Source of the DNA: Bacillota bacterium
GTDB taxonomy: Bacteria > Bacillota > Limnochordia > DTU087
NCBI GenBank assembly: GCA_012799135.1
Contig: JAAZLW010000111.1
Span: forward strand, 1 to 36,160
Direction of reading: 5' to 3'
DNA length: 36,160 bases
Shown: one piece after another, positions 1 to 36,160 of the stretch
How the letters are laid out: each line of letters begins with the position of its first letter
Position numbering within the stretch: the stretch's first letter is position 1
Notes under the pieces: model-generated
What the model was told of the DNA's origin: nothing
Seen by the model: only the letters and a program-made list of their open reading frames with translations
Databases searched by the model: none
Made by a program: the position numbers and the translations under genes

Positions 1-326
1 TAGACAATCTAGTAGCTATAGTCGATAACAACAAGCTGCAGATCGATGGTGATGTCCGAGACGTCATGGGCATCACGGATTTGGCTGAGCGTTTCCGCAG
101 CTTTGGTTGGGCTGCCCTGGACATTGACGGTCACGACTATGGCCAGATTGTCTCAGCATTGCGACTGGCCCGGGGCACCAAAGGACGACCAACGGCCATT
201 ATCGCTCACACCGTGAAGGGAAAAGGCGTTTCTTTCATGGAGAATCAGGTGGGCTGGCATGGTTCTGCTCCATCCCAGGAGCAGGTTAAGGTAGCCCTGG
301 CAGAACTGGCTGTTGGAGAGGAGTGA
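1..326 (+). CDS. Transketolase, N-terminal subunit (3' part only)
   Basis: The reading frame is open from the window edge (first full codon at base 3) to a TGA at 324-326, so only the last 107 residues are present. The visible start, NLVAIVDNNKLQIDG, is the distal half of the thiamine-diphosphate/metal binding motif of transketolase N-terminal domains, and the GWHGSAP stretch near the end is also typical. Together with the next gene it forms a two-subunit transketolase that moves C2 ketol units between sugar phosphates in the non-oxidative pentose phosphate pathway. Its stop lies inside the ribosome site of the next gene, so the two are probably translationally coupled. Confidence 0.93.
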   Translation, partial: DNLVAIVDNNKLQIDGDVRDVMGITDLAERFRSFGWAALDIDGHDYGQIVSALRLARGTKGRPTAIIAHTVKGKGVSFMENQVGWHGSAPSQEQVKVALAELAVGEE

Positions 327-331
327 CAGTA

Positions 332-1273
332 ATGGCCGGAAAGAAAGCAACACGAGATGCATATGGAGAGGCTCTGGTCGAGCTAGGTAAGGAAAACCCT
401 CAGATAGTGGTATTGGATGCGGATCTATCCCAATCGACTAAGACGGCAGCCTTTGCCCGCACGTTTCCGGAGCGCTTTGTCCAGATTGGTATTGCCGAAC
501 AAGACCTAATTGGGACTGCCGCGGGACTAGCAGCAGCAGGCAAGATCCCCTTCGCTAGTTCTTTTGCTGTCTTCGCTACTGGCAGGACCTATGATCAGAT
601 CCGCAATTCGGTTGCCTATGGGAAACTGAATGTGAAGATCGCTGCTACCCATGCCGGTGTGACTGTCGGGGAAGATGGCGGATCGCACCAGATGCTGGAA
701 GACATAGCTTTGATGCGAGCGGTGCCGGGCATGACCGTCATTGTTCCGGCTGATGCAGTAGAAGCCAAGGCAGCGGTGAGGGTTGCCGCGGACTATGTCG
801 GCCCGGTTTACCTGAGGATGGGCCGGGGTGGTTGGCCGGTGCTGTTCGATGAGAATCATGAGTTTGAGATTGGCAAAGCGGCCCTGCTCAAAGAGGGGGA
901 TATGGCCACCATTATTGCCTGTGGTATTATGGTTTCTCAGGCTATGGAAGCAGCCAAATTATTGGAGGCTGAGGGCATAAACGTCCGGGTACTGGATATG
1001 GCCACTATCAAGCCTTTAGATATCGATGCTTGTGTCAAGGCTGCCCAGGAGACTGGGGCCATAGTAACAGCTGAAGAACATAACATCATTGGAGGGCTAG
1101 GTTCTGCAGTCTCGGAAATCTTGGGTGAGCAATGCCCAGTTCCTATGGAAAGAGTAGGGGTAAAGGATACCTTTGGCCAATCTGGGACACCGGATCAGCT
1201 TTTGGAGTTCTATGGGCTGACTGCCAAGGACATTGTGGCGGCAGTGAAGCGTGTGTTGAAACGTAAAGCCTAG
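332..1273 (+). CDS. Transketolase, C-terminal subunit
   Basis: This 313-residue protein carries the pyrimidine-binding and C-terminal domains of transketolase. The IGIAEQDLIGTAAGLA segment contains the conserved Glu that activates the thiamine cofactor, and GVTVGEDGGSHQ is the usual loop. It pairs with the upstream N-subunit to make a complete enzyme. The ATG at 332 is preferred because GGAGAGGAG (315-323) sits 8 nt before it. An in-frame GTG at 323, overlapping the upstream TGA as GTGA, lies inside that ribosome site and is less likely. A GC-rich hairpin follows before the convergent ABC gene. The family call is secure; whether it acts as transketolase or as a DXS-like relative in vivo is inferred from homology only. 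Confidence 0.95.
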   Translation: MAGKKATRDAYGEALVELGKENPQIVVLDADLSQSTKTAAFARTFPERFVQIGIAEQDLIGTAAGLAAAGKIPFASSFAVFATGRTYDQIRNSVAYGKLNVKIAATHAGVTVGEDGGSHQMLEDIALMRAVPGMTVIVPADAVEAKAAVRVAADYVGPVYLRMGRGGWPVLFDENHEFEIGKAALLKEGDMATIIACGIMVSQAMEAAKLLEAEGINVRVLDMATIKPLDIDACVKAAQETGAIVTAEEHNIIGGLGSAVSEILGEQCPVPMERVGVKDTFGQSGTPDQLLEFYGLTAKDIVAAVKRVLKRKA

Positions 1274-1349
1274 GTCAAAGGAGGATTTCTCGTTCAGTCG
1301 GCGGTGGCTTTGTATTAGCTTACAGAGATCTGTTGAGCGGCGAGGTCCC

Positions 1350-1377
1350 GGGGGTGTTGGGAGCACCAAGCACCCCC
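1350..1377. terminator. GC-rich hairpin between convergent genes
   Basis: GGGGGTG (1350-1356) and CACCCCC (1371-1377) form a stem that extends inward through TTGG/CCAA pairing. It reaches the stop codon of the minus-strand ABC gene. There is no T-run on either strand, so it may slow or stop transcription from both sides but is not a classic intrinsic terminator. Confidence 0.4.
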
Positions 1378-2294
1378 TAGTGTAGCCTTGTGCCGGTAAC
1401 CTCTCGGAACACTTGGCCTAAGGATGCTTCTTGGGAATGAATAGTGAGGAGCGTACCATAGTTGTGCAGTTGATCAAGGTATGCACCGAGATGCGGATCC
1501 TCCAGGGGCAATTTGACCATGGCCAGATCATCTTCCCATGATACCTGAGCTGTGGGGATTGCCCTTTTTAGTGTCTCTAGTTCCCGCTCATCTGGCCTTA
1601 GTTGGATGACTAGGGTGGCCTGGCCGTGCTGTCGCTTAAGGGTCCCGGGGCGGTCAAGGGCAGCGATCTCCCCCTGATTGATAAAAGCAACCCGGTCACA
1701 AAGGGTTTCAGCTTCGGACATGTCATGGGTGCTTAGAAATATGGTCTTGCCTTGATTGCGGTAATCATCTATAGCAGCATGAATCACCCCGGCGGAGGTC
1801 GGATCCAGGCCACTGGTCGGCTCATCCATGATCAGGACTTCAGGGTCATGTAGTAGTGCCCGGCAGATCAAAAGGCGCCGCTTCATGCCTTTGGAATATG
1901 TGCCGACCGGTCTTCTGGCAGCTTTCTCCAAGCCGTATACCTTGAGCAGTGTCTGTACCCGGGCAGGAGAAATCCCATGCAGTGCTGCAAAAAAGCGCAG
2001 ATTCTCAACTCCTGAGAGTCTTTCATAGAGGTTACTTTCCTCGAATACAATCCCAAGATGATGATAGAGAGATGGATTGCCTGTGGTATTCTGGCCTAGG
2101 ACTGTACAGTGACCTTTAGTAGGATGGCTCAATCCGGCTAGGATCCGAATGGTAGTGGTCTTGCCGGCGCCGTTGGGGCCTAAGTATCCGAAAACCTCCC
2201 CCGGATACACCTGGAAATTCAAGCCCTTTAGAGCTACCATCTCACCATAGTTCTTGACTAGATCCTTGACCATGATGGCCGGAGAGCTGTTCAT
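1377..2294 (-). CDS. ABC-2 type exporter, ATP-binding protein
   Basis: A 305-residue ATPase that should power the membrane protein encoded just upstream. Walker A is GPNGAGKT (residues 39-46), the signature is the degenerate YSKGMKRR, Walker B is LIMDEPTSGLD and the switch His is in STHDMSEAE. The Q-loop position reads VFEE, with Glu in place of the usual Gln. These features fit the NatA/CcmA-like subfamily that exports drugs, antibiotics or ions; the substrate cannot be told. The ATG at 2294 follows an AAAGGAAAG site. A TTG at 2324 would extend the protein by ten residues and overlap the permease stop as TTGA, but its ribosome site is poor. The pair is transcribed away from the GNAT gene. 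Confidence 0.9.
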   Translation of the reverse strand: MNSSPAIMVKDLVKNYGEMVALKGLNFQVYPGEVFGYLGPNGAGKTTTIRILAGLSHPTKGHCTVLGQNTTGNPSLYHHLGIVFEESNLYERLSGVENLRFFAALHGISPARVQTLLKVYGLEKAARRPVGTYSKGMKRRLLICRALLHDPEVLIMDEPTSGLDPTSAGVIHAAIDDYRNQGKTIFLSTHDMSEAETLCDRVAFINQGEIAALDRPGTLKRQHGQATLVIQLRPDERELETLKRAIPTAQVSWEDDLAMVKLPLEDPHLGAYLDQLHNYGTLLTIHSQEASLGQVFREVTGTRLH

Positions 2295-2320
2295 GAATAA
2301 ACACCACTTTCCTTTGGGAA

Positions 2321-3352
2321 TCAACGATCCTGGTGCACAACTCGCTTGTACCCCAAGAAGGTAGCACTGGTCAGGATTATGGCAAACAGTGCGAGCCCCA
2401 ATATATCCGATTTGACGGCAGAGGGCGCAGCCTGATATTGCATAGTTTCTTTCAGACCACGATAAAGATAGAAACTCGGCAAGAACGCAGCTAAATACCG
2501 GGTAGCTTGGGATATATCTGCTGCCAATGCCGGGAAGATCAAGGGAAAGTAAACGATAGTACTAATGGCCCGGGCGGCAGACTGTGTCTTACTGAAGAGC
2601 CCTATCAATAGGCCTATGGCAGTAAAGCTGATCGCACCTAGCAGTAATAGTATCGCACAGACTATTGCTGCCTGTCCGTTGAGTTTCACCCGGTTAAGGA
2701 CCAACATGATCAAGGAAATCAGCATTACCAAAAGAGTACCTGAGATCCCTTTACTGAGTAATATCTCACCATCGGTGGCCGGTGATATACGGATATTATC
2801 CAAGGTACCCTTTTCCTTTTCTTCAGCAAAGCTGCCCGAGAGCACCATGACACCGATCATGACGGCCGTGATGGTTAGCCATAGGGGGAGAAGTGCTGCA
2901 CTGGATTGGCCTTGGTTCATGATCACCAGATCTGCAATTGGCTCGGAGGGCCTGCCCATATAGGCTGAGAGCATGGTTTCTATCATGTCCTTCAGAGCCA
3001 AATAAGTCAAAGGATTGCTGCCATCCAGATATGCCGTGAAGTTGCGTTCTGCAGTAGCTACGATCAGAGCATCTATCTGCCCCTGGGCCACTGCCTCCTT
3101 GCCTTTGTCAATATCCTGATAAAGAGCTACATCCAGAGTATCGGGGGCAGCGGCACAGAGGAACAATGCTAACTGATGACTACCGCCACCGGCCACACCT
3201 ACCTGGAAGAACTGAGGTTGCTCTGGATTATCAATGACAGCGAGAAAAAGGGAGGCAGCCAGGGGAAGAAAGATCGCAATAAGGATAGTCTTGTTCCTGA
3301 GGGCCTCGATGAAGTCCTTATATACAATGGCACGAATGCGGCGAAGGTTCAT
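2321..3352 (-). CDS. ABC-2 type exporter, permease
   Basis: This 343-residue membrane protein has one N-terminal transmembrane segment (about residues 21-40), a large extracytoplasmic domain, and about five C-terminal membrane segments. That is the ABC2_membrane_3/NatB plan. The conserved EEKEKGTLDNIRISP segment, which couples ABC-2 permeases to their ATPase, lies just after the second membrane helix. The ATG at 3352 is chosen because GGAGAG lies 8 nt before it; a longer open frame from 3403 lacks a ribosome site. It is encoded just ahead of its ATPase, and the two probably form one two-gene unit. Export is inferred from family; the substrate is unknown. Confidence 0.9.
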   Translation of the reverse strand: MNLRRIRAIVYKDFIEALRNKTILIAIFLPLAASLFLAVIDNPEQPQFFQVGVAGGGSHQLALFLCAAAPDTLDVALYQDIDKGKEAVAQGQIDALIVATAERNFTAYLDGSNPLTYLALKDMIETMLSAYMGRPSEPIADLVIMNQGQSSAALLPLWLTITAVMIGVMVLSGSFAEEKEKGTLDNIRISPATDGEILLSKGISGTLLVMLISLIMLVLNRVKLNGQAAIVCAILLLLGAISFTAIGLLIGLFSKTQSAARAISTIVYFPLIFPALAADISQATRYLAAFLPSFYLYRGLKETMQYQAAPSAVKSDILGLALFAIILTSATFLGYKRVVHQDR

Positions 3353-3407
3353 GGGTGGTTCTCTCCAGTCAAGTTCTAGATGGCAAGAGCAGCTCGGGCG
3401 CATTAAG

Positions 3408-3433
3408 GGAAATAGCCCGTGAGGGCTATTTCC
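3408..3433 (-). repeat. Perfect 11-bp inverted repeat upstream of the ABC permease
   Basis: GGAAATAGCCC (3408-3418) and GGGCTATTTCC (3423-3433) are perfect complements around a GTGA loop. It lies 18 bp after the stop of the small minus-strand ORF (3451-3525) and 55 bp before the permease start. No T-run follows on either strand. It could be an attenuator or processing hairpin between the small ORF and the ABC genes, or an operator. Confidence 0.55.
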
Positions 3434-3450
3434 AGGCTACTTTATCTGTT

Positions 3451-3525
3451 CTACAGTACAGATTGGCTATTGAGGTATGTTATTACAACCCAAATCACAA
3501 CTACAGCGCCAATTAGTGCAAGCAT
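3451..3525 (-). CDS. Possible 24-residue single-span membrane peptide
   Basis: This short frame begins with ATG and has an excellent ribosome site, GGAGGAG, 9 nt upstream. It encodes a hydrophobic core, LALIGAVVVIWVVITYL, followed by a short polar tail ending NSQSVL, so it is predicted to be one membrane helix. The ribosome site, the fitting helix length and the perfect hairpin after the stop argue for real translation. It lies upstream of, and in the same direction as, the ABC-2 exporter, so it might be a small partner or leader of that transporter. A weak candidate promoter (TTGCGG, 17 nt, CATAGT on the minus strand, 3585-3613) lies upstream. I recognise no family. Confidence 0.45.
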   Translation of the reverse strand: MLALIGAVVVIWVVITYLNSQSVL

Positions 3526-3885
3526 ATCTAATCACTCCTCCTCGAATGTTCTAGAGCTAGCTTTTACTGGGCTTCGAGTAACTTACTATGATATTATTCA
3601 ACATCTACCGCAATCTCCCTCTTATGCCTACCAGGAAAAACGTACTAAGTGGTAGCTGACATAAAGGAGTCTAGGTATGGATAGGGAAGTCTGGTCACTA
3701 TCATACAGTATTTTATCTAAAATGCGATAGTTGGGATATGCTTGAAGGAACATGAATGAATGGGACAGAGGATGGATGAGTCAATTTGACAGGAAGGTAA
3801 TGGGCTGCATAATGTAGCGGAAAATCGCAGATATTTTGGGTGAGCAGACAAGCAAGATTACTGTTATCTGGAAGGGTGCTTAATT
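3526..3885. other. Divergent intergenic region
   Basis: About 360 bases separate the minus-strand small ORF/ABC unit from the plus-strand GNAT gene. Apart from the weak minus-strand promoter noted for the small ORF I see no firm signal. A plus-strand mini-ORF of 17 codons at 3677-3730 has an AAAGGAG site but no recognisable product. Promoters for the GNAT gene are not obvious. Confidence 0.5.
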
Positions 3886-4485
3886 ATGGAGGGGTCTGAT
3901 CCCAGCAGTTTCTTGGATCTGTGGCGGGATATTACCCTGGAGCCGGTAACCTATGAGAGAAAATCGACATTGCGGAATCTCCTAGAATTGTTCCTCTATG
4001 ATCTTAGTGAATATGAAGATGAAGAAACCGATGTAAACGAGTGTGGCCTATACGAATACGAGTATCTCGATCACTATTGGACAGAACCCGGGCGGTATGC
4101 CTACTTCATCCGGGTAAGGGGCAGATTAGGTGGATTTGCCCTGATTCGACAGGTGCGCAGCGAAGATGGAACTTTCCATATTGCCATGGAAGAGTTCTTT
4201 GTTATGCGTAGATATCGGGGGAAGCAGGTGGGGCAGACGGCTGCCCATAGATTGTTTCAGCTGTTTCCCGGGCGGTGGCGGATTGCAGAGATGCGCCGGG
4301 ATCTATCGGCTCAGCAGTTTTGGAGGAAGATCATTGCCCGCTATACCGATGGTCACTACGCGGAAGCAGAAGATCCGGACTGGAATGGGCCCATCCAAGA
4401 GTTTTGGACCATCCCAATAACCAAGGAGTCAATAACCGGTTGCCCTATGCAAGCCGAGAACAGTCCAGCATGGAATGAAGGTTAG
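3886..4485 (+). CDS. GNAT-family N-acetyltransferase-like protein
   Basis: The protein has 199 residues. Its central part fits a GNAT fold: a beta strand in the YAYFIRVRGRLGGFALIRQ region, then MEEFFVMRRYRGKQVGQTAA, which holds a degenerate acetyl-CoA pyrophosphate loop (R-G-K-Q-V-G for the usual R/Q-x-x-G-x-G/A). The ending, FWRKIIARYTDG, resembles a C-terminal GNAT motif. It looks like the COG5628-type 'predicted acetyltransferase' group. The N-terminal 70 residues are very acidic (EYEDEETD). The ATG follows AAGGG at a good distance. It stands alone between the divergent ABC unit and the protease gene. The acceptor substrate is unknown. Confidence 0.7.
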   Translation: MEGSDPSSFLDLWRDITLEPVTYERKSTLRNLLELFLYDLSEYEDEETDVNECGLYEYEYLDHYWTEPGRYAYFIRVRGRLGGFALIRQVRSEDGTFHIAMEEFFVMRRYRGKQVGQTAAHRLFQLFPGRWRIAEMRRDLSAQQFWRKIIARYTDGHYAEAEDPDWNGPIQEFWTIPITKESITGCPMQAENSPAWNEG

Positions 4486-4529
4486 CCTCTCTCGGCCTCT
4501 CCCCCTTAGTTAGGGCCCTGGAAGAGGCT
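4484..4529 (+). terminator. Possible hairpin at the end of the GNAT gene
   Basis: AGCCTCT (4484-4490, overlapping the stop codon) and AGAGGCT (4523-4529) can pair, with a smaller CCCT/AGGG hairpin inside. There is no good T-run after it, so termination is uncertain. Confidence 0.3.
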
Positions 4530-4540
4530 CCGCCATTTAC

Positions 4541-4570
4541 TTGCACTACCCCCCCTTCCTAAGCTATAAT
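4541..4570 (+). promoter_or_regulatory. Sigma-A-like promoter for the protease gene
   Basis: TTGCAC (4541-4546) and a perfect TATAAT (4565-4570) are separated by 18 bp. The predicted start of transcription is near 4577, leaving a leader of about 80 nt before the GTG at 4658. The -35 box is only a partial match. Confidence 0.55.
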
Positions 4571-4657
4571 GAAATAGTAACTTTCTACGGATATTGTCTT
4601 GGGCAGCTGGTAACGAGAGCATAGTACCGTGCCGGTTCGCATATAGGATAGGGAGAT

Positions 4658-5911
4658 GTGGGGGAAGGACAGGTGAGCGAATTGCGAAATCAGCGCAGGG
4701 TCCTTTTAGTGCTCATAGTAATTGCGATGCTGGCAGTGGGCGTTTCTACTAGTATACTAAGCAAGGCTGGAGCTAATGAGGGCAGATTCGCTGACCTGCG
4801 CTCGGTTCTGGAAGTTGCGGCTCTGGTAAAGACTCAATATGTAGAACCAATCAGCATGACCGAGCTTTTCAGGAGCTATATTGCCAATGGTACTGTTAAT
4901 GGCATGCTGAAGATCCTTGATGATCCATATACCCGCTATCTGGAGCCATATGCCTACAAGCAGATGCAGGTAGATACCACTGGTATCTATGGCGGTATAG
5001 GTATTGTGGTTGGGATTCGGGATGAGAAGCTGACCATTGTCGCACCGATTGAGGAAACACCTGGTTTTCATGCCGGTTTGAGGGGCGGTGACGTCATCGA
5101 GTTTATCGATGGGAAACCGACCAAGAACATGTCTCAAGATGAGGCTGTGAGCTTGATGCGGGGCGAGCCTGGAGCAAAGGTAGTGTTAGGCATACGAAAG
5201 AAGAATGGTGAGTTCCAGGAAGTGCCCATCATTAGGGAAGTCATAGAGGTGCGCAGTGTCACCAAACAGGTCCTATTTGATAATGGAACTGGCTATATAC
5301 GGCTGTCGAGTTTTAGTGAACGGTCCTCGCAAGAATTGGATCAAGCACTGCGGTCATTGGAGCACCAAGGTATGGAGTCACTGATTTTGGATTTGCGGGG
5401 AAACCCCGGAGGGCTGTTGACCGCGGCCATAGATGTCGCTAACAAGTTCGTGTCAGAAGGCCCAATACTGCATGTCGTGGGGCGTAATGGTGCAAGACAG
5501 ACAGTCGAAGCTTTTGCGGAGGGTGCCCGCCGCAGGTATCCCATGGTAGTATTGGTGGATGGGTATAGTGCCAGTGCTTCAGAGATCGTATCAGGTGCCC
5601 TAAAGGATACCGGTATTGCTACCTTAGTTGGGGCTCAGACTTTCGGCAAAGGTTTGGTTCAGACAGTGATCCCTCTGCGGGATGGTTCAGCACTGTCACT
5701 GACAACTGCCCGGTATCAAACGGCCGGAGGCAATGACATCCATTCTGTGGGCATTCAGCCGGATGTGGTGGTGGAACTGCCGGAGGGTGAAGAGCCTCCG
5801 TACTATGCCTCTGACGTGGAAGGCGGCAATGGCGTGGATGTCTCCAAGGACATTCAGCTACAGGCTGCCCTGGAGCTGATCCAGTCTCGCACGTTACCAA
5901 AAGCCAGTTAG
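4658..5911 (+). CDS. S41 family C-terminal processing peptidase (CtpA/CtpB type)
   Basis: A 417-residue protease exported through an N-terminal anchor (about residues 14-33) and acting outside the cytoplasmic membrane. A PDZ domain (about 105-185, with GFHAGLRGGDVIEFIDG) precedes the S41 catalytic domain. The catalytic dyad is visible: Ser306 within SASASE and Lys331 in TFGKGLVQ, 25 residues apart as in E. coli Prc. Such enzymes cut the C-termini of secreted or membrane proteins; CtpB of Bacillus activates a sporulation checkpoint. GTG 4658 is taken as start; GTG 4673 also has a possible ribosome site. A MinJ-like PDZ protein follows, a neighbourhood also seen near ctpB in Bacillus. Confidence 0.93.
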   Translation: MGEGQVSELRNQRRVLLVLIVIAMLAVGVSTSILSKAGANEGRFADLRSVLEVAALVKTQYVEPISMTELFRSYIANGTVNGMLKILDDPYTRYLEPYAYKQMQVDTTGIYGGIGIVVGIRDEKLTIVAPIEETPGFHAGLRGGDVIEFIDGKPTKNMSQDEAVSLMRGEPGAKVVLGIRKKNGEFQEVPIIREVIEVRSVTKQVLFDNGTGYIRLSSFSERSSQELDQALRSLEHQGMESLILDLRGNPGGLLTAAIDVANKFVSEGPILHVVGRNGARQTVEAFAEGARRRYPMVVLVDGYSASASEIVSGALKDTGIATLVGAQTFGKGLVQTVIPLRDGSALSLTTARYQTAGGNDIHSVGIQPDVVVELPEGEEPPYYASDVEGGNGVDVSKDIQLQAALELIQSRTLPKAS

Positions 5912-6069
5912 TAGCTGGATGAAACCTGGAATGCGGCAAGACGTACAATCATGGGACTGGCGTCCTAGCTGCATCCGGGTTTTGCTGTTTATTGCCCGGT
6001 AACTGAAGCCTACCGCCATTGGTCAAGGTCAGCCAAGCTCAAAAAAGCTCTGGAGATAGGGGGTCGCCA

Positions 6070-7317
6070 ATGCCCATCTGGGAACTCGTACGCTTGATCG
6101 GTCGTGCCATCCCCCAAACCTTCGCTAATATGGATTTTCTCACCGTTATGGTCATCGTACTATTGTTGATCTATGGGCAATACCGCCGCATATCCGTACT
6201 GGAAGCCCATATCCTGGGCAGCTCCTGCACCAACCCTGTTGTCGAGACGGCTACTGCTGTGCTATATGGCTTGGTAGGAGGCATTTTGGCTAGTGCTGTG
6301 TTTATCGGTGTCGGTATTCCTCTGTCCGAGACCGGCATCTGGTATGTATGGCCCTTAGCGCTGCTTTTGATGCTTTTTCATCCTCGTTTTCTCTGCTTCT
6401 CTTATGCAGGTGGTATTCTAGCCATTATTTATCTGATTTTCGGCCGGCCAACCCTGAATGTTTCCGCAACCATGGCTTTGGTGGCGGTTTTGCACATGGT
6501 GGAGGCTGCCCTGATTCGCTTGCATGGGCACGTTACTCCTAGCCCTGTTTACCTGCGCAGTGACGGAGGAGAGGTGGTTGGGGGACTGAGTTTACAGAAA
6601 TTCTGGCCTTTACCTATTCTCGCCCTGGTGTTGGTGACTGTAAGTGGTGACTTGGAGGGTGCCGATCTTGTCGCCATGCCTGACTGGTGGCCCCTGATCA
6701 AGCCTTACCGGTTGCCTGGGGAAGGTGAAAGGTTCTTGTATCTTCTGTTTCCCATGGTGGCGGCCTTGGGCTATGGGGATATCTGTTTGTCTCGATTGCC
6801 CAAAGAGAAGGCAAGACTTTCGTCGCTTTATCTAGCCTCATATAGCCTATTACTTCTGGGCACAGCCATTGGGGCTGCTTCAGTGCCGGCTTTGCGATGG
6901 GTTGCGGCCTTGGGAGCCCCTTTAGGTCACGAACTAGTGATCTACCTAGGTCGACAAAGTGAGAAAGTAAATCCTCCGCTTTTCCGATCAACTCAGGGAG
7001 CGATGGTGCTGGCGGTGCAACCCGGTTCGCCAGGGCAGACCATGGGCCTGGTGCCCGGGGATATCATCGTGGCGATCAATGACTATCCAGTATTTTCACA
7101 GGAGAATGTCAGGCAAGTGATGAACCCTTGGGTAATTGATCCAACCATTGCTGTCAAAGGATCAATCAGTGGCAAGGGGGATCGGTTGGTACATTACAAA
7201 GGGAAAATACCGCCCCTGGGAGTAGTATTTGTACCAGACCCTTATGAGAAACGGGCTTTAATTCTACGCAATGAAGGCTTCGTGGCTCGGTGGCTAAAGC
7301 GCCGCCGCCATCGTTGA
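6070..7317 (+). CDS. MinJ-like polytopic membrane protein with C-terminal PDZ domain
   Basis: This 415-residue protein has about eight membrane segments in the first 300 residues and then a PDZ domain (about 315-395, with AVQPGSPGQTMGLVPGDIIVAIND). It ends in a basic tail, WLKRRRHR. The order membrane helices then PDZ, and the position after a CtpA-type protease, match MinJ of Bacillus, which links DivIVA to the MinCD division inhibitor. That role is inferred from architecture and context only. The ATG at 6070 has a GGGGG stretch 6 nt upstream; a TTG at 6019 in the same frame is possible but weaker. A start inside the next gene's long frame overlaps its end. Confidence 0.75.
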   Translation: MPIWELVRLIGRAIPQTFANMDFLTVMVIVLLLIYGQYRRISVLEAHILGSSCTNPVVETATAVLYGLVGGILASAVFIGVGIPLSETGIWYVWPLALLLMLFHPRFLCFSYAGGILAIIYLIFGRPTLNVSATMALVAVLHMVEAALIRLHGHVTPSPVYLRSDGGEVVGGLSLQKFWPLPILALVLVTVSGDLEGADLVAMPDWWPLIKPYRLPGEGERFLYLLFPMVAALGYGDICLSRLPKEKARLSSLYLASYSLLLLGTAIGAASVPALRWVAALGAPLGHELVIYLGRQSEKVNPPLFRSTQGAMVLAVQPGSPGQTMGLVPGDIIVAINDYPVFSQENVRQVMNPWVIDPTIAVKGSISGKGDRLVHYKGKIPPLGVVFVPDPYEKRALILRNEGFVARWLKRRRHR

Positions 7318-7343
7318 GGCATTCCATACGGAGGTCGCAGGCC

Positions 7344-8519
7344 GTGGATGAAATGCGCAAGGTCGCCCAGTTGAATAGAGACTATTTAGCAGTTGCCATA
7401 GTGATCATCCTTGTGCTAGTGGGTACTGTTTTTGCAGTGCAGCTGGCGCGATTGCACCAGACCCAATCAGCCGTGTCGACGGCTCTTTCTACACCGGCCT
7501 CGGGCGAAGACCCCACAGGGGCTAATCCAGGAGATCCTCAGGGCAATGGCCCAGAAGGGGAGCCACATTTGTCTCAGATCAACACCCCGGGCCCTGAGGA
7601 AGGTAATGATAGCTTATCTGAGCCTGAGAAATCGGTTGGTGAGCTGCCTAATGAAGGTTGGCCTTTGCAGTCAGAGTTACCTGAGAGGATATGCTTGGGC
7701 AAAGACGATTGGTTTGGGCAATCGCCGCAGCCGGCCAAAGGAGAATTGGTGCTGGATAACGACCTGTTATCTGTTAGCACGACCCCTCTACCAAGCTGTC
7801 TCTATCCCCATGGTCAACTGCCTCTTTTCGGCGGTCAGTTGATCATCCGTTTCTTGCCTCGCTTGGCCTTGATCATTGATGATTGGGGCTATGATTGGGA
7901 AATGGCCAAAGACTTTCTCAATCTGGACCTTCCTTTTACTGCCGCGGTACTTCCCGGCAGAGCAAGAACCCGGGAACAGTTGGTACTCTTACGGCAAAGA
8001 GGCCATGAGGTGATCTTGCATTTACCCATGGAGCCCAAGAATCCCGACATTGAGCTTGGCAAAGACTGTATCCGGACCCATCTATCGGAGGCTGAGATCC
8101 GCAGTCGGGTCGAGGCAGCTTTGGAAGCAGTCGGACGGGTGGCGGGGGTCAATAACCATATGGGATCCAAAGCCACTTCTGATCAGCGGGTAATGCAGGT
8201 GGTACTGGAAGTAGTGAAGGAACGGGGCTTGTATTTCGTGGATAGTCGAACAGCTCCTACATCCGTGGCCGGGGAGCTGGCAGCGGAGATGGGCATAGCC
8301 ACTGCCACTAATCAAGCGTTCCTAGATCACTATGATGATGTTGAAAGGGTCAAAAGGCAATTAGAGTGCTTGATCAGGAAGGCCAAACAGGATGGACAAG
8401 CACTGGGGATCGGCCATGTTCGCCCCCAGACCTATCAAGCCTTAGTGGAGATGATCCCCCGCTTCCGCGAGGAAGGAATTGTGATCGTACCGGCATCGCA
8501 AGTTGTCTCTACTCCGTAG
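7344..8519 (+). CDS. Divergent polysaccharide deacetylase family protein
   Basis: A 391-residue protein with a signal anchor (about residues 12-32), a low-complexity acidic/Pro/Gly linker to about residue 170, and a C-terminal domain of the divergent polysaccharide deacetylase family (PF04748). Visible family motifs are LALIIDDWGYD, FTAAVLPG, GHEVILHLPMEP, NNHMGSKAT and YFVDSRTAPTS. The domain is a NodB-like barrel, expected to act on cell-wall or surface glycans outside the membrane; activity is rarely proven in this family. GTG 7344 is chosen because GGAGG (7330-7334) is 9 nt upstream. An earlier GTG at 7290 would overlap the PDZ gene by 28 bp without a ribosome site. Confidence 0.88.
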   Translation: MDEMRKVAQLNRDYLAVAIVIILVLVGTVFAVQLARLHQTQSAVSTALSTPASGEDPTGANPGDPQGNGPEGEPHLSQINTPGPEEGNDSLSEPEKSVGELPNEGWPLQSELPERICLGKDDWFGQSPQPAKGELVLDNDLLSVSTTPLPSCLYPHGQLPLFGGQLIIRFLPRLALIIDDWGYDWEMAKDFLNLDLPFTAAVLPGRARTREQLVLLRQRGHEVILHLPMEPKNPDIELGKDCIRTHLSEAEIRSRVEAALEAVGRVAGVNNHMGSKATSDQRVMQVVLEVVKERGLYFVDSRTAPTSVAGELAAEMGIATATNQAFLDHYDDVERVKRQLECLIRKAKQDGQALGIGHVRPQTYQALVEMIPRFREEGIVIVPASQVVSTP

Positions 8520-8577
8520 TATTCATCTTTCTTTTTTCTTTTCGCCAGTGAGCAGGATTTCAATATTGTCCAGAGAA

Positions 8578-8591
8578 AGAATATATGTTCG
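8578..8591 (+). promoter_or_regulatory. LexA/DinR-like SOS box upstream of uvrB
   Basis: AGAATATATGTTCG matches the Gram-positive LexA consensus CGAACRNRYGTTYG at 12 of 14 positions; the two misses are both in the left half. It lies about 48 bp upstream of the uvrB -10 box. uvrBA is a classical SOS target in Bacillus, which supports the call. The distance from the -10 box is a little long for simple repression. Confidence 0.5.
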
Positions 8592-8635
8592 TATCCTGGT
8601 GTCTGTAGGTTTGGTCTATAGTGGGCCAGGGTATG

Positions 8636-8644
8636 TGATATAAT
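8636..8644 (+). promoter_or_regulatory. Extended -10 promoter of uvrBA
   Basis: TGATATAAT is a perfect extended -10 element (TGnTATAAT). No good -35 box is visible at 17 bp, as is common for extended -10 promoters. Transcription would begin near 8651, giving a leader of about 90 nt before uvrB. Confidence 0.5.
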
Positions 8645-8669
8645 ATACTGTCGACCGAGGGATGGCTCG

Positions 8670-8683
8670 ACCACAGCTGTGGT
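8670..8683. repeat. 14-bp perfect palindrome in the uvrB leader
   Basis: ACCACAGCTGTGGT is self-complementary and lies about 20 nt downstream of the predicted transcription start, 59 bp before uvrB. It could be an operator for a dimeric repressor; no protein is assigned. Confidence 0.35.
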
Positions 8684-8741
8684 GGGCCGACATATCTTGG
8701 TTAATTGACAGGAGATATGGGCGCGATTTGAGGGAGTGTAG

Positions 8742-10754
8742 ATGGGATTGGTAGAAGAGCGACCTTTTCAAGTTGTATCGGATTTTGCTCCGGCGGGAGA
8801 TCAGCCGCAAGCTATAGAGGCCCTGGTGACCGGGTTGCAGGCAGGTATGCGGGACCAGACACTTCTAGGAGCCACCGGTACCGGTAAGACCTTTACGTTA
8901 GCCCAGGTAATTGCCGAGGTGCAGAAACCGACTCTGGTCATCGCTCATAACAAAACACTGGCAGCCCAATTGTGTAGTGAGTTTCGCCAGTTCTTCCCGG
9001 AAAATGCGGTTCACTACTTTGTCAGCTATTATGATTATTATCAGCCGGAGGCCTATGTACCTCAGACTGATACGTATATAGAAAAAGATGCCTCGATCAA
9101 TGATGAGATTGACCGTTTGCGACATGCTGCTACCAGTGCCCTCTTTGAAAGGCGAGATGTGATCATTGTGGCCAGTGTGTCATGCATCTATGGTTTGGGA
9201 TCACCGGAAGACTATGTAGGCATGACCTTGTCGCTGCAACATGGAGATTTTCGCGATCGAGACAAGATTTTGCGACGGTTGGTAGGGATTCAGTACCACC
9301 GCAATGATGTAGGTTTCACGAGGGGAACGTTTCGGGTGAGGGGAGACGTTATCGAGATTATCCCCGTCTACAATGAGAATGTACTCCGGATCGAGCTGTT
9401 TGGCGATGAGGTGGATCGCATCCTGGAGCTCGATCCCATCACCGGTGAGATCCTGGGAGAACGGGATGCCATCACTGTTTATCCAGCCAATCATTTCGTC
9501 ACTTCAGAAGATAAGGTGAAACGGGCTATTCAGGCCATTGAAGAGGAACTGGTAGAGCATCTGGCTTATCTGCGTTCTCAGGGAAAGCTGCTGGAAGCAC
9601 AGAGACTAGAGCAGAGGACGCGCTATGATCTGGAGATGTTACAGGAAGTGGGCTATTGTCAGGGTGTGGAAAATTACTCCCGACACTTAGCCGGCCGGGC
9701 TCCAGGGGAGGCACCTGCAACTCTGCTGGATTACTTTCCCAATGACTATTTGATGGTGATCGATGAATCCCATATGACAATTCCCCAAATAGGTGCCATG
9801 TATGCCGGGGATCGGTCCCGAAAGGAGACCTTAGTGGAACACGGGTTTCGACTCCCATCGGCTCTCGATAACCGACCTCTGCGCTTTGATGAATTTGAGC
9901 AACGCATCAATCAGGTCATCTACCTTTCGGCGACTCCGGCTCAGTATGAGCGACAGCGAAGCCGGCAAATTGTGGAACAGATTATTCGCCCCACAGGCCT
10001 GATCGATCCAGAGGTAGTTGTACGGCCGGTGAAAGGACAGGTTGATGATCTGATTGCCGCTATCCGAGAAGTAGTAGCCCGGGGTGAGCGGGTGTTGGTG
10101 ACGACTTTGACCATCAAGATGGCCGAAGATCTGAGTGACTATCTTATTGATATGGGGCTGAAGGTCAAGTATCTACATTCTGAAATCGAGACCCTGGAGA
10201 GAATTGAGATTATTCGCGGCTTGCGTTTGGGAGAATTCGATGTCTTGGTGGGTATCAACCTCCTGCGGGAAGGTTTGGACCTACCGGAGGTCTCCCTGGT
10301 AGCCATCTTGGACGCCGATAAAGAGGGCTTTCTGCGTTCCGAGACTTCGTTGATCCAGACCATCGGTCGGGCTGCCCGCAATGTGCACGGGAAGGTGATT
10401 ATGTATGCTGATCGGATCACCGATTCCATGCAACGGGCCATTGATGAGACCAATCGCCGACGGAAGATACAGATAGCCCATAACGAGGAACACGGGATTA
10501 CTCCTACCACCATTCGCAAGGCAATTCAGGACCTAACACAGGCGGTGGGGGCTGCGGAAACACAGGCAGAATACAAGGTCGCTGAGACGAAGGCGGTGGT
10601 TGCGCAGCTAGCTCCGGAGAAACTGGCAGCCCATATCAGTGCTTTGGAAGAAGAGATGTATCAAGCTGCTGAGAAGTTGGAGTTTGAACGGGCAGCGGAG
10701 CTGCGGGATGAGATCGCCGCCTTGCGCCAGGAGCTGGTGGGATTTGCCGGTTGA
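8742..10754 (+). CDS. uvrB: UvrABC system protein B
   Basis: UvrB, 670 residues, the usual family length. It is the damage-verifying helicase-like subunit of nucleotide excision repair; UvrA loads it on DNA and UvrC then cuts both sides. Walker A is GATGTGKT (43-50). The beta-hairpin used to probe damage is in [13 protein letters not shown] (about 97-108). The DEAD-like box reads VIDESHMT, helicase motif VI includes QTIGRAARN, and a C-terminal UVR domain (about 630-665) binds UvrC or UvrA. It is the first gene of uvrB-uvrA-uvrC and has a LexA-like box and extended -10 promoter upstream. Confidence 0.98.
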
Positions 10755-10799
10755 CAGCCCAGAAACTGATATTGGTGGGAGTGTAAGGAGGTTACCCCT

Positions 10800-13709
10800 T
10801 TGAGTAGGGAGCATATAGTTGTCCAAGGTGCCAGACAGCACAATTCGAAGAATATTAGTGTCACCATCCCTAGGGATAGACTCGTGGTTTTTACCGGGCT
10901 AAGTGGTTCCGGTAAGTCCTCTCTAGCCTTTGATACTATCTATGCCGAAGGGCAAAGGCGTTATGTGGAATCGCTATCTGCCTATGCCCGCCAGTTTCTG
11001 GGGCAAATGGATAAGCCGGATGTAGACTTCATTGAAGGCCTTTCGCCGGCTATCTCTATCGATCAGAAAACTACCAGTAAGAATCCCCGTTCCACGGTGG
11101 GTACGGTGACGGAGATCTATGATTATCTGCGCCTGTTGTATGCCCGGATAGGGCACCCCCATTGCCACAATTGTGGGCGGCCCATCGCTCAGCAGACAGT
11201 CCAACAGATGGTAGACCAGGTCATGGCTATGCCTGAAGGTACCCGTCTGCAGGTACTGGCACCGGTAGTGCGGGGCAGGAAAGGCGAATATAGGAAGCTC
11301 CTGGAGGAGATTCGCAGAGACGGTTTTGTCAGGGTGCGGGTCGATGGTGAACTGCGGGAAGTTTCAGAGCCCATTGAATTAGAGAAGAACAAGAAACATG
11401 ATATCGAGATAGTGGTGGACCGCATCATTCTACGACCCGGTATCGAGAATCGCTTGACCGACTCCATTGAGACTGCCTTAGCTCGTACAGAGGGGATAGT
11501 CTTGATTGATACCCTGGACGGACACGAGCTGCTGCTCAGTGAGCGGTTTGCCTGTATAGAATGTGGTATTAGCTTTGATGAGCTGAGCCCCAGGATGTTT
11601 TCCTTTAACAATCCCTATGGTGCTTGCCCTACCTGTGATGGGCTTGGTACCAGAATGGAGATCAGTCCCGGACTGGTAATCGATGAGAGCCGCAGTATTG
11701 CCGATGGAGGCATTATCCCTTGGGCCAATACTAGTAGTAAGTGGATTATCGGCATACTGGATGCAGTCTGTTCCCGGTGTAGTATTGATTCCCAAAAGCC
11801 TATTGGTGAACTCAGTGCCAAGCAAAGAGAGATCCTGCTCCGAGGGATGGGGGATGAGAAGGTCAACTTTCCCTATACCAACCGAGCCGGTCGTACTCGC
11901 ACCTTCAGTGTCCGCTTTGAGGGGGTAATTCCCAGTCTGGAGCGGCGGTTGCGGGAGTCCACATCGGAGTATATTCGCGGTGAGATAGAGCAGTACATGA
12001 GCTATATTCCCTGCCAAGATTGCCAAGGTGCCCGATTGCGGCCCGAGAGCTTGGCTGTAACAGTGGGTGACAAGAATATTCATGCCGTCACGGCTCTGGC
12101 TGTCCGGGAGGCACTGGAGTTCTTCAATGGGTTGACCCTTAGTGAGAGAGAGCAGCTGATTGCCCACCAGGTGCTGAAAGAGATCAGGGCCCGCTTAGGC
12201 TTCTTGGTCAACGTTGGATTAGACTACTTGACCCTGGACCGCGCCGCTGGTACACTCTCCGGAGGTGAGGCTCAACGCATACGGTTGGCTACCCAGATCG
12301 GATCAAGCTTGATGGGTGTCTTGTATATTCTGGATGAGCCCAGTATTGGGTTACATCAGAGGGATAATCAGCGGCTCTTGGAGACCCTGAAGGGGCTGCG
12401 GGATTTAGGTAATACAGTGATCGTAGTAGAACATGATGAAGCGACAATGCGGGAAGCCGACTACATTGTGGATATTGGGCCTGGTGCCGGCACCCATGGA
12501 GGGGAAGTAGTGGTTGCCGGAACGCTACAGGATGTGATGCGATGTCCCGATTCTATCACTGGCCAGTATCTGTCCGGTAAGAAGTTTATTCCCATCCCCG
12601 GAAAGCGCCGGCAGTGTAATGGCAAATACCTGGAAGTTTTGGGAGCCCAAGAGCACAATCTGAAGAACATCGATGTCAGATTCCCCTTGGGTATATTTAT
12701 CGGAGTGACGGGGGTATCGGGTTCTGGCAAAAGCACCCTGGTGAACGACATTTTGTATAGGGCGTTGGCTGCCCGTTTGCATAGAGCGACTGCCAGACCC
12801 GGTTTGCATGCCGACATTCTCGGGATTGAGAACCTAGACAAGGTGATTAATATCGATCAATCACCCATTGGTCGTACACCTAGATCCAATCCGGCCACTT
12901 ACACGGGTGCCTTTGATGGTATTCGGGACATATTTTCCCAGACCCCCGAAGCCCGGGCTCGGGGCTACAAGCCCGGTAGGTTCAGTTTCAATGTCAAGGG
13001 CGGGCGCTGCGAAGCATGCCGGGGTGATGGCATTATCAAGATTGAAATGCACTTCTTACCGGATGTATATGTACCCTGTGAGGTGTGCAAGGGGAAGCGT
13101 TACAACCGAGAAACGTTGGAGATCAAGTATAAGGGCAAGAACATTGCCGATATTCTATCCATGCGGGTGGAGGATGCCTTGGAGTTTTTCAAGAATATCC
13201 CCCGGATCCGTCGCAAATTAGAGACCCTCAATGATGTAGGGTTGGGGTATATCACCTTGGGACAGCCGGCACCGCAACTTTCAGGAGGAGAGGCACAGCG
13301 GGTGAAGCTGGCCACAGAGCTTAGTCGCCGGAGCAATGGCCGAACTCTGTATATCCTCGATGAGCCCACCACCGGGTTGCATATGGATGATATCAAGAAG
13401 TTGCTGGCTGTCTTGCATCGATTGGTAGAAGCCGGCGATACCGTAGTGGTGATTGAGCACAATCTGGATGTGATCAAAACCGCTGATTACCTGATCGACT
13501 TAGGTCCCGAGGGAGGCGATCGGGGAGGTCGGGTGATAGCCTGTGGAACTCCAGAGGAAGTGGCTGTCAATCCGGCTTCGTATACAGGCAGGTGGCTGCA
13601 AAAGGTACTCACTGCCTATCCCGGTGCTCTCGGGGATGAAGGTATGCCCAAGGAAGCGATGGGTGGACAAGGGCCGAGTCCGATCCTGGTCGCAGCCAAT
13701 GATGCCTAA
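10800..13709 (+). CDS. uvrA: UvrABC system protein A
   Basis: UvrA, 969 residues, the dimeric damage-recognition ATPase. Two ABC modules are complete: Walker A GLSGSGKS (33-40) and GVSGSGKS (638-645), each with an LSGGEAQR signature. Two zinc modules are present: CIECG...CPTCDG in the first half and CEACRG...CEVCKG in the second. An additional CHNCG pair lies near residue 123. The start is TTG 10800 with AGGAGG 9 nt upstream; no better start lies nearby. It follows uvrB by 45 bp and is surely co-transcribed with it. The last ~25 residues are a variable tail. Confidence 0.98.
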
Positions 13710-13789
13710 GTAGGGGTGTCATCACCTGCTCACCCGGGATCATGTGGGTGAGGGCTAGTCAGTCCAATGGAGAGTAGTGGAGGAACTAG

Positions 13790-15661
13790 ATGATGGTGAC
13801 CGTTGCATCTGGCCCGGTTCCCAGCCGCATAGAGGAGAAGCTCAAGTTACTGCCGGCCAAACCGGGCGTATATTTGATGAAAAATGATAGTGATGAGATC
13901 ATCTATGTGGGCAAAGCTATCTCGTTGCGGAATCGGGTACGCTCTTACTTTCAGGCCGGTCGGCAAAGCTCTCCCAAAGTCGCGGCTTTAGTGGATCATA
14001 TTACCGATTTTGAATATATCGTCACAGACTCTGAAGTAGAAGCTCTGATCCTCGAATGCAATCTGATCAAGGAGCATGCTCCTTGGTATAATATTCGACT
14101 GAAAGATGACAAGTCTTATCCCTATGTGAAAGTCACTTTGCAGGAGCCTTTTCCACGGGTGGCAATTGTGCGGCGAATGCAAAAAGATGGATCCCGCTAT
14201 TTTGGTCCCTATACTAATGTGCAAGCTGTGCGCCAGACTGTACGATTTCTGCAGAGGCTCTTTCCGATTAGGACCTGTAAGCGGCAGATTGGGCCAGATG
14301 GAACCGGTGATCGCCCTTGCCTCAATTACCATATCAAGCGCTGCTATGCTCCTTGTGCTCGAAAAATCAGCCAAGAAGAATATCGCGGCATGATAGAAGA
14401 AGTAATGCTAGTGTTGGAGGGCCGCCATGAGAAGCTACTGGATGGACTCAAACAGCGGATGCAGGTGGCTGCCGAGGAGTTGCGTTTTGAAGAAGCGGCT
14501 CGAGTTAGGGACCAGATCCAGGCGCTTGCAGCGGTAGTCGAAAAGCAAAAGATCGTCTCTTTGGAGAATTTGGATCAGGACATCATGGGCTATGCCCGCG
14601 CTGCTGATTTAGCCTGTGTCCAGGTATTCTTTGTGCGCAGTGGCAAGATCATCGGGAATGAACATTTTTTCCTCGAAGCCCCCGCAGGTGAAGAAGGTCA
14701 GGAGATTCTCACTGCCTTTGTGGAGCAATACTATACGACGGCGTCTTTCATCCCCAAAGAGCTACTGCTGCCAGAGGCATTGCTGGAGCAGGAAGTGGTT
14801 ACCCGGTGGTTGACAGATCTAAAGGGCGCGCGGGTCTATCTACGCATACCACAGCGGGGTGAGAAGAAACGACTGGTGGAAATGGTGGAGACCAATGCCG
14901 AATTGGTTCTCAAGGAGCGGCTTACCCGTCAGGAAAGAGAGCGTGCCCGTCGGGAACAAGGTCTGGAGGAGTTGCAGTCGTATCTAGACCTCAGCGAGCC
15001 TCCTCGCCGGATCGAGGCTTTTGATATTTCCAATATTCAGGGTACAGAAGCTGTGGGTTCTATGGTCGTTTTTCAAGAAGGTGAACCCGCGCCTCAAGCA
15101 TATCGGCGATTTAGGATCCGCACTAAAGATACGCCAGATGACTATGCGATGATGCGGGAGTTGGTTTTTCGGCGGTTTGCCCGGGGACTAAAGGAAAAGG
15201 AAGCTGGAGAGGAGGGAGGATTTGCCCAGGTTCCCCAGTTGGTGCTGATCGATGGCGGCAAAGGGCAGTTGAATGCGGCCCGACAGGCCATGCAAGAGCT
15301 GGGGCTAGGCGATATCTTCGTTCTGGGGCTAGCGGAGCGGTTGGATGAAATCTATCTGGAGGATAGAAAAGAGCCGCTCCTACTTCCTCGGGATTCTCTA
15401 GCGCTTTACATGCTCCAACATCTACGGGATGAGGCTCACCGCTTCGCTTTGACCTATCATCGCCAACTACGGGCACAGCGGACGACCAAATCTGTCCTGG
15501 ATGAGATTCCCGGAGTGGGGCCTAAACGTAAGAGACAGTTAATTAATCAGTTCGGTTCGGTACGGGCAGTGCGGGCGGCCTCTCTGGAAGAGCTGAAGGC
15601 TGTGCCGGGTTTGCCCGAGGTAGTAGCGGAGCGTATTTACCAAGAACTACGGTCCGAATGA
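13790..15661 (+). CDS. uvrC: UvrABC system protein C
   Basis: UvrC, 623 residues, makes the two incisions around a lesion. The N-terminal GIY-YIG nuclease (about 20-100) shows GVYLM and YVGKA with SLRNRVRSYF. A UVR domain (about 205-240) contacts UvrB. The RNase H-like 5' nuclease domain starts near residue 405 with IEAFDISNIQG, whose Asp is catalytic, and includes LVLIDGGKGQLNAA. Two helix-hairpin-helix motifs (GVGPKRKRQL and LPEVVAERIY) close the protein. ATG 13790 or 13793 both fit the GGAGG site. The 80-bp gap after uvrA has a 7-bp inverted repeat (13729-13752) without a T-run, so the operon probably continues. Confidence 0.98.
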   Translation: MMVTVASGPVPSRIEEKLKLLPAKPGVYLMKNDSDEIIYVGKAISLRNRVRSYFQAGRQSSPKVAALVDHITDFEYIVTDSEVEALILECNLIKEHAPWYNIRLKDDKSYPYVKVTLQEPFPRVAIVRRMQKDGSRYFGPYTNVQAVRQTVRFLQRLFPIRTCKRQIGPDGTGDRPCLNYHIKRCYAPCARKISQEEYRGMIEEVMLVLEGRHEKLLDGLKQRMQVAAEELRFEEAARVRDQIQALAAVVEKQKIVSLENLDQDIMGYARAADLACVQVFFVRSGKIIGNEHFFLEAPAGEEGQEILTAFVEQYYTTASFIPKELLLPEALLEQEVVTRWLTDLKGARVYLRIPQRGEKKRLVEMVETNAELVLKERLTRQERERARREQGLEELQSYLDLSEPPRRIEAFDISNIQGTEAVGSMVVFQEGEPAPQAYRRFRIRTKDTPDDYAMMRELVFRRFARGLKEKEAGEEGGFAQVPQLVLIDGGKGQLNAARQAMQELGLGDIFVLGLAERLDEIYLEDRKEPLLLPRDSLALYMLQHLRDEAHRFALTYHRQLRAQRTTKSVLDEIPGVGPKRKRQLINQFGSVRAVRAASLEELKAVPGLPEVVAERIYQELRSE

Positions 15662-15758
15662 TACTGGCCAATCGGATGGCAATAATTTGTTTATTGGGGG
15701 GCTCATATTGGTCCCCTATTTTGCTTCCAATAGTGGCAATAATTGTCTGGCTTAACTA

Positions 15759-15787
15759 TTGACTCCAGCTTCGACTCTGCGTATAAT
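15759..15787 (+). promoter_or_regulatory. Near-consensus sigma-A promoter of the stress operon
   Basis: TTGACT (15759-15764), 17 bp, TATAAT (15782-15787). This is one of the best promoter matches in the window. It should start transcription near 15794, right at a dyad (15801-15825), and drive the operon at 15851-18605. Confidence 0.75.
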
Positions 15788-15800
15788 TTAAAGTGATCCA

Positions 15801-15825
15801 TTGATAATATTAATATGGATATCAA
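15801..15825. promoter_or_regulatory. Compound dyad at the transcription start (putative operator)
   Basis: TTGATA (15801-15806) and TATCAA (15820-15825) flank the 10-bp palindrome ATATTAATAT (15807-15816). It lies immediately downstream of the predicted start site, where a bound repressor would block the strong promoter. The DUF2089 regulator encoded next is the natural candidate, by inference. Confidence 0.45.
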
Positions 15826-15850
15826 TAAACGTGAAGGTCGAGGTGAGAAA

Positions 15851-16261
15851 ATGGTAGACAGACGGGTACTAGGTGCTTGCCCAGTATGTGGTAGTCCGAT
15901 GCGGGTGACAGGCCTTCACTGTCAGAGCTGCCAGACATCGCTGAGCGGGTCTTTTGAGCTCTGCAAGTTCTGTCGGTTGACCGAAGAACAGCAGTGGTTT
16001 GTTGAAGTATTTATTGCTGCTAGAGGCAATATCAAGGAGGTTGAGCGCATCCTTGGTATTTCCTACCCAACGGTTCGCAGTCGCCTGGATGGGATTGTGG
16101 AAAGGCTGGGCTATACCGTACAAGGCGCTAATGACAAGGAAGAATCGCAATTAGGACCGGAGCAAAGGCGTCAGATTCTTGAGGCTCTTGATCGGGGCGA
16201 TATCGGTGCCGAGGAAGCAATTCGCCAATTGCGTGGTCAAGATAATGCTACCAAACGCTAA
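15851..16261 (+). CDS. DUF2089 family zinc-ribbon/HTH regulator with SHOCT-like C-terminus
   Basis: A 136-residue protein. The N-terminus is a zinc ribbon with three CxxC pairs (C10/C13, C24/C27, C38/C41). Next comes a helix-turn-helix-like region (about 50-88; NIKEVERILGISYPTVRSRL) and then a bihelical module (about 104-128; RRQILEALDRGDIGAEEAI). That module recurs at the N-termini of the next two proteins. DUF2089 proteins are presumed DNA-binding regulators. The ATG at 15851 has AGGTG upstream and gives the family's usual start. An earlier ATG at 15815 has no ribosome site and lies in the operator. It leads an operon of envelope-stress type genes, so control of that operon is likely. Confidence 0.85.
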   Translation: MVDRRVLGACPVCGSPMRVTGLHCQSCQTSLSGSFELCKFCRLTEEQQWFVEVFIAARGNIKEVERILGISYPTVRSRLDGIVERLGYTVQGANDKEESQLGPEQRRQILEALDRGDIGAEEAIRQLRGQDNATKR

Positions 16262-16284
16262 GAGTGGGAATAGGGGGGATCGAC

Positions 16285-17541
16285 ATGAATGAAGAGAGAT
16301 TCTTGATTCTAAAGATGGTGGAAGAAGGCAAGATTACAGCCCAAGAGGCTGTGGCATTGATTGATGCCCTAGAGACGGAATCATCGACAGAGTCGCCCGC
16401 TGAATTGGCCGATGAGGCTGGCAAGGAGTTCCAATCCACTACATCACCGACAGAAAAGGTCGGGGAAAGTCAGTGGTCCAAGGTGAAAAAACTGAGAGAT
16501 GTGGCAGAAAATGCGGGGGATTCAGAGCTGGCTCGGAGACTAGAGGATGAAGCCAACCGCTTTGCCAAGAATGTAGAAGAGGCAGCTGACAAACTTTCTC
16601 GGGTTATCGAGGAGCGTATCGAAAAGGAAGTGAAGCCAGCCTTAGCCAATCTCCCCGAGTTTCTTGCCAGCATTCCGGTAATCGGGGAATGGGTGGGAAA
16701 CTTCACCACTATCACTGAGGAGAGGCAAGGATACTTCCAAGAGGAGACAGTGCAGTTAGAACTGGTCACAGACAACGGTTCCATTGAAGTAGAGGGATGG
16801 TCTGAGGATTACTATCGTCTGGCCCTGAAACTAAAAGTGCGGGGCAGTGATGAGCAAGCTGCCCGGGAAAGGGCTGGGGAAATCGTAGAAATGGAGGAAG
16901 GTAGTGGCAGGCTACGAATAGTCAGTAAGGCGGGTCCCAATGAGGCCCTGCATATTAGGCTATCAGTTCCCCAAGATAAGCTCTATCAACTGGCGTTTTC
17001 CACATCCAATGGGGAAGTCAAGACCAGATCTCTGAAGAATGTGGTTGGCAGTATCGTCACTTCCAATGGCAGGGTTAATCTTGAGAACATAAGTGGCGAG
17101 AGACTAACAGCTCGCACCTCTAATGGCCCTGTAGAATGTGATGATCTGAGTGTAAGAGAACTGATGCTCAGCACATCTAATGGACGGATCAGAGTCGATG
17201 GCTTTGCTCAGCGCCTCGAGGCTCGCACCTCCAATGGCAGTATTGAGGTAAATCCCCGACTAGGTGACTTGTTACAAGAGCAAACCCTAGATCTTAATAC
17301 CTCCAATGGCGGTATTCGGGTCAAGCTACCCCTGGCCTTGCAGAACGCCTGCTGGCTTGATGTGAGTAACAGTTTCAGTGCCATCAAGGTAGGCTTAGAG
17401 GATCTGTTGTATCACATCAAGGAGCACTCCTTTGGTTTTAACCGCATTCAGGCTGAGACTAAAGGCTACGGGACAGCCCATGCCAAAATCCGCATATATG
17501 CCCGCACCAGTAATGGTGGGATCAGTATTGAGAAGGCGTGA
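16285..17541 (+). CDS. SHOCT-like plus DUF4097 (toastrack-like) beta-repeat protein
   Basis: The protein has 418 residues. Residues 1-30 form a bihelical SHOCT-like module (RFLILKMVEEGKITAQEA). A charged helical stretch, probably coiled coil, spans about 60-125. From about 150 onward it is a beta-rich DUF4097 domain in which the tetrapeptide TSNG recurs seven times, mostly every 18-24 residues. Such domains belong to the toastrack superfamily that accompanies PspC and LiaF proteins in cell-envelope stress systems. No signal peptide or clear membrane helix is visible, so it appears cytoplasmic. The ATG at 16285 follows GGGGGG by 6 nt. The exact role is unknown. Confidence 0.8.
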   Translation: MNEERFLILKMVEEGKITAQEAVALIDALETESSTESPAELADEAGKEFQSTTSPTEKVGESQWSKVKKLRDVAENAGDSELARRLEDEANRFAKNVEEAADKLSRVIEERIEKEVKPALANLPEFLASIPVIGEWVGNFTTITEERQGYFQEETVQLELVTDNGSIEVEGWSEDYYRLALKLKVRGSDEQAARERAGEIVEMEEGSGRLRIVSKAGPNEALHIRLSVPQDKLYQLAFSTSNGEVKTRSLKNVVGSIVTSNGRVNLENISGERLTARTSNGPVECDDLSVRELMLSTSNGRIRVDGFAQRLEARTSNGSIEVNPRLGDLLQEQTLDLNTSNGGIRVKLPLALQNACWLDVSNSFSAIKVGLEDLLYHIKEHSFGFNRIQAETKGYGTAHAKIRIYARTSNGGISIEKA

Positions 17542-17576
17542 TGGTAAGGAGCCAAAGATTTACCGGGGGTGAGGAA

Positions 17577-17933
17577 ATGAGAGAAGAGCGCCTGCAGATA
17601 CTGCAGATGCTGAAGGATGACAAGATCACGGTGGCAGAAGCAAATTCCCTTCTCGAAGCCATAGATCCATCTAGCCCTGACGTCCGCGTTACTGATCAAT
17701 TCGATCACTTCATCAGGGTACGGGTGGTAGAGGACGGAAAACAGCGAGTCAATGTGAATCTGCCGTTGGGACTGGTGCGGGTTGCATCCCGATGGATTCC
17801 CCGTGATCTTTGGAAGGACTGTGATGCCATTAACTGGGAGGACTTAGCCAAAGCGGTTCAGCAGGGGGCCCGTGGCAAGCTAGTCGAAGTAACAGATGAG
17901 GATGGTACTTTAGTAGAAGTGACTGTTGACTGA
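17577..17933 (+). CDS. SHOCT-like domain protein
   Basis: This 118-residue protein begins with RLQILQMLKDDKITVAEANS, a close relative of the module that opens the preceding protein. After it comes a short domain with an IRVRVVEDGKQRVNVNLPL segment and an acidic C-terminus (VTDEDGTLVEVTVD). No membrane segment is present. ATG 17577 aligns the module with the paralogous start; an upstream GTG at 17538 overlaps the previous stop but has no family match. It is part of the operon with DUF2089 and PspC genes. Its function is not known. Confidence 0.75.
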   Translation: MREERLQILQMLKDDKITVAEANSLLEAIDPSSPDVRVTDQFDHFIRVRVVEDGKQRVNVNLPLGLVRVASRWIPRDLWKDCDAINWEDLAKAVQQGARGKLVEVTDEDGTLVEVTVD

Positions 17934-17952
17934 TGTTGGGGGGAGGGGCAAA

Positions 17953-18144
17953 TTGAGAAGGCTAACCCGATCGCAAAACAACCGGATGTTGGCAGGAGTA
18001 TGTGGTGGTTTGGCTGAATACTTTGGTATTGATGCAACGATTATACGGTTGTTATGGACTATCATTTCCGTTTGCACTATTTGGCCGGGTGTCGTGGCCT
18101 ATATCGTGGCTTGGATCATAGTCCCACCGGAAGCCAGCCTATGA
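17953..18144 (+). CDS. PspC domain membrane protein
   Basis: A 63-residue protein that is essentially one PspC domain. RLTRSQNNRMLAGVCGGLAE at the start is diagnostic, followed by YFGIDATIIRLLW and a membrane helix with the IWPGVVAYIVAWIIVPPE ending. PspC proteins sit in the inner membrane and take part in phage-shock/LiaFSR-type responses to envelope damage. The start is TTG 17953 with GGGAGGGG 5 nt upstream, which matches the usual PspC N-terminus. An earlier TTG at 17926 overlaps the preceding gene. Together with the DUF4097 protein it makes a toastrack-PspC pairing seen in such systems. Confidence 0.93.
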   Translation: MRRLTRSQNNRMLAGVCGGLAEYFGIDATIIRLLWTIISVCTIWPGVVAYIVAWIIVPPEASL

Positions 18145-18221
18145 GGCAAGTGTTAAAGTATTACGGTCAGGGCTCACCCGTGGGGGTGGCCATACATAGT
18201 TTGGGAACGGAAAGGAGATGA

Positions 18222-18605
18222 GTGTGTCCAGTGTATAATGAGTACTATTCAGCCGCCTATCGCCGTCGGAGTTGGGTGATTCGCTGGCTAATCAATGCCA
18301 TAGCACTTTTAGTCACTGCCACGATACTGCCTGGTATTCAAGTAAGAGGCGTATTCACAGCCCTCTTGGCAGCAGCAGTCATGGGAATCGTCAATGCCTT
18401 TGTCCGACCCGTATTTCTGATCCTGACGCTGCCGCTTAATCTCCTCACTTTGGGGCTATTTACCTTTGTCCTGAATGGCCTTATGCTGATCTTGGCAGCA
18501 GTTTTCGTACCGGGCTTTACTGTATCAGGTTTGATGTCAGCCATTGGTGGAGCCTTAATCTTAGGATTGGTCAGCAGTCTGATCAGTAGGCTGGCCCGGG
18601 CGTAG
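18222..18605 (+). CDS. Phage holin family 4-type small membrane protein (PF04020)
   Basis: A 127-residue protein with four hydrophobic segments and the family pattern VIRWLINAIALLVTATILPG, then AAVMGIVNAFVRPV and LPLNLLTLGLFTFVLNGLM. These 'mycobacterial 4 TMS phage holin' family members are common chromosomal membrane proteins, often beside PspC genes, and are not evidence of a prophage. The GTG at 18222 has AAAGGAG close upstream (4 nt). It is the last gene of the operon and a terminator follows. Confidence 0.88.
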   Translation: MCPVYNEYYSAAYRRRSWVIRWLINAIALLVTATILPGIQVRGVFTALLAAAVMGIVNAFVRPVFLILTLPLNLLTLGLFTFVLNGLMLILAAVFVPGFTVSGLMSAIGGALILGLVSSLISRLARA

Positions 18606-18641
18606 AACACATAAATATAAGTATCACGAAGAACGGGAGCC

Positions 18642-18682
18642 GGGTGCCGAGATCGTATCTTGGGATCCGGCATCCTTTTCTT
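18642..18682 (+). terminator. Intrinsic terminator of the stress operon
   Basis: GGGTGCC (18642-18648) pairs with GGCATCC (18669-18675), with an inner CCGAGAT/ATCTTGG alternative, and TTTTCTT follows. This fits the end of the 15851-18605 operon. Confidence 0.7.
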
Positions 18683-18769
18683 AGAGGTGCTTGTAGGATC
18701 TTGCAATCTCCCAGATGATGGGATATCATAGCCGTGGTGCATTTATAGAAAACCGCCAGGAGGGGCAAT

Positions 18770-19570
18770 ATGTCAATTAGACTCATCGCTATCGACATAG
18801 ACGATACTCTGATCACCGACCAACTAGTTATACCCAATGCCTGCAAGCAGGCCATAGCTGCGGCTAGAGCCCAGGGTGTGAAGGTGGTTTTGGCTACGGG
18901 CCGTATGTTGGAGTCTACCACCCCCTTTGCTGAAGAATTGGGGCTTACCGAGCCACTGATTTGCTACAATGGGGCATTGATTCAATCACCTAAGAGCGGC
19001 TCCCCGCTTATTCATCACCCAATACCCCTGGAACTGGCAAGAGAGATTGTCTCCCTAGGCCAGTCAGAGAATCTACATGTCAATGTCTACCTTAACGGGC
19101 GCATGTATGTAGCTGAAATCAACGAATATACCGAGTTCTATTCCTCGTTTACGAAAACCGAGGCCTATCCTGTCGGTGATCTCTTGGCTTACATGGATCA
19201 GCCACCAACGAAGCTGCTCTATGTGTGCAAGGCAGAGCTTGCGGAGAAATGGCGAGAGACTCTGCAAAAGCGCTACCAAGGGCGATTAGAGGTATTTCGG
19301 TCCAAACCACAGTATGTTGAATTCACCAACTTGGGAGTTTCCAAAGGTGCCGCGCTCCAGGAGCTAGCTGAGCTGTATGGTCTGGCCCCAGCGGAGGTTA
19401 TGGCCATTGGGGACAGCTTCAACGATATACCGATGCTGGAATATGCCGGTATCGGTGTAGCGGTAGCCAATGCGCCGGCAGCAGTGCGCTCCAGAGCCGA
19501 TTACGTGACTGCTTCCAACGAAGAATGTGGTGTGGCAGAAGCCATCAATCGCTTTGTCCTAAAAATATAG
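18770..19570 (+). CDS. Cof-type HAD-IIB family hydrolase
   Basis: A 266-residue cytoplasmic phosphatase of the Cof/YidA class. Motif I is DIDDT (D9 and D11), the second motif lies in LATGRML, and the C-terminal GDSFNDIPMLEYAGIGVAVANA segment holds the magnesium-binding aspartates. The middle region is the C2B cap. These enzymes act on sugar phosphates or flavin/PLP-type phosphates; the substrate cannot be read from sequence. AGGAGG precedes the ATG. It stands alone between two terminators. Confidence 0.93.
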   Translation: MSIRLIAIDIDDTLITDQLVIPNACKQAIAAARAQGVKVVLATGRMLESTTPFAEELGLTEPLICYNGALIQSPKSGSPLIHHPIPLELAREIVSLGQSENLHVNVYLNGRMYVAEINEYTEFYSSFTKTEAYPVGDLLAYMDQPPTKLLYVCKAELAEKWRETLQKRYQGRLEVFRSKPQYVEFTNLGVSKGAALQELAELYGLAPAEVMAIGDSFNDIPMLEYAGIGVAVANAPAAVRSRADYVTASNEECGVAEAINRFVLKI

Positions 19571-19610
19571 GTCGCCGAAGAATCTCGAGGGAACATGCAT
19601 GAGAACCATA

Positions 19611-19640
19611 ACGGTAGCTGCACGGTCAGCTGCCGTTTTC
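19611..19640 (+). terminator. Intrinsic terminator after the HAD gene
   Basis: ACGGTAGCTG (19611-19620) and CAGCTGCCGT (19627-19636) form a 10-bp stem with one G-U pair and a 6-nt loop. TTTTC follows. Confidence 0.8.
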
Positions 19641-19847
19641 TGTTGTTTCAGCCAGAAAGTGATGCACAATCGGTGGCAGGATCACCGTATCCAAAAGCGA
19701 ATAAGGTTAACGAACCTAATGACGAATATAAGTTATCACCTTGCTTTCGGGAGGTAGCCTCGGGTCAGCTCCAATCCAGTTGGGAGCAGTAGGAAGTAGC
19801 AACTCTGGAAAGACTTACAGCTCCTGACCTGGCAGGAAAGGCAAACA

Positions 19848-19866
19848 GGAAGTAGAAATCTGCAAC
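19848..19866 (+). promoter_or_regulatory. Leader block A shared with the second barrel gene
   Basis: GGAAGTAGA then ATCTGCAAC. The second barrel leader has GGAAGTAGA (21522-21530) then ATCTGCGAC (21536-21544). The block begins 363 nt before this gene's start and 354 nt before the other. Function unknown. Confidence 0.4.
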
Positions 19867-19902
19867 GTACGGTGATGGACCTGGTCCCGTATTTCAGAAG
19901 CA

Positions 19903-19920
19903 CTGACTTATATTAGTCAG
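19903..19920. promoter_or_regulatory. Dyad with 6-bp arms in the barrel leader
   Basis: CTGACT and AGTCAG are perfect complements around TATATT. The central AT-rich part could be a -10-like box overlapped by an operator, but no -35 box is clear. Confidence 0.3.
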
Positions 19921-19985
19921 CAGGTATCTCTCTGGACAAGTCATCAAGTTTTATCATCTGGCCTAATTGGTTAGGCAGGGAATGA

Positions 19986-19996
19986 GAAAGGAGGTG
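19986..19996 (+). promoter_or_regulatory. Leader block B: orphan GAAAGGAGGTG
   Basis: The same 11-mer occurs at 21711-21721 in the second leader. In both cases CAACC and then TTTGGC follow within about 15-30 nt. It is an ideal ribosome site with no long gene after it, so it may start a short leader peptide, act as a standby ribosome site, or belong to an RNA fold. Confidence 0.4.
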
Positions 19997-20210
19997 AAAC
20001 AACCCTAAGTGCCCTGTTTGGCAATGGCTAGATGGTAAGAAACGCAGCATCATATGCAGCCAGGTGGGAACTAGTGAGGAAACATGGATACTCATAAGAA
20101 CCCCCAAGACGCACCACAAGATGCAGCCCATATAGCAAGTAGTTGAAATGAACACAGTCTAGTCACAGTAAGAATCCAAAACGCTAAGTAAGACTTAGGG
20201 GGATAAACAG

Positions 20211-21389
20211 ATGAAGAAACTAGCTATAGCTCTTGTAGCAGCATTAGTACTCGCTCTAGCGGCCCCGGCCCTAGCAGCCGATATCAACCTCGGTGGCTCG
20301 CTGGAAACCCGCTTCAACTTCGGGCCTAAGCAGACTGAGGAGCCCTGGAAAGACTGGGGTATCGAAGCTGACAACGGCATGTCCATGAAGCTGGACGTCA
20401 ATGCCGGTGAGAGAATCCGAGTCGGTCTGGAGTTTGGTGAGCAGAAAGTCGGACTGGATGACGATGATGAACTAACTGATGGCCATGACGATGTAAATGG
20501 TACTGAACTGAACATCGCACTCGAGAAGGCTTATATGGAGACCACCGGCGCTTTCTGGAACGGCGGCCCCGAACTGGTCACCACAGTTGGCGACATCGAT
20601 GTAGACTTCAACGATTATGTTGCCAACCTCAGTGATAGCAATGGTATCAAAGTTGAGGGTATCGAAGTTGGTCCCGTCAATGCCAGAGCCTTCTATGCTT
20701 GGGATCAAGCACAAGCAGGTGCCGCGGTTGACACAGCTTACGCAGACATCGACCTAGGTGCAGCCATTGTTACCGATGGTGAAAACATCGAGGCTGCCGG
20801 TAGCGCCGGTACCGAGATCTCCGGTGTCAAGGTGAAGGCAGAGGCCGCTATAGATGAAAATAGCAACTTTGCTTACAAACTGACCGGTGAAACCGAGCTT
20901 ATGCCCAACGTTACCGTTAAGGGCGGCTACCGTGACTCCGAGAGCTTCAACAGCAAGAACGCTAAGCTGGACGACGGAGATCCCGTTGCTTATGACAATC
21001 ACAAGGGCTTCAATGTGGGCCTAGCCACTACCCAGTACGGTATTGACATGGAAGCCAACTATGATCAGCCCAAAGAGGAAGTCACTTTCTCTGCTGATAA
21101 GGACCTAGAACTCGCAGGTCTCAACATCAAGGGCGAATATGATGCCAAGTATGCAAAAGACCAAGCCATCGAGCACAAAGTTAAGGTAACATCACCCTTG
21201 GACTTGGTACCTCAGCTACAGGGTCTAGAACTCAGTGCTGGTGCTACCATTAACAAGGATAACACCGAAGGCGAAAATAGCTGGAACGTAGGTGCTGATT
21301 ACGAAGCTCCTAACGGAATTAACGTCGGTGCCAAATACCACTCCAATGATGGCCCCTCCGCATACGCTGGCCTCAAAGTCGAGTTCTAA
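20211..21389 (+). CDS. Secreted beta-barrel (porin-like) protein 1
   Basis: The protein has 392 residues and a clear Sec signal peptide (KKL, hydrophobic core, cleavage after APALA, residue 22). The mature part opens with LGGSLETRF and consists of alternating polar/hydrophobic stretches with Gly/Asn/Asp turns, such as VTVKGGYRDS and INVGAKYHSNDG. It ends in LKVEF, so the last residue is Phe, the hallmark of barrels assembled by BamA. It is acidic and Cys-free. No SLH or peptidoglycan-binding domain is present. An outer-membrane porin-like role is inferred; a surface-layer or secreted beta protein is the alternative. A paralogous-looking gene follows. Confidence 0.65.
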   Translation: MKKLAIALVAALVLALAAPALAADINLGGSLETRFNFGPKQTEEPWKDWGIEADNGMSMKLDVNAGERIRVGLEFGEQKVGLDDDDELTDGHDDVNGTELNIALEKAYMETTGAFWNGGPELVTTVGDIDVDFNDYVANLSDSNGIKVEGIEVGPVNARAFYAWDQAQAGAAVDTAYADIDLGAAIVTDGENIEAAGSAGTEISGVKVKAEAAIDENSNFAYKLTGETELMPNVTVKGGYRDSESFNSKNAKLDDGDPVAYDNHKGFNVGLATTQYGIDMEANYDQPKEEVTFSADKDLELAGLNIKGEYDAKYAKDQAIEHKVKVTSPLDLVPQLQGLELSAGATINKDNTEGENSWNVGADYEAPNGINVGAKYHSNDGPSAYAGLKVEF

Positions 21390-21405
21390 TCGACAATCAA
21401 CCTCA

Positions 21406-21434
21406 AGCCCCTGGCTCACGCCGGGGGCTTTCTT
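21406..21434 (+). terminator. Intrinsic terminator of barrel gene 1
   Basis: AGCCCCTGGC (21406-21415) pairs with GCCGGGGGCT (21420-21429) through a 10-bp stem with one G-U pair and a TCAC loop. TTTCTT ends it. Confidence 0.85.
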
Positions 21435-21875
21435 GATCCTCTGGCCAAGTTCGCCTTTTTTGTGGAAAGAGCTCTTACACCTGAAGGAACAATGTATAGT
21501 CTACCAGAATAGAGAATATAGGGAAGTAGAGAGCTATCTGCGACCCATCCGGTTAACCAAAGGGTTACCCGGAAACTGACATCCGGCAGAAAAATTTCCA
21601 AGTCACAAGAAGGAGTTTGGTGGGTAAGAAAGAATACATCACCAGAACCCTTGATTTACTGTTTCTACTTATTGATTAAGGTGTCTATGATTCCCGGAAG
21701 GGCTTGGTGTGAAAGGAGGTGCACCCAACCAGTTTGGCCAAGACCTCAAAGGGGGAAAACATAGAGGTGTGGTAAGTGATACGAGGAGAAAAAGGAAACA
21801 AGGAGACTTTTTCTACCCCTCTTTCACATGCTACATCAGCAATGGATTGCGAAGACAAACTGAGGGGGATATCAA
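21435..21875 (+). other. Long non-coding leader of the second barrel gene
   Basis: About 440 bases without a supported gene. It contains block A (21522-21544), an imperfect hairpin around GGTTAACC/GGGTTACC (about 21549-21571), and block B GAAAGGAGGTG (21711-21721). The final AGGGGG site precedes ATG 21876. The arrangement parallels the leader of barrel gene 1. A 56-codon frame from GTG 21709 ends across the barrel start codon but has no recognisable product. Confidence 0.5.
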
Positions 21876-23330
21876 ATGAAAAAAGCACTAGTAATGACTC
21901 TGATCATGGTGTTAGCCGTGGCAGGGATAGCATCCGCTGAGGCTAAACTCGGCGGCAGTTTCAAAGTTGAGTATGTAGTTGATACCGACAAGGATAATGC
22001 CGGGAAAGGCAGTGCAGAAGCTCCTCTTACCCTAACGGTAACTGCTGAAGAGGAAGGGGTTTGGAGCGTTAGCGCAGACCTCGAGGCTGATGCAGCTGAT
22101 GGTGATACAACTGTTGAAGTTGGCGATTGGTCGATGAATCTTACCGATGATCTCTTTGTGGCTGACCTTTGGGGTGGCGGTGTAGAGAAAGATGGTATCG
22201 GTACTCCGCTAGATTTCGTAGCCACTGAGGATGACGTGGCTGCTGGACCCGAAGGTGCTCATTTACGGGTTACCAGCGACGTCCTTGGCTACGTTGATCT
22301 TACCCTGGACTATGATCCCGATGAGTTGTTTGTATTTGCTAGCAAAGCTCTGAACGACATCACTGTCGGTGGAGCTATTCAGAAGGATCTCACCACTGAG
22401 GGAGTATTGGCAGCAGTTCATGGCGAGTATGTCTTTGGTGCTGCTACTCTTACCGGTGAAGTCGGTATGGACACTGCCGAGGAAGACGAAAACTTCATGG
22501 GCGGTGGCAAAGTCAGCTACAAGCTCAATGATCAGATTACACTGAAGGGTAAGGCCACGTACAAGGCTAAGAATATCGTTAAGGATTACGGAGAGCTTCT
22601 GTTAGAGGCCGGTGCTGATTATGTTGAGGATTTGTTTAAGGTCACTGGAACTGTAACCATGACAGACGATCTCGACTATGACGATACTAAGGCAACCTAT
22701 AAGATCAAGGCTAACGTGACCTATCGGACTAACGAAGATGTGGCGTTTGGCGACCTCTTCGATGATTATGATACTTTGACAGGCTATGCGGCCTTTGCTG
22801 AGGCTGCCTATACGACAGCTAAGGACTTTGGCGACGACCTGGAGCCGGTAATGGAAGCGACCCTCAAGGGCGCTGGCGTGGCGGTACCTGATATGGTTTG
22901 GGTATATGGTGAGCTAAAGTATAAGTCTGATGAAGACACGTTCAAGGATGATTTCAAGTTCATCGATGAGCCAACTCCGGACGCAACCGTTAAGGTACCT
23001 TTGAAGGTAGAGAACTATCTCAAGCTGAAGGCTGAAGGAACCGTGCGGCTGACTGACAAGGTCAAGGTCATACCTGCGATTAAGTACGGCCAGTGGACCA
23101 CTGTCAAGGCTAACGTTGCCGATGATGCGAAGGAAGAGGTCAAGAACTATGCGGCGTTCACCGCAGAAGATCAGAACGAGCTAGACCTATCCGCCGCTAT
23201 GACCTACGATTTATCCGATAGCTCTGAAGTCGGTGTATCCTATACTTACCGCACTCAGAAGTTTACGGAAGCATCAATCGAACAGCTTGATGACAGTTTT
23301 GCCAAGGTATACTTCAAGACTAGCTTCTAA
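21876..23330 (+). CDS. Secreted beta-barrel (porin-like) protein 2
   Basis: The protein has 484 residues, with a signal peptide (KKALVMTLIMVLAVAG, cleavage near ASA or AEA, residue 21-23). The mature start, KLGGSFKVEYV, resembles that of the first barrel (LGGS). Long amphipathic beta stretches with acidic turns follow, such as ITLKGKATYKAK and VGVSYTYRTQKF. The last residues, KVYFKTSF, again end in Phe. It has no Cys, SLH or other anchoring domain. By the same reasoning as its neighbour it is probably an outer-membrane barrel, perhaps a porin. Each of the two genes has its own terminator, so they are separate transcription units with similar leaders. Confidence 0.65.
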   Translation: MKKALVMTLIMVLAVAGIASAEAKLGGSFKVEYVVDTDKDNAGKGSAEAPLTLTVTAEEEGVWSVSADLEADAADGDTTVEVGDWSMNLTDDLFVADLWGGGVEKDGIGTPLDFVATEDDVAAGPEGAHLRVTSDVLGYVDLTLDYDPDELFVFASKALNDITVGGAIQKDLTTEGVLAAVHGEYVFGAATLTGEVGMDTAEEDENFMGGGKVSYKLNDQITLKGKATYKAKNIVKDYGELLLEAGADYVEDLFKVTGTVTMTDDLDYDDTKATYKIKANVTYRTNEDVAFGDLFDDYDTLTGYAAFAEAAYTTAKDFGDDLEPVMEATLKGAGVAVPDMVWVYGELKYKSDEDTFKDDFKFIDEPTPDATVKVPLKVENYLKLKAEGTVRLTDKVKVIPAIKYGQWTTVKANVADDAKEEVKNYAAFTAEDQNELDLSAAMTYDLSDSSEVGVSYTYRTQKFTEASIEQLDDSFAKVYFKTSF

Positions 23331-23348
23331 GCCAAGCTGAAGCAATAG

Positions 23349-23383
23349 CCCCAGGGGTTCAGCCCCTGGGGTTTTCTTTTTTT
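23349..23383 (+). terminator. Strong intrinsic terminator of barrel gene 2
   Basis: CCCCAGGGG (23349-23357), loop TTCAG, CCCCTGGGG (23363-23371), then a T-rich tract (TTTTCTTTTTTT). It is the strongest terminator in the window. Confidence 0.95.
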
Positions 23384-23753
23384 GGAGCTTAGTGGAAGTG
23401 GAAGCGGAGGCTGAGGCGAATTGAGAAGGATTGGCAAAGAAAAACTCCCCGGGGAAGAAGGATAATAAAATTCGCCGTTGAATAATGTTTACAAGAGAGT
23501 AACCCGAAGTAAGCCGCTTCGCGGTTTAATATAGATAGACATCCATGATTTGCAGTATCCGGGCCTGAGATAGGTGCCTGGAACCCTTATTACGCAGTGT
23601 TTCCCTTCGGGTTGTGATGTCTCTCTGAATGCTAGCTTATGTAGATAGAATCACGGTGCTCGGGGGGTGAGGGTGAAAGTTAGGTTGGAAGTAGCCCTAA
23701 CGAGTTTTTGGCAGTTAGTGCCATGTTGCATATAGAAGGAGGTCTTTAGACGA
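23384..23753 (+). other. Leader region of the orphan sugar-ABC ATPase
   Basis: About 370 bases with no gene. GGCGAATT (23415-23422) and AATTCGCC (23469-23476) are 8-bp perfect arms 46 nt apart, enclosing a CCCCGGGG palindrome. A small GC hairpin with a TTC loop lies near 23513-23526, and a terminator-like hairpin lies at 23679-23709. No clear promoter was found. Confidence 0.45.
23679..23709 (+). terminator. Attenuator-like hairpin before the ABC ATPase gene
   Basis: GTTAGG (23679-23684) pairs with CCTAAC (23696-23701) and TTTTT follows at 23705-23709, all 45 nt upstream of the start codon. The loop contains the GGAAGTAG motif also seen in the barrel leaders. The stem is short, so conditional termination is only a suggestion. 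Confidence 0.35.
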
Positions 23754-24863
23754 ATGGCAGGAGTTACACTGCAAAATGTTACAAAAAGGTTCGGCAATGT
23801 TATAGCTGTTAATAATGCATGCTTGGAGATTAAGGACAAGGAATTCATCGTACTGGTAGGTCCCTCTGGTTGTGGGAAGTCCACCACTTTGCGAATGGTG
23901 GCAGGCCTGGAGGAAATCACTGAGGGTACTATTTTGATTGGTGATACAGTTGTGAACGATATTCCGCCCAAAGACCGGGATATCGCTATGGTTTTCCAAA
24001 ACTACGCTCTATATCCCCATATGGATGTCTACAACAACATGGCCTTTGGTTTGAAGCTCCGCAAGTTCCCCAAGGCCCAGATTGACCAGAGGGTAAAAGA
24101 GGCAGCCCGCATGTTGGGAATCGAGAATCTGCTCGATAGGAAACCCAAGGCCTTGTCCGGTGGTCAGAGACAGCGTGTAGCCGTAGGACGAGCTATTGTG
24201 CGAGAGCCAAAAGTGTTCCTTATGGACGAACCTCTGTCGAACCTTGATGCCAAACTGCGTGTGCAGATGAGAGCTGAGCTATCGAAGCTGCATAACCGTC
24301 TGCAAACCACGATCATCTATGTTACCCACGACCAAACAGAAGCGATGACTATGGGTGACCGGATTGTGGTTCAGAAAGATGGATTCATCCAGCAGGTAGG
24401 TGCTCCCCTGGAGATCTACAATCGCCCGAATAACATCTTTGTGGCTGGCTTTATTGGCAGTCCGGCGATGAACTTTATGGATGTCATCCTGCGTAAGGAT
24501 GGAGACAACTATGTCGTAGATGGTGGCGACTTTAAGCTGACTATAGACCCGGCGAGAGTAGCCCAGTTCAAGAACCTAGGTAAATATGTCAATAAAGAAG
24601 TAGTTCTGGGTATCAGACCTGAGGACATTGAGGATGCTGCATTGGCGACGGAGGTAATGGAGACATCTTCCATGACAGCAATGGTCGACGTCACCGAACC
24701 TATGGGTGCGGAGATCTATTCCTACTTTTCCGTAGGTCGTCACAGCTTCATCGCTAGACTAGATCCTACAACGAAGGCTGCTGACGGTGAACCGCTGAAG
24801 GTAACGCTGAACATGGGTAAGATTCATCTGTTCGACAAAGATACTGAGCTTACGATTCAGTAA
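23754..24863 (+). CDS. ugpC: UgpC/MsmX/MalK-type sugar ABC transporter ATPase
   Basis: A 369-residue ATPase of the carbohydrate-uptake type. Walker A is GPSGCGKST (36-44), the Q-loop is in VFQNYALYPHM, the signature is LSGGQRQR (about 135-142) and Walker B is FLMDEPLSNLD. The switch His is in VTHDQTEAM, and a C-terminal TOBE/MalK regulatory domain (about 235-369) follows. No permease or sugar-binding gene lies nearby, so it may serve several transporters, as MsmX does in Bacillus; this is inference. GGAGG precedes the ATG. It lies just after the two barrel genes but is separated from them by a strong terminator. Confidence 0.93.
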   Translation: MAGVTLQNVTKRFGNVIAVNNACLEIKDKEFIVLVGPSGCGKSTTLRMVAGLEEITEGTILIGDTVVNDIPPKDRDIAMVFQNYALYPHMDVYNNMAFGLKLRKFPKAQIDQRVKEAARMLGIENLLDRKPKALSGGQRQRVAVGRAIVREPKVFLMDEPLSNLDAKLRVQMRAELSKLHNRLQTTIIYVTHDQTEAMTMGDRIVVQKDGFIQQVGAPLEIYNRPNNIFVAGFIGSPAMNFMDVILRKDGDNYVVDGGDFKLTIDPARVAQFKNLGKYVNKEVVLGIRPEDIEDAALATEVMETSSMTAMVDVTEPMGAEIYSYFSVGRHSFIARLDPTTKAADGEPLKVTLNMGKIHLFDKDTELTIQ

Positions 24864-24880
24864 GGTATAGAGACTAATGG

Positions 24881-24912
24881 AACAGCCGGGATGATTACAT
24901 TCCGGCTGTTTT
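24881..24912 (+). terminator. Intrinsic terminator after the ABC ATPase
   Basis: AACAGCCGGGATG (24881-24893) pairs with CATTCCGGCTGTT (24898-24910), a 13-bp stem with one G-U pair and an ATTA loop, and runs into TTTT (24909-24912). Confidence 0.85.
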
Positions 24913-24943
24913 GGTATTAGCTGGGGCGACTACAATGGATCAC

Positions 24944-24983
24944 AGGACACGAGGTCAAGGCAAGCTGACTTAGTGTCCTTTTT
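24944..24983 (+). terminator. Second terminator-like hairpin downstream
   Basis: AGGACAC (24944-24950) pairs with GTGTCCT (24973-24979), with inner GTCA/TGAC pairing, and TTTTTCT follows. It lies 34 bp after the first terminator, so it is either a backup terminator or the end of a very short unrecognised RNA. Confidence 0.55.
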
Positions 24984-25117
24984 CTACGGGAATAGCAGTC
25001 CATGTCTACTTAGGGGAGGTTGTCCACCGACGGTAGTAGTTAGTTGGTAATAGATAATTTCCCTTGGAGAGAGGAATTTGGTCCATCTGGGTGGAATAAA
25101 TCAGTGTCAAGGTTGTG

Positions 25118-25216
25118 TCGTCAACTGATTTGCACTGAAGGGGCGTTAGTGGAAGGGGTTGACGATAGGTTGTTTTAGCTTCTGCTATCGTCTGCATATA
25201 ATAAGACTGACGATGG
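25118..25216. promoter_or_regulatory. Putative MazE operator cluster
   Basis: Four GACGA-type half-sites alternate in orientation: TCGTCAAC (25118-25125), GTTGACGATAG (25158-25168), CTATCGTC (25185-25192) and GACGATGG (25209-25216). The first and second are 8-bp inverted repeats of each other, as are the second and third. The last two flank the TATAAT box. This is the layout expected for autorepression by a ribbon-helix-helix antitoxin; binding by MazE is inferred. Confidence 0.5.
25197..25202 (+). promoter_or_regulatory. -10 box of mazEF
   Basis: A perfect TATAAT lies 52 bp before the mazE start, between the third and fourth operator half-sites. The -35 position holds only weak matches (TTTAGC at 17 bp), so the promoter may be modest or need help. 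Confidence 0.5.
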
Positions 25217-25253
25217 ATGCGTTGGCATTCACCAAGAGAGGGGCTACTCGAAA

Positions 25254-25529
25254 GTGAGTTCAACGAAACGAATCATGATCTGTCTACCAAGTAATCTACT
25301 TGAACAGGTGGACGAGGTGGTACGTGAGCTGCAGGGTAGTCGTAGTCAATTTGTGCGGGAAGCTATGCGCTTCTATTTGATGGAGCGGCGGCGTTCAAGA
25401 CTGCGGGAAGAGCTGATTGAAGGCTATCGTCGGATGGCACAGCTCAACTTGCAGATAGCTAAGGAGAGTGAAGTGAACTACGACTTTGATCTGGAAGATT
25501 ACGAGCGGCAGCTAGCGGGGGCTAAGTGA
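25254..25529 (+). CDS. mazE: MazE/NdoAI-type antitoxin (CopG/ribbon-helix-helix)
   Basis: A 91-residue antitoxin. TKRIMICLPSNLLEQVDEVV (residues 4-23) gives the DNA-binding beta strand and first helix of a ribbon-helix-helix protein, and GSRSQFVREAMRFYL the second helix. The acidic C-terminus (VNYDFDLEDYERQLAGAK) is the part that would wrap around and inhibit MazF. It resembles EndoAI of Bacillus rather than AbrB-fold MazE of E. coli. Start is GTG 25254 with GAGAGGGG upstream. MazF follows after 5 bp. Confidence 0.92.
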   Translation: MSSTKRIMICLPSNLLEQVDEVVRELQGSRSQFVREAMRFYLMERRRSRLREELIEGYRRMAQLNLQIAKESEVNYDFDLEDYERQLAGAK

Positions 25530-25534
25530 TTTAG

Positions 25535-25885
25535 GTGCAGATACAGCGGGGCGATGTTTTTTACGCGAACCTTAATCCTGTGGTCGGTTCAGAGCAAGGA
25601 GGTACACGACCTGTCTTGATCTTACAGAACGACATAGGCAACAAGTATAGCCCCACTACTATTGTTGCCGCGATTACATCCCGGATTAAGAAAGCCAAAC
25701 TTCCCACTCATGTAGAGATATCTGCAGTCGAGCATAGGCTCGAGAAGGACTCAGTGATCTTGCTGGAACAGATCAGGACTATTGATAAGCGACGGCTCAA
25801 GGAGAAAATCACCAATCTGGATACAGACACTATGATGAAAATCGATGAAGCATTGGCGATTAGCCTGGGCCTAGTGAAGATCTAG
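25535..25885 (+). CDS. mazF: MazF/NdoA-type endoribonuclease toxin
   Basis: A 116-residue toxin of the PemK/MazF family that cuts mRNA at short specific sequences. It begins with the diagnostic [19 protein letters not shown]. Arg25 and Thr48 fall exactly where the catalytic pair lies in Bacillus subtilis MazF (GGTRPV and VAAITS), so the enzyme appears intact. GTG 25535 is the start, 5 bp after mazE, and the two are translated as a pair. In Bacillus the pair follows alr; here no alr gene is present. A hairpin terminator follows. Confidence 0.95.
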
Positions 25886-25937
25886 TAGGGGTGTCGCAAG
25901 GTGATTCCCCTGATCTAGTTGGTTGTTCTCTGACTGA

Positions 25938-25957
25938 AGACGCCAGTGGCGTCTTTT
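25938..25957 (+). terminator. Intrinsic terminator of mazEF
   Basis: AGACGCC (25938-25944), loop AGT, GGCGTCT (25948-25954), then TTTT. The loop is only 3 nt, so the top pair is probably open. Confidence 0.75.
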
Positions 25958-26043
25958 ACGTTATTAGTCTGGATTGACAATGCGTGGAGACTAGACAAGG
26001 CGACAGAGACGTTGCCTGCTAATCCTGGTTAGGTGGTCGCTCT

Positions 26044-26772
26044 ATGAAACCGATGATAGGCATAACTTGTGGCCATACGTCAGATGCTGGCGGCAGATAC
26101 TATGTGAATGAGCCTTATGTAAAGTGCATAGAAGCTGCTGGGGGGACGCCTTTTCTACTCCCAGCCCTAAAGAATGACAGTGATATCAAAGGGTTGTTGC
26201 AGTATGTGGATGGTATTTTGCTTCCCGGAGGCGTAGACATTGATCCAGCCCATTTTGGAGAGGAGCCTTTGGAAGGCCTGGGGACAATTGAGCCCGAATG
26301 GGATCGACTGGAGCTGACTATAGCCGGGCTGGCGCTGGACTGGGGGATGCCGATATTAGGGATTTGTCGAGGGATACAAGTACTCAATGTGGCAGCCGGA
26401 GGCTCGCTCTATCAGGATATACCCTCTCAGATCAATGGTCAGCATCTACAGCACAGCCAGCAGGCTCCACGGTGGTATCCAACACATGCTATTAGTATTA
26501 CTCCTGGCAGCCTGTTGGAGCAAGCGTTGGGTACTGAACAAGCCAGAGTGAATAGCTTTCACCACCAGGCCGTGAAAATCCCCGGGGCGGGGTTAAGTAT
26601 TACTGCCAAGAGTCGGGATGGTATCATAGAAGGATTAGAAAGCCACTCTCACAAGTTTGCCTGTGGCGTGCAGTGGCATCCGGAGCTCATGGTGAATCAC
26701 TATCCTCAGCAGTTGGAACTCTTCCGTCAGCTAATTGGAAGTGCCGCAGGCTTTCGCGAGGAGCGGACATGA
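26044..26772 (+). CDS. Class I glutamine amidotransferase-like hydrolase (PuuD/peptidase C26 family)
   Basis: A 242-residue cytoplasmic hydrolase of the gamma-glutamyl-GABA hydrolase family (PF07722). The start PMIGITCG, the PGGVDIDP loop, the nucleophile Cys108 in GICRGIQVLNV and the His212/Glu214 pair in GVQWHPE form a complete catalytic triad. Such enzymes split gamma-glutamyl bonds, as in polyamine degradation by PuuD, but many members have other substrates, and no other puu gene is seen here. AGGTGG precedes the ATG. Its stop overlaps the next start by 4 bp (ATGA), so the two are co-translated. Confidence 0.9.
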   Translation: MKPMIGITCGHTSDAGGRYYVNEPYVKCIEAAGGTPFLLPALKNDSDIKGLLQYVDGILLPGGVDIDPAHFGEEPLEGLGTIEPEWDRLELTIAGLALDWGMPILGICRGIQVLNVAAGGSLYQDIPSQINGQHLQHSQQAPRWYPTHAISITPGSLLEQALGTEQARVNSFHHQAVKIPGAGLSITAKSRDGIIEGLESHSHKFACGVQWHPELMVNHYPQQLELFRQLIGSAAGFREERT

Positions 26773-27995
26773 TGGAAAAAAAGCATAGGAAGAACGGCAA
26801 TCGGAGGTGTGTGTCAGTAGATTATCGTAGTCTACTGGATCAAATGCTGGCAATTACGAATGTACGAATCATAACCGTCACACAAGGAACAATTGAACGG
26901 GGTACTGTACTGATTGATGGTGGTCAGATTAGGGCAGTCGGTGAGGAAATCGCGGTACCGGCAGCAGCTGAGGTAATCGATGGTGCGGGCAAGGTGTTGA
27001 CTCCAGGCTTGATTGATGCTCATTCGCATGCAGGACTGGACGAGGAAGGTTTTGGCAGTGAAGGTCGGGACTATAACGAAGCGACGGATCCCGCCACACC
27101 TTGGCTAAGGGCTATCGACGGGATTAATCCCTCAGAGATGGGGCTTCGGGATGCGGCTGCTAATGGGATAACAACAGTCTGTGTAGTTCCGGGTAGTGCC
27201 AATGTTATTGGCGGTGAGGGTGTCATTATCCATACCCATGGCGATGTCGTGGACGAGATGGTGGTGTCCCGGGATGCCGGACTGAAGGTGGCCTTTGGGG
27301 AGAATCCGAAAAGGGTATATCAGGACCAAAAGAAAATGCCCACAACCCGCATGGGGACTGCGGCTGTATTGAGAGAAAACCTGGTCAAAGCCACGAACTA
27401 CATGACCAGAATAAAGAAGGGCCAGCGGGATCCCGATAAGGCCCCTGACCGGGATCTACGTATGGAGACTTTGGTCAGGGTTTTGCGACGGGAGATTCCC
27501 CTGCGAGCCCATGCCCATCGAGCAGATGACATCATGACCGCTCTGCGCATTGCCGAGGAATTCAAAGTACGCATTGTGATCGAGCATGCTACCGAGGGAC
27601 ACAAGATAGCTGATCAACTAGCCCGGCGACAGGTACCGGCGGTGGTGGGTCCCTCTTTGAGCTCCCGCTCCAAAGTAGAGTTACAGCAACTTGATTTCAC
27701 TACACCCGCGATCTTGACTAAGGCGGGAGTGAAGGTAGCCCTTACCCTGGACCATCCGGTAATTCCACTAAAGTACTTACCGGTAGTGGCTGCCTTGGCG
27801 ATCAGGGCCGGTTTGCCGGAAGAGGAAGCCTGGAAGGCCATTACCATTAACCCTGCCGAGATTCTTGGGATCGGGCAGCGGGTTGGCAGTATTGAGGTGG
27901 GCAAAGCGGCCGATCTGGTGCTTTGGTCAGGAGATCCTTTGGATGTCCGTTCGCGGGCGGAGCAAACCATCATTGGCGGACGAATCATAGAATAA
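26769..27995 (+). CDS. Amidohydrolase family protein (imidazolonepropionase-like)
   Basis: A 408-residue metal-dependent hydrolase of the COG1228 group. The first metal ligands are H85 and H87 in DAHSHAG. Later ligands lie in LRAHAHRADD and VIEHATEGH, and the catalytic Asp in TLDHP. The C-terminal GSIEVGKAADLVLW strand returns to the urease-like composite domain. Such enzymes cleave C-N bonds in cyclic amides or peptides; the substrate is unknown. ATG 26769 overlaps the upstream stop as ATGA with GGAG 5 nt before it; ATG 26772 is also possible. The pairing with a gamma-glutamyl hydrolase suggests a joint catabolic step, by inference. Confidence 0.9.
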   Translation: MMEKKHRKNGNRRCVSVDYRSLLDQMLAITNVRIITVTQGTIERGTVLIDGGQIRAVGEEIAVPAAAEVIDGAGKVLTPGLIDAHSHAGLDEEGFGSEGRDYNEATDPATPWLRAIDGINPSEMGLRDAAANGITTVCVVPGSANVIGGEGVIIHTHGDVVDEMVVSRDAGLKVAFGENPKRVYQDQKKMPTTRMGTAAVLRENLVKATNYMTRIKKGQRDPDKAPDRDLRMETLVRVLRREIPLRAHAHRADDIMTALRIAEEFKVRIVIEHATEGHKIADQLARRQVPAVVGPSLSSRSKVELQQLDFTTPAILTKAGVKVALTLDHPVIPLKYLPVVAALAIRAGLPEEEAWKAITINPAEILGIGQRVGSIEVGKAADLVLWSGDPLDVRSRAEQTIIGGRIIE

Positions 27996-28153
27996 CACAG
28001 AATTGTAGAGACAAAAGCATGATAGGGTAACTTCACTGATTACAGATAAAAAGCTTGCCATATTCTACAATAGTTTCTTCCTTTAGGGCAGGAGATCCGG
28101 AAGGAACAGCGAAAATCTACCTTAAAACCAATCTGCTGTTCTTTCCGGAGGAG

Positions 28154-28573
28154 ATGTTGGTCTTGATAGCGATATTGATTGCCGACGATTACCTGCCTTT
28201 TCGCCAAGTGCTCAAAGACTTCTTGGAAACAGCTAACCCAGAGCTTAGGGTGGTAGTACAGGCTGCTAATGGGCGAGATGCCTTGGCCTTGCTCGAAAGG
28301 AACCCAGTGGATGTAGCTCTGATTGATATTCGCATGCCCATCATGGATGGTGTGGAGCTTTGCCAGCGGATGCGTAAGAGGTGGGGAGAGTCAGTAGGAA
28401 TCATTACTTATACGGGACTTAGTTCCCCGCACCTGACGGCCCTGGCGTTACAAGCGGGAGCTGATTTACATTTGATCAAGCCTTTTGAGCTCTTTGCTCT
28501 CAAGAACGCTGTAATCAGGCTAAGCAAATCCCGCAGATCTTCTGATGTGGCGGTGACGGTATCAGTGGGATAG
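28154..28573 (+). CDS. Stand-alone response-regulator receiver protein
   Basis: A 139-residue protein made of one CheY-like receiver domain. The acidic pair is D11/D12 (ILIADDYLP), the phosphorylated Asp is D58 (ALIDIRMP), the switch Thr is in IITYTG and the conserved Lys is K109 (LIKPFE). After the receiver there are only about 20 residues, so no DNA-binding or enzyme output is present. No sensor kinase is nearby. The start is uncertain: GGAGGAG (28147-28153) abuts ATG 28154, and TTG codons at 28157 and 28163 have better spacing. It is preceded by a 158-bp gap and followed by a terminator. Confidence 0.85.
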   Translation: MLVLIAILIADDYLPFRQVLKDFLETANPELRVVVQAANGRDALALLERNPVDVALIDIRMPIMDGVELCQRMRKRWGESVGIITYTGLSSPHLTALALQAGADLHLIKPFELFALKNAVIRLSKSRRSSDVAVTVSVG

Positions 28574-28600
28574 GGGAATAGGAGAATTAGCAGGTAAGCA

Positions 28601-28622
28601 GGGGCCGTAAGGCCCTTTTCTT
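28601..28622 (+). terminator. Intrinsic terminator after the receiver gene
   Basis: GGGCC (28602-28606), loop GTAA, GGCCC (28611-28615), then TTTTCTT. Confidence 0.75.
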
Positions 28623-28754
28623 GTTTGCAGAGCTTTTCCGGGAAGCTACTGATTGGTGGCCATAGTGGGCAGGGAATCACCTATGTGTTGCCGAATAGAA
28701 GGCAGGCAAAGGGGTATGCTGGAAAATGACCCCAGCGTTCATGGAGGCAAAGCG

Positions 28755-29273
28755 ATGAAGGCACTTACAGTATTGACTCAAGGCCCCAGCGAGACTTTGG
28801 CCCTCGGCCGAAGGATTGCTCGGTGGCTTAAACCGGGAGATACAGTGAACCTAGTAGGGGAGCTTGGGGTAGGTAAGACAGTTTTGGCGAAAGGCATCGC
28901 TGCCGGCTTAGGTATTGACCCTGCCACAGTCACGAGCCCCACCTTTTCCTTGATTCACGAATATACTGGAAGCATGCCATTGTTCCACTTTGATGCCTAT
29001 CGGCTTCAGCGGCTGGAGGAATGGGAAGACCTTGGCTATGAAGAGTATTTTCGCGGCAATGGTGTTTCAGTAGTGGAGTGGGGTGACCTGGTGGAGGTCT
29101 ACTTGCCGACCGAGTATCTGGAGATAGAGATTAACAGAGAAACAGTGCCTGGAGATAAGCGGGCGATTCAGATCAAGGCAGTGGGTTGCCGATTTGATCC
29201 AGTTGTGAGGGAGTTGGGAAGGGAGCTGGAGCATGCGGGTCTTGGGGATAGATACAGCTACGGCAACAGGTAG
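28755..29273 (+). CDS. tsaE: tRNA threonylcarbamoyladenosine biosynthesis ATPase TsaE
   Basis: TsaE, 172 residues from ATG 28755, where GGAGG lies 8 nt upstream; longer in-frame starts lack family similarity. The P-loop is GELGVGKT (35-42), followed by SPTFSLIHEY, FDAYRL and VVEWGD, all typical of the family. TsaE is the ATPase that works with TsaB and TsaD to attach threonylcarbamoyl to A37 of ANN-decoding tRNAs. It heads a tsaE-tsaB-rimI-tsaD cluster; TsaC, which makes the activated substrate, is not in this window. It overlaps tsaB by 41 bp. Confidence 0.95.
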   Translation: MKALTVLTQGPSETLALGRRIARWLKPGDTVNLVGELGVGKTVLAKGIAAGLGIDPATVTSPTFSLIHEYTGSMPLFHFDAYRLQRLEEWEDLGYEEYFRGNGVSVVEWGDLVEVYLPTEYLEIEINRETVPGDKRAIQIKAVGCRFDPVVRELGRELEHAGLGDRYSYGNR

Positions 29274-29943
29274 CGTAGCTTTGATAGATAGTGAGCAGGT
29301 GGTGGGCGAATATCTACTCAGTATCCAGGCCACCCACTCTGAGCGGTTGATACCGGCTTTGGTTAGGATTTTGGAGGATGGAGACTGGTCAGGTGAGAGT
29401 ATTGATGGTATCGCCGTAGCTACTGGCCCCGGTTCCTTCACCGGTCTTAGAATCGGTGTGGCCACGGCTAAGGCTTTGGCTTACACTTGGCAGAAGCCAT
29501 TGAAGGGTGTCACTGTATTGGAAGGCTTAGCACTGCAAGTCGGATTCGCCGCGCAGTGGGTTTGCTCGCTTGTCGATGCCCGACATGGTGAAGTATATGG
29601 ATGTCTTTATCGGCTCAATGGTTTGCCGGAGGCAGCCACCGGCTACTGGGCCGGTCCGGTAGGTGATTTCTTAGAAGAGGTGCTGGCTGTAGCTAAGGGT
29701 CCTGTTTGTTTCACTGGGGATGGGGCAGCGTCCTATTGGGATATCATAACCCAGAGGGCGGGGGACAAGGCCGTCAGACCTACCAGCAACAGCATGTACC
29801 TAAGAGCTTCAAGTATTGCACTTCTCGGTCGGCAACGACTCTTGGTCGGCGAACGAGACGATCCTTTGACTTTGGCTCCCTTATATCTGCGCCTATCGGA
29901 GGCAGAGCGCAGATTAAAGGAGCGCCGCAGTGGATGCCGTTAG
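29233..29943 (+). CDS. tsaB: tRNA threonylcarbamoyladenosine biosynthesis protein TsaB
   Basis: TsaB, 236 residues. The ASKHA-fold start, VLGIDTATATGSVAL, and the signature VATGPGSFTGLRIGVATAKA are diagnostic. TsaB is a scaffold that dimerises with TsaD and lost catalysis. It begins inside the end of tsaE (41-bp overlap) with GGGAG upstream of its ATG, which points to translational coupling. The C-terminal region is variable, as in the family. Confidence 0.95.
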   Translation: MRVLGIDTATATGSVALIDSEQVVGEYLLSIQATHSERLIPALVRILEDGDWSGESIDGIAVATGPGSFTGLRIGVATAKALAYTWQKPLKGVTVLEGLALQVGFAAQWVCSLVDARHGEVYGCLYRLNGLPEAATGYWAGPVGDFLEEVLAVAKGPVCFTGDGAASYWDIITQRAGDKAVRPTSNSMYLRASSIALLGRQRLLVGERDDPLTLAPLYLRLSEAERRLKERRSGCR

Positions 29944-29972
29944 ATTTCTCTACGGTGCCGGCGTACTGTTGA

Positions 29973-30488
29973 ATGAAGGGAGAGCCGAAGGCTTTGAGTA
30001 CCGAAGTCTCCAACAAAGGATATCTATCGGTTCAGATTGAACCCATGCGAGTACGGGATCTTGATGCAGTTTTGGCCATAGAGAGGGTATCTTTTCCCAC
30101 TCCCTGGTCTCGCTATGCTTATCTTTCGGAGCTTTTGGAAAATGATCGGGCCTATTATCTCGTAGCTAGAACCCGTGATCGGCGAGTGGCAGGCTATATC
30201 GGGATGTGGTTGATCCTCGATGAGGGTCACATAACAACCATCGCTGTGCATCCTTTGCAGAGGGGACGGGGGATTGGTCAGCAACTACTAGCGGCAGCAG
30301 AAGCCATTGCGCGGGAGCGGGGAGCCTCGCGAGTCACTTTGGAAGTCAGGGTCTCCAATACAGCAGCCCATAGCCTGTACCGGAAGATCGGTTTCGTCGA
30401 TGCCGGCATCCGACCCGGATACTATAGAGACAATAACGAAGATGCTATTATCATGTGGAAGGAGCTTTTCACGGGGGAGAGCTTCTGA
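29973..30488 (+). CDS. rimI: Ribosomal protein S18-alanine N-acetyltransferase RimI
   Basis: A GNAT enzyme, 171 residues from ATG 29973. The acetyl-CoA loop is HPLQRGRGIGQQLL, and the family start IEPMRVRDLDAVLAIE and EVRVSNTAAHSLYRKIGF are clear. RimI acetylates the N-terminus of ribosomal protein S18 and is commonly encoded between tsaB and tsaD, as here. The start is uncertain: no good ribosome site precedes 29973. TTG 29994 and ATG 30045 are alternatives, the latter losing only a non-conserved extension of 24 residues. Confidence 0.92.
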   Translation: MKGEPKALSTEVSNKGYLSVQIEPMRVRDLDAVLAIERVSFPTPWSRYAYLSELLENDRAYYLVARTRDRRVAGYIGMWLILDEGHITTIAVHPLQRGRGIGQQLLAAAEAIARERGASRVTLEVRVSNTAAHSLYRKIGFVDAGIRPGYYRDNNEDAIIMWKELFTGESF

Positions 30489-30521
30489 CGTAATCTGTAA
30501 CTCGAGAAATGGGGATAGGAC

Positions 30522-31574
30522 ATGCTGGAAAATCAAGGGCTCCAAGGGGACTTAGGCAGAGGAGCGCTGGTGCTTGGTATAGAGACAAGCTGTGATGAGA
30601 CAGCTGCCTCAGTCGTACAGGGTGGCCGGGAGATTCGGTCCAATATAATAGCCTCACAGGTGGACCTACACCGTCTCTATGGGGGAGTGGTACCCGAGAT
30701 TGCCTCCCGTAAGCATATTGAATTGATCATACCTGTGATTGATTTGGCACTAAAGGAAGCAAGAGTCATACCTGAGGAACTGGACGCGATTGCTGTGACC
30801 TATGGGCCGGGCTTGGTGGGGGCTTTGCTGGTAGGGTTGAGTACCGCTAAGGCTATGGCCTTGGCGTTGGATCGTCCACTGATTGGCATCAACCATATAG
30901 AGGGGCATATCTACGCGAATTTCCTACAGTATCCTGAGGTGGAGGCACCCTTGGTTTGCCTGACTGTCTCAGGTGGCCATACGGACCTACTTTATATCGA
31001 TGAATACGGTCATTACGATATCCTGGGCCGAACCCGAGATGATGCTGCCGGTGAAGCCTTCGATAAGATCGCCCGGGTAATGGGACTAGATTATCCCGGT
31101 GGCCCGGAGATTGCCAAGCTGGCGGCAGTTGGCAACCCAGAGGCGACTGATTTTCCTCGGGGCTTAATGCAGGCAGATACCTATGACTTCAGTTTCTCCG
31201 GTTTGAAAACAGCAGTTATCAACCATATTCATAATATTAAACAAAGGGGAGACAAGCTGCCAGTGGCTGATATAGCGGCTAGCCTGCAAGCTGCCATTGT
31301 GGATGTCCTGGTCAGCAAGACGGTAGCCGCTGCCCAGGAATATGGGGTGGGAACAGTGCTGCTTTCCGGTGGAGTTGCTGCCAATCGGAGTCTTCGAACA
31401 GAGCTGCGGCAGGTGGCGGGCCTACATGGGATCAAAGTATATTACCCAACTGAGGTGCTATGTACTGACAATGCAGCTATGATCGCCTGCGCCGGCTATT
31501 ATAGGTATCGCCGAGGAGAGCGGTCACCATGGGATCTAAATGCTGTGCCCAGCCTGCGCCTAGGTGAGGTGTAG
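30522..31574 (+). CDS. tsaD: tRNA N6-adenosine threonylcarbamoyltransferase TsaD
   Basis: TsaD, 350 residues, transfers the threonylcarbamoyl group from the AMP adduct to tRNA A37. The metal-binding HIEGH motif has its histidines at 125 and 129. [35 protein letters not shown] and [12 protein letters not shown] are all present, so the active site is complete. The 14 residues before VLGIETS are a short extension. ATG 30522 has an AGGA site. It closes the t6A cluster. Confidence 0.97.
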
Positions 31575-31684
31575 GGCTCGGGGAGAGGATCTGTACCCCC
31601 AATGGACAAATATAAGAGAGGTGTCTGGAGGAGTCGGCTTGCCCAGCTATTTCAAAGTGGGTGCCAAAAACAGGGGGACTAACT

Positions 31685-32635
31685 ATGGGTGTAGCTCAGG
31701 AGCCACAGCAACCAAACAAAGCGGCAAGAGGGCCGGCCCGCAAGGTGATAATGCTGGCAAGCTTGCTATTGGTGCTTGTGGCCGGAGTCTGGCTGAGCTA
31801 TCGGTACTGGATAAGCCTAAGATCATTAGGTGATGAGAGTACCAATATCGTGTTTATCGGAGTGGATACACCGCTCTGGGAACAAGCAGAAGATGGGGAA
31901 AGCACTACAGGCTATGCCTCAGCCTTTGGTCAGTATGGTTACAAAGCGGATGCCGTTTTTGTTGGCACTATCCATCCCCTTCGCAAGAGCTCTCATCTTT
32001 TGGCCTTACCTGCGGATTTACTGGTAACCCTTCCCGATGGTAGTGAAGGTAAGCTTAACGCTGTCTTTGCCGCCGGTGGCGTTCCTGCTGTAGAGCGTGT
32101 GGTGGAGGAGCTCCTTGGGATTCCAGTTCACTACTACGTATTAATTGACTATACGGGGTTTACCGAGTTGGTGGACGCGATCGGTGGTGTGGATGTGGAT
32201 GTGGCAACACCGATTCGTTACTATGACAAGGGTAAGCTAGTATTTGAGCTGGAAGAAGGGGTGCAAAGGCTGTTGGGCTCAGAAGCCCTTCACTATGTCC
32301 GCTACCGGCGGGAGACAGAGTCTGATCTTGGCCGATTGGAGCGTCAGAAGGAGTTGATCATGAGTCTCGCCGATGAACTGTGCCAAGCAGCTCGCTTCAC
32401 ACAGCTGCCTAAGTTGGCGCGGTACATGGAGGAGCTGGTGGATACCAACTTGCGCTGGGAGGATGGATTGCGAATGGCCACTATCTTGCTACGCCAAAAG
32501 GCTCTAGGCATAGATGTGACGACGCTCCCGGTAAGGGAGACTGAAACCGGTTATCTACCGGAGCCGGAGGCTATCGAAGAGGTAGTTCGCCATCTCTTTC
32601 ACAATCCGTCCTGGCGTAAGCTGCGCCATTGGTGA
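31685..32635 (+). CDS. LytR-CpsA-Psr (LCP) family cell-wall ligase
   Basis: A 316-residue protein with a short cytoplasmic tail, one membrane anchor (about residues 21-40) and an extracellular LCP domain. Recognisable parts are STNIVFIGVD, YKADAVFVGTIHP, the DLLVTLPDG loop, YTGFTELVDAIGGVDVDV and the phosphate-binding LHYVRYRRETESDLGRLERQ. LCP enzymes attach teichoic acids or other glycopolymers to peptidoglycan. ATG 31685 has GGGGG 7 nt upstream; a GTG at 31661 is possible but weaker. It lies 110 bp after tsaD. Confidence 0.93.
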   Translation: MGVAQEPQQPNKAARGPARKVIMLASLLLVLVAGVWLSYRYWISLRSLGDESTNIVFIGVDTPLWEQAEDGESTTGYASAFGQYGYKADAVFVGTIHPLRKSSHLLALPADLLVTLPDGSEGKLNAVFAAGGVPAVERVVEELLGIPVHYYVLIDYTGFTELVDAIGGVDVDVATPIRYYDKGKLVFELEEGVQRLLGSEALHYVRYRRETESDLGRLERQKELIMSLADELCQAARFTQLPKLARYMEELVDTNLRWEDGLRMATILLRQKALGIDVTTLPVRETETGYLPEPEAIEEVVRHLFHNPSWRKLRHW

Positions 32636-32675
32636 CATTTTGCCGAGGGCAAAGCGATGCCCTTGCGGGAGATCA

Positions 32676-32704
32676 TTGCACAAAAAATGGGATCATGATA
32701 TCTT
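32676..32704 (+). promoter_or_regulatory. Weak sigma-A-like promoter for the transaldolase
   Basis: TTGCAC (32676-32681), 17 bp, TATCTT (32699-32704). Both boxes are partial matches. A 6-bp hairpin (GAGGTG/CACCTC) lies between it and the gene. Confidence 0.3.
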
Positions 32705-32836
32705 AATGATAACATGTAGGTAAGTGATAGGAGTCTTGAGCGTGGACAAGCACATTCATGGTTGGGTTCATGCCAGGGTAAACAACTAGAGAAGTGAGGT
32801 GAAAAGCCACCTCGTTCCCTCTGTTGGGGGGAGCCG

Positions 32837-33496
32837 GTGGCGAGCAGCGTGAAACTTTTCCTGGATACTGCTAATATCGATGAAATTCGGGAGGTAAATA
32901 GCTGGGGAGTAATCTGTGGGGTGACCACCAACCCTTCATTGATCGCTAAGGAAGGTAGGGATTTCAAAGAAGTCATTAACACCATATGTGAGATCGTAGA
33001 TGGCCCCATCAGTGCCGAGGTCGTCAGTATGGATGCCGAAGGTATGGTCAAAGAGGCCCGAGAATATGCAGCTTGGCATCCTAACGTGATCATCAAGGTG
33101 CCTATGACCATCGATGGTCTAAAGGCCACTAAGGTTTTGTCTGGTGAAGGTATTAAGACCAACTTGACCTTGATCTTCTCCCCCGCACAGGCATTGCTTT
33201 GTGCCCGGGCAGGGGCCACCTATGTCAGCCCCTTCCTTGGAAGACTAGATGATATCGGTCATGAAGGCATGACCTTGGTACGGGACATAGCGGACATATT
33301 TGCTATTCATGATATTCCTACAGAGATAATCGCCGCTAGTATTCGCAGTCCCTTGCATGTAATCGAGGCTGCTAAGGCCGGTTCGGATATCGCGACCATA
33401 CCATATAAGGTCATGGTGCAGATGACCAAACATCCGCTTACCGACAATGGCATTGAACGCTTTATGGCGGACTGGGCCGGTGTACCCAAGAAGTAA
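32837..33496 (+). CDS. FSA-type transaldolase / fructose-6-phosphate aldolase family
   Basis: A 219-residue (beta/alpha)8 aldolase of the short transaldolase group. [27 protein letters not shown] and the Schiff-base Lys87 in VIIKVPMT are all present, and the [13 protein letters not shown] segment fits. The group includes true transaldolases (as in Bacillus) and fructose-6-phosphate aldolases. With a transketolase in the same window, a role in the non-oxidative pentose phosphate pathway is likely. GTG 32837 lies close to GGGGGGAG; GTG 32849 would give the common MKLFLD start but with long spacing. Confidence 0.93.
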
Positions 33497-33544
33497 ACCT
33501 ATTTGAAGGTTTGTGGCTTGCGTGCATAGTGAGGAGCTGATCAC

Positions 33545-33575
33545 AAACACCCGCCCCATCATTGGGCGGGTGTTT
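33545..33575. terminator. Bidirectional terminator between convergent genes
   Basis: AAACACCCGCCC (33545-33556) pairs perfectly with GGGCGGGTGTTT (33564-33575) around CATCATT. It ends both the transaldolase (plus) and the DAP dehydrogenase (minus). Confidence 0.85.
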
Positions 33576-33613
33576 ACCCACTAATGCAATGATCATACCT
33601 CAAGAGTCTTATG

Positions 33614-34591
33614 CTAAAGCAGTTCCTTTCTCAGCTCGGCAGATGGCCTGGGTGATAGGTAACCCAAGGGGATATCAAAAACTGTACAGGCCCCGGTTAC
33701 TCCCCTTTGGCGCAACCGATAAACGGCCCTGGCATAGGCTGTAAGCACACTACCGGTGAAATAAGGATTGCTTTCCAAGGCTAGCCGGAATTCTCCTTGC
33801 TGATGGTGACCATCGCCGGTGAGGCCGGTGCGGATCACAAATCCACCATGGGGCATGCCAGTATGTTTGGCCAGGAATTCCTCTTCTGTGATGAAATGCA
33901 CAGTGGTGTCATAATCTGCGAAATAGCTCGGCATAGTCTTAATCGAGGTCTCGATTGCGGTGAGATCAGCGTTAGGTTCAGCCACTACATAGCAGATCCG
34001 CAGGTGCTCTTCCCTGGGGGTCAGTACGGGACTGGCACCTTGGCGGATCTTGTCCACTGTTTCTGGAACCGGTACGGTATACTGGATGGCGTGTCTGACT
34101 CCAGGGAGTCTGCGAATGGCCACCGAGTGACCTTGACTCACACCTCTACCCCAAAACGTATAGCTCTTCCCTTCAGGGAGAATCGACTCCAAAAGCAGGC
34201 GAGCCAGGGAAAATAGACCCGGATCCCAGCCGGTGGAGATGAGACTGAGATTGCCTCCTCGCTTTGCTGCTGTATCTACCTTGGTAAAATAAGTGGGAAT
34301 CTCGGCATGCAAGTCAAAACTATCGACTGTGTTAAACTTGGTTGCATACAGGGGCCCTTGCTCCGGGAGGTCTGTAGATGAACCTCCACAAAGGATCATC
34401 ACATCAATCATACCCCGATAATCCTCTACACCTGCAATCGATACCAGATTTCCCTGGGACGTAATCTGGTCAGGGGGACGCCGGGTGAAAATTGCTACCA
34501 ACTCCAAATCGGGGTTTTGGCCTACGGCCTTTTCGACTCCTCGGCCGAGGTTTCCATAGCCGATGATGCCAATTCTGATCTTGCTGGTCAC
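33614..34591 (-). CDS. ddh: meso-Diaminopimelate D-dehydrogenase
   Basis: A 325-residue NADP-dependent enzyme. The nucleotide-binding motif GYGNLGRGVE lies near residue 11. Family blocks are CGGSSTDLPEQ, NTVDSFDLHAEIP, STGWDPGLFSL, GRGVSQGHSVAIR and FVIRTGLTGDGHHQ. It makes meso-DAP in one step from tetrahydrodipicolinate for lysine and peptidoglycan synthesis, by-passing the succinylase or acetylase branches. Presence implies meso-DAP in the wall. GTG 34591 follows GGAG at 7 nt. It is a single gene, transcribed toward the transaldolase and sharing its terminator. Confidence 0.95.
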   Translation of the reverse strand: MTSKIRIGIIGYGNLGRGVEKAVGQNPDLELVAIFTRRPPDQITSQGNLVSIAGVEDYRGMIDVMILCGGSSTDLPEQGPLYATKFNTVDSFDLHAEIPTYFTKVDTAAKRGGNLSLISTGWDPGLFSLARLLLESILPEGKSYTFWGRGVSQGHSVAIRRLPGVRHAIQYTVPVPETVDKIRQGASPVLTPREEHLRICYVVAEPNADLTAIETSIKTMPSYFADYDTTVHFITEEEFLAKHTGMPHGGFVIRTGLTGDGHHQQGEFRLALESNPYFTGSVLTAYARAVYRLRQRGVTGACTVFDIPLGYLSPRPSAELRKELL

Positions 34592-34833
34592 TACATCACT
34601 CCGTTCGGCATAGATAGTCTATGCATACAATTGTACAATAAAGGTTTCATCAAGATGCCTACCTGTACCTCCATCTCAAGTGTAACTTATATCACAGACA
34701 ATACTTACCGGTTTGGGCATAGAGCAGCTTCTTTTACCTGACAGTGATGTAAGAAGCAGGAGAATCTTGGATCATATGGAACTTAGAAGATCATTCACCT
34801 AGCGTATTGAAGCGTTTGAGGGGGAGCAATTGC

Positions 34834-35556
34834 ATGAGAATCGCGGATGTAGCATTACTGCCCAGAGAGATGGAGAAGCTAGAAGCTGATGGGCATACGG
34901 CTGTAGTGATCGATGTTTTGCGTGCTAGTACCACCATAGTTACAGCCTTGGCCAATGGAGCATCACACGTGATTGCCTTGGACACGGTGGAGGCAGCTCG
35001 TAACCGGCAGGCCCGGGAACCGGAGTTGCTTCTATGTGGAGAGAGAGATGCTCATCCCCTCCCTGGGTTTGACTTAGGTAATTCGCCCCGGGAGTACACC
35101 AGAGGACGAGTCGAAGGTAAAGGATTGATCCTAACCACAACCAATGGCACCAGGGCTTTGCAGGCGGCAGATAAGGCAGGAGCCGGCACCATAGTTGTGG
35201 GGGCTTTGACTAATCGCCAGGCAGTAGTCGATTTCTGTGCTGCTAGCTCCCTTGACCCATTGATCTTGGTCTGTGCGGGTTGCCAGGGCCGGTTTTCCTT
35301 GGAAGACGCTTTGTGTGCAGGTGCCCTGATTGCCGGGTTAGGGGCAGACCAGGCTTTGACTGATGCAGCGCGGGCTTGCCTAGCTCTGTATGAGCACTGG
35401 GGTCCGGATCAGCTCATTTCGGTGGTAGCCGACTGTGAGCATGGACAACGACTTCAGCGCAAAGGCTATGGTGAAGACATCACGCTGGCGATGGCGGTGG
35501 ATACCTGGCCGGTGGTACCAATTTACCAAGATGGAGTGATCCGGCTCTGGGAGTGA
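34834..35556 (+). CDS. comB: 2-phosphosulfolactate phosphatase family protein (ComB-like)
   Basis: A 240-residue protein of the ComB family. VVIDVLRASTTIVTALANGA, the LLCGERDAHP block, LTTTNGTRAL and VCAGCQGRFSLEDALCAGAL are the family marks. ComB removes phosphate from 2-phosphosulfolactate in coenzyme M synthesis in methanogens; bacterial members occur where no coenzyme M is made, and their role may be sulfolactate formation or something else. No ComA homologue is in the window. ATG 34834 has GGGGGAG 8 nt upstream; the longer frame from 34807 does not fit the family. Confidence 0.9.
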   Translation: MRIADVALLPREMEKLEADGHTAVVIDVLRASTTIVTALANGASHVIALDTVEAARNRQAREPELLLCGERDAHPLPGFDLGNSPREYTRGRVEGKGLILTTTNGTRALQAADKAGAGTIVVGALTNRQAVVDFCAASSLDPLILVCAGCQGRFSLEDALCAGALIAGLGADQALTDAARACLALYEHWGPDQLISVVADCEHGQRLQRKGYGEDITLAMAVDTWPVVPIYQDGVIRLWE

Positions 35557-35671
35557 AGGCCAAGGGATGCACCGTCGAACCCTTGGTAGTGAAATCTGGC
35601 GAAAGGTGGAGGAAATACAAGATTGAGTGATCCCAAGGTGATATTTGCCGGGATTTGAAGGTTATATATGT

Positions 35672-35700
35672 TTGCATTTGAAATGCCGCTTCTGTAAGAT
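35672..35700 (+). promoter_or_regulatory. Promoter of groES-groEL
   Basis: TTGCAT (35672-35677), 17 bp, TAAGAT (35695-35700). Transcription would begin near 35707, just before the CIRCE element. Confidence 0.5.
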
Positions 35701-35711
35701 AATTACTGGTA

Positions 35712-35738
35712 TTAGCACTCGCGGATGGCGAGTGCTAA
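35712..35738. promoter_or_regulatory. CIRCE element (HrcA operator)
   Basis: TTAGCACTC (35712-35720), nine bases, GAGTGCTAA (35730-35738): a perfect match to the consensus inverted repeat. HrcA bound here represses groESL and is relieved by heat or unfolded protein. It lies 38 bp before groES. Confidence 0.97.
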
Positions 35739-35776
35739 CAACAAAGCATGTCGGGAAAAGGAGGTCTATAGTCTAG

Positions 35777-36061
35777 ATGCAGATCAAACCATTAGCTGAT
35801 CGAGTGGTCGTCAGGGCGATTGAGATGGAAGAGAAGACCAAGAGTGGTATAGTGTTGCCAGACACAGCCAAGGAGAAGCCTCAGGAAGGCGAAATCATGG
35901 CTGTGGGTCCCGGACGCTATGAAGATGGTAAGCTGGTTCCTATGAATGTGAAGAAAGGCGATCGGGTACTCTTTGCCAAATATGCAGGCACAGAAATCAA
36001 GTTAGATGGAGAAGAGTATCTTATCATGCGAGAATCTGATATTCTCGGGATCATTGACTAA
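35777..36061 (+). CDS. groES: Co-chaperonin GroES
   Basis: GroES, 94 residues, the standard length. [14 protein letters not shown] at the start, the mobile loop [16 protein letters not shown] and [18 protein letters not shown] are diagnostic. It caps GroEL during ATP-driven folding. AAAAGGAGG precedes the ATG, and a CIRCE element and promoter control it. groEL follows after 52 bp. Confidence 0.98.
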
Positions 36062-36113
36062 CAGAAGTAGAGACTCAGCACAGTGAAGACTGAAGAGGAA
36101 GGTGAATGCAGGG

Positions 36114-36160
36114 ATGGCAAAGGATCTGTTATATAGCGAACAGGCCCGTCGTAAGTTGGA
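36114..36160 (+). CDS. groEL: Chaperonin GroEL (5' end only)
   Basis: Only the first 15 codons and part of the next are inside the window: MAKDLLYSEQARRKL, matching the N-terminus of GroEL. AGGTG lies upstream of ATG 36114. It is the second gene of the HrcA-controlled groESL operon. Confidence 0.95.
   Translation, partial: MAKDLLYSEQARRKL

Follow-up and report, generated by a model that had tools for sequence, protein, structure and literature searches.

A leader RNA precedes the genes for two porin-type outer-membrane proteins, omp1 and omp2, and is found again before ompM on another contig of the same genome; this shared leader, not the porins, is the finding of note. The window (the whole stretch of 36,160 nucleotides analyzed here) carries both porin genes. 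The explanation that best joins the evidence, and one that we hold with good confidence, is that OMP1 and OMP2 are porins without SLH domains in an LPS outer membrane and that their mRNAs have, in common with ompM, a leader built of three parts, named E1, P1, and E2. The leader was unexpected and is added here to an initial annotation of the same DNA, which had missed it. Its existence and its association with outer-membrane protein genes are well supported.

A leader common to outer-membrane protein genes

Family alignments show striking conservation upstream of both omp1 and omp2. E1, GAAAGGAGGTG, is complementary to the 3' end of 16S rRNA and lies 160 to 220 nt before the start codon, and E2, GGNAACANGGNNAC, follows 70 to 110 nt past E1 as a hairpin with the loop GAAACAWGGNNA. 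Both elements recur class-wide before proteins that are often only 30% identical. P1 is a pairing of the segment just past E1 with the start-proximal ribosome site and the bases preceding that site; the site itself varies unusually little, reading GGGGG in 87 of 101 leaders. All parts of the two window leaders lie on the + strand. In the omp1 leader, E1 spans positions 19986 to 19996; the 5' arm of P1, CCCTAAGT, at 20003 to 20010 is complementary to ACTTAGGG at 20193 to 20200, with co-variation across leaders; the E2 hairpin, TGA-GGAAACATGGATAC-TCA, with its co-varying stem and conserved loop, is at 20075 to 20094; and the 3' arm of P1 at 20193 to 20202 overlaps the start-proximal ribosome site AGGGGG. 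In the omp2 leader, E1 is again GAAAGGAGGTG (21711 to 21721), the 5' arm of P1, CCCAACCAGTTTG (21724 to 21736), is complementary to CAAACTGAGGGGG at 21856 to 21868, the conserved E2 hairpin, GAAAAA-GGAAACAAGGAGAC-TTTTTC, likewise has a co-varying stem (21788 to 21813), and the 3' arm of P1 (21856 to 21868) overlaps the site GAGGGGG. E1 was placed by family alignment and class-wide conservation for omp1 and by conservation and the strict search pattern for omp2, and each leader is a two-element match where 0 were expected in the window. A further hairpin, CTGACT..AGTCAG, at 19902 to 19921 on the 5' side of the omp1 leader is conserved in six related genomes.

A strict two-block pattern gave 66 matches in 40 of the 73 genomes of the class, compared with 0 for a reversed-pattern control, and a relaxed pattern gave 84 matches in 46 of the 73; the other 27 have no exact match, and some of them carry diverged copies. 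In the source genome, the relaxed pattern matched exactly three times, at omp1, omp2, and the ompM gene on contig C311. Every class match with readable downstream sequence precedes OMP1, OMP2, another Phe-ending barrel, or OmpM. Across the phylum, 37 of 399 genomes matched, and 23 of the 24 matches read outside the class lie before a gene for an outer-membrane barrel or for OmpM; the sole exception precedes a ribosomal L6-like gene and is probably due to chance. One genome outside the class has three tandem small porin genes with a complete leader before each (locus L192, 1 to 5001). Letters named in the search pattern are conserved by construction, and the structure tests described below do not rest on them. 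Rfam had no match above the gathering threshold for the window and nine further leader loci, and nothing meaningful at E values up to 10 for the omp1 and omp2 leaders; a search of the open-access literature found no paper on such a leader. The shared leader is thus a previously uncatalogued RNA element, and its distribution hints at joint control of outer-membrane proteins at translation.

Base pairing in E2 and P1 was examined by shuffling and partner swapping. Among 52 distinct leaders, 243 of 312 E2 stem cells were paired, compared with 185 ± 6.5 on arm shuffling, and in an alignment of 41 leaders the E2 covariation score was 0.374 versus 0.179 for shuffled arms, a value reached in 0 of 500 shuffles. 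The stem is UGAG/CUCA-like in omp1 leaders and AAAAAG/CUUUUU-like in omp2 leaders, with the same loop in both. RNAalifold recovered only the three inner E2 pairs in a diverse leader set, as the sequence in between could not be aligned. P1 pairs as CCCUAAGU/ACUUAGGG in omp1, CAGUUUG/CAAACUG in omp2, and elsewhere as CUCAGU/ACUGAG, GGUU/AACC, and others. Its mean duplex energy was -14.6 kcal/mol with the own partner, compared with -12.2 kcal/mol once partners were swapped (z -11, 0 of 100), and -14.3 versus -11.3 when paralogues at the same locus were swapped; control segments preceding E1 and preceding E2 had no pairing effect. By group, the P1 signal was strong in OMP leaders (z -10.9) and marginal outside the class (-2.1), and it fell short of significance in OmpM leaders alone (-1.1), the last partly because CCC/GGG (CCCC/GGGG) hardly varies there, and these permutation scores, like the others given here, are inflated by the relatedness of the sequences. 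With P1 folded, the spacing from E1 to AUG has a median of 11 nt (interquartile range, 9 to 14) and is 18 nt in the omp1 leader of the window. The segment after E2 also showed pairing with the start site over the leaders (z -7.8); in the window, C-rich stretches past E2 at 20100 to 20105 and 21815 to 21820 are complementary to the start-proximal G-rich site, and they may form an alternative pairing.

The porins and their diderm genome

OMP1 (392 amino acids; 20211 to 21389, + strand) and OMP2 (484 amino acids; 21876 to 23330, + strand) occupy the positions first assigned to them, and their sequence features bear out the initial annotation. Both have a Sec-type signal with AxA at its end, read from the sequence and kept in homologues, and a mature start with LGGS (INLGGSLETRF in OMP1 and AKLGGSFKVEY in OMP2). 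Both lack Cys, as do 29 OMP1 and 16 OMP2 homologues, and both end in Phe, a feature that extends through the family (F in 29 of 29 OMP1 homologues, aligned over an identity range of 28 to 90%, and F or Y in 16 of 16 OMP2 homologues). Among the open reading frames of the window, only these two combine a signal peptide with a C-terminal aromatic residue. The alternating beta pattern that had been noted was also recovered: a two-residue hydrophobic alternation score lay 6.5 (OMP1) and 6.2 (OMP2) z units above shuffles; eleven further proteins of the window scored -1.7 to 2.3, and the BamA barrel encoded in this genome scored 3.5. Homologues occur in 57 (OMP1) and 23 (OMP2) of 101 related genomes; contigs were scanned for OMP1 relatives with a closer subset of the alignment, the full OMP1 alignment being too diverse to serve as a query. 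On the evidence of a profile comparison (match 98 to 99%), the two proteins are paralogues.

The barrel prediction that had been proposed as a check gave a usable model for one protein of the two. AlphaFold modeled OMP1 as a 22-strand meander (pLDDT 74), and the best Foldseek matches of this model were porins (OmpU, MOMP, and OmpM1; E values 1e-8 to 1e-6) at low TM-scores of 0.25 to 0.51; the model thus supports a porin-type fold for OMP1, with a barrel that may be closed. The OMP2 model was of low confidence (pLDDT 48) and not usable for a fold search, and a barrel is predicted for OMP2 only indirectly. Neither protein itself had a significant Pfam match, and a profile search of solved structures gave nothing useful. 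Porin_4 was, however, matched by 14 of 29 OMP1 homologues and 3 of 16 OMP2 homologues (best E values, 3.8e-8 and 2.2e-9), and NF033939 (Desulfo porins) matched OMP1 at 2.3e-6 over residues 1 to 138, with 26.6 bits against a cut-off of 250. The window proteins resemble the Porin_4, OMP_b-brl, and NF033939 porins through some of their homologues and through this partial match, yet differ in having no significant Pfam match of their own and in falling far under the NF033939 cut-off. The missing OMP2 model and the low TM-scores for OMP1 would also suit secreted beta-rich proteins that are not barrels, such as S-layer components; this we consider very improbable, as the C-terminal Phe is invariant, homologues match Porin_4, OMP_b-brl, and SlpA barrel models, and the alternation of both proteins exceeds that of BamA. 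OMP1 and OMP2 form a new porin family, but of a kind already known and in a lineage whose diderm nature is established, and as such are moderately interesting.

Most of 32 loci, drawn from many families, share the gene order uvrA-uvrC-DUF2089-DUF4097-SHOCT-holin-HAD-OMP(s)-MalK-type ATPase-mazEF; the OMP genes, one or two in number, occupy a constant position in it, and the ATPase gene lies on either side of them. In the window, a likely intrinsic terminator (12-pair stem and T tract; 23347 to 23382, + strand) follows omp2, and the gene for the MalK/MsmX-type ABC ATPase (23754 to 24863, + strand) has the Pfam domains ABC_tran and OB_MalK; it adjoins OMP1 or OMP2 in most of the 32 loci. Because of this conserved neighbor, we would guess that OMP1 and OMP2 are nutrient channels, perhaps for sugars, with the MsmX-type ATPase helping import. 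Contamination as the origin of the window is unlikely because its gene order and 70 to 96% identity along its length match a related genome, G003. Those of the Gram-positive-type neighbors listed by the initial annotation that were checked were confirmed: a perfect CIRCE element at 35712 to 35738, GroES, MazF/PemK, LCP, and DAP dehydrogenase.

The source genome, a 3.1-Mb draft in 362 contigs with 6.7% contamination, was examined by family and pattern searches. It holds the cluster tamB-bamA-ompH-ompH-like-ompH-lpxD, with a BamA that has POTRA repeats and matches Omp85 at 2e-55, and a second cluster of msbA-like, lpxB, lpxI-like, lpxA, fabZ, lpxC, lptA/lptC-type, and lptD-like genes. LpxA, LpxB, LpxC, LpxD, FabZ, and the LptA/LptC-type proteins were assigned by Pfam. 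The Pfam LptD model PF04453 had no match in the source genome; the LptD-like protein of 758 amino acids in the lpx/lpt cluster (L085, 14519 to 16795, - strand) matches LptD_N weakly (3e-4) and was assigned by length and position. Thus, the bamA, lptD, lpx, and OmpM genes that had been proposed as a check are all present, lptD in this LptD-like form, and with BamA, TamB, OmpH, Lpx, and Lpt genes in place the earlier suggestion of a diderm Firmicutes is borne out: the source is a Bacillota diderm with LPS, probably of the Limnochordia, the class in which GTDB places metagenome-assembled genomes of this kind. Diderm Limnochordia have already been described (PMC11456536, in a passage citing Taib et al. 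2020). Three further Omp85 proteins in the genome are near-identical two-partner secretion transporters of the ShlB/FhaC type (L002, 1106 to 2653, - strand; L077, 1536 to 3083, + strand; and L078, 3533 to 5068, + strand); each directly precedes its own OmpH/Skp-like gene, and two of the three have long repetitive exoprotein genes before them.

No SLH match was found in OMP1, OMP2, or their homologues, and the proposal that the tether of the outer membrane must be sought in other proteins holds, with SLH proteins on contigs C311 and C52 of the source genome. The C311 protein has a signal, SLH, and a long coiled coil, and it is truncated by the end of its contig just where the barrel starts; in G003 and G005, its relatives continue into the barrel and end in F, the G003 homologue having 1,057 amino acids and a barrel ending in KFEF. 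With SLH-barrel OmpM proteins in the genome, OmpM is likely the tether. OmpM in Limnochordia has already been published (PMC10628300). Like the OmpM proteins of Negativicutes and other diderm Bacillota (PMC10628300), OMP1 and OMP2 are outer-membrane proteins of porin type with a C-terminal Phe, and ompM of this genome family has the same mRNA leader as omp1 and omp2; they differ in lacking the SLH domain and the coiled-coil stalk, and no profile similarity between the OmpM and OMP1/OMP2 barrels was detected with an OmpM alignment that is thin. A second protein with an SLH-like domain and a Porin_4 barrel, on C52 (L105, 1222 to 2709, - strand), has neither coiled-coil stalk nor leader RNA. A conserved protein found at L087, L106, and in relatives combines a signal and a single SLH with a long coiled coil, which leads into a transmembrane-like helix in place of the barrel, and is possibly a second wall-binding envelope protein.

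How the leader may act

From what was computed (the protein family, the genome context, the association of E1 and E2 with OMP genes only, and co-variation in E2 and, for OMP genes, in P1), we infer how the leader may work, as a split or standby site with a trans-acting regulator at E2. Since the segment after E1 co-varies with the GGGGG site, E1 may fold beside the AUG or act as a standby site. In the former case, the P1 helix would fold E1 to about 11 nt from the AUG, and 30S subunits would load on E1 as part of a split ribosome-binding site. In either case, a trans-acting regulator would bind E2 and set how much outer-membrane protein is made. The proteins OMP1 and OMP2 would be exported through Sec and presumably folded by BamA. 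We favor this split site tentatively, as a reading whose chances we put near the middle, since the folded median is close to the value for T4 gene 25, in which structure shortens the Shine-Dalgarno-to-AUG spacing from 27 to 11 nt (PMC3014915). The leader is like the split sites of T4 genes 25 and 38 (PMC3014915) in having RNA structure, here predicted, that shortens the spacing between a distal Shine-Dalgarno sequence and AUG; it differs in its loop of about 150 to 200 nt with a conserved hairpin, in a helix that covers a second ribosome site, and in recurring throughout a functional class of chromosomal genes. That P1 instead blocks the proximal site and E1 serves as a standby site is possible, if somewhat doubtful. 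E1 was also considered as the ribosome site of an upstream open reading frame and rejected, since start codons show no enrichment: 2 of 110 leaders have an ATG within 14 nt, and start codons of any kind numbered 29, versus 36 expected.

The remaining readings differ mainly in what they make of E2. The leader could be a translation enhancer only, with E1 as a standby site, constantly high output of abundant proteins, and no regulator; ribosome standby sites are established (PMC3936740), E1 is a full 16S complement without a start codon, and P1 covers the proximal site. We rate this as conceivable short of probable, as it leaves unexplained an invariant E2 loop under a variable stem that is common to unrelated genes. 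The same conserved loop and variable stems, together with a long-range helix over the start-proximal site, might be expected of a metabolite riboswitch or a small-RNA binding site, which we think unlikely; a metabolite aptamer would be expected to have a larger conserved core, and Rfam has no matching family. CsrA-regulated leaders exist, for example that of Bacillus hag, and resemble the present one in carrying an ACANGGA-like motif in a hairpin loop ahead of the gene for an abundant surface protein. Repression of OMP mRNAs by CsrA bound at E1 and E2 would draw on ACAWGGA in the hairpin loop, which resembles CsrA sites, and on csrA itself, which the source genome carries, as do 65 of the 73 genomes of the class. 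It is doubtful because GGA is not invariant: 21 of 108 leaders have C, T, or G as the base after GG, among them that of ompM in the source genome (AAGGTCA). In addition, the hexaloop lacks its usual C-G closing pair and the sites lie far from the start codon, and we regard CsrA as an improbable regulator here.

Outer-membrane control in diderm Bacillota

Published work centers on OmpM as the tether of the outer membrane, and the common leader suggests that one post-transcriptional regulator links the tether and the porins. It is a tentative proposal, one that may well be right or wrong, that the RNA element defines an outer-membrane protein regulon in several diderm Bacillota lineages through a long-range split site and a looped-out, regulator-binding hairpin in porin and ompM mRNAs; if so, tether and channels would be set together at translation. 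The leader, a short RNA motif whose background is close to nil, is also a genomic marker of major outer-membrane genes in uncultured lineages. If the link to a regulator is true, coordinated control of the outer membrane, and its loss in monoderm relatives, would become testable in cultured members. How the outer membrane is controlled and maintained in diderm Bacillota bears in turn on the origin of Gram-positive cell envelopes.
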